Part shown: positions 1 through 64,000 of the stretch, piece by piece
Layout: the number at the start of each line of letters is the position of its first letter
How positions within the stretch are numbered: the stretch's first letter is position 1
Source: Solirubrobacterales bacterium
Lineage (GTDB): Bacteria > Actinomycetota > Thermoleophilia > Solirubrobacterales > Solirubrobacteraceae
DNA: 64,000 nucleotides
NCBI GenBank assembly: GCA_027315115.1
Contig: DAHUYQ010000024.1
Coordinates: forward strand, 1 to 64,000
Direction: 5' to 3'
Translations under genes and position numbers: made by a program
Notes under the pieces: generated by a model
The model's database searches: none
Seen by the model: the letters and a program-made list of their open reading frames with translations, nothing else
What the model was told of the DNA's origin: nothing

Positions 1-466
1 GGCGGTGACCTCCCACGAGAGTTGACACCCCGTGGGTTCGAGGAAGCCGCCGGTGCCCCTCCCCGCTACCTCACCGCCACACAGCCCTCGACGCCACCGC
101 CCGATCTCCTGCAAATCCGGCGAAAAGCCCGAAACTTGAGATCGTAATGACAAGCCAAGATCGATGTCATGGCAACATCAGCACGATGGCGGTGCTTCCA
201 TCGCGACCACGATTGGCTTAGCCTGCCTGCATGCCAGCCGCGATCGAGGTCATGGACCTGCGCAAGAGCTACGGGGAGACGGAGGCGCTGCGCGGCGTGA
301 GCTTCGAGGTCGCGGCCGCGAGGTCTTCAACCGGTCTCCGAAGCCGGACGGCGATCGCGGTCGCGATCATGAGAGCGTTCGTCGAAGACTGCTGATCTCT
401 CCGCCTTCCGTGCCCAAGCATCCGGTCGGGTTCAGGTTGCCCGAGCGTGACGAGTGAACGCCGCCC
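1..466. other. Left-edge stretch without an intact gene
   Basis: Apart from the ABC ATPase relic at 231-395, I see no supportable gene here. Frame 1 is open from base 1 to a TAA near 145, so it could be the tail of a gene that begins outside the window, but the encoded residues (rich in P, R and T) match no family I recognise. An ATG-initiated frame at 164-457 is a frame shadow of the relic. Confidence 0.4.
231..395 (+). pseudogene. Remnant of an ABC transporter ATPase N-terminus
   Basis: An ATG at 231 opens 54 codons. The first 27 or so look like the start of an ABC-2/DrrA-type ATPase: LRKSYGETEALRGVSFEV is the usual strand before the Walker A loop. The similarity then stops. A one-base slip near 313-318 would restore a REVF segment in the next frame, where family members read GEVFGLLGPNGAGKT, but the Walker A itself is gone. 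The remaining codons to the stop at 393 resemble nothing I know. I read this as a frameshifted and truncated relic, not a working gene. No permease remnant is visible next to it. Confidence 0.5.
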
Positions 467-1834
467 TCAGCAGTGAATCCGCTTCCGCGGTCTCCCGTCG
501 CGGCCGCCGTGGCGCAGCGCGTGCAGCGCGTTGTGCACGTCGTGGATGAGAATCTCCGCCATGTCGCGCGAGAAGCTCTCCCGCACCACCATGCGCAGTA
601 CGGTGATGTGCTCTGCTTTGGGGGGCAGCGTGTAGGCGGGCACGATCCAGCCGCGCTCGCGCAGCAGGTGTGAGAGCGCGGTGAGATCGGTGCTCTGCGG
701 GTCATCGGCGGTCAGGGCGACGATCGGGAAGCGCGAGCCGTCGTTCAGCAGCGAGAGCCCGTCGATCTTCGCAAGGCCGGCGGCGAGCGCTTTGGCGTTC
801 TCGATCACCGTCGCGGCGATCCGCTGGTACCCCTCCCGGCCCAGGCGCAGGAAGTTGAAGTACTGCAGCACCACGGAGTTGCTGGGGCGCGAGAAGTTCA
901 GCGAGTAGTTGGGCATGTCGCCGCCGAGGTAGTTGATGTGGAACACCAGCTCCTCCGGCAGGTCGGAGCGATCGCGGAAGACGACCGTGCCCATGCCCGG
1001 ATAGACGAGGCCGAACTTGTGGTTGGAGACGTTGATGGAGCGGACCTGGGAGAGCCGGAAGTCCCATTCCAGGTCGGGCTCGGAGAAGGGGACGATGAAC
1101 CCGCCGCTGGCCGCGTCGATGTGCAGCGGTATGTGCCAGCCACGCTGCGTGTCCAGGCGGGCGAGCAGCTCGTTGATGGAGGCCAGGTCGTCCATCTGGC
1201 CGGTGAAGGTGGTGCCGAGCACGCCGGCGACCGCGATCGTGCGCTCGTCGATCAGGCTCTCCACCTGCTCGGCGCCGATCGTGTAGCGGCCCGCCTCCAT
1301 CGGCGCGATCCTGGCCTCCACCTCGAAGTAGCGCGCGAACTTCTCCCAGCATGTGTGCACGTCGGCGCCGATCACCATGTTCGGGTTGGAGCTGTCCAGC
1401 CCCGCCTGCTCGCGCCGTCGCTGCCAGGCGCGCTTGTGCGCCAGCATCCCCAGCATGATCGCCTCCGAGGAGCCGATCGTCGCGGTGCCGGTCGGCTGCT
1501 CGTGCGCGGGGGCGTGGAACAGGCGCCCGATCATCGAGACCACGCGCTCGTGGATCGCCTCCGTCTGCGGGTACTCGTCCTGATCGATCAGGTTCTTGTC
1601 AAGCGTCTCGGCCGCCAGGGCATTGGCCTGCGGCTCCATCCAGCTTGTCACGAAGGAGGCGAGGTTGAGCGCCGGGTTGCCGTCAAGGTTGAGCTCGTCG
1701 TGGACGAGCTGATAGGCGGCATCGGCGTCCATCCCCTGGGCGGGAAGCCTGTACTTGGGGACCTCGTGGGTGAAGCTGCGGCCCGAGTAGGCCGGGGTGT
1801 GAGTCTCTTCGGAGTCCAGCTTGAGCCTGTGCAT
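467..1834 (-). CDS. gadB: Glutamate decarboxylase
   Basis: PLP-dependent group II decarboxylase that converts glutamate to GABA and CO2, consuming a cytoplasmic proton. The 455 residues match the usual GadA/GadB length of about 460. Visible features are an N-terminal PKYRLP segment, TIGSSEAIMLGMLA in the cofactor domain, the IDAASGG motif near residue 239 (Asp240 contacts the pyridine nitrogen), and SNHKFG with Lys273 as the PLP Schiff-base lysine. The ATG at 1834 is chosen because GGAGGAG lies just upstream; the frame stays open further out, but those extra residues look non-coding. It is divergent from the SCO-domain gene, with 112 bp between the starts. No gadC-type glutamate/GABA antiporter is adjacent, so a role in acid resistance versus GABA metabolism cannot be decided. 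Confidence 0.93.
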   Translation of the reverse strand: MHRLKLDSEETHTPAYSGRSFTHEVPKYRLPAQGMDADAAYQLVHDELNLDGNPALNLASFVTSWMEPQANALAAETLDKNLIDQDEYPQTEAIHERVVSMIGRLFHAPAHEQPTGTATIGSSEAIMLGMLAHKRAWQRRREQAGLDSSNPNMVIGADVHTCWEKFARYFEVEARIAPMEAGRYTIGAEQVESLIDERTIAVAGVLGTTFTGQMDDLASINELLARLDTQRGWHIPLHIDAASGGFIVPFSEPDLEWDFRLSQVRSINVSNHKFGLVYPGMGTVVFRDRSDLPEELVFHINYLGGDMPNYSLNFSRPSNSVVLQYFNFLRLGREGYQRIAATVIENAKALAAGLAKIDGLSLLNDGSRFPIVALTADDPQSTDLTALSHLLRERGWIVPAYTLPPKAEHITVLRMVVRESFSRDMAEILIHDVHNALHALRHGGRDGRPRKRIHC

Positions 1835-1946
1835 AGGTTCTCCTCCAACTCGAGCGTTACGTGCGATCGTGTTGCACAATAGGGACACGTTGGGAGGACT
1901 TGACGAGCGCGCGTCCGGATCATGGGCGCCAGTGGGCGGCCGAGCC

Positions 1947-3404
1947 ATGCGAGGCCTGCTGGCGCTCGTGCTGTGTGCAGCGCTGCTGCTCGGCTTGAGC
2001 GCGCGAGCGTTCGCCGACGGAGACCCCGCCGGCGAATACCTGCCGACCCGGCAGGTATTCGTGCTGATCGGCTCGGTCGGAGATGACGCATCGACCGCGC
2101 ATCGGCTCACGAACGTCGTGGCACGGGCCAACAGAGGGGGCTTTGCGATCCGTGTCGCGGTCATCGCCAGCAGCTATGACCTCGGCTCGGTGGACTCGCT
2201 CTGGCGCAGGCCACGCGGCTACGCCCGCTTCCTCGGGCAGGAGCTCTCGCGCACCTACAGGCAGCGGCTGCTCGTCGTGATGCCAGATGGCTTCGGCTTC
2301 GTTTGGCCGTCTCATTCCACCGCGGCCGCCTACCGGACGCTGGCGAAGGTTCGGATCGCGGCGGGACGAGCGGGGGAGATCGACGCGGCGCGGGCGGCCG
2401 TGCGCCGGCTGGCCGCCGAAAGCGGCGTGCGGCTCACGGGAGCGCGGAGCTCGTCCGGCGCCGGCTCGGCCGTGGGCGGCGATGCGCTCTCCGCGCCCAC
2501 GACCGGCGCGAGCAGCGCCCCGACGGTCACCGGCGCGCTCACGACCGCTCGCGGCTCAGGCGGCGTGGGGCTCGGCACGGTGATTCTGATCGCTGCCGGC
2601 GTCATGATCGCGCTCGCGCTCGCGCTCAACCTGATGCTGTGGCGGCGCGGGCGGACCGAGCGGACGTCCGAGGCTCCCGGCCGCCGGGCCACGGCGCCCT
2701 GGGCGCCTGGCAGCGCGCCTGCTCGTGTCCGTGGCCGAACGCGCTCGGCGTGGACGCTTCCTTCGCTGGCCGGGCTCTTCGCGCTCGGGGTGGCGGTTCC
2801 GATCGTCGCGGTCGGGCTGCTGCGCCGGGGAGATGGCCCATCGCCACAGCCTGCCGCTCACAGCGCCGGGCAGGAAACCCCGTTCGTGTGGGGCGAAGGA
2901 CAGCGCAGCGCGCCCGACTTCACGCTGAGAGACCAGAATGACCGCAAGATCTCACCCACCTCCTTTCACGGGCGGCCGGTGATCGTCACGTTCGTCGACC
3001 CGCTCTGCCGCAACCTCTGCCCGCTGGAGGCGAGCGTGCTCAACAAGGTCGACGAAAGCCTCCCGCCCGCGCGGCGGCCCGTGATCATCGCGATCAGCGT
3101 CGACGTCTACGCGGACACGCATGCGCGGCTGATGCTCGACGCCCGGCGTTGGAGGCTCACACCGCAGTGGCACTGGGCCGTGGGATCTCCGTCAGAGCTG
3201 AAAGCGGTGTGGAAGCGCTACTACGCCGAAGTCGAGGTCAAGACGGAACGGATCGCGGGGACCACCATCCACAACATCACCCATTCCGAGATGTCCTACG
3301 TCTTGGACGGCAAGGGCTACGAGCGCGCGCTGTTCTCCTGGCCATTCAGCGCCAAGGCGGTCGAGCGCACCCTGCTGCGCATCGAGCACGGACAACTTCA
3401 ATAA
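1947..3404 (+). CDS. Membrane protein with C-terminal SCO1/SenC copper-chaperone domain
   Basis: Predicted 485-residue exported protein. Residues 1-23 form a signal peptide. Residues 30-165 make a domain with QVFVLIG and LLVVMPDGFGF segments, resembling an uncharacterised exported domain common in this lineage. Hydrophobic segments lie at about 209-231 and 270-293. Residues 320-480 are a thioredoxin-fold SCO domain. Its copper ligands are intact: C354 and C358 in LCRNLCP (CxxxC) and H446 in ITHSEMSYVLDG. SCO proteins deliver copper to the CuA site of cytochrome oxidase or act as thiol-disulfide reductases outside the membrane. The fusion to the N-terminal domain is unusual, since most SCO proteins are about 200 residues. 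It stops 28 bp before the metal-uptake operon on the same strand. The ATG at 1947 is chosen because it directly precedes the signal peptide. Confidence 0.8.
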   Translation: MRGLLALVLCAALLLGLSARAFADGDPAGEYLPTRQVFVLIGSVGDDASTAHRLTNVVARANRGGFAIRVAVIASSYDLGSVDSLWRRPRGYARFLGQELSRTYRQRLLVVMPDGFGFVWPSHSTAAAYRTLAKVRIAAGRAGEIDAARAAVRRLAAESGVRLTGARSSSGAGSAVGGDALSAPTTGASSAPTVTGALTTARGSGGVGLGTVILIAAGVMIALALALNLMLWRRGRTERTSEAPGRRATAPWAPGSAPARVRGRTRSAWTLPSLAGLFALGVAVPIVAVGLLRRGDGPSPQPAAHSAGQETPFVWGEGQRSAPDFTLRDQNDRKISPTSFHGRPVIVTFVDPLCRNLCPLEASVLNKVDESLPPARRPVIIAISVDVYADTHARLMLDARRWRLTPQWHWAVGSPSELKAVWKRYYAEVEVKTERIAGTTIHNITHSEMSYVLDGKGYERALFSWPFSAKAVERTLLRIEHGQLQ

Positions 3405-3432
3405 CGAGACTCAGTCTTGTATTCTCTCGGTC
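3405..3432 (+). promoter_or_regulatory. Candidate operator of the metal-uptake operon
   Basis: Bases 3404-3420 read ACGAGACTCAGTCTTGT, a 17-bp inverted repeat centred on 3412 in which seven of eight pairs match. It fills the 28-bp gap before the binding-protein gene, whose operon ends with a Fur-family regulator gene. Fur/Zur/Mur proteins bind palindromes of this size, so autoregulation is a reasonable inference. The bases do not closely match the AT-rich Zur box of other actinobacteria. Confidence 0.45.
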
Positions 3433-4371
3433 ATGCGATTGCTGGCCGTGCGTCTCACTCTTGCCCTGGTCGGGGTCACGGCGACGGCGTCGCTTGCGGG
3501 CTGCGGCTCGAGCGGGTTCGGGGGCGCCGGGGGCCGGATCCCGGCCATCGGCGCCGAGAGCCAGTACGCCGACGTGATCTCGCAGATCGGCGGCCGCTAC
3601 GTGAACGCGATCGCGATCCAGAGCAACCCCAACACCGACCCGCACACCTTCGAGGCCAGCCCGAGCGTCGCCGCGGCGGTCTCGGAAGCGCGACTGGTGG
3701 CTCAGAACGGACTCGGCTACGACGGCTACATGGAAAAGCTGGAGGCGGCGACGGGTGGGTTGGGGTCCGATGCCGCGCGGAAGGTGATCGACGTCCAGAA
3801 GCTGCTGGGGCTGCCCGACTCGACCCCCAACCCCCACCTCTGGTACAAGCCCCAGACGATGCCTGCCCTCGCCGCCGCGATCGCGCGCGAGCTCTCCGCG
3901 ATCGCGCCCGCGCATGCGGCCTACTTCAAGGCGAACGCGGCTCGCTTCGATGAGGCGCTGATGCCTTGGATCACCGCGCTGCAGCGGTTCCGGGCGCGTT
4001 ACGGCGGCACCCCGGTCGCCACGAGCGAGCCCGTCGCCGACTACATGCTGGAAGCGGCCGGCGTCCACATCCTCACCCCCTTCAGCCTGCAGACGGCGAT
4101 CATGAACGGCACGGACCCCTCGCCGCAGGACGTCACCTACCAGGATTCGCTCTTCTCGGGACGCAGAGTGAAGGCGTTCCTCTACAACCAGCAGGTCACG
4201 GACCCCCTCACCGAAAGCTTCTCCAAAGAAGCGAGCGGCAACGGGATCCCGGTCGTCGGCGTCTACGAGACGATGCCCACCCCCGGCTACAGCTATCAGT
4301 CGTGGATGCTCGCCGAGCTGAAGGCGCTGGAACGAGCAATCACAGAAAAGACCTCGACTCGCAAACTGTGA
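3433..4371 (+). CDS. Metal ABC transporter substrate-binding lipoprotein (ZnuA/PsaA family)
   Basis: 312-residue cluster A-I binding protein that captures Zn2+ or Mn2+ outside the membrane and feeds the downstream permeases. The signal peptide ends in a lipobox, LAGC. Probable metal ligands are the His in DPHTFE, the His in NPHLWY and, at the third position, Glu in TSEPVADYM; a final acidic ligand lies in the VYETMP region. In characterised relatives His-His-Glu-Asp goes with Mn or Fe (PsaA) and a third His goes with Zn (ZnuA), so manganese is a serious alternative to zinc. No His-rich loop is present. First gene of a five-gene operon. Confidence 0.85.
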   Translation: MRLLAVRLTLALVGVTATASLAGCGSSGFGGAGGRIPAIGAESQYADVISQIGGRYVNAIAIQSNPNTDPHTFEASPSVAAAVSEARLVAQNGLGYDGYMEKLEAATGGLGSDAARKVIDVQKLLGLPDSTPNPHLWYKPQTMPALAAAIARELSAIAPAHAAYFKANAARFDEALMPWITALQRFRARYGGTPVATSEPVADYMLEAAGVHILTPFSLQTAIMNGTDPSPQDVTYQDSLFSGRRVKAFLYNQQVTDPLTESFSKEASGNGIPVVGVYETMPTPGYSYQSWMLAELKALERAITEKTSTRKL

Positions 4372-4375
4372 GCCA

Positions 4376-5277
<902 letters not shown>

Positions 5278-5281
<4 letters not shown>

Positions 5282-6210
5282 GCCTCGACCAGTCGCGAGC
5301 TCCGGCAGCGCTCATATTCGCCTCCGGCTTCTTCGGCAACGAAGCGGTCCACGTCGCCCTCGGCGTCGGCGCTGCCGTCGCGATCGTGGCGGGCGTCGTG
5401 GGCGTGTTCACCGTGATACGAGGACAGTCCTTCGCGGGCGAGGCGTTCGGGGACATCGGCACGGCGGGCGGGTCCGGCGCGTTCCTGCTCGGCATCGGTC
5501 CGCTGCTCGGATTCGTGATCGGCAACGTGATCGGCGCCGGCGCGATGGAGCTGATCGGCGTCCAGCGCCCGCGCGGTCGCGACCTGGCCACCGGCATCGT
5601 GCTCGGCGCCGCGATCGGGCTGGGCGCCCTCTTTCTCTATCTGACGGTCATCAGCCAGAGCACCTCGGGCGCCGCGCAGACGATCCTGTTCGGCTCGGTG
5701 TTCGAGATCTCAAGCTCCACGGTCCCCCTGGTCATCCTGATCGGCGCGGCATGCCTCGCGATCGTCGCGACCATCTATCGCCCGCTGCTGCTGAGCTCCG
5801 TGAGCGCCGAGATCGCCGCGGCCCGCGGGGTCCCGGTCCGGGCGATCGGCGCGCTCTACCTGCTGGCGCTCGCGCTCACCGTCGCGCTGGCCGCGATCAC
5901 GATCGGGACGATCCTCTCCACGGCGCTGCTGGTGGGGCCCGCCGCGGCCGCGCTGCGCCTGACCAAGAGCACGCCGCGCGCGATGCTCTACGCCGCCGGC
6001 ATCGGAGTCGCGGCGCTGTGGATCGGCGTCGTGCTCGCCTATGACAGCGACCACTGGCCGCCCGGAGGGCGTCTCTGGCCGGTCAGCTTCTTCGTGGTGG
6101 CGATCGTCTTCTGTGCCTACGTGCTCTCCGGGCTGCCTGTCGCGATCCGTGAGCGCCGGGAGCGGCGGGCGCCTGCGCAGGAGCCGGCGCGGCTCGGAGC
6201 GGAGGGCTAG
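5278..6210 (+). CDS. Metal ABC transporter permease 1 (ABC-3 family)
   Basis: 310-residue polytopic membrane protein of the ZnuB/MntC (ABC-3) family. The family block VAGVVGVFTVIRGQSFAGEA lies near residues 38-57, and about eight hydrophobic helices follow. It starts inside the ATPase stop codon (ATGA). It is paralogous to the next gene, so the transporter probably uses a heterodimer of two permeases instead of the usual homodimer. The C-terminal tail is short and charged. Confidence 0.85.
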
Positions 6211-6215
6211 GGCGG

Positions 6216-7022
6216 ATGTTCTCGAGCTTCATGGTCAACGCCTGGGAGGTGTCCGGGATCGTTGCGGTGGTGGCCGGAGTGGTCGGCTTCTTCACCGTGA
6301 TGCGCGGGTCGGCGTTCGCGGCGCACGCGATCCCGAACGGCGCGTTCGCCGGCGCCGCGGGGGCGATCCTCGTCGGGGCGAGCACGCTGCTGGGCCTCGG
6401 GGTGTTCGCGCTGGCCGGAGCGGCGATGATCGGGCTGCTCAGCCGCCGCGGACGGCACGATGTCGCCACGGCGCTGGCGCTCGTGAGCATGCTCGGCCTC
6501 GGGGCGCTGTTTCTGAGCTTGAGCGGCGAGTACTCCTCTGAGGTGGAATCGCTGCTGTTCGGCGAGATCCTGGGCATCGGCGCCAACGAGCTGCTGCCGA
6601 CCGCGGTCCTCGGCGCTCTGTGCATCCTCGCGATCGCGGTGCTCTACCGGCCGCTGCTGCTGAGCTCGGTGCTGCCGGACGTGGGGGAGTCGCACGGCAT
6701 CGGCGCCTTCGCGATGGAGATGCTGTTCCTCGCGGTGCTCGCGCTGGCGGCGGCGATGACCGTGCCGGTGGTGGGCACGCTGCTGTTCTTCAGCCTCGCG
6801 ATCGGGGCGCCAGCCGCCGCACGCGCGTTCACGAGCCGGCCGCCGACCGCGATGGCCCTCTCGGCCGCGATCGCGCTGGTGATCGTCTGGCTTGCGATCG
6901 GGGCCTCGTATGAGACCAACTATCCGGTCGGGTTCTTCGTCGGCGCCGGGAGCGCGCTCTCCTACGCCGCGGGTCGCCTCTGGGCTGGATGGCGACGTAC
7001 CATCGTCTGGAGAGCGGGATGA
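6216..7022 (+). CDS. Metal ABC transporter permease 2 (ABC-3 family)
   Basis: 268-residue ABC-3 family permease that begins 5 bp after permease 1. It carries the same block, VAGVVGFFTVMRGSAFAAHA, followed by IPNGAFAGAAGA; the His in AAHAIPNG is typical of the family, whereas permease 1 has GEAFGD there. The predicted topology is seven to eight helices. The 3' end overlaps the Fur-family gene by ATGA. Confidence 0.85.
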   Translation: MFSSFMVNAWEVSGIVAVVAGVVGFFTVMRGSAFAAHAIPNGAFAGAAGAILVGASTLLGLGVFALAGAAMIGLLSRRGRHDVATALALVSMLGLGALFLSLSGEYSSEVESLLFGEILGIGANELLPTAVLGALCILAIAVLYRPLLLSSVLPDVGESHGIGAFAMEMLFLAVLALAAAMTVPVVGTLLFFSLAIGAPAAARAFTSRPPTAMALSAAIALVIVWLAIGASYETNYPVGFFVGAGSALSYAAGRLWAGWRRTIVWRAG

Positions 7023-7483
7023 GCCAGGTGACCGAGAGAGCCGATCGCAGCGAGCAGTGGGCCGACCGCGCGGAGGCGGCCCTTGCCGCCGCCGGCCACC
7101 GCCGTGGCGGCGCCAGGCGCGCGGTGCTCGAGCTGCTCGGCGGGCAGGAGTGCGCGCTGACGGCCCTGGAGATCGAGGACCAGCTTCGCGGAGGCAGGCG
7201 CGCCGCCAGCAGGGCCAGCATCTACAGGGTGCTCGACGAGCTCGAGGGCCTGCGGCTCGTGCAGCGAGTGGAGACAGGCCAGGCGATGGTGCGCTACGAG
7301 CGCGTCTGCGACGCCGAGGAGCACCACCATCATCTCGTATGCCAGCGGTGCGGGATCGTGATCCCCTTCTCCGACCCGGCGCTGGAGCGGGCGATATCGA
7401 GCATCAGCGAACGGGTGCCGCTCGCGGTCTCCGAGCACGAGATCGTGCTGCGGGGGCAGTGCCGGGACTGCACGGCCGCGTGA
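7019..7483 (+). CDS. Fur-family metal-dependent repressor (Zur/Mur-like)
   Basis: 154-residue regulator. The N-terminal winged helix includes SRASIYRVLDELEGLRLV. The metal-binding dimerisation domain has EEHHHHLVCQRCG near residue 100 and a second Cys pair, GQCRDC, at the C-terminus, giving the structural CxxC/CxxC zinc site of Fur proteins. The ATG at 7019 is preferred over one at 6989 because it overlaps the permease stop (ATGA) and follows GGAGAGCGGG. As the last gene of the metal-uptake operon it most likely represses that operon when its metal is plentiful. Zur is the simplest reading, but the Glu ligand in the binding protein keeps a Mn-responsive regulator possible. Confidence 0.85.
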   Translation: MSQVTERADRSEQWADRAEAALAAAGHRRGGARRAVLELLGGQECALTALEIEDQLRGGRRAASRASIYRVLDELEGLRLVQRVETGQAMVRYERVCDAEEHHHHLVCQRCGIVIPFSDPALERAISSISERVPLAVSEHEIVLRGQCRDCTAA

Positions 7484-7540
7484 AGTCCTGCCTGAGCCGG
7501 CCTGCCTGGGTCGCGGCGGGCATCGCGCCTGAGAAGGTCT

Positions 7541-9949
7541 TCAGACCTCGGTAGGCGCCGCCGCCTGCGCCACGGCGCCCGCCCGCGCCAGCTCGAGCTC
7601 CTCTTCCATCGCCGCGATCCGGTCGAAGGGGAGCACGTGGTCAGGGCTGCCCTCCACGTTCAGACGCGGCAGCAGGCGATCGAGCCAGGCCGGCAGGCGC
7701 CAGCTCGCGGCGCCCGCGACATCCAGGACCGCCGGCAGCAGCATGCTCCGCACGATCACCGCGTCGATGAACACCGCGCTTGCCAGCGCGAGCCCGAATT
7801 CCTCGATCACGCGGCTTTCGCCGACCATGAAGGAGAGGAACACGACGATCATGATCGCCGCGGCGGCGGTGATCACACGGCCGGTCAGCGCGAGCCCCTC
7901 GCCGACCGCGCGCTTGGGGTCGCCCGTTCGCACCCAGCGCTCGTGTACGCGCGATACGAGGAAGACCTCGTAGTCCATCGAGAGCCCGAACACGATCGCG
8001 AAGAGCATCACCGGGATGAAGCTCTGGACTGGGCCCGGCTGCGCATGGAAGAGCTCCGGCAGCCATCCCCACTGGAAGATCGCCACGACCACGCCCAGCG
8101 AGGCGCCGATGCTCAGCAGGTTCATCAGCGCGCCCTGCAGCGGGATCACCAGCGAGCGAAAGACGATCAGCAGCAGCAGGGCGGAGACGAACGTCACCAC
8201 GCCGATGAAGAGAGGCAGCTTTTCGGAGAGCACTTCGGCGAAGTCCAGTGCCCCGGCGGTCACGCCGCCGACGTACACCTGCATGCCATGCGCCCTGGCG
8301 ACGGGGGCGATCACCCTTTCGCGCAGATGCGAGACCAGATCGGTGGTGGCGGCGGCCTGCGGCGAGGACCGCGGGTAGACGGAGAAGGTCGCCACTTCGC
8401 CGGTCTCGTTGAGGTGGAGGGGGGCCACGGAAGCCACGTCGGGAGAACGGCCGATCGCGCTCGCCAGATCTCTGACGGGCGCGACCCCGGCGCCGTGACG
8501 CAGCTTGGCGACCACCTGCAACGGGCCGTTGAACCCTGGGCCGAAGCCCTTGGCGAGCAGTTCGTATGCCTGATAGGTGGTGAAGCTGCTCGGGCCCTCG
8601 CTCGCGTCGCTTGTGCCGAGCCGCATAGCCGCCGCGGGCGAGGCCACGACCAGCATCGCGGCCGTCGCGAGCATCGCGATCGTGCGCGGCCGGCGCTGCA
8701 CGAAGGCGCTCCAGCGCAGCCAGCGACACGGGTCGATGGGCGCGGCCCGCCGCATGGCCGCGGCCAGCCGCGCCGCCTTGGCGCGCACACTCGCGTGCTC
8801 CGATCCGCCACGGCCGAGGTGGAAGCGGCCGGTGGAGGTCTGCGTATGTGGATGCCTGCCCGGCGTGCCGTCGGGCAGGCGGGTCGCGTGCGCGCGCGGC
8901 GCCTGGCGGGCCGCCTGCGCTCGCCGGGCGCGCCTGCCGGGACGTGCGATGCGCTCCCCCGCCAGCGTGAGCAGCGCGGGCAGCAGCGTCACCGAGGTCA
9001 GCATCATCAGTGCCACCCCGATCGCCGCCGAGAGGGCCACGCCGTAGAGGAAGGTGACGCCGAGCAGCATCATGCCCAGCAGCGCGATCACCACCGTGCA
9101 TCCGGCGAACAGCACGGCGCGGCCGGCCGTGTCCATCGCCTCGATCACCGACTCCCGCACCTTGCCCTCCGACGGGCCGGGGCTGCGGTACGCCTCGCGG
9201 AAGCGGGTAAGGATGAAGAGCGCGTAGTCGATCCCGACGCCGAGCCCGACCATCGCCGCCAGCTCGGAGGAGAAGCTGGGGGTGTCGACCAGGTGGGTGA
9301 ACAGCGCGATCAGCGAGAGTCCCGTGCCGAGACCGAGCAGCGCGGTCAGGATCGGCAGCCCCATCGCTACGACCGACCCGAACGTGAGCAGCAGCACGGC
9401 GATCGCCGCCGCCAGCCCGATGGCGGTCGAGAGGCCAAGCCCTTCCGCCTCGGTGGCTTCGATCGCGGAGCCACCCAGCTCGATCTGCAGCTTCGAGTCG
9501 GCCGCCGAGCGCGCCGCCCGGATCACCCGTTCGACGGCGGGCTTCGGCAGCGCGCCGGTCTTCTGGTCGAAGACGACGGTCGCGAAGCCGATCCGGCCGC
9601 TGCGCGATATCGCGTCGCCGGCGCCGGAGTACGGGCCGATCACCGCGGCGACGTGGGGAAGCTGGCGCACCTGCGCGAACATCGCCGTCAGGCGATCGCG
9701 CACCGCGGCGTCCCGCACCGAGCCCGCGGTGCTCTTGAAGACGATCTGATCGCGGTCTCCGGCCTGGGTGGGGAAGCTTCTGGCGAGCAGGTTGCCGGCC
9801 TGCTGGGCGCCGGAGCCAGGCAGCGTGAAGTTGTTGGAGTAGGTGGCGCCGACGGTGTGGGCGAGCGCCCCGGCTGCCGCGATCACGGCCAGCCAGCCGA
9901 GGATCACGTAGAGCCTGTGAGTGGTCGACCAGCGTGCCAGCTTCAGCAT
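7541..9949 (-). CDS. MMPL/RND-family transporter
   Basis: 802-residue inner-membrane transporter with the two-fold MMPL layout. Each half has one helix, an extracytoplasmic domain (TYSNNFTLPGSGAQQAGNLL opens the first), then five helices. The GxxxDY motif of RND pumps is present in both halves: GLGVGIDYALFILTRFREAY and GLSMDYEVFLVSRVHERW. A basic linker of about 100 residues joins the halves inside the cell. Actinobacterial relatives (MmpL, ActII-3) export lipids or small molecules; the substrate here is unknown. The ATG at 9949 follows CTGGAG. It is convergent with the Fur gene, and a small hairpin (7535-7548) lies between them. Confidence 0.87.
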   Translation of the reverse strand: MLKLARWSTTHRLYVILGWLAVIAAAGALAHTVGATYSNNFTLPGSGAQQAGNLLARSFPTQAGDRDQIVFKSTAGSVRDAAVRDRLTAMFAQVRQLPHVAAVIGPYSGAGDAISRSGRIGFATVVFDQKTGALPKPAVERVIRAARSAADSKLQIELGGSAIEATEAEGLGLSTAIGLAAAIAVLLLTFGSVVAMGLPILTALLGLGTGLSLIALFTHLVDTPSFSSELAAMVGLGVGIDYALFILTRFREAYRSPGPSEGKVRESVIEAMDTAGRAVLFAGCTVVIALLGMMLLGVTFLYGVALSAAIGVALMMLTSVTLLPALLTLAGERIARPGRRARRAQAARQAPRAHATRLPDGTPGRHPHTQTSTGRFHLGRGGSEHASVRAKAARLAAAMRRAAPIDPCRWLRWSAFVQRRPRTIAMLATAAMLVVASPAAAMRLGTSDASEGPSSFTTYQAYELLAKGFGPGFNGPLQVVAKLRHGAGVAPVRDLASAIGRSPDVASVAPLHLNETGEVATFSVYPRSSPQAAATTDLVSHLRERVIAPVARAHGMQVYVGGVTAGALDFAEVLSEKLPLFIGVVTFVSALLLLIVFRSLVIPLQGALMNLLSIGASLGVVVAIFQWGWLPELFHAQPGPVQSFIPVMLFAIVFGLSMDYEVFLVSRVHERWVRTGDPKRAVGEGLALTGRVITAAAAIMIVVFLSFMVGESRVIEEFGLALASAVFIDAVIVRSMLLPAVLDVAGAASWRLPAWLDRLLPRLNVEGSPDHVLPFDRIAAMEEELELARAGAVAQAAAPTEV

Positions 9950-10070
9950 CGCTCCAGGGTAGGCGTCCGAACATCGCCCAGGCCGCAGTTGCGACCAAGC
10001 TTGCGGTGTTCTACCGGGCACGAGCCGCAGAGCTGCGCTCGGGCCGAGCCCATGCTTCCGCCGCGAGCCT

Positions 10071-10619
10071 TCAGTTGACGCTCGGGTCCATCGGCATGCG
10101 CGCAAGCAGCGCATAGCTTCCGCCCTTGCGCTCCAGGACGTCGGCCCAAAGCTGCTCCGGCAGATCGGTGAAGACGTCGTCCGGGACGGCGGGGTGGGCG
10201 ATCCAGTCGCCGTGCTCCAGCTCCTCTTCGAGCTGTCCGCTGCTCCAGCCCGCGTATCCGGCGTACACGCGGCGCCGCTCGGTGCTCTCCGCCAGGCCGT
10301 CGACGTCGGTCGCGCCGGCCGGGAAGCCGATCCGGCCCAGCACCAGCAGCGCCGCCGGGGTGGGGTCCAGGAACTCGGCCAGCAACACCACCGAGCTCGG
10401 CTGGACCGGTCCGCCTACGTACACCGGCTCCTGCGAGTCCACGACGGCTTCGAGCTGCGGCACCGCGTCGGCGACCATCGTCTCCGACGGGCGGTTGAGG
10501 ATCACGCCCATCGCTCCGTCTTCGTTGTGCACGCCGATCAGGACGACCGCTCGTCGGAAGTTCGGGTCGGCGAGCGACGGCGAGGCGAGCAGCAGCTGTC
10601 CGGCCAGGGACGAGTCCAT
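10071..10619 (-). CDS. YqgE/AlgH family protein (UPF0301)
   Basis: 182-residue cytoplasmic protein of the YqgE/AlgH family. The family signatures are visible: GQLLLASPSLADPNFRRAVV at the N-terminus, GAMGVILNRPSE, the VYVGGPVQ motif, and YAGYAGWSSGQLEEELEHGDW. Its biochemical role is not settled; AlgH was named for an effect on alginate genes in Pseudomonas. It follows the beta-propeller gene on the same strand, 114 bp apart. Confidence 0.88.
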   Translation of the reverse strand: MDSSLAGQLLLASPSLADPNFRRAVVLIGVHNEDGAMGVILNRPSETMVADAVPQLEAVVDSQEPVYVGGPVQPSSVVLLAEFLDPTPAALLVLGRIGFPAGATDVDGLAESTERRRVYAGYAGWSSGQLEEELEHGDWIAHPAVPDDVFTDLPEQLWADVLERKGGSYALLARMPMDPSVN

Positions 10620-10733
10620 GCTTTGAGGCTATCGCGGCGGGCGCGAGTCTCCGAGCGGCCCTGCGGCCTGTCTGCGCCCGCCGCGCCCGTCGCCCGCCGC
10701 GCCCGTCGCCCGCCGCTCCGCGCCCACCCGTGA

Positions 10734-12278
10734 TCAGCGGACGCTGAAGATCTCCAGCGTGCCGCTGAGCAGGTGCGCGTTGGCGTCGCCTGCCGGCTCG
10801 ATCACGTGCCCGTCGACGACGATCGGGCTGTTCCAGTGGCCCGCTTCCCCGGGCAGCTTGACGATCGGCCGCGAGGAGCGCGGCCGGTAGACCTCGATGC
10901 CGCCTTCGTCGGGGTCGTAGACGTAGAGCAGCCCGCCCGCGAAGATGGGACTGGTGCCGGGAATCTGGCTCTGCCAGGCCAGGTGCAGCCGTCCACGCCG
11001 CAGCACGAACGCGGCGGTGGCGTGTTCGTCGCTCAGGAACATGGTCGTCCTGCCGTCGTGCTGCCACACGGCGGGCGCGCTGAAGAGCATGCCGCCGCCG
11101 GGGAGGGGAAGCGTCTGGACTTCGCCGCCCAGATGCTCGCGAGCGCCGGGCGGATGCCCGTCCAGGCCGGAGAGCGCAAGCACGCGCAGGATTCCGTCCT
11201 TGCCGGCCACCGCCACGCGGTTGTGTCCCAGCAGCACGGGGCCGCTGGAGCCGAGATCCAGGTCGGAGCTGTTGAGGCGTTCCTGGTCGGTGGGCGTGAA
11301 CGCCTGCCGCAGACGCAGCGTGGGGACCGCGAGCTCGACCACGCTGTCGCCGAAGTTGGTGCGTCCGTTCCACGGGCCGTTGCCGGTGTCGAAGATGATC
11401 CTGCCGCCGCCCGGCTCCACCACCGCGCCGGCGCGCGAGAGGATCGCCGAGTCGCTGGAGGGGCATGTGCTGGGCTGGAGGAGCTCGCGCCGGTTCGCGC
11501 ACAGGGTGTTGAAGACCGCGGCGATGCGTCCGCCGGCGCGTTCGAGCAGCACGACGTGGCCCTGGTAGGGCGGCGTGTCGCCGTAGTAGCCCCCGGTGGT
11601 TGCGATCAGGTAGGGACCGTCGACGTTCAGGGCCGCCGTGATCTTCTGGCGCGCCGGATCCTTGGCGATCGAGACCGGCCAAGAGCCGCCCGCCTCCTTG
11701 CCATCCGCCAGCGCGAGCTTGTGGATCATGCCGTCGGGTGAGGCGGCATAGACGAAGCCCCCGCCCGGATCGGCGAGGGGGCTCGCCGTGGTGATCTGCG
11801 TCGTGCCTGCCCAACCCTGGTAGCCGGGCGGGGTGAAGATCCAGAGCATCCGGCCGCTTTGCGCGTCGAGCGCGATCGTCTTGCCGTAGGTCGTCGTGAC
11901 GACGATCACGTCGCGCGACCGGCCGGCGACCGTCACACCGTGCAGGTATATGGGTGAGGAGTCGACGGTGCCCGGCAGGCGCACCAGGATGTGCTTCAGC
12001 CTGCCGACGTTGGCGGCGGTGATGCCGGTTGCGCTTTCGGTCGCGTCCGAGCGCTGCGGGTCGAGTCCGAGCTCGGGCCAGTCCAGCAGCCGACCGGCGC
12101 CGCCGCTTGCCGCCGCGGAGGGGGCGGGGATCTGAGAGCTCGCCCTTGGCGCGGGCTGGGCCTTGGAGGCTCCGCCGCAGGAGCCGAGCAGTGCGCAGCC
12201 GGTGGTCGCCGCAGCGAGCAGCGTTAGCAGGCGCCGGCGCGCACGCGCCCTAGTGGTGGGGAAGGGGGTCGCAGGCAT
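10734..12278 (-). CDS. PQQ-type beta-propeller lipoprotein
   Basis: 514-residue exported protein. A basic N-terminus and hydrophobic stretch end in a lipobox, LLGSC, then a P/A/S-rich linker. The rest is a beta-propeller with repeated blade-like strands, including VIVVTTTYGKTIALDAQSGR, GFVYAASPDGMIHKLALADG and GGLLYVYDPDEGGIEVYRP. Such proteins include PQQ dehydrogenases and scaffold lipoproteins. No heme motif or clear PQQ-binding set is evident, so a binding or scaffold role is as likely as an enzyme. The start at 12278 has no strong Shine-Dalgarno. Confidence 0.75.
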   Translation of the reverse strand: MPATPFPTTRARARRRLLTLLAAATTGCALLGSCGGASKAQPAPRASSQIPAPSAAASGGAGRLLDWPELGLDPQRSDATESATGITAANVGRLKHILVRLPGTVDSSPIYLHGVTVAGRSRDVIVVTTTYGKTIALDAQSGRMLWIFTPPGYQGWAGTTQITTASPLADPGGGFVYAASPDGMIHKLALADGKEAGGSWPVSIAKDPARQKITAALNVDGPYLIATTGGYYGDTPPYQGHVVLLERAGGRIAAVFNTLCANRRELLQPSTCPSSDSAILSRAGAVVEPGGGRIIFDTGNGPWNGRTNFGDSVVELAVPTLRLRQAFTPTDQERLNSSDLDLGSSGPVLLGHNRVAVAGKDGILRVLALSGLDGHPPGAREHLGGEVQTLPLPGGGMLFSAPAVWQHDGRTTMFLSDEHATAAFVLRRGRLHLAWQSQIPGTSPIFAGGLLYVYDPDEGGIEVYRPRSSRPIVKLPGEAGHWNSPIVVDGHVIEPAGDANAHLLSGTLEIFSVR

Positions 12279-12629
12279 GACTGGATCATTCTGGCGCGTG
12301 GCTCGGCGGCGCAGATCGTCGCGTAGTTCACCGCAACGTCACAGGCCGCCAGGCGATCGCGGTCATGATGGAGACCGTCCTCACGGACACCCCCAGCGGC
12401 GAGGCGCGCTTGGGGCGCCGCCGGCCATGCCCGCACATCATCCGCCGGTCGTCCCCCCTTGCGACGCACCGGGCACGGGAGCCCCTCACTCCCGGCGCCC
12501 GGTCCGCGTCGGCGACGGCGGTCGCCGACGCTCGTCGCTGCCTGCTCTCCGGCTCCGGCCCGGGGCGATCTCCGGCCCAGGGCAATCCAGTATGCTGGAA
12601 CTTCGCCGATCGAATGGGAAGGTGGGTCA
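12279..12629. other. Divergent intergenic region, propeller lipoprotein / peroxiredoxin
   Basis: 351 bp without a supportable gene. It holds a PHO-box-like pair, GTTCACCGCAA (12326-12336) and CGTCACAGGCC (12337-12347), spaced exactly 11 bp, 48 bp from the lipoprotein start but pointing away from it. TATGCT at 12591-12596 is a candidate -10 element for the peroxiredoxin gene. The short reading frames inside are GC-driven. Confidence 0.4.
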
Positions 12630-13100
12630 ATGGGCAAGACACCGGGTGTCGGGGATCCGGCGCCAGACTTCGAGCTCCAGGGCACCGAGGGCCCGTTCAA
12701 GCTCTCTGACCAGCGTGGCAAGCGTGTCGTGCTGCTCTTCTACCCAGGCGATGGAACGCCTGTCTGCACCAGCCAGTTCTGCTCCTACCGCGACAGGCCG
12801 GAGGACTTCGCCGAGCTGGACGCCATGGTCGTCGGGATCTCCGCACAGGGCATCGACTCCCATGAGGCGTTCGTCAGCAGGCACAAACTGAACGTCCCGC
12901 TGCTCTCCGATCCCGGCGGCCGCGTCGCGCAGTCATTCAGCGCCTACGCCCGCCGGCTCGGCGTGACCAGGAGAGCAGTGATCGTGATCGACGAGCAGGG
13001 GATAGTGGCTCATCGGCACGACCACCTGCTGGGCCTGGCCTACCGCTCGGTGGACGACCTGCGCGAGACGCTGGCGGGGCTGCCCGCGATGGCGGGCTGA
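12630..13100 (+). CDS. bcp: Peroxiredoxin, PrxQ/Bcp type
   Basis: 156-residue thiol peroxidase that reduces hydrogen peroxide and organic hydroperoxides in the cytoplasm, recharged by thioredoxin. The AhpC/TSA fold is seen in GDPAPDFELQGTEGPFKLSD and VVLLFYPGDGTPVCTSQFCS. The peroxidatic Cys46 and the resolving Cys51 have the C-x4-C spacing typical of Bcp. The ATG at 12630 follows GGAAGGTGGG; a longer frame begins at 12459, but its first 57 residues do not look coding. It is convergent with the DedA gene. Confidence 0.9.
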   Translation: MGKTPGVGDPAPDFELQGTEGPFKLSDQRGKRVVLLFYPGDGTPVCTSQFCSYRDRPEDFAELDAMVVGISAQGIDSHEAFVSRHKLNVPLLSDPGGRVAQSFSAYARRLGVTRRAVIVIDEQGIVAHRHDHLLGLAYRSVDDLRETLAGLPAMAG

Positions 13101-13125
13101 CTCGGTCGCCTGCCGCCCGGCCGAC

Positions 13126-13884
13126 TCAGTCCCCCCGCAGACGGCGGTGCAGCAGCGCGCCACCGACGACCAGCACGATCAGCACCACCAGCGCGATCGA
13201 GCCGTTGCGTGCGAGCTTGACGGCGTCGGCGAGCGACTGCCAAGAGAGGTAGCCGAGCACCGAGAAGGCGGCCGACCAGAGGCCGGCGGCCACAAGCGCC
13301 GCAGGCAGGAAGCGGCGGGCGGGCATGCCGGAGGCCCCGGCGACGAACGGAGCCAGCGAGCGCACGAAGCCGATGAAGCGCCCCACGATCACCGTCTTTG
13401 CGCCGTGGCGGGCGAAGAAGCCTTCGACCTGCTCGAAGCGCTCGGCGTTCAGCTTCATCCGCCAGCCGTGCCGCTGAATCCAATCCCGGCCGAGGCGGCG
13501 GCCGAGGGTGAATGACACGGCGTCCCCCGCGAAGGCGCAGGCCCAGACGATCCCGATCAGAAGCGCCAGGTTGGTCTTGCCCTGTCCGGCCGTGATCCCG
13601 CCCACCACCACCGCGACCTCTCCCGGCGCGATCAGGCCGACCCCGGCCCCGGTCTCCAGGAACGCGAGCGTTCCCACCAGCAGATACGTGTAGGGGCCCA
13701 GCGCTTCGCCGACGCTCAGCAGCGTGTGCTCGAAGCTCGGCAGCTCGAAGGCGCCAAAGCCGTAGAGGGCGACCGCCATGATCGCGAGGATCGAGGCGGC
13801 CCGCACGAGGTTGGAGAGCCTGCCCCAGAGCGATGCAAGCGCCGCGACGCCAAGCGCCGCCGCGATCAGTGGGAACGGACGCAA
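13126..13884 (-). CDS. DedA family membrane protein
   Basis: 252-residue polytopic membrane protein of the DedA/Tvp38 (SNARE-associated) family, some members of which are undecaprenyl-phosphate or phospholipid translocases. Signatures include FLETGAGVGLIAPGEVAVVV, GDAVSFTLGRRLG and VGRFIGFVRSLAPFVAGASG, the last carrying the conserved FxRxxxPxxAG pattern. The start given is a TTG (13882-13884), which is uncertain; the upstream bases hold a 30-bp tandem duplication. Confidence 0.82.
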   Translation of the reverse strand: MRPFPLIAAALGVAALASLWGRLSNLVRAASILAIMAVALYGFGAFELPSFEHTLLSVGEALGPYTYLLVGTLAFLETGAGVGLIAPGEVAVVVGGITAGQGKTNLALLIGIVWACAFAGDAVSFTLGRRLGRDWIQRHGWRMKLNAERFEQVEGFFARHGAKTVIVGRFIGFVRSLAPFVAGASGMPARRFLPAALVAAGLWSAAFSVLGYLSWQSLADAVKLARNGSIALVVLIVLVVGGALLHRRLRGD

Positions 13885-13907
13885 GTGATCCGCCTGTCCA
13901 TGTCGGT

Positions 13908-13967
13908 CTGTCGGTACACCCGTCTCATCGGCTGCGTCTGTCGGTACACCCGTCTCATCGGCTGCGT
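13908..13967. repeat. 30-bp perfect tandem duplication
   Basis: The 30-bp unit beginning CTGTCGGTACACCCGTCTCA occurs twice without a gap, at 13908-13937 and 13938-13967, in the space between the divergent DedA and DMT genes. It contains GGTACACC near the centre. I see no similarity to a known element. Confidence 0.9.
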
Positions 13968-14088
13968 CTCACTATGGGCTGCCTCTCGGACAGCCGACGA
14001 CCCTGCGCGTCAGATCAACGATGCGAGCCGTCCTCGGCAGGACTCCGCCTGGTCTGGCGTGAGCGCTGGCCTGTGGCAAGATCTCAAC

Positions 14089-15024
14089 GTGCAGGCTGGC
14101 ACCATAGTCGCGCTGGTCCTTGCGTTCGGGTCAACGACTCTGGTCAGCCTCTCCTACCTGCGCGAGCACGGAGCAGTCGCGGGTCTGCCGAAGCTCTCGA
14201 TGCGCCATCCGATGCGGTCCGTGGAGCTCCTGCTCGGCAGTCGCGAGTGGCTGACCGGCTTTGCGATGGAGACGACCGGCTTCTGCCTCTACGTCGTGGC
14301 CCTGGCGCTGGCTCCGCTCGCGCTCGTCCAGAGCATCGCGGCCGGGGGCGTGGGGATACTGGCGATCGCCTCCTGGCACCTTGGCAAGCGGTCCCTGACC
14401 CGGCGCGAGGTGCTCGGCACCGCGCTTGCGGTCGCGGGTCTCGCCCTGCTTGCGATCTCGCTCGCCGACGGTGCGGTGAGCGGCGGCCGGGCATCGATCC
14501 CGCACATCGCGCTGTGGCTCGGGGCGATCGGCGGCGCGGCGGTGCTCGCGCTCACGGCCGCCAGGAGCTTCCTGCGCCCGGGGGTCGCGGAGGGCGTGGC
14601 CGGGGGGCTCATGTTCGCGGCGGGCGACATCTGCACCAAGCTCGCAACCGAGGGCGGCGCGCGCCTGGCCTTCGTGGTCCTGCTGATCGCGGGCTACACG
14701 CTCGGCACCACGTTGCTGCAGGTCGGCTACCAGACCTCCGCCGCGCTGACCGTCGCCGGGATCGCGACCCTGCTGACCAACGCCGTGCCGATTGCGGCCG
14801 GAACCGTGCTGCTGGCCGAGCCGCTGCCAAGCGGCGTTCTCGGCGTCTTCCGCGGCCTGGCCTTCGGGCTGGTGACCGCGGGCGCGATCCTGTTGGCAAG
14901 GCCGGAGCAGCGCGCAGCCGCCGCGCCGCGTGAGATGGCCGAGATGGAGTCGTCGTCCGATGGCGCGGGCTCAGCGGGGCCTGAGCCGGAGCGTTCCGTG
15001 CGCCCGAGCCCGCCCCGCGCTTGA
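14089..15024 (+). CDS. DMT-superfamily transporter (EamA-like)
   Basis: 311-residue membrane protein with about nine to ten hydrophobic helices and two internally similar halves, as in drug/metabolite transporters: LALAPLALVQSIAAGGVGIL in the first half, and YQTSAALTVAGIATLLTNAV with VPIAAGTVLLAEPLP in the second. The substrate is unknown. Start choice is uncertain: GTG at 14089 precedes the first helix closely, and GTG at 14059 is an alternative. The last 45 residues are a polar P/E/S-rich cytoplasmic tail. It is convergent with the TerC gene. Confidence 0.72.
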   Translation: MQAGTIVALVLAFGSTTLVSLSYLREHGAVAGLPKLSMRHPMRSVELLLGSREWLTGFAMETTGFCLYVVALALAPLALVQSIAAGGVGILAIASWHLGKRSLTRREVLGTALAVAGLALLAISLADGAVSGGRASIPHIALWLGAIGGAAVLALTAARSFLRPGVAEGVAGGLMFAAGDICTKLATEGGARLAFVVLLIAGYTLGTTLLQVGYQTSAALTVAGIATLLTNAVPIAAGTVLLAEPLPSGVLGVFRGLAFGLVTAGAILLARPEQRAAAAPREMAEMESSSDGAGSAGPEPERSVRPSPPRA

Positions 15025-15065
15025 GAGCGGGCGCCTCGGGGGGGCGCCTCGGGCGGGCGCTCTCA
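15022..15065. terminator. Candidate bidirectional terminator hairpin
   Basis: An 8-bp perfect inverted repeat, TGAGAGCG (15022-15029) and CGCTCTCA (15058-15065), encloses GC-rich bases with two GGCGCC palindromes. It spans the convergent ends of the DMT and TerC genes. No U-tract follows, so it is at best a Rho-assisted terminator. Confidence 0.4.
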
Positions 15066-16085
15066 GCGCGTCGGGCTCTCCGAGTCGGCGGACGTCGCTT
15101 GCTTGGTGTGCGCGCGCCGGTCTCGCAGCGATCCTGCGTGCGCGCGTGCCTCCCGGTGGCTGCGCGCATAGATCACGCTTGCGATCACGGTGGTGGCCAG
15201 GATGATCGCGATCGCGATCAGCGAGAGCGGCGTCGATATCTCCGGGATCGAGGACGATTGCAGGTGCGCGAAGTGCAGCACCAGCTTCACGCCGATCAGC
15301 GCGAGGATCACGGCAAGGCCGGCGGAGAGGTACACCAGCCTGTCGAGCAGGCCCGCGACGAGGAAGAACAGCGGTCTGAGGCCCAGCAGCGCGAACGCGT
15401 TGGCGGCGAAGACGACATATGCGCGCTGCGTGACTCCGAACGCGGCCGGGATCGAGTCCAGGGCGAAGATCAGGTCGGCGGTGCCGACGCCAAGCACCAC
15501 GAGGAACATCGGTGTGAACAGCAGGCGCCCATCCACGCGCGTGGCCAGACGGCCCCCTTGGAAGCGCTCGGAGAGCGGCAGCCGACGGCGGGCGAGCGCT
15601 ATCAGCGGGTTGTCCTCGATCGACGGGTCCACGTCGCGGTTGCGCATGAGCTGCACTGCGGTCAAAAGCAGCACCGCGCCGAAGATCAGGAAGGTGAACG
15701 AGAATGCGTCAATCAGCGCGGCGCCGAGCGCGATCAGCCCGAGCCGCAGGACCAGCGCGATCGCGATTCCGATCGAGAGCGCTCTCGGTCGCAGCTCCGC
15801 CGGCACGGCGAAGGCGCTGACGATCACGACGAAGACGAACAGGTTGTCGACCGACATGCTCTTCTCGAGCAGGTAGGCCGCGAAGTACTGGGTGCCGATG
15901 TGCCAGTCTGAGAGGCTGCCGAGCAGCAGGCCGAACAGCAGCGCGATCGCGACGTAGGACGCTGACCAGATCGCCGCCTCGTGCAGGCGCACGGGGCCGC
16001 TGTCGCGGCGGTGGAAGACCACCATGTCGAGCGTCAGCAGCGCTACGAACGCCGCGATGGTCGCCCCCCAGACGGGCGCGTCCAT
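15063..16085 (-). CDS. TerC family integral membrane protein
   Basis: 340-residue membrane protein of the TerC/Alx family, linked to tellurite resistance, pH response and manganese export in other bacteria. The hallmark EKSMSVDNLFVFVVIVSAF is near residue 74, and GVGTADLIFALDSIPAAFGV contains the paired acidic residues of the second half. About nine helices are predicted, with a polar arginine-rich C-terminus. It ends 6 bp after the upstream ppk stop on the same strand, so the two may be cotranscribed. Confidence 0.87.
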   Translation of the reverse strand: MDAPVWGATIAAFVALLTLDMVVFHRRDSGPVRLHEAAIWSASYVAIALLFGLLLGSLSDWHIGTQYFAAYLLEKSMSVDNLFVFVVIVSAFAVPAELRPRALSIGIAIALVLRLGLIALGAALIDAFSFTFLIFGAVLLLTAVQLMRNRDVDPSIEDNPLIALARRRLPLSERFQGGRLATRVDGRLLFTPMFLVVLGVGTADLIFALDSIPAAFGVTQRAYVVFAANAFALLGLRPLFFLVAGLLDRLVYLSAGLAVILALIGVKLVLHFAHLQSSSIPEISTPLSLIAIAIILATTVIASVIYARSHREARAHAGSLRDRRAHTKQATSADSESPTR

Positions 16086-16091
16086 CTGCGC

Positions 16092-18371
16092 TCAGGCGCT
16101 CGGACGCGGGACGGGGGGCCGCGCCGGCGGGCGCGCCGCTGGCCTGGCCACCGCCGGCCCGGTCGCGCTCTCACCCGGCCGCACTGCGCTTCTGGTCTCG
16201 ATCGCCGCCTCCTCGCCGGCGGAGCGGCGCAGGTGCAGCTCGATCATCTCCCGCTGCAGGTTGCGCGGCGGCTGCCCCGGCGCCTGGTCTCGTCTGCGCC
16301 AGACACCGTCGCTGTGCAGCTCCCAGGAGCTCTGGTTGTCGGCGAAGGCCCGTTCGAGCGTGTCCAGCAGGTCGGCCTGCAGGTCAGGGTCGTGGACCGG
16401 CGCCGCAAGCTCGACGCGGTGATCGAGGTTGCGCGGCATGAGGTCAGCCGAGGCGATGAAGACGGTCTGCTCACCGTCGCGCTGGAAGACGTAGACGCGC
16501 GAGTGCTCGAGGAAGCGGCCGACGATCGAGACGACGGTGATGTTCTCCGAGATGCCGGGCAGGCCCGGGCGCAGGCAGCAGATGCCGCGCACGTTGAGAT
16601 CCACCTTCACGCCGGCCTGGGAGGCCCTGTAGAGCGCCCTGATGCAGCCGCCGTCCACGAGCGCGTTCATCTTCATCGCGATCCGCGCCGGTTTCTGGGA
16701 CGTGTGCGAGGCGATCGTGCGCTCGACCTGCTCCACCATGCCGTGGCGCAGCATGTCGGGCGCGGTCAGCACCTGGCGGTAGTGCTGCGGCCGGCCGAAG
16801 CCCGTGAGGTAGTTGAACATGTCGGCCACGTCGGCGCCGAGCTGCTCGTCGATGGTCATCAGGCCGAAGTCCGTGTAGAGGCGCGCGGTGGCCGAGTGGT
16901 AGTTGCCCGTGCCGATGTGGACGTAGTTGCGCACGCCATCCCCCTCGCGCCTGACCACCAGCACGCACTTGGCGTGGGTCTTCAGGGCGGGCAGGCCGTA
17001 GACGACGTGCACGCCGGCCTCCTCCAGCGCCTTGGCCCAGTGGATGTTGGTGCGCTCGTCGAAGCGGGCCGTGAGCTCGACCAGCGCGACCGCCTGCTTG
17101 CCGCGTTCGCTTGCTTGCATCAGCGCCGGCACCATCGCCGAGTCATCGCTGGTGCGGTAGACGGTCTGCTTGATCGCCAGCACGTTCGGGTCTTCCACCG
17201 CCTGCTCCACGAAGCGCTCGACGGAGGTGGCGAAGGAGTCGTAGGGGTGGTGCACCAGGAGGTCGCCTTCGCGCATCGCGGCCATCACGTCGGGGCGTTC
17301 GCCCTCGTTGCTCTGCAGACGAGGATGGGTCACGCCCGCGAAGGGCGGGAAGCGCAGCTCGGGCATCCCTGGCAGGCCCGCGATCTGCGAGAGCGAGCCC
17401 ATGTCGAGCAGGCCCTCGACGGGGTAGACCTCCTCGGACTGCACGCCGAGCAGGCCGACGAGCTCCTCGCGCAACCGCTGCGACATGCTCGCCTCGATCT
17501 CCACGCGCACCAGCTCGCCGAAGCGCCTGCGGCGCAGCTCGTCCTCAACCGCCTGCAGCAGGTCGGCGGCGTCGTCGGAGACCTCCAGATCGGCGTCCCT
17601 GGTCACGCGGAAGACCGCCGAGTCGACGATCTCCATACCCGGGAAGAGCGCGTCCAGATGGCGCTCGATCACCTCCTCCAAGGCCACGAAGGCGATCGCC
17701 TGCTCTCCCTGGGAGCCGTTCGCGTTCAGCTCGTGGGCGGGGTGCACCCTCACGAAGCGCGGCAGTATCTCGCTTGGCACCTTCACGCGCGCGAACACGG
17801 TCTGCCCGCTGACCGGGTCGCGCACGAGCACCGCGAGGCTGAGCGAGAGGTTGGATATGTAGGGGAAGGGCCTGCCCGGAGCGACGGCCAGCGGCGTCAG
17901 CGCCGGGAAGATCGTGCGTCTGAAGCGCTCGGCCGCCTCGGCTCGCTGCTGCTTGTCTAGCTGCTCGTAGCGCAGCACGTGGATGCCCTGGGCGGCAAGC
18001 TTCTCGCGCAGGTCGCTCTGGAAGCAGCGGGTCAGACGGGCGCCCAGCCCCAGCACCCGCTCTCTGATCGCCGCGATCGTCTCGGTCGGCGTGAGCCCGT
18101 CCTGGCCGGGATTCTCGACCCCCGCGTCGATCTGGTCGTGTAGGCCGGCCACGCGGACCATGTAGTACTCGTCGAGGTTGGTCGTGTAGATCGCGCAGTA
18201 CTTCACACGCTCCAGCAGCGGCACGGTCGGGTCCTCGGCGAGCTGCAGCACCCGCTCGTTGAAGTCCAGCCACGAGAGCTCGCGGTTGATGTAGAGGGCG
18301 TGATCCCGCAGCGATCCGGCCGCGTCCCGGCTGGGATCGCGGAGCTGGTTGTGCGCATGCTCCTGGCTCAT
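16092..18371 (-). CDS. ppk1: Polyphosphate kinase 1
   Basis: 759-residue PPK1, which makes inorganic polyphosphate from ATP by way of a phosphohistidine. Domain order is as usual: N-terminal INRELSWLDFNERVLQLAED; a head domain with PGRPFPYISNLSLSLAV; and two phospholipase-D-like catalytic domains with THAKCVLVVRR (the autophosphorylated His equivalent), GTGNYHSATARLYTDFGL, and VGRFLEHSRVYVF (second catalytic His). The C-terminal 45 residues are a P/A/R-rich tail. The ATG at 18371 is preferred over a GTG at 18380 because GAGGGTGAG then sits at normal spacing. It is divergent from the SixA-like gene with 30 bp between. Polyphosphate metabolism fits the phosphate island further right. Confidence 0.95.
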   Translation of the reverse strand: MSQEHAHNQLRDPSRDAAGSLRDHALYINRELSWLDFNERVLQLAEDPTVPLLERVKYCAIYTTNLDEYYMVRVAGLHDQIDAGVENPGQDGLTPTETIAAIRERVLGLGARLTRCFQSDLREKLAAQGIHVLRYEQLDKQQRAEAAERFRRTIFPALTPLAVAPGRPFPYISNLSLSLAVLVRDPVSGQTVFARVKVPSEILPRFVRVHPAHELNANGSQGEQAIAFVALEEVIERHLDALFPGMEIVDSAVFRVTRDADLEVSDDAADLLQAVEDELRRRRFGELVRVEIEASMSQRLREELVGLLGVQSEEVYPVEGLLDMGSLSQIAGLPGMPELRFPPFAGVTHPRLQSNEGERPDVMAAMREGDLLVHHPYDSFATSVERFVEQAVEDPNVLAIKQTVYRTSDDSAMVPALMQASERGKQAVALVELTARFDERTNIHWAKALEEAGVHVVYGLPALKTHAKCVLVVRREGDGVRNYVHIGTGNYHSATARLYTDFGLMTIDEQLGADVADMFNYLTGFGRPQHYRQVLTAPDMLRHGMVEQVERTIASHTSQKPARIAMKMNALVDGGCIRALYRASQAGVKVDLNVRGICCLRPGLPGISENITVVSIVGRFLEHSRVYVFQRDGEQTVFIASADLMPRNLDHRVELAAPVHDPDLQADLLDTLERAFADNQSSWELHSDGVWRRRDQAPGQPPRNLQREMIELHLRRSAGEEAAIETRSAVRPGESATGPAVARPAARPPARPPVPRPSA

Positions 18372-18401
18372 CGTGCTCACCCTCTATGCTCGCAGAAGAG
18401 T

Positions 18402-18902
18402 ATGGCTCGCCAACTGTGGCTTCTTCGTCATGCCGAGGCTGAGCCTCACGGCACGCGCCCCGACGCGGAGCGCGCACTGACCAGGCGCGGCGAGCAACAG
18501 GCGCGCGCTGCCGGGGCGGCGGTCGCGCGGATGGACGTCGATTTCGAGGCGGTTCTGTTCAGCCCGAAGGTGCGCGCGATGGACACCGCGCGGCTGGCGG
18601 GGGAGGTCGGCGGCACGGTCTTGCAGGACCCGATGCGCGAACACCGTCCGCTGGCCGAAGGGTACGGAGTCGCGCAGGCGCTCGACGACCTTGCCGGGCT
18701 CTCCGCGGATGGGCGGCTGATGCTCGTGGGCCACGAACCGGATCTCGCGGGCGTGATCGGCGATCTCACGGGCGCCGCGGTCACCTTGAAGAAGGGCGGG
18801 CTGGCCGTCGTTCGCCTACGCGGCGCAGCCGGCGAGCTCGCCGTCCTGCTGCGTCCGCTCGAGCTCGCGCTGATCGCGGGCAGCGCCGTCGCCGAGGTCT
18901 GA
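18402..18902 (+). CDS. sixA: SixA-like histidine phosphatase
   Basis: 166-residue single-domain histidine phosphatase. The RHG-type motif is LLRHAEAEP, with the catalytic His near residue 9; the second His is in LMLVGHEPDL. SixA in E. coli removes phosphate from phosphohistidine of phosphotransfer proteins; other members act on nucleotides or sugars. The start follows AGAAGAG. It is divergent from ppk1 with a 30-bp shared promoter gap, and its last 87 bp overlap the 3' end of the response regulator on the other strand. Confidence 0.83.
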   Translation: MARQLWLLRHAEAEPHGTRPDAERALTRRGEQQARAAGAAVARMDVDFEAVLFSPKVRAMDTARLAGEVGGTVLQDPMREHRPLAEGYGVAQALDDLAGLSADGRLMLVGHEPDLAGVIGDLTGAAVTLKKGGLAVVRLRGAAGELAVLLRPLELALIAGSAVAEV

Positions 18903-19721
18903 GCGGCCTGCCTGGCTCTCCTGCGTCTGCAGGCTGGGCGAATCGGCGGGCTCGGCGGCGAAGCGGTAGCCGATACCGAAGTGCGTGTGGATGTAGCGCC
19001 ACTCTGGAGACGCCTTCTCGAGCTTCTGGCGCAGCTTTCGGACGAAGACGTCCACCGATCTATCGCCTCTGACCATCGCATACCCCCAGAGCCGCGAGTA
19101 GATCTCCTCGCGCTCCAGCACGCGGCCTTCGGCGGCGGAAAGGAGCTGGATCAGCTCGAACTCGCGCCTGGTCAGCTCCAGCGAACGCCCGCTCACGAAG
19201 GCTTGGAAGCGATCGGGCCGCACCTCGACCTCGCCGGCGACCATCGGCTTGGCCTCCGTCTTGCCGGTCGCCCTGCGGCGGCGTCGCACGACGCTCTCAA
19301 CGCGTGCGATCACCTCCTCGGGATGCGTGGGCTTGGTGATCCAGTCGTCGGCCCCGAGGCGCAGGCCGCGCACCCTTTGGGCGACGGTGGACGGGCCGGT
19401 GCAGACGACGATGCCGAGCTCTGGCAGCGCGTCGCAGAGACGCTCCAGCCACTCCCACGCCTGGTGCCCGAGCACGCTCAGATCCAGCACGAGCGCGCTC
19501 AGCCGCATCGCCGTCACGGCCTCCACGGGAACCGGCCCGCCGAGCACGCGATGCTCGTGGCCCAGGCGATCGAGCCGCTTGCCCAGAACCTGGATGAAGC
19601 CGCTGTCGCGGTCCAGGACCGCGATCCGCAACGTCGCGTCTCTCCCGGCTCTGCCTGCGCTCGGCCCCCCTACGGGGAGCGAAAGCGCCGCTTCGTCCTT
19701 GGCACCGATGCTCACGGCCAT
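18816..19721 (-). CDS. OmpR/PhoB-type response regulator
   Basis: 301-residue two-domain regulator. The receiver spans about 30-150, with phosphoacceptor Asp in LVLDLSVLG and conserved Lys in WITKPTHPEE; the acidic pocket is DRD. The winged-helix DNA-binding domain spans about 165-262, with LTRREFELIQLLSAAEG and RSVDVFVRKLRQKLE, ending in IHTHFGIGYRF. A 40-residue C-terminal extension exists because the frame runs into the antisense end of the SixA gene. No kinase gene is adjacent. The DNA-binding domain is closely similar to the receiver-less protein next to pstS1 (37386-37811), so a PhoP/PhoB-like role is a good inference. A PHO-box-like repeat lies 54 bp upstream. Confidence 0.85.
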   Translation of the reverse strand: MAVSIGAKDEAALSLPVGGPSAGRAGRDATLRIAVLDRDSGFIQVLGKRLDRLGHEHRVLGGPVPVEAVTAMRLSALVLDLSVLGHQAWEWLERLCDALPELGIVVCTGPSTVAQRVRGLRLGADDWITKPTHPEEVIARVESVVRRRRRATGKTEAKPMVAGEVEVRPDRFQAFVSGRSLELTRREFELIQLLSAAEGRVLEREEIYSRLWGYAMVRGDRSVDVFVRKLRQKLEKASPEWRYIHTHFGIGYRFAAEPADSPSLQTQESQAGRSDLGDGAARDQRELERTQQDGELAGCAA

Positions 19722-19774
19722 CTGGGCGGGAGTGTAGGCCAGCGGGCGGCGGCCGTGTGGCCGGGCGCACTAAA

Positions 19775-19796
19775 GGTCACAGGATCTTCACAGCCC
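19775..19796 (+). promoter_or_regulatory. PHO-box-like direct repeat upstream of the response regulator
   Basis: GGTCACAGGAT (19775-19785) and CTTCACAGCCC (19786-19796) form two 11-bp units with the TCACAG core repeated exactly 11 bp apart. This resembles the Streptomyces PhoP box, whose units start G(G/T)TCA. The orientation is opposite to the response regulator gene (start 19721), so if real it may act in autorepression. Confidence 0.45.
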
Positions 19797-19805
19797 GGAA
19801 GCAGG

Positions 19806-19824
19806 AAAACCCGCAGTGTGCGGG
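19806..19824 (-). terminator. Hairpin with T-run after the LuxR-type regulator gene
   Basis: On the minus strand CCCGCA-CAC-TGCGGG is followed directly by TTTT: a 6-bp perfect stem, 3-base loop and short U-tract. It lies downstream of the LuxR-type gene (which ends at 20082) and upstream of the response regulator, so it could end the former's transcript. Confidence 0.5.
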
Positions 19825-20081
19825 ATTGCTTGCGCGGCGAGATGCCGCTGCGCGAATGGTCTCTGGCGCCATGAGACCTGCGCACTGAGCCCAACAGAGC
19901 GCCTGGCGCGGCCGATGGTCCTGGGTGCGCGGCGCGCGAAAGCGGGACTGCGGCCTGGGCGAAAGCGGGAGCTCGGGGTGTGCGAAAACGGGAGTGGTGG
20001 CTCTACTCGGGCGCCCTCTGGCAGCTCCCTCCCGCTTGACATACGGTCGTGCCGGGTCGACCGATCGCGATCGTCGGACCG

Positions 20082-22982
20082 TCACCGGGCATCGGCGGCG
20101 CCATCCTCGGCGAAGAGCGCCGCAAGCTGCGTCCGCGCGCTGATGCCGAGCTTTCCGAACGCATTGCGGAGGTGGTATTCGATCGCCTTGGTGGTTACGA
20201 AGAGCTGCTGGGCGATCTCGCGGTTGGTGAGGCCCTGGGCCGCGAGCCGGGCGACACGGCGCTCCGAGGGGGTGAGGGACTCCAGGCCGCTGAGCGCGGC
20301 CCGCCGGGGCCGCGAGCCGGCGGCTCGCAGCTCCTCGCGCGCCTGCTGAGCGAGCGCGCGCGCCCCGAAGCGCTCGGCCATCTCCAGACCGCGCCGCAGC
20401 GGCTCGCGGCTCGCGACGGGGGTGCCGCCGCGGCGGATGGCCGCGCCGAGGTCGACGAGCGCGCGGGCCTGCTCGAGCTTGGCGGGGGAGCCTTCGAGCA
20501 CCTCGGTGGCGGTCCGCAGGCTCGCGATTCCCCGCTTGCCGCCCGCGACCAGCCCGTGGATGCGCAGGGCGATGCCGACGATGCGCGGCGCGCCGATGCG
20601 GTCGGCTCTGTGGCGCTCCTCGGTGGCCAGGGCGAGCGCTCCTTGACGGTCGCCGAGCGCGAGCGCGGCCAAGGCAGCGAAGCCACGCCACGGGATCGGT
20701 CGGTCGGACACCCCCTGGCGCTCGAGCCGGCGCCCGCACTCCGTGAGGTCCGCGAACGCGCCGGTCGGGTCGCGCTCGGCTAGCTTGAGACGGCCGGAGG
20801 CGACGAGCAGCGCCGCTCTGGCCCAGTGTTCCTCGCCCAGGCCGAGCGATGCCGCTTCGCGCAGCGCCGCGTGGCCGAGGTCCAGCTCGCCGCGCTCGAT
20901 GCGAGCGTGGGCGAGCAGCGCGCAGGCGGCCCCGGCGTGCAGGCTCCAGCCGTAACGACGGGCCGACAGCGCCTGCTCGGCGTCGGCGATCGCCTCCGCG
21001 ACCTGGCCGGTGAAATAGAGCGGCCAGGTGCGCAGGTAGCTGACGGTCGCCAGCGCCAGCACGGAACCGTTCCGGCGCGCCTGTTCGAGGGCTGCGTCCA
21101 GCACCTCCAGCGAGCGCTCCAGCTCGTCGGCGTACAGCAGGGCGACGGCGGCCGGCGTCAGCAGCAGGCCGGCGTCGCGTGAGACCTCCCTCACCAGATT
21201 CCCTCCCTGCAGCGCGCGCAAAGCCGCCGGCGCGAACTCGCTCGCCGGCCTGCCGGTGAGCGCCGCCTGGGAGGCCGCCAGCGCGAGCACGCCGTCCTCC
21301 AGCGTGGTCTCCTGGCCGACCGGCACGCTGCGAAGCTCGTCGATGACCGCCGACATCGCCTGGGCCGAGCCTGTGCCGGAGGCGCCGGCATAGGCGAGGG
21401 CGGACTTGAGCTCCCGCCCGCGCGGGTCGTGGGGGTCGTCGAGCTCGGCGACCCCGCGGCGGAACGCCTCGATTCCCTCCTCGTAGCGCCCACCCACCAC
21501 CAGGAGCCGCCCGAGCGACCCGAGCAGCTCCGCCCGCTCGCGGCCTGTCTCGATCAGCGCGAGCCCCTCGTCGAGGTGGCCGGCGGCGCCGGGCAGTCCG
21601 GCGGCCGCCTCCGCCTGGGCCAGGGCGGCGAGCAGTCGCGCGCGCTCCGAGCTCGCGGGGGGCTCGCGCAGGGCGCGGGCGAGATACGCGGCGGCGATCT
21701 CCGGGGCGCCTCGGGAGTGGGCGTCGGCGGCGGCGCTCTGGAGCACCTCCACCACCCAGCCGTCGGCGCCCGTGGCGCCGTGGAGCAGATGCGCAGCCAC
21801 TCGCTCGCCGCGCGCGCCCCGCGCGGCCAGCAGCCTGGCGGCCCTGAGCTCGGTGGCCGCGCGCCAGCCGGGGGCAAGCTCCGCGGCGACCGCCTGGCCG
21901 ACCATCGGGTGGATGAACGACAGCGGATCGCCGGGCGCGAGGATGCTCTCGGCGGCGAGCCCGTCGGCGGCTTCGTGCGCGGTCCCGGCCTCGATGCCCG
22001 CCAGAGTCGCGACCAGCTCGAGAGCGGCGCCGTCGCCGAGCACCGCCAGCGCCTTGGCGATGGCGGCCGCCGCGGGGCCGAGGCGGGCGAGGCGGGCGAC
22101 CACGGCCTGCAGCACCGTGGTCGGCGCGAGCGCCGCGATCCGCCCTGCCGCCTCTGCCCGCGGCTCGATCCCATCGGAGCGGAGCTGCGAGGCCAGAGCG
22201 CGCACGAGGAACGGGTTGCCGCCGGTCACCCGGACGGCGGCCTGCGTGAGCTCGGCGGCGACCGCCCCGACGTCGAGGTCGCTGCGCAGCAGCGTCGCGA
22301 CGGCCTCCGCGCTCAACGGGCCCGGACGCAGCGTGGTCGCCGGCGCGGCCTGGAGCGTGGCCAGCTCTGCCGGTCTGCTCGGGTGGTCGGGCCGCAGCGC
22401 GACCAGGAGGGCCACCGGCAGCTCCTCCAGCCGCGCCGACAGATACAGGACGAAGCGCAGCGAGAGCGCGTCGAGGAGATGAGCGTCGTCGATCAGGAGC
22501 GCGACCGGCCTTGCCGGGCTCTCGCCCCCGTCGGGTTCAGTCAGGTTGGCGGTCAGCCAGAACAGCCCGTGGATGATCGACAGCGCGCGGCTCTCCCCGC
22601 TGAGCCGGTCGGCCGCGGCCGGCGCCGCGAACAGCTCGCGGGCCAGGGCCGCCGAGCCAGACAGCAGCCTCGCGCGCTCCGCCTCGCCGGCGCGGTGCAG
22701 CCGGCCCTCGAAGATCTGGCGCGCCCCGCCGAGCACCAGCGCCTGCTCGTGCTCGGAGCCCCGCGCTCGCAGCACGGTCATCCCGAGCTCCGTCGCGCGG
22801 GACCGGGCGAGCTCCAGAAGGCTCGACTTGCCCAGCCCGGCGCCCGCCTCGATCATCAGGGACCCACCCGTGCCCGAGCACGCCGCCTCCAGGGCCTGCC
22901 GGATCGCCCGCAGCTCCGCCTGACGCTCCAGCAGTTGGTCCAGGCTGGCTCGTCGGCCGGCCTCAGGCGAGGTGCTGCGCAT
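20082..22982 (-). CDS. Large LuxR-family ATPase regulator (LAL/MalT-like)
   Basis: 966-residue STAND-type transcription factor. It has an N-terminal NTPase with Walker A GAGLGKSS (near residue 45) and Walker B VALLIDDAH, then a long alpha-helical, TPR-like region rich in A, L, E and R, then a C-terminal LuxR helix-turn-helix: LTPSERRVARLAAQGLTNRE and VTTKAIEYHLRNAFGKLG. LAL regulators sense an unknown ligand through the helical region and activate nearby genes. The ATG at 22982 is chosen because upstream codons run into the divergent promoter. The divergent secreted protein gene is the obvious candidate target. Confidence 0.88.
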   Translation of the reverse strand: MRSTSPEAGRRASLDQLLERQAELRAIRQALEAACSGTGGSLMIEAGAGLGKSSLLELARSRATELGMTVLRARGSEHEQALVLGGARQIFEGRLHRAGEAERARLLSGSAALARELFAAPAAADRLSGESRALSIIHGLFWLTANLTEPDGGESPARPVALLIDDAHLLDALSLRFVLYLSARLEELPVALLVALRPDHPSRPAELATLQAAPATTLRPGPLSAEAVATLLRSDLDVGAVAAELTQAAVRVTGGNPFLVRALASQLRSDGIEPRAEAAGRIAALAPTTVLQAVVARLARLGPAAAAIAKALAVLGDGAALELVATLAGIEAGTAHEAADGLAAESILAPGDPLSFIHPMVGQAVAAELAPGWRAATELRAARLLAARGARGERVAAHLLHGATGADGWVVEVLQSAAADAHSRGAPEIAAAYLARALREPPASSERARLLAALAQAEAAAGLPGAAGHLDEGLALIETGRERAELLGSLGRLLVVGGRYEEGIEAFRRGVAELDDPHDPRGRELKSALAYAGASGTGSAQAMSAVIDELRSVPVGQETTLEDGVLALAASQAALTGRPASEFAPAALRALQGGNLVREVSRDAGLLLTPAAVALLYADELERSLEVLDAALEQARRNGSVLALATVSYLRTWPLYFTGQVAEAIADAEQALSARRYGWSLHAGAACALLAHARIERGELDLGHAALREAASLGLGEEHWARAALLVASGRLKLAERDPTGAFADLTECGRRLERQGVSDRPIPWRGFAALAALALGDRQGALALATEERHRADRIGAPRIVGIALRIHGLVAGGKRGIASLRTATEVLEGSPAKLEQARALVDLGAAIRRGGTPVASREPLRRGLEMAERFGARALAQQAREELRAAGSRPRRAALSGLESLTPSERRVARLAAQGLTNREIAQQLFVTTKAIEYHLRNAFGKLGISARTQLAALFAEDGAADAR

Positions 22983-23006
22983 CGAAAATCTAGGGTAACG
23001 ACCCCA

Positions 23007-23089
23007 GTGACAGAGGGCTGCGCGGGTCCGATATTGCCGACGAGCGCTCACCAGACAATCCGTAACGGGAACCCAAGGAGCCCTGTCAC
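23007..23089 (+). promoter_or_regulatory. 5' leader stem that can cover the Shine-Dalgarno region
   Basis: GTGACAGAGGGCT (23007-23019) can pair with AGCCCTGTCAC (23079-23089), an 11-bp stem with a two-base bulge. The right arm overlaps the end of the AAGGAG ribosome-binding site (23075-23080) and its spacer before the ATG at 23094, so folding could limit translation of the secreted fibronectin-like protein. Confidence 0.4.
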
Positions 23090-23093
23090 CACC

Positions 23094-25130
23094 ATGAACC
23101 TCTGCAGCCGCACGCCTTCACCGACCTCCACGTCCGCGCCGGACGGCCACCGTGCCCTCGCGCCGGTGGCGGCGAGCAGCCGGAGAGGGGCTCGGCAGGG
23201 CGTAGGCCGCCTCTCGCTGGGACTGGCGGCGGCATTCCTCGCAAGCCTTCTGCTCGCTCCGGCGGCGATGGCCAAGGACGAAAGCTTCGGGTATACGGCC
23301 GACGAACCGCTGACCGGCACCATGTGCGCAACTGGTCAGACCTGCACCGCCTACGCTTCCGAAGGGGGGCAGTACGGCGTGCCCGTCGCGGGCTGGATCA
23401 CTGAATTCACGGTGGACCACTCGGTTGCAGGCGGCAGCGGGCAGACGGTGAGGCTGCTGGTCATCGACGAGAGCACCGGCACCGTGGAGGCGTCGTACAC
23501 GCCAACCGAAGCCCTGTCGACGTCGCCGGCCGCAGAGGTCCAGACGTTCAAGATACCGTTGGCCGACGAGCCGGTCGTCGAACGCGGCCAGACGGTGGCG
23601 CTCACGGTCATCCCGAGCGGCTCGGAGAAGGCCGACAACGTGATCGCAGTCGGCGGCGGCGTTGTCGAAGAATGCGCCTCCGGTCCGTCGGTCAAGGGGG
23701 AAACGATCGAACACTGCGGAGAACTCGGCTCATACGCCCATCTCACCTCCGTGGACGCGGTCAGGGCGCACGTCGAAGATTTCGTCGCACCGCCGGAAAT
23801 CGTGTCCTACCCGCCGGCCACGAACATCAGCGCGACCAGCGCCGAACTGCACGCGCGGATCAAGGCCGACGACCCGGGCGGCCATGCGACGGCGGCGCGC
23901 TTCGAATATGGGACCGTGGACAGCGAAGCCGGTCTCAACCAGCTCTCGCCGGAAGTCCAGGCGCAGAGCGGCGAACCGGGCGAACAGGAATTCAATCAGA
24001 GCATCGGCGACCTGAAGCCCAACACCACTTACTACTATCGCGTCGGGGTCTCCAACTACGAAGCGGCCAGCAACTCCGGCTGGGAATACGGCTACGAGGA
24101 AGGCAACTACAGCGAAATCAAGAGCTTCACCACGCCCTCGGCGCCGGCGCCGAGCGTGGCGCTGGGCGCGGCGACCAATGTGAGCCAAACGACCGCCACC
24201 CTCAACGGCGCCGTGGCCTCGAACTGGTTCGCCACGCGATGGAAGTTTGAATACGGCGAATCCCTTGGCTACGGCGCCGCCACGGCCGAAGGCGAAGTGG
24301 GGTCTGGCAGCGGCACGGCGGCGCAGGCCGTGAGCTCCAACGTGACCGGCCTCAAGCCGAACACGCTCTACCACTACCGGCTCCTCGCCACCAACCCGGG
24401 AGGCGCCACGCAGAGCGCCGATGGCACCTTCCGCACGGCTTCCGGTAGCCCGCCGGCACTCGCTGGGTTTGCCTTCAGCGGTCTTTCGCCGTGGGAGGTC
24501 GTGCTGAGCTTCACCGTCGATCCCGAGGGCTACCAGACCACCTTCCAGGTGCAGTGGGGCACGACGACCTCTTACGGCAACACCGACTCAGGCGGGCCGA
24601 CCAACGCGGTGTTCGGCCCGCAGAGCTACGACTGGGACGCCGAATACGCGCTCACGCCCGGCACCACCTACCACGTCCGCGTGCTCGCCACGAACCAGTG
24701 GGGCACGACCACGGGCCCCGATCTCACGGTGACCACGCCCGCCTTCACTTCGCAGTTGCTCGTAAATGAATTCGGCGTGCTGCCGAACAACGCCAAGGTG
24801 CCGGTCAACCAGGCCGATCCGGTGGTCGTGCTCGGGAAGCGATTCTCGTGCCCGCCGGCGTGCAAGGTGGAAGCGGAAGTCGTGGCCGTGGGCCGGCACG
24901 GCAAGAAGATCAAGCTCGGCACCGCCCACTTCAAGGTGCCCAAGGACAAGCGCAAGCACAGGCTCGAGGTCAAGCTGTCCAAGACGGCGAAGCGCCTGCT
25001 CGCCAAGCGACACAGCCTGCACCTCAAGGTCAAGTACAAGATCGCCGGTGAAAAGGGCAACTCGACGACGCTCGTGTCCGCGTTGACGCTCACGGCGAGT
25101 GGGAGGCACGGACGGCGCAAGCGGGGTTGA
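23094..25130 (+). CDS. Secreted protein with fibronectin-type-III-like repeats
   Basis: 678-residue exported protein. A long N-region leads to a hydrophobic stretch and a probable cleavage site after PAAMA near residue 62. Residues 65-235 form a beta-rich domain with cysteine pairs. At least three fibronectin-like units follow, marked by LKPNTTYYYRVGVSNY, LKPNTLYHYRLLATNPGG and LTPGTTYHVRVLATNQWG. A basic Lys/His-rich C-terminal domain of about 110 residues may bind wall polymers. Glutamate codons are nearly all GAA, unlike the GAG-rich neighbouring cytoplasmic genes. The ATG at 23094 is preceded by AAGGAG, and the frame upstream is only the antisense of the LuxR-type gene. Function unknown; surface adhesion or wall binding is plausible. 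Confidence 0.75.
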   Translation: MNLCSRTPSPTSTSAPDGHRALAPVAASSRRGARQGVGRLSLGLAAAFLASLLLAPAAMAKDESFGYTADEPLTGTMCATGQTCTAYASEGGQYGVPVAGWITEFTVDHSVAGGSGQTVRLLVIDESTGTVEASYTPTEALSTSPAAEVQTFKIPLADEPVVERGQTVALTVIPSGSEKADNVIAVGGGVVEECASGPSVKGETIEHCGELGSYAHLTSVDAVRAHVEDFVAPPEIVSYPPATNISATSAELHARIKADDPGGHATAARFEYGTVDSEAGLNQLSPEVQAQSGEPGEQEFNQSIGDLKPNTTYYYRVGVSNYEAASNSGWEYGYEEGNYSEIKSFTTPSAPAPSVALGAATNVSQTTATLNGAVASNWFATRWKFEYGESLGYGAATAEGEVGSGSGTAAQAVSSNVTGLKPNTLYHYRLLATNPGGATQSADGTFRTASGSPPALAGFAFSGLSPWEVVLSFTVDPEGYQTTFQVQWGTTTSYGNTDSGGPTNAVFGPQSYDWDAEYALTPGTTYHVRVLATNQWGTTTGPDLTVTTPAFTSQLLVNEFGVLPNNAKVPVNQADPVVVLGKRFSCPPACKVEAEVVAVGRHGKKIKLGTAHFKVPKDKRKHRLEVKLSKTAKRLLAKRHSLHLKVKYKIAGEKGNSTTLVSALTLTASGRHGRRKRG

Positions 25131-25279
25131 TGATCCGGCAGCGTTGGCTACCTGCGATCGGTGCCTACACGCTTTCAAAGCAAATGGAGTTTTCGTTTGA
25201 AAGCCTGCGCACACCCTTCATCGGCGGCGGCTTCCGCCGGGCGCGGGCTCCCCGGGGTGCCAACCCCGAGCGCGAGGTC

Positions 25280-27364
25280 TCAGCGCTTCCGCAGGCCCAC
25301 CCGGTAGACATCGACGATGTCGTTGCCGCCGGGGGACCAGACGCGGATCTCGATCTGATCGCCGGCAGGCTCGGAGACGTCGGTGCTCCAGGGACCAAAG
25401 CCGCTGAAGATGTGCTCAGGCGGAGTGCTGGCAAGAGAGAACGTCGTCTGCGCCGTCGTCTTGCCGTTCGTGTCGGGAACCGACTGGCGGCTCAGAAGAG
25501 TCGAGGTCGTCGCGTTCCAGATCTCGACGTTCGCGGTCTGCGACGTTGAGATCGTGACTTCGGCGCAGTAGGTCCCCGGCTGCTCGCGCCAGTAGGCATG
25601 ATCGACGACATAGCCTGGGCTGGAGGTGCCCGCGGCGTACCAGTCGGCCTGGGGGCCGTCGCGCACCGCCTCGCCCGCGCTTCCCGCCACGGTCCAGGCG
25701 GGCGGTTCAGGGTCGCGTGGAGCCCGCAGCGCCAGGCTCCTCGTCGCGGGCGGAACGTTCCATTCGAAGGCCCATATGCCGTGCGAGGAGGCGAAGAGAT
25801 GGACCCCGGGCCTGCGCGCGAACGAGGCGATGTCGGCGTAGGTCGCGTCGGGCGCCGCCAGCTCGATGCCCTGGGTTGGGGCGAAGATCACCCATGCCCT
25901 GGGTGCGTGAACCGGCGCGTTCGTGGTCGCGCCAAGGTCATAGACATATTCACGATCGGCAAAGGCGCCGACGATCCCCTGCGAGGCGACCACCTCGTCA
26001 CCCGGCGCGATCCTCGTCGCAACGCGACGGAGCGTGCTCGCCGCGCCGGGAGTCACGGTCAGCCACCTGCCGGCTGCGTGGGTGATCCAGATCACCGACC
26101 AGACGATCGCATTCAGCATCAGCACGGCAACCAGGAGCGATGCGAGCCACGTCCGTACACGGCGCCACGAGCGGCCGCTGAGCAAACTCGCCAGGAGAGC
26201 CACGGTCCCGACAGTGACAAGCGGGACGACGATGATGTTCTGGAAGCCCGGGTAGGAGATGTCGACGTAGCTGACGAGTTGACTCTCGGCGAGCACCAGC
26301 GCGAGCGGCGCGAGCACGGGCGTCCACAGCAGTCCCATGACCCCGCCTGGCGACAGGTTGGCCCACAGATCGACCCTGTTTGCCCACAGCGCCGTCAGGG
26401 CGCGTGCGGGATGACCGATTGCCGCCGAGAGCACATTCAGCGACGATTCGTGTGGACGCACGACGCCGTTCCTGCTACCGGTGAGGATCTGTGCATAGAA
26501 GTTCGCGTGGCTGCCCGTCGCGCCGTGCACCGCGCTGATGAACGCGAACCACGCGACTCCAAGCAGCGCGACCCCGCCTCCGCTCCGCAGCCGATGACGT
26601 CCGCTGAGCGCAGCGGAGACCCCGACGGCCGCAAGGTAGCTTGCGCCGACGTCGCCGGTCGAGAGCGTCAGCAGCGCCCACGGCCACGCTCGCTTTCGCC
26701 CGAGGTAGAGGTTGCGGGCGGTCGCGACGGCGCACAGGGCGCTGAACGCCTCGGTGTGAAAGTCCCACGACGACGCCCACAGCATCCAGGGATCTGAGAC
26801 CAGCAGAACGACGCCCAGCGCGACGAGCGCCACGGGGGCGAGCGCCGTTCGTCCTCGGACCGCCGTCGAGGCCGCGATGTCGCAGATCCACGCCAGGGCG
26901 GTCGCCTCCATCCCTACAGTAGCCGTATCCTGCATCCACAGCAGCGTGACCGGGTGCGGCCACAGCGACTGGATCAGCGCCAGCGGCCACATCATGAAGA
27001 ATGCATGGTCGCGCCAGAACGCCTCTCCCAGCACCGTCGAGTACGGGTCGATGTGGCCGGCGGCTATCAGGTGCGCCGCCTGAGCAAAGATGGCGAAGTC
27101 ATGCGTCAGCGCAAACCGCCCCGCCAGTACGTTGCTCCACCAGCACAGCCCGAGAAACTGAAGACCCAGCAGGCAGAGGCCGACAAGACGGGCACGGCGG
27201 AGTGCGGCCGGCCACTGCGAGCGGGGCGGCGGCGCGAATGCCTCGGCGTTCTTCCATCGCTCCCAGATGCCGCGCGCCGAGAGCCGCGACCTACGGTGGC
27301 CTGTAACCTGCGGCCGCTCCGCCCCGGTGCCCGGCAGCGTGGCGCTTTCCAGTGCTGCGCTCAC
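25280..27364 (-). CDS. Multi-membrane protein, DUF2079-like, with C-terminal secreted domain
   Basis: 694 residues. About ten to twelve hydrophobic helices lie within 55-460, with a first extracytoplasmic loop containing THDFAIFAQAAHLIAAGHID and a block around HAFFMMWPLALIQSLWP that resembles DUF2079/GT-C-like membrane proteins. The last 200 residues are a beta-rich extracytoplasmic domain. The GTG start at 27364 overlaps the upstream gene's stop (GTGA), so this is the last gene of a coupled operon. GT-C-like proteins move sugars from polyprenyl carriers, but I see no clear DxD/ExD motif, so an enzymatic role is only inferred. Confidence 0.6.
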   Translation of the reverse strand: MSAALESATLPGTGAERPQVTGHRRSRLSARGIWERWKNAEAFAPPPRSQWPAALRRARLVGLCLLGLQFLGLCWWSNVLAGRFALTHDFAIFAQAAHLIAAGHIDPYSTVLGEAFWRDHAFFMMWPLALIQSLWPHPVTLLWMQDTATVGMEATALAWICDIAASTAVRGRTALAPVALVALGVVLLVSDPWMLWASSWDFHTEAFSALCAVATARNLYLGRKRAWPWALLTLSTGDVGASYLAAVGVSAALSGRHRLRSGGGVALLGVAWFAFISAVHGATGSHANFYAQILTGSRNGVVRPHESSLNVLSAAIGHPARALTALWANRVDLWANLSPGGVMGLLWTPVLAPLALVLAESQLVSYVDISYPGFQNIIVVPLVTVGTVALLASLLSGRSWRRVRTWLASLLVAVLMLNAIVWSVIWITHAAGRWLTVTPGAASTLRRVATRIAPGDEVVASQGIVGAFADREYVYDLGATTNAPVHAPRAWVIFAPTQGIELAAPDATYADIASFARRPGVHLFASSHGIWAFEWNVPPATRSLALRAPRDPEPPAWTVAGSAGEAVRDGPQADWYAAGTSSPGYVVDHAYWREQPGTYCAEVTISTSQTANVEIWNATTSTLLSRQSVPDTNGKTTAQTTFSLASTPPEHIFSGFGPWSTDVSEPAGDQIEIRVWSPGGNDIVDVYRVGLRKR

Positions 27365-29493
27365 CGTTCTCCGAACCGGATCGGCAGGATTTCAGAGTAG
27401 CCATAGGGGTAGAACTCGCTGCTCTGAACGAGGTTCGCCTCGAAGTAGATGGGGTCTGAGGCGGCCTGCGTGCCCACCAGGGTGAAGGTCGCGGTTCCGT
27501 CGGCGTTGGTGTACGCCCTCACCGGTGTCTGGCCGGGGGCCGCGGAGTTGATCGTCGCCTCACCCAGTTCGAGTCCGCTCTGGTCATAGATGATCTGCCC
27601 GAGATACACAGGAACGTTCGCTCTGCGGACGCGGCGGTCGAGTTGGTCGAGCAGCTGCGCATGGATCACGATCGACCGCCCGATGGGCATGATGCCGTTG
27701 ACAGCCTCCGGCGTGAGCGCGACGTGCATGGCGCTCGGCTCATATGGGCTGGTCGAGCTCACGGCAGCCGGCCCGCGCGAGAACGCGAGCACCGTGAAGC
27801 CGCCGCTGATCGAGGGCTGCGCAGGCATGTTGGGCGCCACGATCGTGTAGGTCGCCGTCGCGCCCGGCGCGAGCGTTCGCGGGCCCTTCACAACGTGCCA
27901 GAAGGTCGTGATCGCGCCGCCCTCGTCCACGGTGAACGACGGGCTCACCTGCATGCTCGTGGTGTTCGTGGCGGAGACGTTCAGCTGCTCGATGGTGGCC
28001 AGCTGACCCGTTGTACGAATGCCCCCGACGTGCAGCCGGAGCGGCTGACCGGAGGTCAGGGCAAAGGCGAGCGCCGCTGCGAAGATCACGGTGGTCGCGA
28101 GGATCGCGGCTGCCCAGACGCGGCTGCGCAGCAGCGGCACGGTAAGCGCCGGCTGGGAGGAGCCGACGCTTCCCCGCAGCGTCACGGCTCCCACCAGAGC
28201 GGCCGGCACGAGGGAGACCAGATAGCTCCCGTAGGAGCGAGATGCGAAGAACAGCACAAGCGCCGGCAGGATGAATGTCGCGGGGCGCAGCAGAGGGTAT
28301 GTGCCCACGTACACGACGAGCAGGGCCAGGCCGAGCGCGATCATTGCGATCGTGAACGCGACTAGCGAGCCGCCGCCGATGTGCAGGAAGAGGCTCAGGG
28401 CGATCGCTCCCTGGCCGGCCGGCACGAGGGGGTGCACGATCGGCGTGAAGATGCCGCTGATCCACTTGCCCGGCGAGACGGCCAGATACCAGATGTTGGG
28501 CAGTAGAAACGCGCCCCCTGTCAACGCCAGATAGCGAGCGCATCGTCTCAGCGCGGCCGCGCCGCCTGCCCGCGCGTGCTCCTCCAGCGCCAGCGCGCAG
28601 AGGATGAACGGAAGCAGCGGCCATGGCGTCTGCTTGACCGCCATTGCCAGGCCAAGCATAACCGGCCCCAGGTAGGAGATGCGACTGCGGCCGAACTCGT
28701 TCCAGCGGTAGGCCGCCAGCACCAGCAGGGGCATGTAGATCACGTCCGTGACCCCGCCGACCGCGTAGGAGACGTAGACGGCGATGCTGCCGATCACCAG
28801 GGCCGCCGGGCGAACGCCCTTGGGCAGCAGGCCGAAGATCAGCAGCACCGTCAGCGCCCAGGCGGCGACATTGACCATCACCGCGAGCTGAGAGGTGAAG
28901 CCGAGCGCGAGCAGCGGCACGTAGAGCAGGAACGACAGAGCGGGGTAGGAGAGCTGGGTGACGGGCGCCCCCGTGACGCTGTAGGTGTAGCCGTCGGGGG
29001 AGACGCGGAACAGCGGAAAGGCGGGAGCCATCGAGTGCAGGTACGGGTTGAGGCCGTGATGGGTCAGCTGCGCCGCGTACTGGTCGAAGGCGAGCTCATC
29101 GGTGCCGTAGCCCGGTGCGCTGCGTACCTGCACGTACGCCCAGACGACGAACGTTGCCACGGTCAGGAGCGCGGTCAGCCAGGGCAACGCGCTGCTCAGA
29201 CGGCCCGGCAACGCGATGCCGTCCGGCAGCCAGCTCGCCACGACCGTCGCCAAGCCCCACGCGCCCAGCACCACCACGGGGAGGGCGACCCACGAGTAGC
29301 TGGTGGCGGCGCTCAGCAGCTGGATCGACCAGTTGATCAGCAGGCAGCCGACGACGGTCCACCAGATCCGTTGCGGCCAGAAGGCACGCCGATCGATCTC
29401 GCGCGGAGCGGCTCCGGATTCGACCTCGGTTGCGCCGCGTGAGCGTGACGCGCGGCTTGCGCCGGGCGCCCTGACCCCCACTTCACTCTGCAT
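27361..29493 (-). CDS. Multi-membrane protein, GT87/DUF2029-like, with C-terminal secreted domain
   Basis: 710 residues. About twelve helices within 45-480 are followed by a 220-residue extracytoplasmic beta-rich domain. After the second helix, GYGTDELAFDQYAAQLTHHG and LNPYLHSM recall the first loop of polyprenol-phosphate-dependent mannosyltransferases (GT87/DUF2029), where an Asp or Glu in that loop is catalytic and NPY is common; TQLSYPALSFLLYVPLL fits the next conserved block. It probably builds or decorates a surface glycan. It sits 7 bp after the lipoprotein gene and overlaps the DUF2079-like gene, with which it shares overall design. Confidence 0.6.
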   Translation of the reverse strand: MQSEVGVRAPGASRASRSRGATEVESGAAPREIDRRAFWPQRIWWTVVGCLLINWSIQLLSAATSYSWVALPVVVLGAWGLATVVASWLPDGIALPGRLSSALPWLTALLTVATFVVWAYVQVRSAPGYGTDELAFDQYAAQLTHHGLNPYLHSMAPAFPLFRVSPDGYTYSVTGAPVTQLSYPALSFLLYVPLLALGFTSQLAVMVNVAAWALTVLLIFGLLPKGVRPAALVIGSIAVYVSYAVGGVTDVIYMPLLVLAAYRWNEFGRSRISYLGPVMLGLAMAVKQTPWPLLPFILCALALEEHARAGGAAALRRCARYLALTGGAFLLPNIWYLAVSPGKWISGIFTPIVHPLVPAGQGAIALSLFLHIGGGSLVAFTIAMIALGLALLVVYVGTYPLLRPATFILPALVLFFASRSYGSYLVSLVPAALVGAVTLRGSVGSSQPALTVPLLRSRVWAAAILATTVIFAAALAFALTSGQPLRLHVGGIRTTGQLATIEQLNVSATNTTSMQVSPSFTVDEGGAITTFWHVVKGPRTLAPGATATYTIVAPNMPAQPSISGGFTVLAFSRGPAAVSSTSPYEPSAMHVALTPEAVNGIMPIGRSIVIHAQLLDQLDRRVRRANVPVYLGQIIYDQSGLELGEATINSAAPGQTPVRAYTNADGTATFTLVGTQAASDPIYFEANLVQSSEFYPYGYSEILPIRFGER

Positions 29494-29499
29494 CGTCGC

Positions 29500-30396
29500 T
29501 CAGCTGTTCAGGATCTGGACGTTGCCGAAGGAGGGCGATCCGACGAAGTCGTAGAGCTGCGATCCGTCGAGCGATACGCCGAGGTCAACGCTGTCGGCTG
29601 CGGCCGGCAGGACGTGGCGGATCTGCTCGGTGGCGGCCGAGATCACGGCGATGTTGGCCGTGCTGGGCGTTCCCTTGAGGGCGTAGAGCACTTCGCCGTT
29701 CGGCGAGGTCGCCACCGCTATCCCCGGGCTTCCGAGCGGAAACGACTCGATTGGCTTCCTGGTTCTCAGGGAGGTCTCCTGGAGCGTGCCGGATGCCTGG
29801 AGGCTCCAGATCGCCCGCTGGTTTGGCGTGGGCGCGATGGAACGGGCGTCGGCCGGCAAGCCGATCGTCCTCGTCGTCCTGTGCGTGCTCGTGTCGATGA
29901 CCGTCACGCTGCGCGTCTTTGCCGTGCCGTCGAGCACGTAGAGCGTCGTGCCGTCATCACCGAATGCCAGTGAGATCACCGGAGCGCCGACTGGGATCGT
30001 GTGTGTGACCGCTCCAGAGGCGCTGCGCAGCTCGACTGCGCCGGCGTGAGCGCTTCCCAAGCCGACAGCCAGGCCGCCAGTCGAGGACTGTGCAACGGCC
30101 TGCGCGGCGTTGCTCATGCCGACGGTGGCGTGCTGTTGGCCGGTCGCGAGGTCGATCTCGTTGATCGTCCGCACGTGCTTGGTGCCGGCGAGCACCCAGA
30201 TCGTGCCGTTGGGCTGCGGCGTCGTGCCCGCGATCAGGCCTGATGGCGCGGCGATCACACGTGGATGCGTGGCGCTCTGCCTGCTCTGGCTCGAGGTAGT
30301 CGATGGTTCGTTCGACCTGCCGCAGCTCGCAAGCGCCACCGCGCTCGCGAGCATGCAGGTCGCAAGCGCGGGGCAAGCGCGCTTCCGAGAATCCAC
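29500..30396 (-). CDS. Beta-propeller lipoprotein (YVTN-like)
   Basis: 298-residue predicted lipoprotein. The signal peptide ends with ALASC, and the mature part starts with a Ser/Thr-rich linker. Four to six propeller-like repeats follow, for example DDGTTLYVLDGTAKTRSVTV and PNGEVLYALKGTPSTANIAV, typical of YVTN/NHL-type blades that bind proteins or glycans at the cell surface. The GTG start at 30396 is 7 bp downstream of the preceding gene. Its place in the operon suggests it works with the two membrane proteins. Confidence 0.65.
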   Translation of the reverse strand: MDSRKRACPALATCMLASAVALASCGRSNEPSTTSSQSRQSATHPRVIAAPSGLIAGTTPQPNGTIWVLAGTKHVRTINEIDLATGQQHATVGMSNAAQAVAQSSTGGLAVGLGSAHAGAVELRSASGAVTHTIPVGAPVISLAFGDDGTTLYVLDGTAKTRSVTVIDTSTHRTTRTIGLPADARSIAPTPNQRAIWSLQASGTLQETSLRTRKPIESFPLGSPGIAVATSPNGEVLYALKGTPSTANIAVISAATEQIRHVLPAAADSVDLGVSLDGSQLYDFVGSPSFGNVQILNS

Positions 30397-30402
30397 GCTG
30401 GT

Positions 30403-30987
30403 CTACCGCTTCCTGCTCTTCTTGTGCGGCGCCAGGACAGCGATCGTCTCGCCAGCCTTGAGACGGACGACCACCACGCCGTTCTTGACGATCGCCTTGA
30501 CCTTGACGAACTTGCCGGTCTTGGGGTTGTAGGCGACGACGATGTCGCCCTTGGCGATCCGCTTGTTCTTGAACGTGACGGTGACCGGCTTAGAGGCGGT
30601 GACAGCCGAAGAGTGGCTCATCAGCTCCAGCCCGAAGTCGGCGAGGACAGCGTCGTGTTTGAGGGCAGGCGGCAGGTCTTTCTCGACCGTGGAGCTGGAG
30701 CCCTTCGTGATCGCGACTTGGAGCGCTGCTTTGGAGGCGCCCTTCGGGACGCTGACGCTCACGGTGCCCCCGGAGACCTTCCCTTGGACGTCGCCGCCCT
30801 TCGCGCCTATGCTCTTGGCGGTGACGATGGACGAGAACCCGGTCGGGCGCGTGCCGCTCGATGGCGCAGTGCCCGCATAGCCGGATCCGGCTGCCATCGC
30901 TGGAGCAGCGGTCCAGAGCGCGAGAGCTGCGACGCTCGATGTACTGATGAGTAGGCGCGAGTGGCGCCGGCCTGGCCTGTCCTGCAC
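30403..30987 (-). CDS. Small secreted protein of unknown function
   Basis: 194 residues. A basic N-region, a hydrophobic core and an APAMA cleavage site near residue 33 mark a signal peptide. The mature part is Ser/Thr/Gly-rich, then basic and beta-rich: VTVTFKNKRIAKGDIVVAYN, GKFVKVKAIVKNGVVVVRLK, ending in KKSRKR. The GTG at 30987 is supported by AGGAGGA at good spacing; the longer frame upstream lacks such a site. First gene of the four-gene envelope operon running left to 25280. I recognise no family. Confidence 0.6.
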   Translation of the reverse strand: MQDRPGRRHSRLLISTSSVAALALWTAAPAMAAGSGYAGTAPSSGTRPTGFSSIVTAKSIGAKGGDVQGKVSGGTVSVSVPKGASKAALQVAITKGSSSTVEKDLPPALKHDAVLADFGLELMSHSSAVTASKPVTVTFKNKRIAKGDIVVAYNPKTGKFVKVKAIVKNGVVVVRLKAGETIAVLAPHKKSRKR

Positions 30988-31208
30988 GGAGGTCCTCCTA
31001 GTCGTGATTGCGTCTGCGGCCTTCTGTCGGGCCGCTTTCTGTCTGCTTCTCGGACGCGAGCACGACATTTCTTGATATCGGGTGCTATTCCTGCACAGGC
31101 GCTGGACGGTTGTTCGATGCCCGCGCGCAAAGCCTGGGCCGCCGCGCAGCGAGGCAGACCCAGACAGGTGGGCGCTTGCGGTGGCCGCGCCGCCCGCAAG
31201 GAGACTGC

Positions 31209-32375
31209 TCAGGCGTGAGCCTGGACCGCCTCGCACAGGCCCGCGAGGTCGATGGCCTGCACGTCGGCTGCCAGGCTGAAGCGCTCGCTGCCCGGATAGA
31301 CGATGAAGCTGCGCTCGGGTCTCACGTCCTCGATCGCGGAGCGCAGGCCGCGGTCCAGCTTGGGCGCGAGCGTGCGCTTGACCTCGACGGCCCACTCGCT
31401 CCCGTCGCGCCAGGTGAGCACCAGGTCGATCTCGGCGCCGCCGCTGGTGCGGTAGAAGCTCGCCTGCGCGCGGCGGCCTGCGATGTCGATCAGATTCTCG
31501 ATCACCATCCCCTCCCAGCTCGTGCCGGCGACAGGGTGCCCCAGCAGCGTGTCCTTGTCGGGGAGCCCCAGCAGCGCGTGGACCAGGCCACTGTCCCGGA
31601 CATAGACCTTCGGCGAGCGCACCAGCCGCTTGCCCACGTTGCTCAGTCGCGGGGGCAGCCGCCGCACGAGCAGCAGGTCGACCATCAGGTCGAGGTAGTG
31701 GGCGATGGTCTTGCCGTCCACGCCGAGGCTGCGCGCGAGCTGCGCGGCGTTGAAGAGGCCGCCCTGCCGGTGCGCGAACATGGTCCAGAGCCGCCGCAGC
31801 GTCTCCGCGGGGATACGCGGCCCCAACTGGGGGATGTCACGCTCCAGGTAGGTGCGGATGAAGTCCTCCCGCCAGGCGAGGCTTGCCGCATCGTCGCTCG
31901 CGAGGAAGCTCTCGGGGAAGCCTCCCCGGAGCCAGAGCCGGTCCAGGCTCTGCGCGCCGACCTCGAGCAGGTCGAACGGTGAGAGCTCGACAAAGCCGAT
32001 CCGGCCGGCCAACGTCTCGCCTGACTGTGCGAGAAGGTCGATCGCGGCCGAGCCGAGCAGCAGGAACCTGCCCGATCCCCTGCCCTCACGCCGTCCGCGG
32101 TCGATGACGCCGCGCAGCGTTTCGAAGAGGCCGGGAACCCGGTGGATCTCGTCGAGGATCACGAGCTCGTCGGCATGGTCCGCAAGGTACAGCTCGGGCT
32201 CTTGCATCCGTGCGCGGTCTGCCACGGACTCGAGATCGAGATAGGTGGCCTTGCGCTCAGTGGCTAGCTCGAGCGCGAGCGTCGTCTTTCCGGCCTGCCG
32301 GGGTCCGAGCAGTACGACGGCAGGCATCTGCGCCAATCTCGTGAGAAGCTCTGGGAAGACCCGTCTTCGAATCAT
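31209..32375 (-). CDS. AAA ATPase with DUF4143 domain (first copy)
   Basis: 388 residues. The N-terminal AAA_14 ATPase has Walker A GPRQAGKTT (near residue 24) and Walker B ELVILDEIHRV. A winged-helix part follows (GGLFNAAQLARSLGVDGKTI). The C-terminal DUF4143 domain ends with GGAEIDLVLTWRDG and WAVEVKRT, the D-(E/D)xK-like core of PD-(D/E)xK nucleases. These proteins are widespread, often mobile or phase-variable in occurrence, and functionally obscure. The start ATG at 32375 lies only 3 bp from a 31-bp interrupted palindrome. A second copy is at 56560-57843. Confidence 0.85.
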   Translation of the reverse strand: MIRRRVFPELLTRLAQMPAVVLLGPRQAGKTTLALELATERKATYLDLESVADRARMQEPELYLADHADELVILDEIHRVPGLFETLRGVIDRGRREGRGSGRFLLLGSAAIDLLAQSGETLAGRIGFVELSPFDLLEVGAQSLDRLWLRGGFPESFLASDDAASLAWREDFIRTYLERDIPQLGPRIPAETLRRLWTMFAHRQGGLFNAAQLARSLGVDGKTIAHYLDLMVDLLLVRRLPPRLSNVGKRLVRSPKVYVRDSGLVHALLGLPDKDTLLGHPVAGTSWEGMVIENLIDIAGRRAQASFYRTSGGAEIDLVLTWRDGSEWAVEVKRTLAPKLDRGLRSAIEDVRPERSFIVYPGSERFSLAADVQAIDLAGLCEAVQAHA

Positions 32376-32378
32376 CTA

Positions 32379-32409
32379 TGCAATTATGGAGCAGCGCTCC
32401 AGATTTGCA
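32379..32409. promoter_or_regulatory. 31-bp interrupted palindrome at the DUF4143 gene start
   Basis: TGCAA (32379-32383) pairs with TTGCA (32405-32409), and TGGAGC (32387-32392) pairs with GCTCCA (32396-32401), separated by matched 3-base gaps. The symmetry is exact. The site is immediately upstream of the minus-strand start codon, so it is either an operator or an RNA hairpin masking the ribosome-binding region. Confidence 0.55.
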
Positions 32410-32539
32410 AGGATAATGCCCCGAGATAGCGGATAGTGCTACCAAACGCCATCCTGGCGACGTTTGGTTGCCGAAGGGGCAGGCCCCTCCGATGAGCGCG
32501 AGACGTCGATCGACAGGCAGCCCCTGACGAAGCGCGCCC

Positions 32540-33283
32540 TCAGCCCGCCGATGAATCGGGGCGATGCGAGGAGTCGGAGAACTCGCGGAAGAGGCCGGTG
32601 ATCACGAAGGCGACCTGCTCGCCGACGTCGACGGCATTGTCGCCGATCCGCTCCAGCGCCCTTGCGACGAGGATCATGTGCATCGCCCACTCGCGGGTGT
32701 CCGCGTCGTCGCCTATCTCCAGCGCCATGCGGAAGATTTCGCGGTTCAGGCGGTTGATCTCGCGGTCCTGGCGGACCAGGTCCTCGGCCAGCGCGACGTC
32801 GCGGCCGCGGAAGGCGGCCTTGCACTGGGTCACCTCCGAGCGCGCGCAGGCGCCCATCTTCATCAGCTTCTCCAGCAGCTCCGGGCGGATCGGCGCGTCG
32901 TAGCCCGAGAGCGGGATCACCTTGGCGATGTTCACGCACTGGTCGCCCATCCGCTCGATGTTCTTCATCACGTGCAGCAGCGCCGCGACCAGGCGCAGAT
33001 CGCCGGCCACCGGGGCCTGCAGCGCCAGCAGCGAGAGGATGCCCTGGTGCACCTCCAGGTAGCGGCCGTCGACGCGGTCGTCGTCGGAGATCACCATTTC
33101 GGCGAGCTCGATGTCCTGGTGCTCCAGCGCCTCCATCGTGCGGTCGAGCTGCTCGACAACGATGTCCAGGCCGCCCAGCGCCCGCTCCTCCAGCTCCAGA
33201 AGCTGCTGCTGGAAGTGGGCGCGGCCGGTGAGCGCTTCGGCCTGCCGTGGCAGCGCCGGATCAGCCGAACTTTCCGGTGACAT
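32540..33283 (-). CDS. phoU: Phosphate signalling protein PhoU
   Basis: 247-residue, all-alpha protein with two PhoU repeats of three helices each. The metal-cluster motif appears in both repeats: [20 protein letters not shown] and [20 protein letters not shown], carrying the E(R)xGD pattern. PhoU links the Pst transporter to the phosphate-sensing kinase and restrains the Pho response when phosphate is plentiful. The ATG at 33283 lies inside the 3' end of pstB1 (23-bp overlap), so the two are translationally coupled. It is the last gene of the pst1 operon. Confidence 0.93.
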
Positions 33284-34154
33284 ATTCCTCGGTGCGGGTG
33301 TCGCGCGGGTTGGTGAAGATGTCCTGCGTGGGGCCCACCTCGACAAGCCTACCGTCGAGCATGAAGGCGGTGCGGTCGGCGACGCGCGCGGCCTGCTGCA
33401 TGTTGTGGGTGACGATCACGATCGTGACCCGCTGCTTGAGGTCCTCGATCAGTTCCTCGATCTTCAGCGTCGCGATCGGGTCCAGCGCAGAGCAGGGCTC
33501 GTCCATCAGCAGCACCTCGGGCTCGACGGCCAGCGACCGCGCGATGCAGAGCCGCTGCTGCTGCCCGCCGGAGAGCCCGATGCCCGGCGCCGAGAGCCGG
33601 TCTGAGACCTCGTCCCAGAGGCCGGCGCCGCGCAGCGCCTCCTCGACCTTGCGGTCGAGGTCGCGGCGGCGCCCTGTGAGCCGCAGGCCCGCCGCGACGT
33701 TGTCGTAGATCGACATCGTCGGGAACGGGTTGGCGCGCTGGAAGACCATGCCGATCAGGCGGCGCACTGCCACCACGTCGACGCCCTCGCCGTAGACGTC
33801 GGCGCCGTCCAGTAAGACCCGTCCCTCAGCGCGCGCGCCGGGGATCTCCTCGTGCATGCGGTTGATGCAGCGGATCATCGTCGACTTGCCGCAGCCCGAG
33901 GGGCCGATGATCGCCGTCACCTGGTTGGGTTCGAAGGCCAGGTCGATGCCCTTGAGCTGTTCGGCTTGGCCGTAGAAGGCTTTGAGGCGCTCGATCGAGA
34001 CTTCCCGGGCGGGGGCGCCGGCGCGCGCCGCTGCGGGACCCGGTGCGGCTGGCGCCGGCGGGGGCGCCTGTGGCGTCTCAGCGGACACAGTCGGCTGAGG
34101 TTGTGGCTGACTCATGGCCCTCCGAGGATCGATTTGCCCATCGTGGCTGCTCAC
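33261..34154 (-). CDS. pstB: Phosphate ABC transporter ATPase PstB (set 1)
   Basis: 297-residue cytoplasmic ATPase of the high-affinity phosphate importer. Walker A is GPSGCGKST, followed by the PstB-typical [15 protein letters not shown]. The signature is [16 protein letters not shown], Walker B is [13 protein letters not shown], and the end EYVTGKFG is diagnostic of PstB. An Ala/Pro-rich N-terminal extension of about 45 residues precedes the domain. The GTG at 34154 follows AGGAG. It starts 39 bp after pstA1 and overlaps phoU. Confidence 0.95.
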
Positions 34155-34193
34155 GTCTGCTCCTCTCAGTCCACGCCTGCAGGATACGCGCTC

Positions 34194-35096
34194 TCATCGC
34201 GCCCTCGTGGTCCGGCGGCTGCTGCGGGCGTAGATGGCGCGCGCGAGCACGTTCAGCAGCAGGATGAAGAAGATCAGCAGCAGCGCCGCTCCCCACGCCT
34301 GGGAGTGCGCGCTCGGGCTCGGTTCTTCGGTCAGCGAGAAGATCTTGACCGGAATCGACGCCAGCGCGCCGCCTGGTTTGGTCGAGACTTCGTTGGCGAA
34401 GATCGAGGAGGTGAACAACAGCGGCGCGGTCTCGCCCGCCACGCGCGCCACACCCAGCAGCGCGCCGGTGATGATTCCGCCCGCGGCGGTCGGCAGGACG
34501 ATTCGCAGCACCATCTTCCAGCGCGTGACCCCGAGCGCGAGCGCCGACTCCTTCATCGCCTTGGGCACCAGCGCGAGCACTTCGTGGGCCGAGCGCGCGA
34601 CGATCGGCAGCATGATCACCGCCAGCGCGAACGCGCCCGCCCAGCCGCTCTGGGCTTTGCCGGCGACCAGCAGGCCGAAGACGAAGATGCCGGTCACGAT
34701 CGTGGGAACGCCGTTGAGGATGTCCAGCACGAAGCGCACCAGGGAGGCCAGGCGGGCGCCGGCGAACTCGGAGGTGTAAATGCCGATCAGGATTCCCACA
34801 GGGACCGCCATCACGGTCGCCAGCGCGACCAGGATCAGCGTCCCGACGATCGCGTTCGCGATTCCGCCGCCACTCTGGCCGAAGAGGGGGGCGTTCTTGG
34901 TCAGGAATTCGATGCTGATCGAGCTGATCCCCTTGCTGGCAACCGAGATGATCACGATCGCCAGCACCGCGACCGCGACCAGAGCCGCGATCGAGGCGCT
35001 GATTTCCATCAGGCGGTTGACGAGCCTGCGGCGGCGCAGCCTGCCGTCGCCCCTGAGCGCGGGACCCGGTCCCATCTGTCCCGCCGTGGCGCTCAT
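34194..35096 (-). CDS. pstA: Phosphate ABC transporter permease PstA (set 1)
   Basis: 300-residue inner-membrane permease with six predicted helices. Family marks are GGGIANAIVGTLILVALAT, YTSEFAGARLASLVRFVLD, LNGVPTIVTGIFVF, and the coupling-loop EAA-like segment ESALALGVTRWKMVLRIVLP. It pairs with PstC in the membrane. The start overlaps the pstC1 stop by four bases (35093-35096). Confidence 0.94.
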   Translation of the reverse strand: MSATAGQMGPGPALRGDGRLRRRRLVNRLMEISASIAALVAVAVLAIVIISVASKGISSISIEFLTKNAPLFGQSGGGIANAIVGTLILVALATVMAVPVGILIGIYTSEFAGARLASLVRFVLDILNGVPTIVTGIFVFGLLVAGKAQSGWAGAFALAVIMLPIVARSAHEVLALVPKAMKESALALGVTRWKMVLRIVLPTAAGGIITGALLGVARVAGETAPLLFTSSIFANEVSTKPGGALASIPVKIFSLTEEPSPSAHSQAWGAALLLIFFILLLNVLARAIYARSSRRTTRAR

Positions 35097-36091
35097 CGCA
35101 GGATTCCAGGCGTGGTCGGAATCTTCGGGTGGGCGCGACGCACGATCAGGCGCGCGATCATGTTCACGACCAGCGCCAGCACGAGCAGGATCGCCGCCAG
35201 GTAGGCCAGCGAGGAGATCTGCAGGCTGGAGGTGGCGCCCAGGTACTCCGAGGCGATGCGGCTGGCGGCTGTGTCCGCCGGGCCGAACAGGTTGGCAGAG
35301 ATGTGCTCCGTGTGGCCGATCACCATCGTGACGGCGATCGCCTCGCCCAGCGCCCGTCCCAGGCCGAGGATCGTGGCGCCGACGATACCGGTGCGCGAGT
35401 AGGGCAGGACCACCATCTTGACCATCTCCCAGCGCGTGGCGCCGAGCGCGAGCGCGCCCTCCTTCAGGTCGCCGGGCACCGTTTCGAATACCTCGCGCGT
35501 GACGGCCGAGATGATCGGCACGGCCATGATCGTCAGGATCAGGATGGCGGGCAGCAGGCCCACGGGGGAGGCTTCGCCGGAGAAGAGGGGGATCCAGCCG
35601 AGCGCCGATTTGAGCGCCGGCTCGATCGTTTTGAGCAGCACCGGCGAAAGCACGATGATGCCCCAGAGTCCGAGCACCACGCTGGGGATCGCGGCCAGCA
35701 GTTCGACCAGCACGCCGACCGGCCGGCGGATCTGGCGCGGCGCGAGCTCAGTCAGGAAGAGCGCGATCGCGATCGACATCGGCGCGGCGATCAGGATCGC
35801 CGCGAAGGTGGTCACGGCGGTGCCGTAGAGGAAGTCGGCGGCGCCGAACTGCTTGGTGACCGGGTTCCATTCGCTTTCCCAGACGAAGGAGAGCCCGAAG
35901 TGGGAGAAGGCTTCGCCGGCCTGATCGAAGACCTTGTAGACGATCAGCACGAGCAACGCGACGGCCGCCAGCGAGGCGAGCGTGGTCAGCGAGCGCAGCG
36001 TCGGGTCTCCGATCCGGTCGGTCAGGCCGCGCCGCACGCGTGAGAGGGAGAGTGCTTGCGAGTCGGGTGAGAGGGACGACGGAGCGGCCAC
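35093..36091 (-). CDS. pstC: Phosphate ABC transporter permease PstC (set 1)
   Basis: 332-residue permease. FGAADFLYGTAVTTFAAILI and LVELLAAIPSVVLGLWGIIV are typical PstC blocks, and [20 protein letters not shown] is the coupling loop. The large loop after the fourth helix (PVLLKTIEPALKSALGWIPL) is the usual PstC insertion. The GTG start at 36091 has a weak ribosome-binding site; coupling from pstS1 is broken by a 153-bp gap with a strong hairpin, which may lower pstC expression relative to pstS. Confidence 0.94.
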   Translation of the reverse strand: MAAPSSLSPDSQALSLSRVRRGLTDRIGDPTLRSLTTLASLAAVALLVLIVYKVFDQAGEAFSHFGLSFVWESEWNPVTKQFGAADFLYGTAVTTFAAILIAAPMSIAIALFLTELAPRQIRRPVGVLVELLAAIPSVVLGLWGIIVLSPVLLKTIEPALKSALGWIPLFSGEASPVGLLPAILILTIMAVPIISAVTREVFETVPGDLKEGALALGATRWEMVKMVVLPYSRTGIVGATILGLGRALGEAIAVTMVIGHTEHISANLFGPADTAASRIASEYLGATSSLQISSLAYLAAILLVLALVVNMIARLIVRRAHPKIPTTPGILR

Positions 36092-36181
36092 GACGATCAG
36101 CAGGATGTCAAAGGAATGTCAACGATGCGGCGCGGCGGTCTGCGAAGGTCGAGGCGCCCACTGCCCCGGCCATCCGCCGGC

Positions 36182-36210
36182 TCCCGCGAGGGCGCGAAGC
36201 CCTCGCGGGA
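36182..36210. terminator. Strong hairpin between pstS1 and pstC1
   Basis: TCCCGCGAGGGC (36182-36193) and GCCCTCGCGGGA (36199-36210) make a 12-bp perfect stem with a 5-base loop in the 153-bp gap between pstS1 and pstC1. Such stems after binding-protein genes usually act as partial terminators or protect the upstream mRNA from decay, giving more binding protein than permease. No U-run follows. Confidence 0.65.
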
Positions 36211-36244
36211 AGCGTGATGCGGATGACAGCAGCCAGCCGTCCGA

Positions 36245-37306
36245 TCAGCTTTCGATCTTGCCGATCGTGGCTTCGTCGGCCGCCACGATTTCCGGTGGCA
36301 GCGGCGCGAAGTCGAGCTTCGGGCCGAATTCCTGGCCGGTCGTGACCGCCCACTTCAGGAACGGCTTGAGCAGGTCCGCCTTGGGGCTCTTCAGCGGAAC
36401 CAGGGCGTAGGTGAACGTGGAGATCGGGTACGCTTCCGGCGCCGAAGCGGGCGGATCCACGATCGTGGCTTCGTTGTTGGCCGGGATCGACTTCAGCGTC
36501 TTGGCCGCAGCCTCGATGCTCGGGATGCCGGGCACCGGGAACTTCTTGGCCGCGTTTTCGACCAGCGCGTAGTCGAATTTGTTGGCCAGCACGTAGGCGA
36601 TCGCGATGTAGCCGATCGACCCCTTGGTGTTGGTGATGTCCGCGCCCACGCCGGAGTTCCCCTTGCCGCCGATGCCGACCGGGAAGCTGACCGTGGTCGA
36701 GTGCCCGATCTTCGAGGCCCACTGCGGGCTGACGTGCGAGAGGAAGTTGGTGAAGGCGAACGTGTCGCCGCTGCCGTCGGAGCGGTAGACCGGCGTGATT
36801 TTCTCCGCCGGCAGTTTCACGCCGGGGTTCAGAGCCGCGATCTTGGAGTCGTTCCAGGTCGTGATCTTGCCTTCGTAGATTTCCGCGAGCAGCGGGCCGG
36901 TCAGCTTGAGTTCGTTGCCGACGCCTTCGACGTTGTAGGCGACGTCGGTCGCCGCCAGAGCCCACGGGATCTGGACCACGCCTTTGGCTTCCTTGAACTC
37001 GTCTTCGGTCAGCGGTGCGTCACTGGCGCCGAAGTCGACCGTGCGAGCCGTGATCTGCGCGATCCCGCCGCCGCTTCCGATCGGTCCGTAGGTCACCGCG
37101 ACCTTGGCCTTTTCCTGGTACTCGGGGATCCAATCCCCGGTGATCAGCGGGGCGACCAGCGTGCTGCCGGCGCCCACCAGCGTCTTGGACCCGCTCGACG
37201 CGCCGCTGCTTTCGCTGCCTTTTTCTTTGGAGCTGGAACCGCACGCGGCGACGCCCAGCATGAGCAGCGCCGCTGAGGCCAGCGCGCCGATCTTTCTCGT
37301 CTTCAA
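36245..37306 (-). CDS. pstS: Phosphate-binding lipoprotein PstS (set 1)
   Basis: 353-residue periplasm-side phosphate receptor. The signal peptide ends in a lipobox, GVAAC. Phosphate-contact motifs are GAGSTLVAP near residue 46, GSGGGIAQI, DFGASDAPL and RSDGSGDTF. The TTG at 37306 is chosen because AGAGGAG lies 7-8 bases upstream; a longer frame to 37366 gives a poor signal peptide. First gene of pstSCAB-phoU. A PHO box lies about 100 bp upstream, within the end of the preceding regulator gene. Glutamate codons are mostly GAA. Confidence 0.94.
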   Translation of the reverse strand: MKTRKIGALASAALLMLGVAACGSSSKEKGSESSGASSGSKTLVGAGSTLVAPLITGDWIPEYQEKAKVAVTYGPIGSGGGIAQITARTVDFGASDAPLTEDEFKEAKGVVQIPWALAATDVAYNVEGVGNELKLTGPLLAEIYEGKITTWNDSKIAALNPGVKLPAEKITPVYRSDGSGDTFAFTNFLSHVSPQWASKIGHSTTVSFPVGIGGKGNSGVGADITNTKGSIGYIAIAYVLANKFDYALVENAAKKFPVPGIPSIEAAAKTLKSIPANNEATIVDPPASAPEAYPISTFTYALVPLKSPKADLLKPFLKWAVTTGQEFGPKLDFAPLPPEIVAADEATIGKIES

Positions 37307-37385
37307 TGCCAATCTCCTCTGGCTTGTCGTTTGCGCGTGGCCGGCTGTTACGCGCTTGCCGGCCACTGTGCCGCCCGGAGTGTGC

Positions 37386-37811
37386 TCAGCCGGGGACGGA
37401 CCCGTTGTGAAGATCTCGTGAAGGTTGGGGATGGAACCGATATCCGAAGCCTGCGTGGGTGTGGATGAAGCGCCGGTCGGGCAGCGCTCGCTCCAGCTTC
37501 CCCCGCAGCTTGCTCACGTAGACGTCCACGGAGCGGTCGCCGGAGCGCATCGAGCCGCCCCACACGGCCTCGTAGAGCTCCTCGCGCGAGACGATCGTGC
37601 CGGCTCGGCGCGCAAGCGCCACCAGCAGCGCAAACTCGCGCACCGAGAGCATCAGCGCCTGGCCGCTGGCCAGCGCCAGCCCCTCGTCGGGTTTGATCTC
37701 CAGCTCGCCGACGTGCAGGGTCGCCTCGTCCGCGACGAGCTCGGGCCTCGCAAGCCCCTCCACGCCGTCATGTGATGTCGCGACCCCGACGTTCTGATGC
37801 GAAGCTGCCAC
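37386..37811 (-). CDS. PhoB-like DNA-binding protein lacking a receiver domain
   Basis: 141 residues consisting of little more than an OmpR/PhoB winged-helix domain: LSVREFALLVALARRAGTIV, SREELYEAVWG, RSVDVYVSKLRGKLERALP and IHTHAGFGYRF. The sequence closely follows the DNA-binding half of the full response regulator at 18816-19721, down to RSVDVxVxKLRxKLE and IHTHxGxGYRF. Receiver residues are absent, so it cannot be phosphorylated in the usual way. It lies directly upstream of pstS1 in the same orientation and has a three-unit PHO box 43 bp before its start. It may act as a constitutive activator, a competitor of the full regulator, or a PhoU-controlled factor. The GTG start at 37811 has no clear Shine-Dalgarno. 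Confidence 0.82.
   Translation of the reverse strand: MAASHQNVGVATSHDGVEGLARPELVADEATLHVGELEIKPDEGLALASGQALMLSVREFALLVALARRAGTIVSREELYEAVWGGSMRSGDRSVDVYVSKLRGKLERALPDRRFIHTHAGFGYRFHPQPSRDLHNGSVPG
37402..37423 (-). promoter_or_regulatory. PHO box of the pstS1 operon
   Basis: On the minus strand CTTCACGAGAT is followed directly by CTTCACAACGG: two 11-bp units with an identical CTTCAC core, the known form of the PhoP/PhoB binding site. It faces pstS1 and lies inside the last codons of the receiver-less regulator gene. Confidence 0.75.
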
Positions 37812-37853
37812 TGGGAAACAGCCTGGCCGCTCACGGCCGGGTCAATCGTTGCG

Positions 37854-37886
37854 CGCTCGTGACCGACGTGTGAACAACGAGTGAAC
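37854..37886 (-). promoter_or_regulatory. Three-unit PHO box between regulator and DUF47 gene
   Basis: Read on the minus strand, GTTCACTCGTT, GTTCACACGTC and GGTCACGAGCG follow each other without gaps, each 11 bp. All three match the G(G/T)TCAC core of the Streptomyces PHO box. They face the receiver-less regulator (start 37811) and lie 83 bp from the divergent DUF47 gene (start 37969), so they could serve both. Confidence 0.78.
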
Positions 37887-37968
37887 GACCGCAACGATCG
37901 CCCGTTTGCCCGTCATGGCGGCCCGCTCGGTCGTGCACCGCATGCAGCGCAGCCGGTACGCTGGGCCG

Positions 37969-38598
37969 ATGAGCGCGCTGCGGCGAAGCGTTGACGGCGA
38001 TCTGGCCGACCTGCTCGAGCGGGGCGGCGAGGTGATCGTGCGCGCAAGTCGGCTGATGCGCGACCTGCTCGCCGACTACCCCGAGCGCGCGTCGCTGGCG
38101 CAGGAGATCGGCGAGTGCGAGCAGGAGGGCGACTCGATCACCCACGACATCATCTATCGGATCAGGGGCCCCAAGCGTGTGAAGGCGCCGTTCGAGCCGG
38201 GCGAAGGATTTGCGCTCGCCACGGCGCTCGACGACATCGTCGACCACACCGAGCAGACCGCGGCGCTGCTCGGCCTATATGGGATCGAAGCTCCGATGGA
38301 GCGCGCGGTCGAGCTGGCCGACGTGCTCGTGGAGTCCTCAGAGCAGGTGCTGCAGGCGTTGCGCAGCCTCACCTCCGGCGATGACGTCTCGGCTCGCCTG
38401 GTCGAGATCCACCGGCTGGAGAACATTGGCGACAACCTGCTGCGCGACGGCGTGGCCGCGCTGTTCGCCGGCGGCGCTGACCCGATGGTCGTGATCCGCT
38501 GGAAGGACATCTTCGAGTCGCTGGAGGCCGCGATCGACGCCTGCGAGACCGTCGCGCACGTGATCGAGGGGATCACGCTGCGGGCACGGAGCAGGTAG
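37969..38598 (+). CDS. DUF47/PhoU-like protein (Pit accessory type)
   Basis: 209-residue all-alpha protein of the DUF47 family, distant relatives of PhoU. Motifs include ECEQEGDSITHDIIYRI, TALDDIVDHTEQTAALLGLY and HRLENIGDNLLRDGVAALFA, with the E-x-x-D and NIGD metal-binding pattern. DUF47 proteins usually partner a PitA-type low-affinity phosphate transporter; none is present next to it here, so it may act on the Pst systems or on a distant pit gene. The ATG at 37969 is chosen at the start of the conserved region. Divergent from the receiver-less regulator across the three-unit PHO box. Confidence 0.82.
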   Translation: MSALRRSVDGDLADLLERGGEVIVRASRLMRDLLADYPERASLAQEIGECEQEGDSITHDIIYRIRGPKRVKAPFEPGEGFALATALDDIVDHTEQTAALLGLYGIEAPMERAVELADVLVESSEQVLQALRSLTSGDDVSARLVEIHRLENIGDNLLRDGVAALFAGGADPMVVIRWKDIFESLEAAIDACETVAHVIEGITLRARSR

Positions 38599-38682
38599 GG
38601 CCTGCGCCGCGCCCTGGCCGGGCCCGGCGGCCCGCGACGCGGCCCGCTCGCCACGGCGCCGCCCCGCTCCAGCGCCCACCCG

Positions 38683-41187
38683 CTACGCCGCCTGCTCGCG
38701 CTCGCTCTCCTCTGCGCCCGCCATCGTGGCCACGTAGCCTTCCGCTAGTCGTTGCATCGCGCCCTCCCAGGTGCGCTCGCGGACTCGGGCCAGGCCGGCC
38801 GACGCCAGGCGGCGATGCAGCAGTGGCGAGGCGGTGACCTCGAGCAGCGCTCCCGCCAGCGCCGGCGCATGCGGCTCGCAGAGCAGGCCGCTGACATGGT
38901 CCTCGATCAGCGTCAGCGGGCCGCCCTTGGCGACGGCGACCACCGGCAGGCCGCTCGCCTGCGCCTCGAGGATCACCTGCCCGAAGGTGTCGGTCTGACT
39001 CGGGAACACGAACACGTCGGCGTTCGCGTAGGCGCGGGCGAGGTCCGATCCCTGCAGCCATCCCAGGAAGCTCGCGTGCTCCCCGAGCCGCCCGCGCAGC
39101 ATCTCCTGCTCGGGCCCGCCGCCGGCGAGCACCAGGTGCAGGCGCGGATCGCGTGCGCGCGCGAGCTCGAAGCTCTCGGCGAGCAGATCGGCCCCCTTCT
39201 CGTGCGTGATGCGACCGGCGTAGAGCACGTCGATCCGTGCGATCTCGCCGCTGCTCGCGTCCACGCCGGCCGGCCTCTCGGTGGCCTTCGACGGGCCGTG
39301 CAGCGATGGCCGCTGCCGCAGCGAGGGAGAGAACCTGCTCGTGTCCACGCCCCGGTCCCAGCGCATCACCCGCTCTGCGGGAACGCCGATCTCGGCGAGG
39401 GCGGCGTCGGAGGCGGCGCTGGGGGAGAGCACCATGTCGCAGGCGCCGTAGAAGGCTCCGACGGCGCTCGCCATCGCCGCCGCGATGCTCTGCCGGCCTG
39501 AGCGCAGCGCCGCGTAGGCGGTCAGCTCGGTGTGGTAGCTGCCGATCAGCGGCAGGCTCAGCGCGCGCGCGAGCAGCACGCCGGCCACGCCGGCCGGACC
39601 GGGGGAGCAGACGTGGATCGCGTCGAACCCGCCGTCGGTGAGGGTCTCCACGGCGGATGGCAGGCTCGGCACGCCGATACGCAGGCCGGGATAGAAGGGG
39701 ACGTCCACCTCCGCGACGGCCGCGAGGCGGCGGTCCACCTCAGGGTCGGTGCCGACCACCTCGATCTCGAAGCCGGGCACGCCACGGTGGCGGATTTCCT
39801 CGATCGTGCGGCTGACGCCGTGGGTGGCGCCGATGCCGTCGGCGATGATCGCCACGCGGGGTTGCTCGCCCTCGCCGCGGCCGATATCGATCTTCGCGCG
39901 CTCACGGGCGAGGAACGCCTTGGCGGGCGCGTATGGGATCGCGGCGATGCACGCCTCAAAGACGCCGAATGCCGCGGACTCGATGCTTTGCTCGCCGGAG
40001 ATCGCCTCCAGCGCCTGGTCGACCGCGCCGCGCAGCTTGCGCTCGTGAGCGCGGGATGCCTTGCGGTAGAGCCCGGAGTGGCTGAAGCCGTCCTGCTGCA
40101 GGTGGGCGATCAGACCACGCTCGTCGAGGTGGTCGAGCTCCACCGCCGCGAGCCAGGCGCGCAGCAGCGCGCGTGCGTCGGCCGGCGTCAGATCGCCGGC
40201 GCCGCTGCCGTGGCGGGCGTCGCCTTCGCGCAGCACCCGCGCGGCCATGCTCAGGACGGCGTGGGGATTCGGAGTCGCGCCCGCCTCGCCCAGCTCGCCC
40301 GCCTCGCCCAGCCCGCCCGCCTCGCTCGCCCCGCCCGCTGCGCGAGCCTCGCCCGGCGCCCCTGCGCCGCGCCCGATCGAGCGGGCCGCCAGCGCGATCG
40401 CGGCATGGGCCCACTTCGCCGCGCTGCCATGCGAGCCGCCGGGCGCCACGTTGCCCGTGCGCACGTGCGCCAGGAACTGCTCGACGCTGTGAGCCCCGTG
40501 CGCCTCGGTCCAGGTGCGCCCGATGTCGACGCCGGCGTGGTCGTCGCTGCCGCCGATGCCGGCGCCGTCGAGCGCGCCGATGTAGGTGGCGGCCGGGATG
40601 TTCAGCTCGCGGGCGCGGGCGCCGTTTCGCACCTCCCAGACCCTGAACATCTCGGCCAGGCGCCTGCGGTGACGGGCCGTGAGCGTCGCCGCCACCGAGT
40701 AGTAGGGGTGCGCCAGCGCGCAGGCGATCCTGCGCTCGTGCATGTAGATCGCGCACTGCTCGACGTTGTCGTTGTGCGCCTGCAGCCATTGGTGGTCTTC
40801 GGGTGTGATGCCGTAGCAGAGCACGTGCACCGCCTGCGGCTCTCCCCTGAAGCCGACCGTCAGCTCCTCCGAGATGAAGACGTCCGGTCTGTCGGCGATC
40901 TGCAGGACGCCGTCTATCGTGTCGTGGTCGGTGATGGTGACGAAGTCCATGCCCCGCCGCTTGGCCAGCTCGTAGACCTCCTCCGGCGGTGTCGCGCACT
41001 CGGGCAGGCCGACCGCCCGCTGCACTCCCAGCCGCGAGATCTCCGAAGCGCTGGAGTGAGCGTGCATGTCCACCCTCGCGGGTGAGCGCCGCGCCTGCCC
41101 CCTTGGCTGCTCGCCTGTCACAGAGATGGCCTGCCCCGTCCCGCCGAACGGGCCCTGCGTCTCGGCGCTCTGCTCCGAAATGCTCAT
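38683..41187 (-). CDS. PHP-domain / GT4 glycosyltransferase fusion
   Basis: 834 residues. Residues 38-250 are a PHP-type metal-dependent phosphoesterase domain: VDMHAHSSASE (HxH), VTITDHDTIDG and GGSDDHAG. A linker follows with a low-complexity stretch (GLGEAGELGEAG). Residues 450-825 are a GT-B glycosyltransferase of family 4: VAIIADGIGATHGVSRTIEE, PLIGSYHTELTAYAALRSGR, VLYAGRITHEKGADLLAESF, and the donor-site VFPSQTDTFGQVILEAQASG. GT4 members add sugars to lipid or polyprenyl acceptors. A PHO box 85 bp upstream suggests induction in phosphate starvation, when many bacteria replace phospholipids with glycolipids. ATG 41187 follows GGACGGGAG. Confidence 0.8.
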   Translation of the reverse strand: MSISEQSAETQGPFGGTGQAISVTGEQPRGQARRSPARVDMHAHSSASEISRLGVQRAVGLPECATPPEEVYELAKRRGMDFVTITDHDTIDGVLQIADRPDVFISEELTVGFRGEPQAVHVLCYGITPEDHQWLQAHNDNVEQCAIYMHERRIACALAHPYYSVAATLTARHRRRLAEMFRVWEVRNGARARELNIPAATYIGALDGAGIGGSDDHAGVDIGRTWTEAHGAHSVEQFLAHVRTGNVAPGGSHGSAAKWAHAAIALAARSIGRGAGAPGEARAAGGASEAGGLGEAGELGEAGATPNPHAVLSMAARVLREGDARHGSGAGDLTPADARALLRAWLAAVELDHLDERGLIAHLQQDGFSHSGLYRKASRAHERKLRGAVDQALEAISGEQSIESAAFGVFEACIAAIPYAPAKAFLARERAKIDIGRGEGEQPRVAIIADGIGATHGVSRTIEEIRHRGVPGFEIEVVGTDPEVDRRLAAVAEVDVPFYPGLRIGVPSLPSAVETLTDGGFDAIHVCSPGPAGVAGVLLARALSLPLIGSYHTELTAYAALRSGRQSIAAAMASAVGAFYGACDMVLSPSAASDAALAEIGVPAERVMRWDRGVDTSRFSPSLRQRPSLHGPSKATERPAGVDASSGEIARIDVLYAGRITHEKGADLLAESFELARARDPRLHLVLAGGGPEQEMLRGRLGEHASFLGWLQGSDLARAYANADVFVFPSQTDTFGQVILEAQASGLPVVAVAKGGPLTLIEDHVSGLLCEPHAPALAGALLEVTASPLLHRRLASAGLARVRERTWEGAMQRLAEGYVATMAGAEESEREQAA

Positions 41188-41258
41188 CTCCCGTCCTCTC
41201 TTATCTATCTCTCCAGTTACGCCGAGATGTTCTCCGGAAATAGCGCTCACCCTTGTAA

Positions 41259-41293
41259 CCGAATGACCGCCATTCGGTGAAGGGTTTGTGAAC
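41259..41293 (-). promoter_or_regulatory. PHO box and adjoining hairpin before the PHP-GT gene
   Basis: On the minus strand GTTCACAAACC (41293-41283) is followed by CTTCACCGAAT (41282-41272), two 11-bp PHO units facing the PHP-glycosyltransferase gene. The 7-bp inverted repeat CCGAATG (41259-41265) / CATTCGG (41271-41277) overlaps the proximal unit. Confidence 0.7.
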
Positions 41294-41345
41294 GGATGTT
41301 GTCTTCGACCGCGCGGCGGGGGGGCGCCGACATGGCTATTCGGCC

Positions 41346-41561
41346 TCAAGCGGCAGCGTCGTGGGCGCCGGGTGCGGGGAGCGCGTCGAGTATCGCCTTG
41401 GGCAGCCGCCTGCTCGCGCCCCAGATCTCTATGGCCACGACCTCGTCGGTGACGGCGTTGTGGTCCACCAGCCCCCACTCGACCTCCTCGCTGACGACAC
41501 GGCTTGCCGGCCCGGTGGGGAGCCACGCAATGTCTGCGTCGCGATCGTAGTAGGCGTACAT
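41346..41561 (-). CDS. DUF2283 small protein (antitoxin-like)
   Basis: 71 residues of the DUF2283 family: YAYYDRDADIAWLP, then VEWGLVDHNAVTDEVVAIEI and WGASRRLP. The ATG at 41561 has GGAG five bases upstream. It starts 20 bp after the DUF4258 gene on the same strand. DUF2283 genes commonly pair with DUF4258 genes in an arrangement resembling type II toxin-antitoxin modules; this is inferred from organisation. Confidence 0.75.
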   Translation of the reverse strand: MYAYYDRDADIAWLPTGPASRVVSEEVEWGLVDHNAVTDEVVAIEIWGASRRLPKAILDALPAPGAHDAAA

Positions 41562-41580
41562 GATCACTCCAGAATAGCTC

Positions 41581-41856
41581 TCAGTCGTTGACCAATCTCA
41601 GATGGCGTCTGCGCCGGCGACGCTTGGGCCAGACGGTGACGATTCGCGCGGCATGAAGGTCGTCTTTGTGCGGGTGCACGTAGAGAACGACGAAGCCCGC
41701 TGCCTCGATCCGCCAGTCAGCGTCGCCGTCATTGGGACGGCGCAATTGATGCAGGTCGTTGACCGCCTGCTCGACGGCCTTGCGGGTCAGACCGCGCTGA
41801 GGCAGTCGCTCGAGTGCATGCACCGTCCATGCAAATCGTGTGATCTGGGCCACCAT
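41581..41856 (-). CDS. DUF4258 small protein (toxin-like)
   Basis: 91 residues of the DUF4258 family: VHALERLPQRGLTRKAVEQA is the conserved N-terminal helix pair, and FVVLYVHPHKDDLHAARIVT the strand part, with a very basic end (KRRRRRRH). The fold recalls RelE-like toxins. It is upstream of the DUF2283 gene and probably forms an operon with it. Confidence 0.75.
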   Translation of the reverse strand: MVAQITRFAWTVHALERLPQRGLTRKAVEQAVNDLHQLRRPNDGDADWRIEAAGFVVLYVHPHKDDLHAARIVTVWPKRRRRRRHLRLVND

Positions 41857-42025
41857 TGCGCACGGACGCTACGTGTCGTTTGGGATGGGACTGTTGAGAT
41901 CGGAGATCTTGCGGCTGTGTGCCGGCCATGCGGGGAGCGTTTCGTGCTCGACGCAGGCGGCGTGACTCCGCGGGTGGGACGGTGCCGCAGCATGCCGCCC
42001 TCAGCTACCCATATGCTTCGCAGCC

Positions 42026-42898
42026 GTGCACGAACCGATCTCTTACTTCCAGGCGATCATCCTGGGGATCATCCAGGGCGTCGCCGAGCCGTTCCCGATC
42101 TCCAGCCTCGGCCACAGCGTGGTGCTGCCGCATCTCTTCGGCTGGAACATCCACCAGAACAAGCCCTACTTCCTCAGCTTCCTGGTCGGCACGCATGTCG
42201 CCACGGCGCTCGTGCTGATCGGCATCTTCTTCAAAGACTGGGTCGAAATCGTGCGCGGGCTGGTGCGCTCGATCAGGACGCGCAGCATCGCCGGCGACGA
42301 CGTCTACGCGCGGCTGGGCTGGCTGCTGGTGGTCGGCACGGTTCCCGCCGGCATCCTCGGGCTCGCGCTGCAGAAACCGCTGCAGACCCTGTTCGCCTCG
42401 GCCTCGGCGGCGGCCGCGTTCCTGATCGTCAACGGCATCGCGCTGCTGGCGTTCGAGCGCCTGCGCGCGCGCCCTCCGCGACCGGGCGACTACAAGGGCG
42501 ACTCCGACAAGCGGCTCGCCAGGCTGCGCTGGGGCCAGGCATTCGGGATCGGGACCGCTCAGGCGGCGGCTCTGGTGCCGGGCATCTCGCGAGAGGGATT
42601 CGCGATGGGCGGCGGCCTGATCTCGGGCCTCTCCAACGAGGACGCCGCGCGCTACGCCTTCCTGCTGGCCACGCCGATCATCCTCGCCGCCGGTCTGCTG
42701 AAGCTCCCGCAGCTTCTGGGCCCCGACGGGAATGGGGTGCGCGGGCAGGCGTTCGTGGCGGCGCTCGTGGCGGCGGTGGCGACCTTCTTCGCCGTGAAGT
42801 TCCTACTGCGCTACTTCCAGACCAACCGCCTGACGGCGTTCGGGGTCTACTGCATCGGGCTCGGAGCAGTGTGCAGCGTCGTCTTCGCCGTTAGCTGA
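42026..42898 (+). CDS. uppP: Undecaprenyl-diphosphatase (UppP/BacA family)
   Basis: 290-residue membrane enzyme that dephosphorylates undecaprenyl diphosphate to recycle the wall-lipid carrier. Motif 1 is GIIQGVAEPFPISSLGHSVV, with the catalytic-site Glu, Ser and His kept, but differing from the usual EFLPISSSGH. Motif 2 is LVPGISREGFAMGGGL, with the Arg kept and the usual Ser after it changed to Glu. Eight helices are predicted. The GTG start at 42026 lacks a clear ribosome-binding site. The motif changes suggest a divergent subfamily, so the exact lipid substrate is less certain. It lies inside the phosphate island, but no PHO box precedes it. Confidence 0.8.
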   Translation: MHEPISYFQAIILGIIQGVAEPFPISSLGHSVVLPHLFGWNIHQNKPYFLSFLVGTHVATALVLIGIFFKDWVEIVRGLVRSIRTRSIAGDDVYARLGWLLVVGTVPAGILGLALQKPLQTLFASASAAAAFLIVNGIALLAFERLRARPPRPGDYKGDSDKRLARLRWGQAFGIGTAQAAALVPGISREGFAMGGGLISGLSNEDAARYAFLLATPIILAAGLLKLPQLLGPDGNGVRGQAFVAALVAAVATFFAVKFLLRYFQTNRLTAFGVYCIGLGAVCSVVFAVS

Positions 42899-42973
42899 GG
42901 GCCGTGCGGCGCACGGCGCACGCCGCGCCAGATCGCCCGGCGCACCGTCAGGGGTCGGCGCCCGACCGGCGCC

Positions 42974-44545
42974 CTACGGATAGGCGTTGTAGACGGCCTT
43001 TTCGAAGCTGGGAAGCTGCACGTTCTCCGCGTAGCCGAGCGTCTGCAGTTTGAAGAGCGCCTCGACGCTCGCCAGCAGCGAGAAGTGGTTGTACTGCCCG
43101 GTCACGTAGGAGCTGCCGGGCTTGACGTACCTGGACAGCAGCAGCATCCCGACGCGCCCACCGCCGACGGGCTGGCCGGTGGCCGTGGTCGTTGGGTCGC
43201 TCGCCGGCAGGTTTGGGTACTTCGGCGTGGCGCAGCAGCCGCTGTCGTCGGCGCCCGTGCCGCTCTGCGGCGCCTGGTCGAAGGCGATCGCGATCATCCC
43301 GCCTTCCTTGTAGGCGGCTGAGCTCTCGATCTCGGGCACGACCTTCTTGAGGAAGCCTTCGGCGGCAGGCAGTCCCGCGGGGGCGCCCGAGCCGCAGCCC
43401 GCCGGGTCGCCGTCTTCGCAGGGGTCGGGCGCGATGTAGGAGAGGGAGGGGGTGGTGTTGGCGGCTTCCAGGTCCTTGGCGAGCTCGCCGATGCCGACGT
43501 TCTCCTCCGCGCAGTTGGAGCTCGAGGTCACCGAGTCGAAGTAGAGGAAGGGGTCGCGCCAGGTCACGAACGGACTGCTCGTGCTCGCGGTCGAGTAGGG
43601 GTCGCTCGCGCCCGCGGCCGGGCGTGGGCACTTGCCCTGCAGGCTCGCCGAGGAGCCTTCGCCGAGACCCTGGACGTACGCCTTCCACGTGTCGCCCGCC
43701 GCGACGAGCTGGTCGCCGACCGTCAGCGCGCTGATTGGATAGAGGCAGCCGGTGCCGAGCGCCTGGCCTTCGGAGCCGGACTTGCCCGGTGAGAGCTGTT
43801 CGTAGGTCGGGCAGCCCGTGAGGGTCTGGGGAGTCGGGCCCTGTCCGCTGATCAGCGCGATCTCGTTGGCGAGCTGGCCAGAGGCCACGGCGAAGTAGCC
43901 GCCGATCAGCTCACCCTGCTGACGCAGCGTGCTCGCCAGATAGGGCGCCTGCGAGCTCGCGCCGAACGCCGCTTCGTAGCCCTGTTCGCCGAGCACGATC
44001 ACGAACACGTGCTTGATCGGCGGCAGCGTCGAGGTTTCGGATTTGCCGCGCGAGCCGCTGCCTTGCGAGCCTTTGCCTGACGGTTCTTCTTCGGATTCCG
44101 AGCCTTTGGAGCCCGATTCTTCCGATTCCTGTTCTTTGGCCCCTTTCCCGGCGCCCGAGGGTTCTTCGCCGGAGGAGCCTTCTTCTTCGCCGCCGGCTGA
44201 TTCTTCTTCGGAGGATGCTTCTTTGGATTCTTCTTCAGGTTCGGAGCTTGCTTCGGTTTCGCTGGTGGAGGTGGAGGTCGAAGTCGTGGTCGTGCCGGTC
44301 GCTGCCGGCGACGGGGCGGAGGCCAGCAGTGCCGGGGCGCTTTCTTGCGGACGGGTCCAGACGCCGAGGCCGACACCGAACGCGAGCAGGGCGACCACCG
44401 CGAACGCGATCGCCCACGGCGAAGGCGTCGGGAACCCGCCATCCTGCCGATCGTGCTCCGGCGTGCCGTGGAGCTCGGAGCCCTCGGCGGGCGTCGGGGC
44501 GTTCTCGCCGCCGTCGGGGGCGTCGGAGCTCGGGGGGCCTTCCAT
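42974..44545 (-). CDS. Membrane-anchored phosphoesterase-family protein (PF04185-like)
   Basis: 523 residues. A short cytoplasmic N-terminus, one helix (about 48-67), a 75-residue Ser/Glu/Gly-rich acidic linker, then an extracytoplasmic domain beginning KHVFVIVLGEQGYEAAFG, which resembles the PF04185 phosphoesterase/acid phosphatase/phospholipase C family. YIAPDPCEDGDP, GGMIAIAFDQAP and YNHFSLLASVEALF match later family blocks. The family's opening Glu/Asn motif is changed here to GEQGY, so activity should not be assumed. Start at 44545 is preferred to 44620 because the latter lies inside a PHO box. Divergent from the zinc-ribbon genes. Scavenging phosphate from organic esters would fit the context. 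Confidence 0.7.
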   Translation of the reverse strand: MEGPPSSDAPDGGENAPTPAEGSELHGTPEHDRQDGGFPTPSPWAIAFAVVALLAFGVGLGVWTRPQESAPALLASAPSPAATGTTTTSTSTSTSETEASSEPEEESKEASSEEESAGGEEEGSSGEEPSGAGKGAKEQESEESGSKGSESEEEPSGKGSQGSGSRGKSETSTLPPIKHVFVIVLGEQGYEAAFGASSQAPYLASTLRQQGELIGGYFAVASGQLANEIALISGQGPTPQTLTGCPTYEQLSPGKSGSEGQALGTGCLYPISALTVGDQLVAAGDTWKAYVQGLGEGSSASLQGKCPRPAAGASDPYSTASTSSPFVTWRDPFLYFDSVTSSSNCAEENVGIGELAKDLEAANTTPSLSYIAPDPCEDGDPAGCGSGAPAGLPAAEGFLKKVVPEIESSAAYKEGGMIAIAFDQAPQSGTGADDSGCCATPKYPNLPASDPTTTATGQPVGGGRVGMLLLSRYVKPGSSYVTGQYNHFSLLASVEALFKLQTLGYAENVQLPSFEKAVYNAYP

Positions 44546-44618
44546 CGCCGGCGAGTCTCGCGTGTGGACGTGTCGATGTTGTGAAGAACCTGTTTGAGCG
44601 GAGGATCCCTCCGCCAAC

Positions 44619-44640
44619 ATTCACTTCCCGTTCACATTTG
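44619..44640 (+). promoter_or_regulatory. PHO box between phosphoesterase and zinc-ribbon genes
   Basis: ATTCACTTCCC (44619-44629) is followed directly by GTTCACATTTG (44630-44640), two 11-bp units with the TTCAC core in register. The orientation faces the zinc-ribbon gene at 44734; the phosphoesterase start lies 74 bp on the other side. Confidence 0.65.
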
Positions 44641-44733
44641 AGGCCGGGTCTCGCCGGATACTGCGCTGGCGCCCGCGTACAGCTCTCGAGCGGCTCTCTA
44701 CGCCGAGGCACAGGCGCAGGGCGCGCAACCCGA

Positions 44734-45489
44734 ATGGATCCCAGGACCTCCACCGAAGAGCTCAAGCACCCGAGCGGGTCCACGCCCGCGGAGGACGCGA
44801 CGGTCATCCTGCCGCGCAAGGGCGCCGAGCCGCTGCGGACCGCGTCTTCCACCAGCGGCCAGCACTGTGCCTCCTGCGGGGCGGTGCTCGCGCCGGACCA
44901 GCGCTACTGCGTCGAATGCGGCCAGCGCCGCGGGCCCACGCGGCCCCCGTTCGCGGGCGCGCCCGGCCAGCAGCCGCAGCCGAGCGCTCCGGCCCCGCCG
45001 AGCAGGCGCGGCCCACGCTTCTCTGCCAACACGGCCTTGATCGCCGGGATCGGCACGCTGATGCTGGCGATGGCCACCGGCGTGCTGATCGGGCGCACGA
45101 GCGCTCCGAGCTCCAAAAACGCGCCGATCCAGTACGTGGGCGCCCCGACCGCCGCCGCGCCGAGCACCACGACCGGCGCCGGCGCCGCCTCGCCCAGCAC
45201 GACCGAAGAAGGCGGCTCGTCGAGCAAATCCAGCGGCACGACGGGCGGCAAAGGCGGCAGCGCCGGCAAATCGACTCCCTCCAGCGCATCCAAGCTTCTG
45301 GGCGGCAAAGCCCCCTCCAAACCGGTCGTCAAAGTGGGCAGCTCCGGCAAAGGGCCCGGCTACCAGAAAGGCAAATTCACCGGCAAATTCTTCGGTGGCA
45401 GCTCCAGCAAGAAGCAGGAAGAAGAAGAAGAACTTGGCGAAGAAGGCGGCGAAGAAGAATCCTCCGGCTCAAAAGAAGGCAAGAAATGA
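44734..45489 (+). CDS. Zinc-ribbon membrane protein with low-complexity secreted tail
   Basis: 251 residues. A cytoplasmic zinc ribbon with C45-x2-C48 and C59-x2-C62 (HCASCGAVLAPDQRYCVECG) is followed by a Pro-rich stretch, one helix at about 100-120, and a long Ser/Gly/Thr/Lys-rich tail ending in an acidic E-rich segment. AAA and GAA codons dominate the tail. The ATG at 44734 is the first in frame near the conserved region. It overlaps the second zinc-ribbon gene by ATGA. No known function; anchoring or protein interaction is likely. Possibly controlled by the PHO box 94 bp upstream. Confidence 0.65.
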   Translation: MDPRTSTEELKHPSGSTPAEDATVILPRKGAEPLRTASSTSGQHCASCGAVLAPDQRYCVECGQRRGPTRPPFAGAPGQQPQPSAPAPPSRRGPRFSANTALIAGIGTLMLAMATGVLIGRTSAPSSKNAPIQYVGAPTAAAPSTTTGAGAASPSTTEEGGSSSKSSGTTGGKGGSAGKSTPSSASKLLGGKAPSKPVVKVGSSGKGPGYQKGKFTGKFFGGSSSKKQEEEEELGEEGGEEESSGSKEGKK

Positions 45490-45842
45490 GCTCGAACGGG
45501 CTTGAGCACGGCGCCAAGCAGACGCCGACACTCGACGTCGCCCGGCGGCGCGACCAGCTCGCGGCGCGCTTCGCCGAACTGCAGTGGGATCTCGGCGGCC
45601 TGATGTACGAGATGGCGATCCGCGATCACATCCGCGTCGACGTGCTCGTGCAGCGCGCCGCCGCGCTGCAGGAGGTGGACGCGGAGCTCGGCGAGCTGGA
45701 ACGCATCCTGAAGATGCAGGAATCCGGGACCGCCGGCCTCTGCGCCTCCTGCGGCGCGCCGCACAGCAGCGGCGCCGCGTATTGCTGGCAGTGCGGTCAG
45801 CCGCTGTTGGAGCACGTGCCCAGCCACGCCATCGGCGCCTGA
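45486..45842 (+). CDS. Coiled-coil zinc-ribbon protein
   Basis: 118 residues. A helical, probably coiled-coil region spans about 18-80, then a C-terminal zinc ribbon with C86-x2-C89 and C100-x2-C103 (LCASCGAPHSSGAAYCWQCG). The start overlaps the preceding stop (ATGA), so the two zinc-ribbon proteins are probably made together and may interact. The cytoplasmic role is unknown. Confidence 0.65.
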   Translation: MSSNGLEHGAKQTPTLDVARRRDQLAARFAELQWDLGGLMYEMAIRDHIRVDVLVQRAAALQEVDAELGELERILKMQESGTAGLCASCGAPHSSGAAYCWQCGQPLLEHVPSHAIGA

Positions 45843-45935
45843 CGCGTCATATCCGGCGCCTCGCGGCGTCCTCGGTCGCTCGCGTACGTCCGTATACGCC
45901 ACGCTCCCCGCGTCCTGGCGAGGCTTGAATCTGAC

Positions 45936-46004
45936 GCGTCATGACCCGTGGTCGGGCGTGCGTAGGGACGCGGGATCGGGCGCGCGTCAGGACCCGGGAT
46001 CGGA
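45936..46004. repeat. Three degenerate 24-bp tandem repeats in a convergent gap
   Basis: Three copies begin at 45936, 45960 and 45984: GCGTCATGACCCGTGGTCGG, GCGTAGGGACGCGGGATCGG and GCGTCAGGACCCGGGATCGG (first 20 bases of each). They lie between the convergent zinc-ribbon and pstB2 genes. The 10-bp palindrome TGACGCGTCA occurs twice nearby, at 45840-45849 and 45932-45941. Confidence 0.7.
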
Positions 46005-46015
46005 CATAGCGCGTG

Positions 46016-46936
46016 TCAGCCGAAGCGGCCGGTGACGTAGTCGCCCGTGCGGGGGTCTTTGGGGCGCGTGAAGATCGTGCTCGTCTCGTCGTACTCTACG
46101 AGCGCGCCGGTGCGCTTGCCCGCGCTGACTTCGAGGCTGAAGAAGGCGGTGCGGTCGGCGATGCGGGCGGCCTGCTGCATGTTGTGAGTCACGATCACGA
46201 TCGTGAAGCGGTGCTTGAGGTTGAGCATCAGCTCCTCGATCGACGCGGTCGCGATCGGGTCGAGCGCCGAGGCGGGCTCGTCGAGCAGCAGCACGTCAGG
46301 TTCGATCGCGATCGCCCTGGCGATGCAGAGCCGCTGCTGCTGGCCGCCGGAGAGCCCGAAGGCGCTCTGCTTGAGCCGGTCCTTGACCTCCTCCCAGAGC
46401 GCCGCGCCACGCAGCGCGCGCTCCACGCGCTCGTCCAGGTTGGCCTTCATGCCAAGGTTGCGAGGCGCCCAGGCGACGTTGTCGTAGATCGACTTGGGAA
46501 GCGGGTTGGGACGCTGGAAGACCATGCCGATCCGGCGCCGCACCTCGACCGGGTCCACGCGGGGGGCGTAGAGGTCGTTGCCGTGGTAGAGGATCTGGCC
46601 CGTCAGGCCGAAGCCGGGCACGGTGTCGTTCATCCGGTTCAGGCAGCGCAGGAACGTCGACTTGCCGCAGCCGGACGGGCCGATCAGAGCGGTGATCAGG
46701 TGGCGCGGAACCTTCAGCGAGACCCCTGCGATCGCGGTGCTGGCTCCATAGGAGACGGAGATGTCGCGCACGTCGAAGATCGTCTCGCGCGCGGCCGGCT
46801 TCGCCTGGCCGGCGCCGGCGAGCGCCGGGGCCGTGCCGTTGGCCGGCTCCCGCGCGCCGAGGTCCTCTCGTTCGCCGGTCTGGATCCGGACGCGCTGCCG
46901 GGGAGTGCTGGGAGCGTCGGTCACCTCTGTGCTCAT
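46016..46936 (-). CDS. pstB: Phosphate ABC transporter ATPase PstB (set 2)
   Basis: 306-residue paralogue of the set 1 ATPase. Walker A is GPSGCGKST, then [16 protein letters not shown]; the signature is [19 protein letters not shown], Walker B is [13 protein letters not shown], and the end is YVTGRFG. Compared with set 1 it has a short insertion before the last block ([20 protein letters not shown]). The ATG at 46936 overlaps the pstA2 stop (ATGA). Last gene of the pstC2-A2-B2 operon; no phoU follows. Confidence 0.94.
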
Positions 46937-47901
46937 CTTGCCATCTTCCTCCGGCCGCGGGCGTGCAAGGCGCGAGCCCCGATGTTGACGATCAATATGA
47001 AGAGCAGCAGCACGAAGGCCGCGCCCCATGCGCGCGCCCACCCGTACGGGTTGGCGGCAGTCGATGCTTTGTAGATGTAGACGGGGATGTTCGGCGTCGC
47101 TTCGCTGAAGATGTTGAAGTTGACCGTGCGAGAGAACACCGCGCTGAGAATGATCAGCGGCGCGCTCTCCCCGGCGGCTCGCGCGAGCGCGAGCACGGTG
47201 CCGGTGATGATTCCTCCGAGCGCACTGGGGAGGACCACTCCGCGCAGTGCGCGCCAGTGGCTGACGCCGAGCGCCGCCGCGGCGTCGCGGAGGCCCTGCG
47301 GGACGAGCAGCAGGGTCTCCTGCGAAGCGCGCGCTACCAGCGGCAGCATGATGATCGCCAGCGCGAAGGAGCCCGCGAACCCGCTCTCGCTTTTGCCGGC
47401 CACGATCAGCTCGAAGACGAACAGCGCGAGCACGATCGAGGGAACGCCGAAGAGCAGGTCGAGCACCATGCGCAGCAGCCGTGCGGCTCTGCGGCTCGCG
47501 AACTCCGTCATGTAGAGGGCTGCCAGGATCCCGATCGGCATCGCGATCACGGTCGCGATGCCGACGAGCGTCGCGGTTCCCACGATCATCGGGCCGATGC
47601 CGCCGCCGGCGGTTTCTTCGATCGCCGGAGGCCCTGCGGTCAGGAATTCGAAGCTGAGCACGCTCGCCCCGCGCGAGGCGACCGAGTAGACGACGAAGGC
47701 CAGCATCGCGACCGCGAGCAACGCGGCGGCGGTTTGGGTCGACTCCATCGCGCGGCTGAAGATCTGCCGCCGGCGCAGTTGCCGCGAGGCGGTGAGCGGC
47801 CGCGCGGGGTCGAGCCTCTCGCTCGCGAAGAGGTCGTCGAAGTGGTCCGGCGGATCGAGCAGCGCCGTCCCGCCCTCGCTCGTGCTTTCGAGGTCGCTCA
47901 T
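46933..47901 (-). CDS. pstA: Phosphate ABC transporter permease PstA (set 2)
   Basis: 322-residue permease with a longer cytoplasmic N-terminus than set 1. The blocks [53 protein letters not shown] and [20 protein letters not shown] correspond to the set 1 paralogue. The start at 47901 overlaps the pstC2 stop by ATGA. Six helices are predicted. Confidence 0.93.
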
Positions 47902-48890
47902 CGCGTCATGGCCCTGTGGATCAGGAAGCGGCGGGTGATCGCCTGCGCGGTGAGGTTGGCGATCAGGCCGATCACGAGCAGGATCACGGCCAGATAGAAG
48001 AGCGAGGAGGCTTGCAGCCTGTTCTCGGCGCCGAGGAATTCGAGCGCGATGGCCGAGGCGGCCGTGTTGCCCGTTTCGAACAGCTTCTGGATGGCTTTGC
48101 CGTCGCCGATCACCTGCGCGACGGCGATCGCCTCGCCCAGAGCCCGGCCCAGGCCCAGGAAGCAGGCGGCCACGACGCCCGGGGCGGTGGAGGGGAGGAC
48201 CACGCCGCGTACCATCTCCCACCGGGTGGCGCCAAGCGCGGTGGCGCCGTCCTTCATCTCCTGCGGGACGGTCAGGAAGAGATCGCGGCTGATCGAGGCG
48301 ATGATCGGCACGACCATGATCGTGAGGATCAGGCCGGCCGTGAAGAGGCCCGCGCCGGTGCTGGACGGTTCGCCGAAGATCGGCAGGAAGCCGATGGCGC
48401 TGTGCAGGAAGGGCTCCATGTCGCTCGACAGGAACGGAGCGAGCACGAGGATGCCCCAGAAGCCGAGGATCACGCTCGGGATCGCGGCCAGCATCTCCAC
48501 CAGCGGGCCGATCACGTTGCGCACGCGCGGAGGCGCGACCATCGCCAGGTAGAGCGCGATCGCGATCCCGATCGGGACCGCGAGCAGCATCGCCAGCGCC
48601 GAGGTGACCGCCAGGCCGTACAGCATCACGCCGGCGCCGAAGACCTTGAAGTTCGGCTGCCAGGTCGTGTGGACCAGGAAGCCCAGCCCGAAACGCCCGA
48701 TCGCCAGCGTCGCGCCGTCGATCACCTCGTAGGCGATGCCCGCAAGCGCCGCCAGCGCCAGCAGCGCCGCGAGCACGCAAAGCCCGCGCAGCACCGCATC
48801 GCCGAGCCGGTCGACCGCGCCCGCGCTCGCGCTCGAGCGCGCGGCAAGTGCCCGCAAGCGAGATGCGGGATTCGCTTCGCCGGTGCTCAT
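47898..48890 (-). CDS. pstC: Phosphate ABC transporter permease PstC (set 2)
   Basis: 330-residue permease: [40 protein letters not shown], and the coupling loop [20 protein letters not shown]. The ATG at 48890 has no Shine-Dalgarno; instead it is enclosed in a 15-bp perfect inverted repeat, so its translation or transcription is probably regulated. First gene of pstC2-A2-B2, divergent from pstS2 across two PHO boxes. Confidence 0.93.
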
Positions 48891-48929
48891 CGGGGCGCCA
48901 GCTTACCGGCGGCCGGCGCCCCGATGAGC
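48885..48929. promoter_or_regulatory. 15-bp perfect inverted repeat over the pstC2 start codon
   Basis: GCTCATCGGGGCGCC (48885-48899) and GGCGCCCCGATGAGC (48915-48929) are exact reverse complements with a 15-base spacer. The left arm contains the pstC2 start codon (48888-48890), so the pstC2 leader can fold with its initiation codon in a very stable stem. It could instead be a DNA operator, or a terminator for reverse transcription. Confidence 0.75.
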
Positions 48930-48932
48930 GAT

Positions 48933-48954
48933 CTTCACAAGATTTACACAGGTG
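48933..48954 (+). promoter_or_regulatory. PHO box 1 between pstC2 and pstS2
   Basis: CTTCACAAGAT (48933-48943) followed by TTACACAGGTG (48944-48954): two 11-bp units, the second with one change in the core. It faces pstS2 and starts 4 bp after the inverted repeat over the pstC2 start. Confidence 0.65.
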
Positions 48955-48997
48955 CGGGGCACGCTTGTTAACAACTTTCGCACGACCGCTGCATCAT

Positions 48998-49019
48998 GTT
49001 CACAAAATCGCCACAGGTG
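48998..49019 (+). promoter_or_regulatory. PHO box 2 upstream of pstS2
   Basis: GTTCACAAAAT (48998-49008) followed by CGCCACAGGTG (49009-49019). The first unit is a full match to the PHO core; the second keeps CAC and ends like the second unit of box 1. It is 61 bp before the pstS2 TTG start, and it overlaps an upstream ATG at 48996, which argues against that ATG as the true start. Confidence 0.68.
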
Positions 49020-49079
49020 CGCTGCGATGCGGTGGAATGCTGCGGGCCGCCGACAACACTAATTTCCCTAGGAGGACAG

Positions 49080-50108
49080 TTGAGACGGACACCAAAGTCG
49101 GCGCTCGCGTTCGCGGCGCTGATTGCATGCCTGGTACCAGGCTTCACCTACGCGGCGTCGAGCGCCGTGGCCGAAGAATCCTCGCTCACGGGCGCGGGCT
49201 CTACGCTGGTCGCTCCATTCGAGGCCTATTGGGGGCAGGAATTCGAAAAGCTGCACGGCGTCAAAGTCACCTACGCCGCCGTGGGCTCGGGCTCGGGGAT
49301 CGCGCAGATCACCGCTCGGACCGTCGACTTCGGTGCCTCCGACGCTCCGCTGACGTCTTCTCAGGCATCTGCCTGCAAAGAATGCGTCCAGATCCCGTGG
49401 GCTCTGACTGCGACCGGCATCGGCTTCAACTTGGGCAAAATCACCAAGCTGCGCCTGACCCCGGAAATCGTGGCCGAAATCTACCTTGGCAAGATCACCA
49501 AGTGGAACGCCAAGCCGATCAAGAAGATCAACAAGGGCGTCAAACTGCCCGGAGAGAAAATCACCGTCGTCTACCGCAGCGACGGCAGCGGCGACACCTA
49601 CGCGTTCACCGACCTGATGTCTCGCGTCAGCAAAGAGTGGAAGAGCAAGGTTGGCAACGCGACCTCCGTCAGCTTCCCGGTGGGAGTCGGCGGCAACGGC
49701 AACAGCGGCGTGACCGCGATCGTCGAAAAGACCAAAGGCGCGATCGGCTACATCGCCGCGTCCTACCTCTACTCGCATGGCCTTCCCGCCGCACGCCTGA
49801 AGAACAAGGCGGGTCGCTATGAGTACCCGAACCTCGAGAACATCGTGGAAGCGGCGGCCGCGGCGAAAGGCGTGCCGTCCAACCTCGAAATGCACATCGT
49901 GAACCCGCCGAAGAAGGCGAAGAAGGCATACCCGCTCTCGACGTTCACGTACGCGATCGTGCCGAAGGACGCGTCGAAGCTCGGCCTGATCAAGGAATTC
50001 ATCAACTACGCGCTGACGACCGGCCAGAGGTTTGGGGCCGCGCTCGACTTCGCAAAGCTCCCGGCCGTGATCCTCAAAGCGGACGAGAACGCGGTGAACT
50101 CGCTCTAG
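49080..50108 (+). CDS. pstS: Phosphate-binding protein PstS (set 2)
   Basis: 342-residue phosphate receptor. The TTG start at 49080 is supported by AGGAGGACAG and by the PHO box upstream. The signal peptide could be cleaved by signal peptidase I near TYAASSA, or at the weak lipobox LIAC; the hydrophobic residues after that Cys make the lipoprotein reading less likely than for set 1. Phosphate motifs are GAGSTLVAPF, GSGSGIAQI, DFGASDAPL and RSDGSGDTY. An extra Cys pair (CKEC) is absent from set 1. GAA codons dominate. It stands alone and divergent from pstC2-A2-B2, with a hairpin after its stop. Confidence 0.93.
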   Translation: MRRTPKSALAFAALIACLVPGFTYAASSAVAEESSLTGAGSTLVAPFEAYWGQEFEKLHGVKVTYAAVGSGSGIAQITARTVDFGASDAPLTSSQASACKECVQIPWALTATGIGFNLGKITKLRLTPEIVAEIYLGKITKWNAKPIKKINKGVKLPGEKITVVYRSDGSGDTYAFTDLMSRVSKEWKSKVGNATSVSFPVGVGGNGNSGVTAIVEKTKGAIGYIAASYLYSHGLPAARLKNKAGRYEYPNLENIVEAAAAAKGVPSNLEMHIVNPPKKAKKAYPLSTFTYAIVPKDASKLGLIKEFINYALTTGQRFGAALDFAKLPAVILKADENAVNSL

Positions 50109-50122
50109 AGCGCACGCACACA

Positions 50123-50140
50123 GCGGCCAGGGACGGCCGC
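50123..50140 (+). terminator. Hairpin after pstS2
   Basis: GCGGCC (50123-50128) and GGCCGC (50135-50140) form a 6-bp stem with a 6-base loop, 15 bp after the pstS2 stop. No U-tract is present. Confidence 0.35.
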
Positions 50141-50228
50141 CATGACTGAAGGCCCGGGGCCGGTGGCACGCAGACGCGAGCCGCCGGCCCCATCCGCTCC
50201 CGCGGTCGTCTCTGCGAGAGTGGAGCGC

Positions 50229-51167
50229 ATGGCTCATGCCCATCACGCCCATCACGGGCATGCCCATTCGCACGCGGTGGCGCCCGACGCCGGCTCGCGG
50301 CGGCTGTGGCTGGCGCTGGCGCTGATCCTCGCGTTCATGGCGGGCGAGGTCGTGGCCGGGGCGCTGGCACACTCGCTGGCGCTGCTCTCAGACGCCGGCC
50401 ACATGTTGACCGACGCGTTCGCGATCGGAGTCTCGCTTGTGGCGCTGCGGCTGATGCAGCGTCCGGCCCGGGGAGCGATGACCTACGGCCTGGGGCGCGT
50501 GGAGGCACTCAGCGCCCAGCTCAACGGAGCGCTGCTGCTGGTGCTGGCGATCCTGATCGCCTTCGAGGCAGTGCGCCACCTGATCGCGCCGCCGCACACG
50601 CAGGGGCTGCCGGTGCTCGTTGTCGCGCTCGTGGGCATCCTCGTCAACGTGCTTGCGACCATGCAGCTCGCAAGAGCCAACCGCAGCTCGATGAGCGTCG
50701 AGGGCTCCTACCAGCACGTGCTGACCGACCTGTTCGCCTTCATCGGCACGGCGATCGCGGCGATCGTGATACTCGCCACGGGCTTCCTGCGGGCGGACGC
50801 GATCGCCTCCCTCATGGTCGCGGCGTTGATGGTCCGCTCGGCCTACGGGCTGCTGCGCGACTCGGCGCGCGTGTTCCTCGAGGCTGCCCCCCACGAGCTC
50901 GACCCCGAGACGATCGGGTTGGCGATGGCCGGCGTCCCGGGCGTCGTCGAGGTGCACGACCTGCATGTCTGGCAGGTCTCGACGGGTTTCCCGGCGCTTT
51001 CGGCGCACGTGCTCGTCGGCCGCGGGCAGGACTGCCATGCCTCCCGCAGGGAGCTGGAGGCGATGCTGCGAGAGCGCTTCGGCGTCGAGCACAGCACGCT
51101 GCAGATCGATCATGAGGGAGGCGATCTGCTCTCGATCGAGCTCGCCCCACGGCTGCGGGCCAGATGA
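50229..51167 (+). CDS. Cation diffusion facilitator (CzcD-type zinc exporter)
   Basis: 312-residue CDF transporter exporting Zn2+ or similar divalent cations against protons. The N-terminus is His-rich (MAHAHHAHHGHAHSHA), a probable metal sink. Six helices carry the binding site: LLSDAGHMLTDAFAIG (helix 2) and YQHVLTDLFAFIGTAI (helix 5), each with the HxxxD pair. The C-terminal cytoplasmic domain has VHDLHVWQVSTGFPALSAHV. The ATG at 50229 follows GGAG and begins the His-rich stretch; a longer frame starts at 50142. Confidence 0.9.
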   Translation: MAHAHHAHHGHAHSHAVAPDAGSRRLWLALALILAFMAGEVVAGALAHSLALLSDAGHMLTDAFAIGVSLVALRLMQRPARGAMTYGLGRVEALSAQLNGALLLVLAILIAFEAVRHLIAPPHTQGLPVLVVALVGILVNVLATMQLARANRSSMSVEGSYQHVLTDLFAFIGTAIAAIVILATGFLRADAIASLMVAALMVRSAYGLLRDSARVFLEAAPHELDPETIGLAMAGVPGVVEVHDLHVWQVSTGFPALSAHVLVGRGQDCHASRRELEAMLRERFGVEHSTLQIDHEGGDLLSIELAPRLRAR

Positions 51168-51348
51168 GTTAACGTCGGATTCACGACGAGAGCGGGTTGG
51201 GCTGCCGGCTCGGCAGGGCGACGATCACACATTAGATACATCTGTACGTCACGGAACCTAGAGGATGGCCGTCATCACCCGACGTCTGTGTTCGTTCACA
51301 CCGAACCCAGCTCATCGTCAATCCATATCCGATAGGAGCCATCCCGGC

Positions 51349-52434
51349 ATGTTTGGTCCCTCCCACCGCCGCCTGCTTGCGACGGCTGCGGTCATAGGCG
51401 CGAGCGCGCTCGGCGTCGCCGCTTGCGGCTCAAGCGAAGCGAAAAACTCATCCGCCAAACAAACCACCTCGGCCAGCGCGACGGACTCGTCGGCTGGCAA
51501 GGAAACGCTGATCGTCTACTCGGCGCAGGGCTATTCGCCGAACGGCGTGAAGGCGTTCGAAAAGGAAACTGGCATTCCCGCCAAGCTCGTCGAAAACTCG
51601 ACCGGGCCGCTGCTTGCGCGGATCCAGGCTGAAAAGGCCTCGCCGCACTGGGGCCTGTTCTGGGTGGACGGCCAGGAACCATTCGCCTCGCTTGACGAAC
51701 AGGGCATGCTCGAGAAGAGCCTCGAAGTTCCGAAGCTGACCTCGCTGGGCGAAAAGCTCGTTCCCGCCGACCGCAGCTTCGTGCCGACGGGCATCACCCT
51801 CGCGTGCGCTGTCGTCTACGACAGCAAGGAAGTAGCCAGCCCTCCGACAAACTGGCAGCAGCTCACCGAAAGCAAGTATGCCGGCAAGATCGGCATGAAC
51901 AACCCGGCGGTCTCGGGCCCGACCTACCCGTGCGTCGTCGGTGTGATGAGCTACCTCGGCAGCGAAGCCAAGGGCAAGGAATTCTTCGAAAAGCTGAAGA
52001 GCAACGGCCTGAAGATCTCTGAAACAAACGGGGACACGCTGCACCTGCTGGAAACCGGGCAGATCTCGATCGGCCTGATCCAGAGCTCCGCGGAGATCGG
52101 CGCGGCCGAGAAGGTGAAGGGCCTGAAGGTCGCCTTCCTGCCCAAGGAGACGGTCCTGCCGAGCAACATCGGCGTGGACGCGAACGCGAGCCCGGTCGTG
52201 CGGGAAGAGGCTCAGAAGTTCATCAACTGGGTGCTCTCGCCCGCGGGCCAGCACCAGATGCAGATCGGCGATCCCACCGGCGACTCGCTCTTCTGGACGG
52301 TCGCTTCCAACACGAGCCCGCTGCCCGCGCTGCCGTCACTGAGCACGATCACCACGCAGCAGGTCGACCCCTACACATGGGGCAAGAAGGAGGCGGCGAT
52401 CAACAAGTGGTTCAGCGCGAACATCGCTGAATAG
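51349..52434 (+). CDS. ABC transporter substrate-binding lipoprotein, iron/phosphonate class
   Basis: 361-residue lipoprotein with lipobox VAAC near residue 27 and a Ser/Thr-rich linker. The fold is of the FbpA/FutA/PhnS/thiamine type (SBP class II): TLIVYSAQGYSPNGVKAFEK opens the mature domain, and YAGKIGMNNPAVSGPTYPC and FINWVLSPAGQHQMQIGD are typical blocks. The C-terminal half lacks the adjacent Tyr-Tyr iron ligands of FbpA that I would expect, so Fe3+ is not assured. The ATG at 51349 has AGGAG 12 bases upstream. First gene of a five-gene operon whose fourth gene is FTR1-like. GAA codons dominate. Confidence 0.78.
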   Translation: MFGPSHRRLLATAAVIGASALGVAACGSSEAKNSSAKQTTSASATDSSAGKETLIVYSAQGYSPNGVKAFEKETGIPAKLVENSTGPLLARIQAEKASPHWGLFWVDGQEPFASLDEQGMLEKSLEVPKLTSLGEKLVPADRSFVPTGITLACAVVYDSKEVASPPTNWQQLTESKYAGKIGMNNPAVSGPTYPCVVGVMSYLGSEAKGKEFFEKLKSNGLKISETNGDTLHLLETGQISIGLIQSSAEIGAAEKVKGLKVAFLPKETVLPSNIGVDANASPVVREEAQKFINWVLSPAGQHQMQIGDPTGDSLFWTVASNTSPLPALPSLSTITTQQVDPYTWGKKEAAINKWFSANIAE

Positions 52435-52461
52435 CTGTATGCGAGGGCATTGCATCGATAT

Positions 52462-52477
52462 CGGAGCGCAAGCTCCG
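52462..52477 (+). terminator. Hairpin between binding-protein and permease genes
   Basis: CGGAGC-GCAA-GCTCCG is a 6-bp stem closed by a GCAA tetraloop, 28 bp after the binding-protein stop. It probably acts like the pstS1-pstC1 stem, by protecting or attenuating so that more binding protein than permease is made. Confidence 0.45.
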
Positions 52478-52491
52478 CGACTGGGAATCGG

Positions 52492-54294
52492 ATGGGCTCC
52501 GGTCCGCTGAGCGGGCTGGAGCCGGCCGCGGCCACCGAGGCGACCGGCGCCTCGGTGGCCGCACCCGCTTCACGTGCCTGGAGCCTGCCGCGCCTGCGCC
52601 TGCCGATCGGGCTCACGGGCGTGATGGCGGTGGTGATCGGCGTGCTGCTCGCGTTGCCGATCGGCGCGTTCCTGCTGGTCTCCGTCGCACCGCGGCTCTT
52701 CGCGCAGGGCAACTCCTGGGTCACTCTCTCGGCCATCGGCGAAGCGCTCAGTGGTCCCTCGCTGCACGCTCTCGCCGACACGGCGCTCGTCGGAGCGGGC
52801 GCCGCGCTGCTCGCGCTGATCTGCGCGCTGCCACTGGCGCTGACCTTGCAGCGCACCAACGTGATCGGCGGCCGACTCTGGCAGTTCGGAGTTTGGGCAC
52901 TGCTGCTGGCGCCAAGCTATCTGGTCGCGCTCGGCTGGGAGCGTCTGTTCGAACCCGATGGGGTCCTCATACGCGCGGGTCTGAACGTCACCGCGTTCCA
53001 GAAAGTGCTCTACGGGCCGATCGGGGTGATCCTCGTCGACGGCGTCAAGGGCGTTCCATTCGCCTTCCTGGCGATCTCGGCGGCGTTGCCGGGGCTCGGC
53101 TCGAGCTTCGAGCACGCGGCGCGCACGCACGGCGCCGACCGTCTCGCGGCGCTGCGCGTCGTGGTGCCGATTCTGGCTCCCGCGTTGTGGGCGTCGTTCG
53201 CGATCGTATTCGCGGAGACGATCAGCGACTACGGCGTGGCGGCGACGCTCGCCCATCACGCCAAATTCCCGATGTCGACCTTCTCGCTCTACGAAGCGGT
53301 GGGCAACGAGCCGGTCCAGTTCGGGTTGGCGGCGGGGATCGGATGGACGCTCGTGACCCTGGTCGGCATCGCGCTGTTCGCGCAGCGCCGTGCTATGCGC
53401 GGGCGCTCTTATCAGGTCCTTTCCGGCCGCACGCGCCCCTACGTGCGGCTGAAGCTGAGGCCCGCGGCACAGGTTGGCGCGCTGCTTGGCCTGTCGCTGT
53501 TCTTCCTGGTTGCGTTGGGGGTGCCCGTCATGGGCGCGATCAGCGCCTCGCTCTTGAAGTCGCTGGGTACGGCGACGCATGGCTTCACGCTGACATTCGA
53601 AAATTACACGCGCGTCATCAATGAGAGCGAACTGTATGAGCCGCTGCTCTACTCGTTGCGGCTCGCGGCGATCACCGCGACCGTGGTGATGGCGCTGTCG
53701 GTGCCGGCCGCGCGGCTGCTGACGAAGCGCGGAAGCGGCCTGGTCGGGAGCGCGCTCGACCTCGTGCTGCTCGCCGCGGTCGCCGTGCCCTCGATCGTGA
53801 TGGCCGCCGGCTACATCCTGATCTGGAACCTGCCGGTGATGCATGCCGTCGGCATCTCGATCTATGGCACCACGGCGCTGCTCACCATCGCCTACGTCGC
53901 CGGTGCGCTGCCAAACAACTCGCGCATCCTGATCGGCCCGCTGGCGCAGTTGCACGAGTCGCTGCTGACCAGCGCGCGCACCCACGGCGTCGGCAACGCG
54001 GTCGCCTGGATGCGCGTCGCCGTGCCGGTGCTCTCCCGCTACATCACCTGGGTTTGGCTCTACTGCTTCTCGGCCACGCTGCTGGAGCTGCCGATCTCGC
54101 AGCTTCTCTACCCGGCGAGCTCACCGCCGATCTCGATCGCGATCGAGCGACGGCTGGAAAACTACGACTTCGCCGGAGGCACGGCGGTCGAGGTGATCTC
54201 GGTGCTCGGCCTGCTGGCGGTCGCTGCCTTGGTGCTGCTCGGCTACCGGCTGCTGGCCCCGCGCGGATGGCGGCAGGTGGGGGCGGCGACATGA
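52492..54294 (+). CDS. ABC transporter permease, fused two-domain (FbpB/PhnV type)
   Basis: 600-residue permease with two BPD_transp_1 domains in tandem, about twelve helices. Coupling-loop motifs are seen twice: EHAARTHGADRLAALRVVVP in the first half and TSARTHGVGNAVAWMRVAVP in the second. This fused design is typical of Fe3+ (Fbp/Sfu) and 2-aminoethylphosphonate importers. The ATG at 52492 (after GGGAATCGG) is preferred; a TTG at 52450 is possible but would put the hairpin in the coding region. The stop overlaps the ATPase start (ATGA). Confidence 0.85.
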   Translation: MGSGPLSGLEPAAATEATGASVAAPASRAWSLPRLRLPIGLTGVMAVVIGVLLALPIGAFLLVSVAPRLFAQGNSWVTLSAIGEALSGPSLHALADTALVGAGAALLALICALPLALTLQRTNVIGGRLWQFGVWALLLAPSYLVALGWERLFEPDGVLIRAGLNVTAFQKVLYGPIGVILVDGVKGVPFAFLAISAALPGLGSSFEHAARTHGADRLAALRVVVPILAPALWASFAIVFAETISDYGVAATLAHHAKFPMSTFSLYEAVGNEPVQFGLAAGIGWTLVTLVGIALFAQRRAMRGRSYQVLSGRTRPYVRLKLRPAAQVGALLGLSLFFLVALGVPVMGAISASLLKSLGTATHGFTLTFENYTRVINESELYEPLLYSLRLAAITATVVMALSVPAARLLTKRGSGLVGSALDLVLLAAVAVPSIVMAAGYILIWNLPVMHAVGISIYGTTALLTIAYVAGALPNNSRILIGPLAQLHESLLTSARTHGVGNAVAWMRVAVPVLSRYITWVWLYCFSATLLELPISQLLYPASSPPISIAIERRLENYDFAGGTAVEVISVLGLLAVAALVLLGYRLLAPRGWRQVGAAT

Positions 54295-55541
54295 GCGCTC
54301 AAGATGGCGGCGCCGCGGTCGAGCTCACGGGGCTGACCAAGCACTACGGCGAGGTGCAGGCGCTCACAGACGTATCGCTCTCGCTGGCCCCCGGCCTCTT
54401 CCTGGCTCTTCTGGGGCCGTCCGGCTCGGGCAAGTCGACGTTGATCCGCTGCCTGGCCGGGATCGAGCGGCCGAGCGGAGGGTCGATCTCGATCGGCGGT
54501 CAGGTCGTCGCCGATCAGCGCACCCACGTGCCCCCTGAGCGCCGCGACCTGGCCATGGTCTTCCAGGACTTCGCACTGTGGCCGCACATGAGCGTGCACG
54601 ACAACGTCCGCTTCGCGCTGCGCCGGCGTCGCATCTCGCGTGGCGATTCCCACGACAAGGCGCACAGCATGCTCGACCGGGTCGGGCTTGCGCACAAGCG
54701 CGACCGCTACCCACATGAGCTCTCAGGCGGCGAGCAGCAGCGCGTCGCGCTGGCCCGCGCTTTGGTCGGAGAGCCGCGTCTGCTGCTCTTCGACGAGCCG
54801 CTGAGCTCGCTGGACGCAAGCCTGCGCGAGCGTCTGCGGATCGAGATCGGAACGCTCGTGCGCGAGTGCGGAGCCTCGGCCGTCTACATCACACACGATC
54901 AGGGCGAGGCCTTCGCGCTCGGCGACGAGGTCGGCGTCCTGCAGGAAGGAAATCTGGTGCAAATCGGCACCCCGGAGGAGATATACCGTCGCCCGGCCGC
55001 CGCCTTCGTGGCACGCTTCACGGGCCTTGCGGGATCGCTCAGCGGTCGCATGCTCGGCGTCGAGGAAGACGCATTGGATCTCGCGATCGACGCGGTGGAT
55101 GGCACTCGGCGCGTGCGGGTGGCGGTGCCAACCGACCAGCCCGGGCGCAACCTCGAGATGCGGGCCGTGTCGAGCGCCGACCTGGCGCCTGGAGCCGCGG
55201 TCGAGGTGTTGATCCGACCCACCGCCGTGCGCATTTCTGGCCCCGACGGGACGGCTAGTCTGGTGGGCATGGTCAAGGACGTCGCCTACTGCGGGCGTGG
55301 CTACGAATACGTGATCGAGCTGGGGTCCGGCGTCGAGCTGACCGGCGTCTTCGACGCGCGACGGCTGCGACGCGGCGAGCGCTGCGAGGTTGAGCTCGAT
55401 CCGCAGGGCTGCCTGGCCTTTGGTCAGGAGGAGCCGACTGCGCCGCAGCCGCTGCCCTTCGCTGCCCTTCCCGCCTCGCGGCAGGGACTGGCCTCGGTGG
55501 GCTCTCGCTCAGAGCACTCGGCAATGAGGGCGACACGATGA
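54291..55541 (+). CDS. ABC transporter ATPase (FbpC/PotA type)
   Basis: 416-residue ATPase. Walker A is GPSGSGKST, the Q-loop is VFQDFALWPHMSV, the signature is LSGGEQQRVALARALVGEP, Walker B is LLLFDEPLSSLD, and the switch His is in YITHDQGEA. A C-terminal TOBE-like domain (about 290-390) includes VEVLIRPTAVRISGPDGTAS. The Q-loop ALWPHM is common in iron and phosphonate importers. The start overlaps the permease stop and the stop overlaps the next gene, both ATGA. Confidence 0.88.
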   Translation: MSAQDGGAAVELTGLTKHYGEVQALTDVSLSLAPGLFLALLGPSGSGKSTLIRCLAGIERPSGGSISIGGQVVADQRTHVPPERRDLAMVFQDFALWPHMSVHDNVRFALRRRRISRGDSHDKAHSMLDRVGLAHKRDRYPHELSGGEQQRVALARALVGEPRLLLFDEPLSSLDASLRERLRIEIGTLVRECGASAVYITHDQGEAFALGDEVGVLQEGNLVQIGTPEEIYRRPAAAFVARFTGLAGSLSGRMLGVEEDALDLAIDAVDGTRRVRVAVPTDQPGRNLEMRAVSSADLAPGAAVEVLIRPTAVRISGPDGTASLVGMVKDVAYCGRGYEYVIELGSGVELTGVFDARRLRRGERCEVELDPQGCLAFGQEEPTAPQPLPFAALPASRQGLASVGSRSEHSAMRATR

Positions 55542-56332
55542 GCGGCGCAGAGATCGGACTGGCCCTCTCGGTCTTCCTGGCCTGCGCGGTGGAGGCCGTC
55601 GAGGCGCTCACGATCGTGCTCGCCGTCGGCACGACGCGAAGTTGGTCCTCGGCGCTCAGCGGCGTGGGCGCCGCGACGATCGTGCTCTGTGTCGTGGTGG
55701 CAGCAGTCGGTCCCGCGCTGACCTCGCTGCCGATCGGCGTGCTGAGGCTGATCGTCGGTGGCCTGCTGCTGATCTTCGGCATCCAGTGGCTGCGCAAGGC
55801 GGTGCTGCGTGCCTCGGGACTGAAGGCCCTGCACGACGAGGCCGCCGAATTCGACGAGCAGCGGGCAGCGGCAAGGGCCGCCGGCGCCGGCGGCGGCAGC
55901 TTCGACGGCTACTCCTTCACGCTCGCCTTCAAGGGCGTGCTGCTGGAGGGCCTGGAGGTCGTCTTCATCGTGCTGACCTTCGGCGCCAACCAGCACCACG
56001 TCGGCATCGCGGCGATCGCGGCCGGCGTCGCGGTGGCGGCCGTCGTGGTGCTGGGGCTTGCCGCCAGAACGCCGCTCGCGCGCGTGCCCGAGAACACGAT
56101 GAAGTTCGCGGTCGGCGTGATGCTGAGCTCCTTCGGCATGTTCTGGGGCACCGAGGGCGCCGGCGCCTCCTGGCCCGGCTCCGATGCGGCGCTGCTGGTG
56201 ATCGTGCCCGCGGTCGCCCTGTTCTCGATCGGGCTGGTGTGGCTGCTACGTCGCGAGCAGGAGACCGCTGAGATGTCCACCGCCGTGTCGGCGCCGGCGG
56301 CGTTGGTCGAGCCAGAGGAGGTGCGCGTATGA
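55538..56332 (+). CDS. Membrane protein with duplicated ExxE helices (COG4280-like, FTR1-reminiscent)
   Basis: 264 residues and about seven helices. Two helices match each other: VEAVEALTIVLAVG (Glu19, Glu22) and LEGLEVVFIVLTFG (Glu137, Glu140). The ExxE motif in a membrane helix, especially EGLE, recalls the REGLE motif of FTR1/EfeU iron permeases. I believe it belongs to the uncharacterised COG4280 family. It is translationally coupled (ATGA) to the ABC ATPase upstream and to the small gene downstream, so it is a true member of this operon. A metal-permease role is inferred, not shown. Confidence 0.7.
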   Translation: MSGAEIGLALSVFLACAVEAVEALTIVLAVGTTRSWSSALSGVGAATIVLCVVVAAVGPALTSLPIGVLRLIVGGLLLIFGIQWLRKAVLRASGLKALHDEAAEFDEQRAAARAAGAGGGSFDGYSFTLAFKGVLLEGLEVVFIVLTFGANQHHVGIAAIAAGVAVAAVVVLGLAARTPLARVPENTMKFAVGVMLSSFGMFWGTEGAGASWPGSDAALLVIVPAVALFSIGLVWLLRREQETAEMSTAVSAPAALVEPEEVRV

Positions 56333-56529
56333 GCGTGATACGGAGGATCGGCTTCGAGATCTGGGACTTCGTCGTCGGCGACGACTGGATCAACGCGGTC
56401 GCGGTCGTGGCGGCCTTCGGCCTCACCGCGGTCCTCGCCGGCGCCGGAGTGACGGCCTGGTGGGTGATGCCGGTGGCGGTCCCGCTGCTGCTGTGGCTCT
56501 CGGTGCGGCGGGTGCTGCGGGCGCGCTGA
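56329..56529 (+). CDS. Small two-helix membrane protein
   Basis: 66 residues. An N-terminal amphipathic part (IRRIGFEIWDFVVGDDW) is followed by two hydrophobic helices and a basic end. It overlaps the previous stop by ATGA and closes the five-gene operon. It may be an accessory subunit of the FTR1-like protein. No family recognised. Confidence 0.65.
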   Translation: MSVIRRIGFEIWDFVVGDDWINAVAVVAAFGLTAVLAGAGVTAWWVMPVAVPLLLWLSVRRVLRAR

Positions 56530-56559
56530 GGGAGCCGCGAGCAAGCTCGCTGGCGAGCG

Positions 56560-57843
56560 TCAGACCGGCGTCCAGAGCCTGTCGATCGGGGCGACCAGCA
56601 GACGCTCGTCGAATCGGTACGAGCGTGGGCCCGTGTAGAGCGTCACTCCTGCCAGGAAGCGCTCGCCGAGCTCGTCGCGCAGCTTGGCAAGGTGGCGCAT
56701 GCTTGCGCCGTCTATGCTGCTCGCCGCCTTGACCTCGAAGGCCAGCAGCCGTCCGTCCTCGCGTTCCACCACGAGATCGACCTCCTCACCCTCATAGGTG
56801 CGCCAGTGGCCGCAGATGGAGACTTGATCGAGCCAGGACGCCTGTCTGATCAGCTCGCCCACGACGAAGGTCTCGATCAGATGGCCGAACTGGGAGAGAG
56901 AGCTCGGATCGCGGTGCACGAGCTTCTCGGGAGAGAGGCGCAGCAGCCGGGCTGCCAGACCTGAGTCGACGATGTGGATCTTCGGCGCGCTTGCCGTGCG
57001 CTTACGGAGCGTGCGGCCCCAGGCGGGCACACGCATGATCAGGAACACGGCCTCCAGCAGCTTGACGTAGTCAGTCGCCGTCGCCCGGTCGAGACCGGCG
57101 TCCGCGGCGACGGATGTGAGGTTCAGCACGCGTGCGGTCTGGTCTGCAAGGCGTCCCAGCAGGAGCGGGAGCTGCTCGCGGCGACGCAGGGCTGCGAGCT
57201 CTCGCACGTCTCGGTCGAGCACGAGCTGCACGTAGTCGTCAAACCAGCGGTTGCGCGCGGCGAGCGTGTTCCTGGCAAGAGGGATCGGCATGCCGCCGGC
57301 CGTAACCCGGGCGATGTAATCCTGTCGCGTCGTCTCGGATGTCGCTCCACGCGGGATGGCGTTCATGGGGTCCTCCAGCAGCGCCTCGAGCAGGTTCTCC
57401 CTGACGCCCTGGATCTCTCCCTGCGTGAGTGGCCAGAGCGTCAACAGGTGCACGCGGCCGGTGAGCGACTGGGCGGTCAGAGGCAGTGCGTCGTAACGGG
57501 TCGAGCCGGCGATCACGAAGCGTCCTGGCCGTAGCTGACGGTTGAGCTCCGCCTTGATTGCGTCGAGGATCGCCGGCACGTGCTGGTACTCGTCGATGCA
57601 GACCGGTGCGGGGCCCTCGACGAACGTGCCGGGATCGGCTTTCGCGGCGCTGCGCAGGCCGGGATCGTCGAGATCGATGACGTCCACTCCGAAGGAGTTT
57701 GCGAGCGCGCCGAGCAGCGTGGACTTGCCGACGGTGCGCGGGCCTTGGAAGGCGATCACCGGCTCCTCGCCAAGTCGCTTGGATGCCACATCCGCGAGGC
57801 GGCGGGCAAGGATGCTGGAGATTGGCGAAATCTCGCTTGCCAT
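56560..57843 (-). CDS. AAA ATPase with DUF4143 domain (second copy)
   Basis: 427 residues. Walker A is GPRTVGKST, Walker B is APVCIDEYQHV, then a sensor region (FVIAGSTRYDAL) and a winged-helix region (VAADAGLDRATATDYVKLLE). The DUF4143 nuclease-like core is EEVDLVVEREDG and LLAFEVKAAS. It shares design with the copy at 31209-32375 but is clearly divergent in sequence, so the two were not recently duplicated. The ATG at 57843 has no Shine-Dalgarno. A degenerate repeat array lies directly upstream. Confidence 0.85.
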   Translation of the reverse strand: MASEISPISSILARRLADVASKRLGEEPVIAFQGPRTVGKSTLLGALANSFGVDVIDLDDPGLRSAAKADPGTFVEGPAPVCIDEYQHVPAILDAIKAELNRQLRPGRFVIAGSTRYDALPLTAQSLTGRVHLLTLWPLTQGEIQGVRENLLEALLEDPMNAIPRGATSETTRQDYIARVTAGGMPIPLARNTLAARNRWFDDYVQLVLDRDVRELAALRRREQLPLLLGRLADQTARVLNLTSVAADAGLDRATATDYVKLLEAVFLIMRVPAWGRTLRKRTASAPKIHIVDSGLAARLLRLSPEKLVHRDPSSLSQFGHLIETFVVGELIRQASWLDQVSICGHWRTYEGEEVDLVVEREDGRLLAFEVKAASSIDGASMRHLAKLRDELGERFLAGVTLYTGPRSYRFDERLLVAPIDRLWTPV

Positions 57844-57867
57844 ATGCGGATGCTAACGCCGAACCAG

Positions 57868-57966
57868 CGATTTTACAAGCCCTTATTCCACAATTTTCGG
57901 GGCGCTACCCTGCGATTTTACGGCTCGTTGTTCGACGATCTTCAGGCCGGCTGTTCGACGATCTTG
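57868..57966. repeat. Degenerate repeat array upstream of the second DUF4143 gene
   Basis: The stretch alternates GCGATTTTAC with TTCGACGATCTT-like blocks. GCGATTTTAC occurs twice (near 57868 and 57912). TGTTCGACGATCTT occurs exactly at 57929-57942 and 57952-57965 (23 bp apart), and a changed form, TTATTCCACAATTTTC, near 57882. The last copy is the end of the MFS coding region, so the array appears to have grown from, or inserted into, that gene's 3' end. Confidence 0.6.
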
Positions 57967-59258
57967 CGGCTCATCACGGCCTCCACGAGCAATGCGAGCG
58001 CGCTGAGCGCCGCCAAGGCGCTCAGCGCCACCATCGTGAGCGTCAGGCCATGCGCGGCGGTCGCGGTCGGGATCGCCTTGGCGATCGAGGAGTTGCCCGT
58101 CGCGCTCGTGTAGAGCAGGCTCGCGAGCGCCACGCCGAGGATCGCGCCCAGCGTCCTTGTCATGTTGACCAGCCCGCCGAGGACTCCGGCGCGCTCGCGC
58201 GGGCCGGCGGCCATCACCGCGGCGTTGTTCACGGGCGTGAAGGCGCCGAGGCCCACGCCCGCGATCGCGAGTCCGAGCAGCCGGGGCGGCGTGCCGTGCA
58301 GCAGCCCGATCACCGCCAGCCCGGCGGCGGTGAGAGCGAGCCCTCCGATCGTCAGCCCTCGCGCGCCCGCGTGGTCGGCCATGCGCCCGGCCAGCGGCGC
58401 CGTCAGGCCAAGTGCGATCGGAAGCACCGCAAGCTGCAACCCCGTGGTGGAGGCGCTGACGTTGTCGGCGACGAGGTAGTAGGGCACGACGAACAGCGCC
58501 CCGAACATCACCAGATAGGAGACCAGGCCGCCGCCCACGCCGAAGCCGATCGTGGGATTGCGCAGCAGCGCCAGCAGGCCCCTGAAGCGGCGAGCCGTGC
58601 TCTCGCCGAGCTTGCTGCGCGGTATCAGAAGGCGCGCGAGCACGATCGCGACGATCCCGACCGGCACGTTGACGAAGAAGATCAGCCGCCAGCCGCCGAG
58701 CGCGATCAGCAGGCCGCCGACGGCGGGGCCCATCGCCAGCCCGATCGCCTGGGCCGCGCCCTGGATGCCGATCCCGCGGTTGAGCAGTTCCTTTGGCATC
58801 GCCTCGCGGATCAGCGCGACGCTGTTGGCCTGCAGCATCGCGGCGCCGAGGGCCTGCAGGACGCGTGCGCCGATCAGCAGCGTCAGGCTGCTTGAGAGCC
58901 CGCAGAGCAGCGAGCCGACGGTGAAGACCGCGAAGCCGTAGGTGTAGAGCAGCTTGCGCCCCATGCGGTCCGCGAGCTGGCCGACGAACAGCAACGTCGC
59001 GAGCAGCACGAGCATGTATGAGAGAGCGACCCACTGCACGGTCGCGGCGCTCGCCTGCAGGCTCTGCCCGATGTGGGGCAGTGCGACGGTCACGATGCTC
59101 GCGTCGAGCTGGCCCATGAAGGCGCCGACGCAGACGGCTCCCACCACGAACCAGTGCGCGTTCGGGCTGCTGCGAACCGACTCGGGACGGCGTGGCTCTC
59201 GCAGCAATGCGCGCTGCACGGAGGCTATGCGGGCTGTGATAGCAAGGTCGCTCACCAT
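57942..59258 (-). CDS. MFS drug exporter (DHA2/EmrB type)
   Basis: 438 residues with twelve or more helices. Motif A is GQLADRMGRK, and AFMGQLDASIVTVALPHIGQ holds the DHA2-type Asp in helix 1; VLQALGAAMLQANSVALIRE and GPAVGGLLIALGGWRLIFFV (motif C region) are typical. Exports drugs or metabolites by proton exchange. The last residues (SRKIVEQPA) come from the repeat described next to it. Divergent from the LysR-type gene with 67 bp between, a classical regulator-target arrangement. Confidence 0.88.
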   Translation of the reverse strand: MVSDLAITARIASVQRALLREPRRPESVRSSPNAHWFVVGAVCVGAFMGQLDASIVTVALPHIGQSLQASAATVQWVALSYMLVLLATLLFVGQLADRMGRKLLYTYGFAVFTVGSLLCGLSSSLTLLIGARVLQALGAAMLQANSVALIREAMPKELLNRGIGIQGAAQAIGLAMGPAVGGLLIALGGWRLIFFVNVPVGIVAIVLARLLIPRSKLGESTARRFRGLLALLRNPTIGFGVGGGLVSYLVMFGALFVVPYYLVADNVSASTTGLQLAVLPIALGLTAPLAGRMADHAGARGLTIGGLALTAAGLAVIGLLHGTPPRLLGLAIAGVGLGAFTPVNNAAVMAAGPRERAGVLGGLVNMTRTLGAILGVALASLLYTSATGNSSIAKAIPTATAAHGLTLTMVALSALAALSALALLVEAVMSRKIVEQPA

Positions 59259-59282
59259 TCTATTTCAGCGCTCGACGACAGA

Positions 59283-59309
59283 TAGATCAAATACAAATAT
59301 TAGATCAAA
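59283..59309. promoter_or_regulatory. Candidate LysR operator between the MFS and LysR genes
   Basis: TAGATCAAA occurs at 59283-59291 and 59301-59309. The bases between form an imperfect palindrome, ATCAAATA-CAAA-TATTAGAT, with a T-N11-A arrangement like LysR-type binding sites. The stretch is strikingly AT-rich for this genome and probably also holds the promoters. Confidence 0.5.
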
Positions 59310-59325
59310 GCGATAGGATTTCACT

Positions 59326-60249
59326 ATGGATGAGCGCCGTTTGGAGTATTTCCTCGCGATCGTCGAGGAGGGCGGGATGACCAGAGCCGCGAGGAGGCTG
59401 CACATCGCTCAGCCCTCGCTCTCCCAGTCCCTGGCCGCGCTGGAGCGCGAGCTGGAGGTGGCGCTCTTCGAGCGGGTTGGGCGCGGTCTGAGGCTCTCGG
59501 CGGCCGGACGCGCGCTGGTCGGTCCCGCGCGGCAGGCGCTGCGATCGATGCAGGCCGCGCGTGGCGCGGTGGCAGAGGTCTCGGAGCTGCTGTCCGGCAC
59601 GCTGGAGATCGGCGCGCTGCCGACGCTCGCGGTCGACCCCCTCGCCCAGCTCGTGGGGCGTTTCAGGACCGAGCACCCCGGTGTGATGGTGCGCGTCAGC
59701 GAGGCGCAGAGCGCGGCCGACGTCAGCGCGCTCGTGCGCGACGGCGGATGTGAGATCGGCCTCGCGCACCTGCCGCTGCCCCGGCATGGCCTCGTCACGG
59801 TCGACCTTGGCGTCCAGGAGATGCTCTTCGTGCTCTCGCCTTCGGTCGAGCTCTCAGCGGAGAGCAGCGAGCGCGCGGCCGCGGCCTCGAAGGCGCGGGA
59901 GCGGCCGCGTGCGATCTCGCCCACGGCCCTCTCGCAGGTTCCCTTGATCGTTAGCCCTCCCGGCACCTCCACGCGGATGCTGCTCGACCAGGCGATGGAG
60001 GCCGCGGGCGTGGCGCCCACCGTCGCGGTGGAGACGGACGCGCGTGAGGCGATCGTGGCGCTCGTCCTCGCCGGCGCGGGCAGCGCGCTGCTGCCCGCGC
60101 CGCTTGCCTACGAGGCGCAGCGCAGGGGGGCGCAGATCAGGGCCGCGCGGCCGCGCATCGCACGCCACATCGGCCTGGTGCGTCGCGAGGGCCCGCTCTC
60201 GCCGGCGGCGCGCGCCTTCGTCGCGCTCGCCGGCGGCCAGATCGTCTGA
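59326..60249 (+). CDS. LysR-family transcriptional regulator
   Basis: 307 residues. The N-terminal helix-turn-helix is RRLEYFLAIVEEGGMTRAAR with LHIAQPSLSQSLAALERELE; residues 90-300 form the periplasmic-binding-like effector domain. The ATG at 59326 follows AGGA. Probably controls the divergent MFS exporter in response to its substrate. Confidence 0.9.
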   Translation: MDERRLEYFLAIVEEGGMTRAARRLHIAQPSLSQSLAALERELEVALFERVGRGLRLSAAGRALVGPARQALRSMQAARGAVAEVSELLSGTLEIGALPTLAVDPLAQLVGRFRTEHPGVMVRVSEAQSAADVSALVRDGGCEIGLAHLPLPRHGLVTVDLGVQEMLFVLSPSVELSAESSERAAAASKARERPRAISPTALSQVPLIVSPPGTSTRMLLDQAMEAAGVAPTVAVETDAREAIVALVLAGAGSALLPAPLAYEAQRRGAQIRAARPRIARHIGLVRREGPLSPAARAFVALAGGQIV

Positions 60250-60261
60250 GCGAGCGCGGCT

Positions 60262-62076
60262 CTAGCCCTTCGCGGCGAGGGAGGTGGCCAGCACCTTGCC
60301 CGACGGCCCGATCGCCTGGATCGCGTACCAGGCATAGCCGGACGGGACCGTGATCGTCGTTTCGAAGCCCGCGAACGGGGCGATGGCCAGCCGAGAGACG
60401 TGATGGATCTCATTCCAGCCGATCACTCTCCAGAAGCTGACTTCGGTCGCGCCGTTCCAGCTCGCATAGACGCTGTCTGTGCCGCTGGCCGCGCTCTGCA
60501 CCACGATGTTCGGCGGCGTCGAGGGCGTGCCTTTCCAGGGCAGCCTGTAGGCGCGGTAGGAGGTGCCCTTGGCCGGGAGCTGCGCCTGGAAGAGCACTGT
60601 GCCGTTGCTCGCGAATTCGTCGATGAACGGCTCCTGTCCCCAGCCCACGAAGGCGTTGCCGTTGGACAGAAGCTGGTAGTTGCCCTGGCTGTCCGCCACG
60701 AGCGCGGGCGTGTGGACCTGCGCGTGGATCAGCTTCACTTCTTTGCTCTTCCATTCGATCCGCTCGTGGATCACCCGCGACTGCTTGTGCACCTGCGGGG
60801 AGGCGCCGTCGTCGAACGCGGTGATCGTGCCGTCGGGCTGCCAGCGGATGTCGTGCTGGTAGGCGGTTTCGGTGCCGGGGCCCATCTTGAAGCTCGGTTT
60901 CTTGCCGCCGAGCTGCCACTCGATCTGGCCGGTCTGGTGGTTGATCTCATAGCCGGCCCATGTGTTGCGCGCGGAGATCAGGAAGTTCCCGTCGCCGGAG
61001 GGGTCCAGCGAGATCGCGTTGATGTGGAAGTAGTCGTAGGGCCAGCCCTTGGGCTTCGGCGGCGCGGAATACGATTCGTCGAAGGCGACGTGGCCGTAGG
61101 AGTGCCATTCGAACATCACAAGGCCGGTCTTGATGTCTATCTCCTGCAGCACCCCGTCGAGGATTCCGGCTTCCTTGCGACCGTGAGCCGAGGAAAGGTT
61201 GGCGTCCACGAGCGTGTAGGCGGTGATGTACGCCTGCCCCTGCGGGGTGATGAGCGCTTCGTGCAGGTCGGCGTGATAGCCGTTGCCGCCGCCGATCTGA
61301 GCGACGCGCTGGTAGTGCTGGTTGTAGATCTCGTCGGCTCCGAAGCCCACGCCGATCGGCGCTATGTAGCCCTGCCACCACACCAGCACCGGTTCGTGGT
61401 CGTATTCGGCGGTCTTGAAGTCCATCGCGTGTTCGTTGCTGGGCATCGGATCGAACCAGATCATCTGGCCGCTGGGGCTGAGGATCATCGGTCCCCATTG
61501 CGCCGCGCCTTCGTTGAAGGCGAAGAAGACGTCGCCGGCGCTCGCTTCGGGCGAGTCGGCTTCGATCGCGATGGTGGGGGGGTGCAGGCCGGGGTCGGAG
61601 ACCAGGCTCTGCACGCCCGTGCCCGAAGTGGCAGCCTGGTGGGCGACCTTGGGCGGGAACTTGTAATGGAAGAGACGGGCGATCTGGAAGGAGCTGCCGA
61701 CGCGCTGCTGATGATGTGCGGGCCCCACCAGCGCCGAGACGGTCACGCGCTCGCCTTCCTTGAAGCCCGTCGTCGGGATGAAGCTCGCGCCGGTGGCGCT
61801 TGCGTAGGACTCCAGGCGACCCTTGTGCGCGCCGGTCTGCGAGCCGACGACGGAGACGTCGGTGATCTGGCTGGCGGGCTCGCCGAGGAAGCTGATCTGC
61901 GCGTGCGGGGAGGCGTCGGGGGTGCCCGGCAGCGGCGAGATCGTCACCGGTGGCGGGGAGGCCGCCGTGGCAGCGGCCGCGGACAGTGCAAGCGCGATTG
62001 CAGTCGCTGTGGCGGTCAGGAGCGCGCTTTTTGCGCGCCGCCGCATGCCCCGTCGCTGATCGTTCATGTTTGCCAT
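60262..62076 (-). CDS. Secreted arylsulfotransferase-like protein
   Basis: 604 residues. A basic N-region and hydrophobic stretch with a cleavage site near ATAASP mark a signal peptide. A beta-sandwich domain (40-140) precedes a beta-propeller resembling Arylsulfotran_2 (PF14269): WPYDYFHINAISLDPSGDGN, ISARNTWAGYEINHQTGQIE, QLGGKKPSF and YQHDIRWQPDGTITAFDD carry the family's conserved His and Asp residues. Relatives transfer sulfate between phenolic compounds without PAPS. The C-terminal 110 residues are another beta domain. The ATG at 62076 follows GGAGGGG. GAA codons are common. Confidence 0.78.
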   Translation of the reverse strand: MANMNDQRRGMRRRAKSALLTATATAIALALSAAAATAASPPPVTISPLPGTPDASPHAQISFLGEPASQITDVSVVGSQTGAHKGRLESYASATGASFIPTTGFKEGERVTVSALVGPAHHQQRVGSSFQIARLFHYKFPPKVAHQAATSGTGVQSLVSDPGLHPPTIAIEADSPEASAGDVFFAFNEGAAQWGPMILSPSGQMIWFDPMPSNEHAMDFKTAEYDHEPVLVWWQGYIAPIGVGFGADEIYNQHYQRVAQIGGGNGYHADLHEALITPQGQAYITAYTLVDANLSSAHGRKEAGILDGVLQEIDIKTGLVMFEWHSYGHVAFDESYSAPPKPKGWPYDYFHINAISLDPSGDGNFLISARNTWAGYEINHQTGQIEWQLGGKKPSFKMGPGTETAYQHDIRWQPDGTITAFDDGASPQVHKQSRVIHERIEWKSKEVKLIHAQVHTPALVADSQGNYQLLSNGNAFVGWGQEPFIDEFASNGTVLFQAQLPAKGTSYRAYRLPWKGTPSTPPNIVVQSAASGTDSVYASWNGATEVSFWRVIGWNEIHHVSRLAIAPFAGFETTITVPSGYAWYAIQAIGPSGKVLATSLAAKG

Positions 62077-62276
62077 CGCCCCTCCGCCCCTCGTTTGCGC
62101 AGCAACGACCACTGTACGGCGAACCCGTGGTCGCGCGTCGCAGAGGCGCCGCGCGACAGGGGCCGGTAGCTTTCGTCAGCGCCTCGTCGGATGCCTGGAA
62201 CACGAGAGTCCCTGCGTGGTTGCAGTGCGTCTGCCTGCGGATGTCGAGCCGCTGTCTGGGTAACGTCTGACGCCTG

Positions 62277-63185
62277 ATGGCCACTCCGGAGAACGAGCCC
62301 CCGCGCCAGCGCGTCCGCGCGCGCATGTTCGAGACGCGCAGCCAGTCCTGGCGCGAAGTCGGCCTGCTGCGCGAGATCAACCCGCACGCCGTCCGGCGCG
62401 CGCGGCTAACGGCGCTGCTGCTGATCCCGATCTTCGTGGGGATCGTGGTGCTCGATCACCACCTCAAGGGCCTGCTGGAAGAACACAAACAGCACGGCTT
62501 CCTGGAAGAACTGGAGGTGCCGATCAAGATCGCGAGCGTGGTCGTGCTGGTCGTCCTTGGCTGGGTGATAGCCAAGGACCTCGGCAAGGCGTTCGGGCCG
62601 ATGCTCTTCCGGCGACTGGAGCCCGCGACGGCCGGCACCGTCGGCTTCCTGATCCGTCTGGTGGCGATCGTCGTGGCGGCGCTCGTCGCGCTGGAGGCCG
62701 TGGGCGTCAACATGCAGACGCTCGCGCTGGGCGGCGCGCTCACCGCGGTGGTGCTCGGCCTCGCCGCCCAGCAGACCTTCGGCAACCTGATCGCGGGCAC
62801 CGTGATCCTGAGCGCGCGTCCGTTCCGAGTCGGAGAACGCGTGCGGTTGCAGGGCGGCGCGCTGGCCGGCCAGGTCGACGGCGTGGTCAGCTCGCTGGGA
62901 CTGCTCTACACGACCTTCGTCGCCGGCGAGGAGTCGATCATGGTGCCCAACAGCGTCGTGCTGAGCGTGATGGTCATCACCGGCGCGGAACGGATCGGTC
63001 CCGCGGGCTGGATGGGCGGTGGCCGGCGTCACTCCGTGGCGGCCGAGCAGGCTGTGCCCCGCGGCGCCTCCGCGGTGCCCGCTCCCCCGACCTCCCCGCA
63101 GGAAGCGGTCGGCGCGAGCTCAGCGCCCCCGGCGCCGTCGCGACCCACGCGCGAGGCTCCGGGCGAGGGAGACGGGGGACAGTAG
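62277..63185 (+). CDS. MscS-family mechanosensitive channel
   Basis: 302 residues. Two N-terminal helices (45-62, 82-100) are followed by a third region and the pore helix: GGALTAVVLGLAAQQTFGNL, then the beta-domain SARPFRVGERVRLQGGALAG and MVPNSVVLS. The usual C-terminal alpha/beta cage is shortened and replaced by about 60 disordered Pro/Ala/Ser-rich residues. Opens under membrane tension to release solutes in osmotic downshock. The ATG follows a weak site. Convergent with the RibD-like gene, 5 bp apart. Confidence 0.85.
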   Translation: MATPENEPPRQRVRARMFETRSQSWREVGLLREINPHAVRRARLTALLLIPIFVGIVVLDHHLKGLLEEHKQHGFLEELEVPIKIASVVVLVVLGWVIAKDLGKAFGPMLFRRLEPATAGTVGFLIRLVAIVVAALVALEAVGVNMQTLALGGALTAVVLGLAAQQTFGNLIAGTVILSARPFRVGERVRLQGGALAGQVDGVVSSLGLLYTTFVAGEESIMVPNSVVLSVMVITGAERIGPAGWMGGGRRHSVAAEQAVPRGASAVPAPPTSPQEAVGASSAPPAPSRPTREAPGEGDGGQ

Positions 63186-63190
63186 CCGGC

Positions 63191-64000
63191 TCAGCGAGCC
63201 AGCCGGTAGCGCGCGAACAGGCTGGACTCGTGCTCGTGGAGCGCGATCAGCTCCATCTGCAGCGGCGGATCGAGCTCCCGGCCGGCGACGATCCGCAGGC
63301 GCTCCTCGCCGCCGGCGATCTTCGGGGCAAGGCAGAGGAACAGCTCGTCCACCAGGCCCTCCGCGAGCAACTGGCCGGCGAGGTGGGGGCCGCCCTCGCA
63401 CAGCAGCGTGCCGACGCCGTGCTCGGCATGGATGCGCCGCAGCGCCAGCCCGAGATCGAGCTCCTCGCCGCGCCGGCACCGCAGATAGCCCGGCTGCGCC
63501 GGGCATGACGCAAGCCCCTGCTCGGCCGGCGTGACGACGGTGACCGGCGCCTGCGGCTCGGCAAGCAGGGGCACCTCCTCAGGAGCGAGTCTCATGCTGC
63601 CGGAGACGATGAACGTGGGCAGCTCGGCGCTGAGCCCGTATGCGCGCCGCGCCTGCCTGTCCTGCTCGCCGCGCAGCACCCGTGCGTAGTGCTCGGCCCG
63701 CACGGTTCCGGCGCCGACCAGCAGGCCGTCGGCGATCGTGCGCAGTCCGTGCAGCAGCGCGCTGTCGGCCCGATCGCCGATCGGCCCTGCCCGTCCCTGC
63801 ACGCTCGCCCGCCCATCCGCTGTGCTTGCCATGTTCAACAGCACGTACGGTCTGGCGCCGGCGGCGTCCCGACCGTCGCGTTCCCTGGCCTCGGTCACTA
63901 GCCCGTCGAGGATCTCGGAGATTCCAAGGGTTGCCGTGCTCCCAGAAGGAAACGGGAACAGTCGTCTGAGTGACGGTGATGGATTCTGCGCGCCTGCGAT
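63191..64000 (-). CDS. RibD C-terminal-domain reductase (5' end off the window)
   Basis: Pyrimidine reductase/dihydrofolate-reductase-like protein of the RibD_C family. Motifs are YVLLNMASTADGRASVQGRA, GLRTIADGLLVGAGTVRAEH (NADPH loop), TLLCEGGPHLAGQLL and GLVDELFLCLAPKIAGG. A GTG at 63898 would give 235 residues, but the frame stays open to base 64000, and the upstream codons (SLRRLFPFPSG) match the LRRL-P N-terminus common in actinobacterial members. I therefore treat the gene as continuing past the right edge. The family includes riboflavin-pathway enzymes and stand-alone reductases of unknown substrate. Confidence 0.82.
   Translation of the reverse strand: MAGAQNPSPSLRRLFPFPSGSTATLGISEILDGLVTEARERDGRDAAGARPYVLLNMASTADGRASVQGRAGPIGDRADSALLHGLRTIADGLLVGAGTVRAEHYARVLRGEQDRQARRAYGLSAELPTFIVSGSMRLAPEEVPLLAEPQAPVTVVTPAEQGLASCPAQPGYLRCRRGEELDLGLALRRIHAEHGVGTLLCEGGPHLAGQLLAEGLVDELFLCLAPKIAGGEERLRIVAGRELDPPLQMELIALHEHESSLFARYRLAR

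What the first reader, a model, noticed from the sequence alone, without database searches (positions are those of the whole stretch)
38683..41293. PHP-glycosyltransferase fusion under a PHO box
A PHP metal-dependent phosphoesterase domain fused to a GT4 glycosyltransferase has a two-unit PHO box at 41272-41293. Phosphate-starved bacteria often swap phospholipids for glycolipids; a single protein that could both free phosphate and add sugar would be a compact device for that. Its acceptor is unknown.
Basis: inference. Interest (0 to 1): 0.7.

Follow-up and report, generated by a model that had tools for sequence, protein, structure and literature searches.

The report
Phosphate-controlled phosphatase–glycosyltransferase fusion
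A soil bacterium carries, under the switch it uses for phosphate hunger, one protein that joins a phosphate-removing enzyme to a sugar-adding enzyme; the pairing and the switch are both conserved among its relatives, and neighbouring genes suggest that it makes a sugar-bearing membrane lipid, which has not been tested.

Summary
Window 38683-41187 (-) encodes an 834-aa PHP–GT4 fusion. Its PHO box at 41272-41293 belongs to a four-unit, 11-bp array. Of 80 scorable upstream regions of close orthologs (window included), 62 carry at least 9 of 10 box bases on the sense strand, 5 on the antisense strand. PHP metal ligands and GT4 catalytic residues are nearly invariant. The fusion is older than the box: eight distant members are fused too, but none has the box.

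The lipid-swap idea is partly supported. The GT domain's best family match is N-acetylglucosaminyl-phosphatidylglycerol synthase, far below its cut-off. A GpgD-like deacetylase match follows within 120 nt in 13 of 66 loci; a PIG-L de-N-acetylase, another family, follows three distant homologs. This points to N-acetylhexosamine transfer, then deacetylation. A lipid acceptor is likely but unproven; a soluble phosphorylated acceptor is the main rival. In this window no deacetylase gene adjoins. It is a new variant of known Pho-controlled glycolipid or glycoside synthesis.

The parts
38683..41187 (-). PHP–GT4 fusion gene, 834 aa, ATG at 41187
   Evidence: full-length in 19 of the 61 genomes searched (own genome included), pieces in 4 more
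40414..41082 (-). PHP phosphoesterase domain (residues 36-258); candidate metal ligands H42 H44 H88 E108 H121 H160 D215 H217, plus invariant D87, D216 and E63
   Evidence: ligand roles by analogy with known PHP enzymes (recalled)
39880..40272 (-). helical linker domain, residues 306-436, no Pfam family
   Evidence: model; no Pfam match there
38686..39870 (-). GT4 glycosyltransferase domain (residues 440-834) with R659, K664, D733-x7-E741 and SYHTEL
   Evidence: functional roles of the residues recalled
41272..41293 (-). two-unit PHO box GTTCACAAACC CTTCACCGAAT
41250..41271 (-). units 3 (degenerate) and 4 (GGTTACAAGGG) of the same 11-bp array
   Evidence: over 58 loci, mean matches to TTCAC of 4.79, 4.38, 2.69 and 4.09 (of 5) at offsets 0, 11, 22 and 33; mean 1.12 elsewhere
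37407..37422 (-). PHO box before pstS (36245-37366)
   Evidence: PstS by Pfam PF12849
37870..37885 (-). PHO box between the receiver-less regulator and the PhoU-like gene
37386..37811 (-). 141-aa OmpR/PhoB-type DNA-binding protein without a receiver domain
37906..38598 (+). PhoU_div (DUF47) gene, convergent with the fusion
   Evidence: within the fetched flanks of 16 of 75 anchored loci, window included
42026..42898 (+). UppP/BacA undecaprenyl pyrophosphate phosphatase, on the far side of the PHO box
   Evidence: within the fetched flanks of 6 of 75 anchored loci, window included
42974..44620 (-). phosphoesterase of Pfam PF04185 with an N-terminal hydrophobic stretch (membrane anchor by reading)
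   Evidence: PHO box 44620-44635 (+) at its start
18816..19721 (-). full-length PhoP-like response regulator beside a polyphosphate-kinase-like gene (16092-18380, named by reading)

Best explanation
A PhoP-type regulator switches on this gene when phosphate is short. The GT4 domain moves a sugar, most likely N-acetylglucosamine from UDP-GlcNAc, onto a glycerolipid head. The PHP domain removes a phosphate in the same pathway, either preparing the acceptor (phosphorylated lipid to diacylglycerol) or trimming the product. In many relatives a deacetylase made from a following gene (DUF2334) then turns the N-acetyl sugar into a free amino sugar, and a second GT4 may add another sugar. The result would be a phosphorus-free or phosphorus-poor aminoglycolipid that replaces phospholipid. 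Shown by computation: the fusion, intact active sites, the PHO box and its conservation, and the neighbour genes. Inferred: the sugar, the acceptor, the PHP substrate, the order of steps and the phosphate response.
For: Conserved PHO box array. Complete PHP and GT4 residues in 74 close sequences (chosen by an HxH-bearing motif) and, with small exceptions, 7 distant ones; loci dropped for lacking my motif have them too where covered. 19 of 19 GT domains match NF053787 GlcNAc-PG synthase, the top family for the window; there the match spans both lobes, residues 40-381 of 395. A DUF2334 match begins 8-84 nt after the stop in 13 of 66 loci, and in 8 more follows a second GT4. All seven neighbouring DUF2334 proteins tested match only NF053788 GlcNAc-PG deacetylase at 67.6-90.2 bits. 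PIG-L follows the fusion in the 3 fetched homologs of family f6 (two by Pfam; the third by tblastn). Other Pho genes and a PF04185 phosphoesterase share the window. In P. aeruginosa GpgS and GpgD make GlcN-PG (PMC12713373: abstract and passages seen).
Against: Both GpgS and GpgD matches are far below the curated cut-offs (115.9 vs 480; 67.6-90.2 vs 280). No deacetylase adjoins the gene in this window; the genome's only DUF2334 hit lies on another contig, among glycosyltransferase-like ORFs by reading, and does not match NF053788 at E<=1e-6. The GT acceptor lobe is acidic in 19 of 19 (pI 4.7-6.2), whereas membrane-bound glycolipid GTs usually have basic ones (recalled). By profile and fold the nearest solved structure is MshA, a GT for a soluble phosphorylated acceptor (acceptor recalled). 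Known PHP enzymes act mostly on soluble substrates (recalled). GlcN-PG keeps its phosphate, so that exact product would not save phosphorus. Only 26 of 57 loci with 2 kb downstream have a DUF2334 or second GT4 there.
Confidence: 0.42

Rival explanations
1. Synthase–phosphatase for a soluble glycoside. GT4 glycosylates a phosphorylated small acceptor (inositol phosphate, glycerol phosphate or a sugar phosphate) and PHP removes the phosphate, as sucrose-phosphate synthase/phosphatase fusions do (recalled); a deacetylase follows, as in the MshA, phosphatase, MshB steps of mycothiol synthesis (recalled).
For: Nearest solved GT structures by profile are MshA and a sucrose-phosphate synthase; Foldseek also ranks MshA and BshA first. 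Acidic, soluble-looking acceptor lobe. PIG-L, the MshB family (recalled), follows the fusion in f6 homologs. PHP enzymes hydrolyse small phosphates (NF041577 sub-cut-off match). A glucosylglycerate-hydrolase-like enzyme and GH31 are neighbours in relatives.
Against: The best GT family is a lipid GT, matched over both lobes. No MshC over its cut-off in any of 19 genomes. Pho control fits lipid or wall saving better than a solute (inference).
Confidence: 0.25
2. Envelope glycan rather than membrane lipid: the protein glycosylates a wall-polymer precursor (undecaprenyl or teichoic-acid-like), part of swapping phosphate-rich for phosphate-free wall polymer.
For: UppP beside the PHO box in the window and near 6 of 75 anchored loci, window included; TuaC is a sub-cut-off match of 17 of 19 GT domains; a NAGPA phosphodiester glycosidase near some loci (L070 by Pfam; L111 by reading).
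Against: Among the neighbours that I scanned by family no polymerase or wall-polymer ligase appeared, but these are a selection; UppP is rare at the locus; TuaC ranks far below GpgS.
Confidence: 0.13
3. The PHP domain is regulatory or structural and the gene is an ordinary constitutive GT4; the box is a passenger of the pst region.
For: Distant fusions have no PHO box; PHP sequence matches are weak.
Against: Metal ligands nearly invariant over deep divergence. The box is conserved where pst genes are not close: PstS lies within the fetched flanks (about 6 kb or less) of only 6 of 75 anchored loci, window included.
Confidence: 0.1

Closest known systems
GpgS/GpgD of Pseudomonas aeruginosa (GlcNAc-PG synthase and deacetylase; NF053787, NF053788)
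   Same: GT4 best matches GpgS over both lobes; many relatives have a DUF2334/GpgD-like gene next door
   Different: Scores far below both cut-offs; ours is fused to PHP and has a PHO box; no deacetylase adjoins it in this window; a flippase like GpgF was not looked for
PlcP + Agt phosphate-starvation lipid remodelling (PMC4796936: abstract, outline and section 13 seen)
   Same: Phosphoesterase plus glycosyltransferase with Pho boxes, often adjacent genes there
   Different: PlcP is a phospholipase C of the metallophosphatase type (fold recalled), not PHP; two separate proteins there, one here; DAG acceptor not shown here
HexS/HexD/HexF of Clostridioides difficile (PMC10128005: abstract, outline and section 11 seen)
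   Same: GT and deacetylase in one operon for an aminohexosyl lipid
   Different: Other regulator (HexRK); no PHP and no phosphate link in the parts seen
MshA (mycothiol) and sucrose-phosphate synthase/phosphatase
   Same: Nearest solved GT4 structures; GT coupled to a phosphatase step (recalled)
   Different: Phosphatase there is unidentified (MshA2) or of HAD type, not PHP (recalled); no MshC over cut-off in 19 genomes

Membership tests
PHP phosphoesterase superfamily | PHP fold | tested here: met
   the 15 Foldseek matches at E<=1e-3 are PHP proteins or PHP-bearing polymerases by title or recall (PsfC's title names no family); model pLDDT 77.4
PHP phosphoesterase superfamily | conserved metal-ligand set | tested here: met
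   H42 H44 H88 E108 H121 H160 D215 H217 in 74 of 74 close sequences; H121 is D in 2 of 7 distant. D40/H42/H44 were partly selected for; five close loci and L178 that the motif missed keep all eight (L178 has E at 40), and L134 keeps those covered. The Asp near position 49 of some PHP enzymes (recalled) is not conserved
GT4 glycosyltransferase | Pfam GT4 and group 1 domains with donor-site residues | tested here: met
   above cut-offs; R659, K664, D/E733, E741 (K664 is E in 1 of 7 distant; 733 and 741 are R in 1 of 74 close each; 733 is E in 4 of 74 close and 3 of 7 distant)
GpgS, NF053787 | curated score 480 bits | tested here: not met
   115.9 bits
GpgD, NF053788, for the neighbouring DUF2334 proteins | curated score 280 bits | tested here: not met
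   67.6-90.2 bits in seven proteins
PHO box of PhoP/PhoB type | at least two 11-nt direct repeats, GTTCACC-like in Streptomyces | tested here: met
   definition from PMC4415409 section 4
Pho regulon member | transcript rises in low phosphate through PhoP | not testable with these tools
   no expression data
PlcP–Agt lipid remodelling system | PlcP-type phospholipase C | tested here: not met
   the fused phosphoesterase is PHP; a PlcP elsewhere in the genome was not looked for
MshA/mycothiol pathway | MshC present | tested here: not met
   0 of 19 genomes over the TIGR03447 cut-off; 18 of 19 have a long match below it

The most novel reading that the evidence does not exclude
A single polypeptide carries out the whole phospholipid-to-glycolipid exchange: its PHP domain dephosphorylates a lipid (a job given elsewhere to PlcP-type enzymes) and hands the acceptor to its own GT4 domain, which installs GlcNAc; a deacetylase then makes a cationic, phosphorus-free glucosaminyl lipid as the phosphate-starvation membrane lipid of Solirubrobacterales.
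Probability: 0.2. Interest if true: 0.82.

Novelty: new variant of a known kind. Interest (0 to 1): 0.6.

Why it matters
If right, it would put a PHP enzyme into lipid remodelling, which my searches did not find in print, and would be a one-chain counterpart of PlcP plus Agt in soil Actinomycetota whose low-phosphate lipids did not turn up in one full-text search. It makes a testable prediction (an aminosugar lipid induced by phosphate starvation) in named isolates such as Solirubrobacter soli DSM 22325, and it suggests a substrate class for this PHP subfamily. It also separates two events, an old fusion and a later Pho-type control site.

Tried and rejected
E. coli-type PHO box CTGTCAC-N6-CTGTCA: no match in the genome; the relevant consensus is the Streptomyces type. 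Mycothiol pathway: no MshC over cut-off in 19 genomes; the 18 long sub-cut-off matches are probably cysteinyl-tRNA synthetases (inference). Literature on PHP–GT fusions: (all terms required) gave no paper; (3 of 4 terms) gave 10 papers, none about such a fusion by title or opening of abstract; (Solirubrobacter, phosphate, glycolipid) gave 6 papers, none on the topic by the same measure. This covers only the held open-access library. The genome's own DUF2334 protein was considered as partner and rejected: no match to NF053788 at E<=1e-6, different contig. The two exact genome boxes outside the window were read: one lies inside a long ORF (contig 27); the other lies about 50 nt before the likely start of an ispG-like ORF (contig 34) and is not explained. 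Plasmid search with the whole protein: 0 of 619 matching records cover 80% of it. Foldseek with the whole model showed only GT or GT-like synthase matches among the 50 rows listed, hence the separate PHP model.

Limits of counts: one search dropped six loci lacking my motif; five were scored later with a slightly different upstream window, and L134 has no upstream DNA. L076 and L077 are one strain, and several L055-L134 loci are the same contigs as the unnamed G-genomes, so numbers are not fully independent. In three Patulibacter loci the antisense strand scores 10 against 9 sense. Neighbour clustering used 32 of 80 loci; the neighbour table used 75 of 81 (window included), with flanks of differing length. 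Distances run to the start of the tblastn match, not to the start codon.

Full report
What is there. The minus-strand gene 38683-41187 encodes 834 residues starting at ATG 41187. The GT4 half is unambiguous. The PHP half is remote by sequence: the best matches are CehA/McbA metallohydrolases at 38.3 bits and 3',5'-nucleoside bisphosphate phosphatase at 24.4 bits, both below cut-off. It is secure by fold: a separate AlphaFold2 model (pLDDT 77.4) finds RNase AM, PsfC, TM0559, BAD_1165, BVU_3505, Cv1693-type 2yb1 and two PHP-bearing polymerases, and nothing else, at E<=1e-3 (PHP membership of PsfC and the polymerases is recalled). A helical domain without a Pfam family links the halves.

The box. 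Across the 58 loci that score at least 9, mean matches to TTCAC at offsets 0, 11, 22 and 33 are 4.79, 4.38, 2.69 and 4.09 of 5, against 1.12 elsewhere. The first two offsets were selected for; offset 33 was not, and is the independent sign. The Streptomyces PHO motif GTTCACC and the 11-nt unit come from PMC4415409 section 4. In this genome exact TTCAC-N6-TTCAC occurs six times, none in the reversed control, and four of the six fall before pstS, the small regulator and PHP–GT4 and at the start of a PF04185 phosphoesterase gene (identities). Among orthologs 58 of 75 regions score at least 9 of 10 against 2 of 75 antisense; after adding five loci that my motif had missed, 62 of 80 against 5 of 80. 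In some orthologs (for example L037, L033, L038, L004) a TTTGCAGGGGAATCTG-like element ends six bases before the chosen ATG, which suggests a leaderless transcript (inference).

Distribution. 19 of 61 genomes in the first set, the window's own included, have the full fusion, and four more have pieces at contig ends or on separate contigs. A scan of GTDB genomes found 110 relatives and kept 80; their record titles are Solirubrobacterales or Solirubrobacteraceae, Thermoleophilaceae or Thermoleophilia, named genera such as Solirubrobacter, Conexibacter, Patulibacter and Svornostia, or unspecified Actinomycetota. In 296 genomes of the phylum, 12 have a strong PHP match (E<=1e-18); 11 sit in frames of 783-988 aa and one is a contig-edge fragment. 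All nine that I fetched are fusions. The eight of them outside the order (families f5, f6 and f20, unnamed) are about 30-39% identical, and none has a box: scores 5-7, like the antisense strand at 6-7. So the fusion is old and the Pho site a feature of the close group. Nothing outside the phylum was searched at genome scale.

Active sites. Eight candidate PHP ligands and D87, D216 and E63 are invariant in 74 close sequences; in 7 distant ones only H121 of these varies, to D in 2. That set was chosen by a D-x-H-x-H-S motif, so D40, H42 and H44 were partly guaranteed; the loci dropped by the motif keep H42 and H44 where covered. GT donor-site residues R659, K664, D/E733 and E741 are nearly invariant. 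Both halves therefore look to be under selection.

Neighbours. Downstream, a DUF2334 match begins within 120 nt in 13 of 66 loci, and in 8 more a second GT4 comes first. Seven such DUF2334 proteins match only GlcNAc-PG deacetylase in NCBIfam, below cut-off. The GT domain matches GlcNAc-PG synthase best, below cut-off, over both lobes; so do the three second GT4s tested. In the three family-f6 homologs a PIG-L de-N-acetylase takes the same place; in the five f5 and f20 homologs no match to those PIG-L proteins was seen. Two deacetylase families in one position are my main reason to infer an N-acetylhexosamine donor. A GH31 glycosidase diverges from the same intergenic region in 34 of 63 loci with enough upstream DNA; an MGH1-like hydrolase follows in some; GalU-like genes follow in L072 and L126 (by reading). 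In the window itself the next gene is a convergent PhoU-like gene; no deacetylase adjoins.

Mechanism and rivals. The best reading is Pho-induced synthesis of an (amino)glycolipid, with PHP supplying a dephosphorylation step. Against it stand the acidic acceptor lobe, the MshA and sucrose-phosphate-synthase resemblance, the sub-cut-off scores, and the lack of a neighbouring deacetylase here. The soluble synthase–phosphatase reading is a serious rival; MshC absence weakens only its mycothiol form. Known parallels seen for this report: gpgSDF (PMC12713373, abstract and passages), hexSDF (PMC10128005, abstract, outline and one section), PlcP–Agt (PMC4796936, abstract, outline and one section). 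A report of phosphorus-free lipids in a starved mycobacterium (PMC12722247, passages) shows glucuronyl-DAGs in phosphate-free medium; I did not look for PHP proteins in it.

Verdict. Real, conserved and functional-looking; the regulatory claim is strong, the biochemical claim moderate, and the lipid claim about even. New variant of a known kind.

Noticed in passing
window 37386-37811 (-): A PhoB-type DNA-binding protein without receiver domain, between pstS and a PhoU-like gene, with its own PHO box at 37870-37885. Its best full-length paralog in the genome (50% identical in the DNA-binding part) is the PhoP-like regulator at 18816-19721. Related loci keep it: in 12 loci examined the best upstream box scores 10 in 9, 9 in 1 and 8 or less in 2 (no antisense control), and in five the whole frame is only 131-141 codons. 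Possibly a constitutive competitor or feedback factor for PHO boxes.
   Followed up: partly
window 44620-44635 (+): PHO box between a PF04185 phosphoesterase (42974-44620, -) and a zinc-ribbon protein read on the + strand from about 44719; either could be Pho-controlled.
   Followed up: no
window 16092-19721: A polyphosphate-kinase-like gene (by reading) directly follows a PhoP-like response regulator whose receiver domain scores barely over the Pfam cut-off (31.0 vs 30.2 bits).
   Followed up: no
L087, L098, L102 (Patulibacter or unspecified Actinomycetota), upstream of PHP–GT4: The antisense strand carries a perfect 10/10 box beside the 9/10 sense box, as if the divergent gene had its own PHO box.
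   Followed up: no
L037, L033, L038, L004 promoter regions: TTTGCAGGGGAATCTG-like element ends six bases before the chosen ATG, suggesting leaderless transcripts.
   Followed up: partly
G000 contig 34, 58388-58403 (+), read as L186: Exact TTCAC-N6-TTCAC about 50 nt before the likely start of an ispG-like ORF; chance or a real Pho site is open.
   Followed up: no
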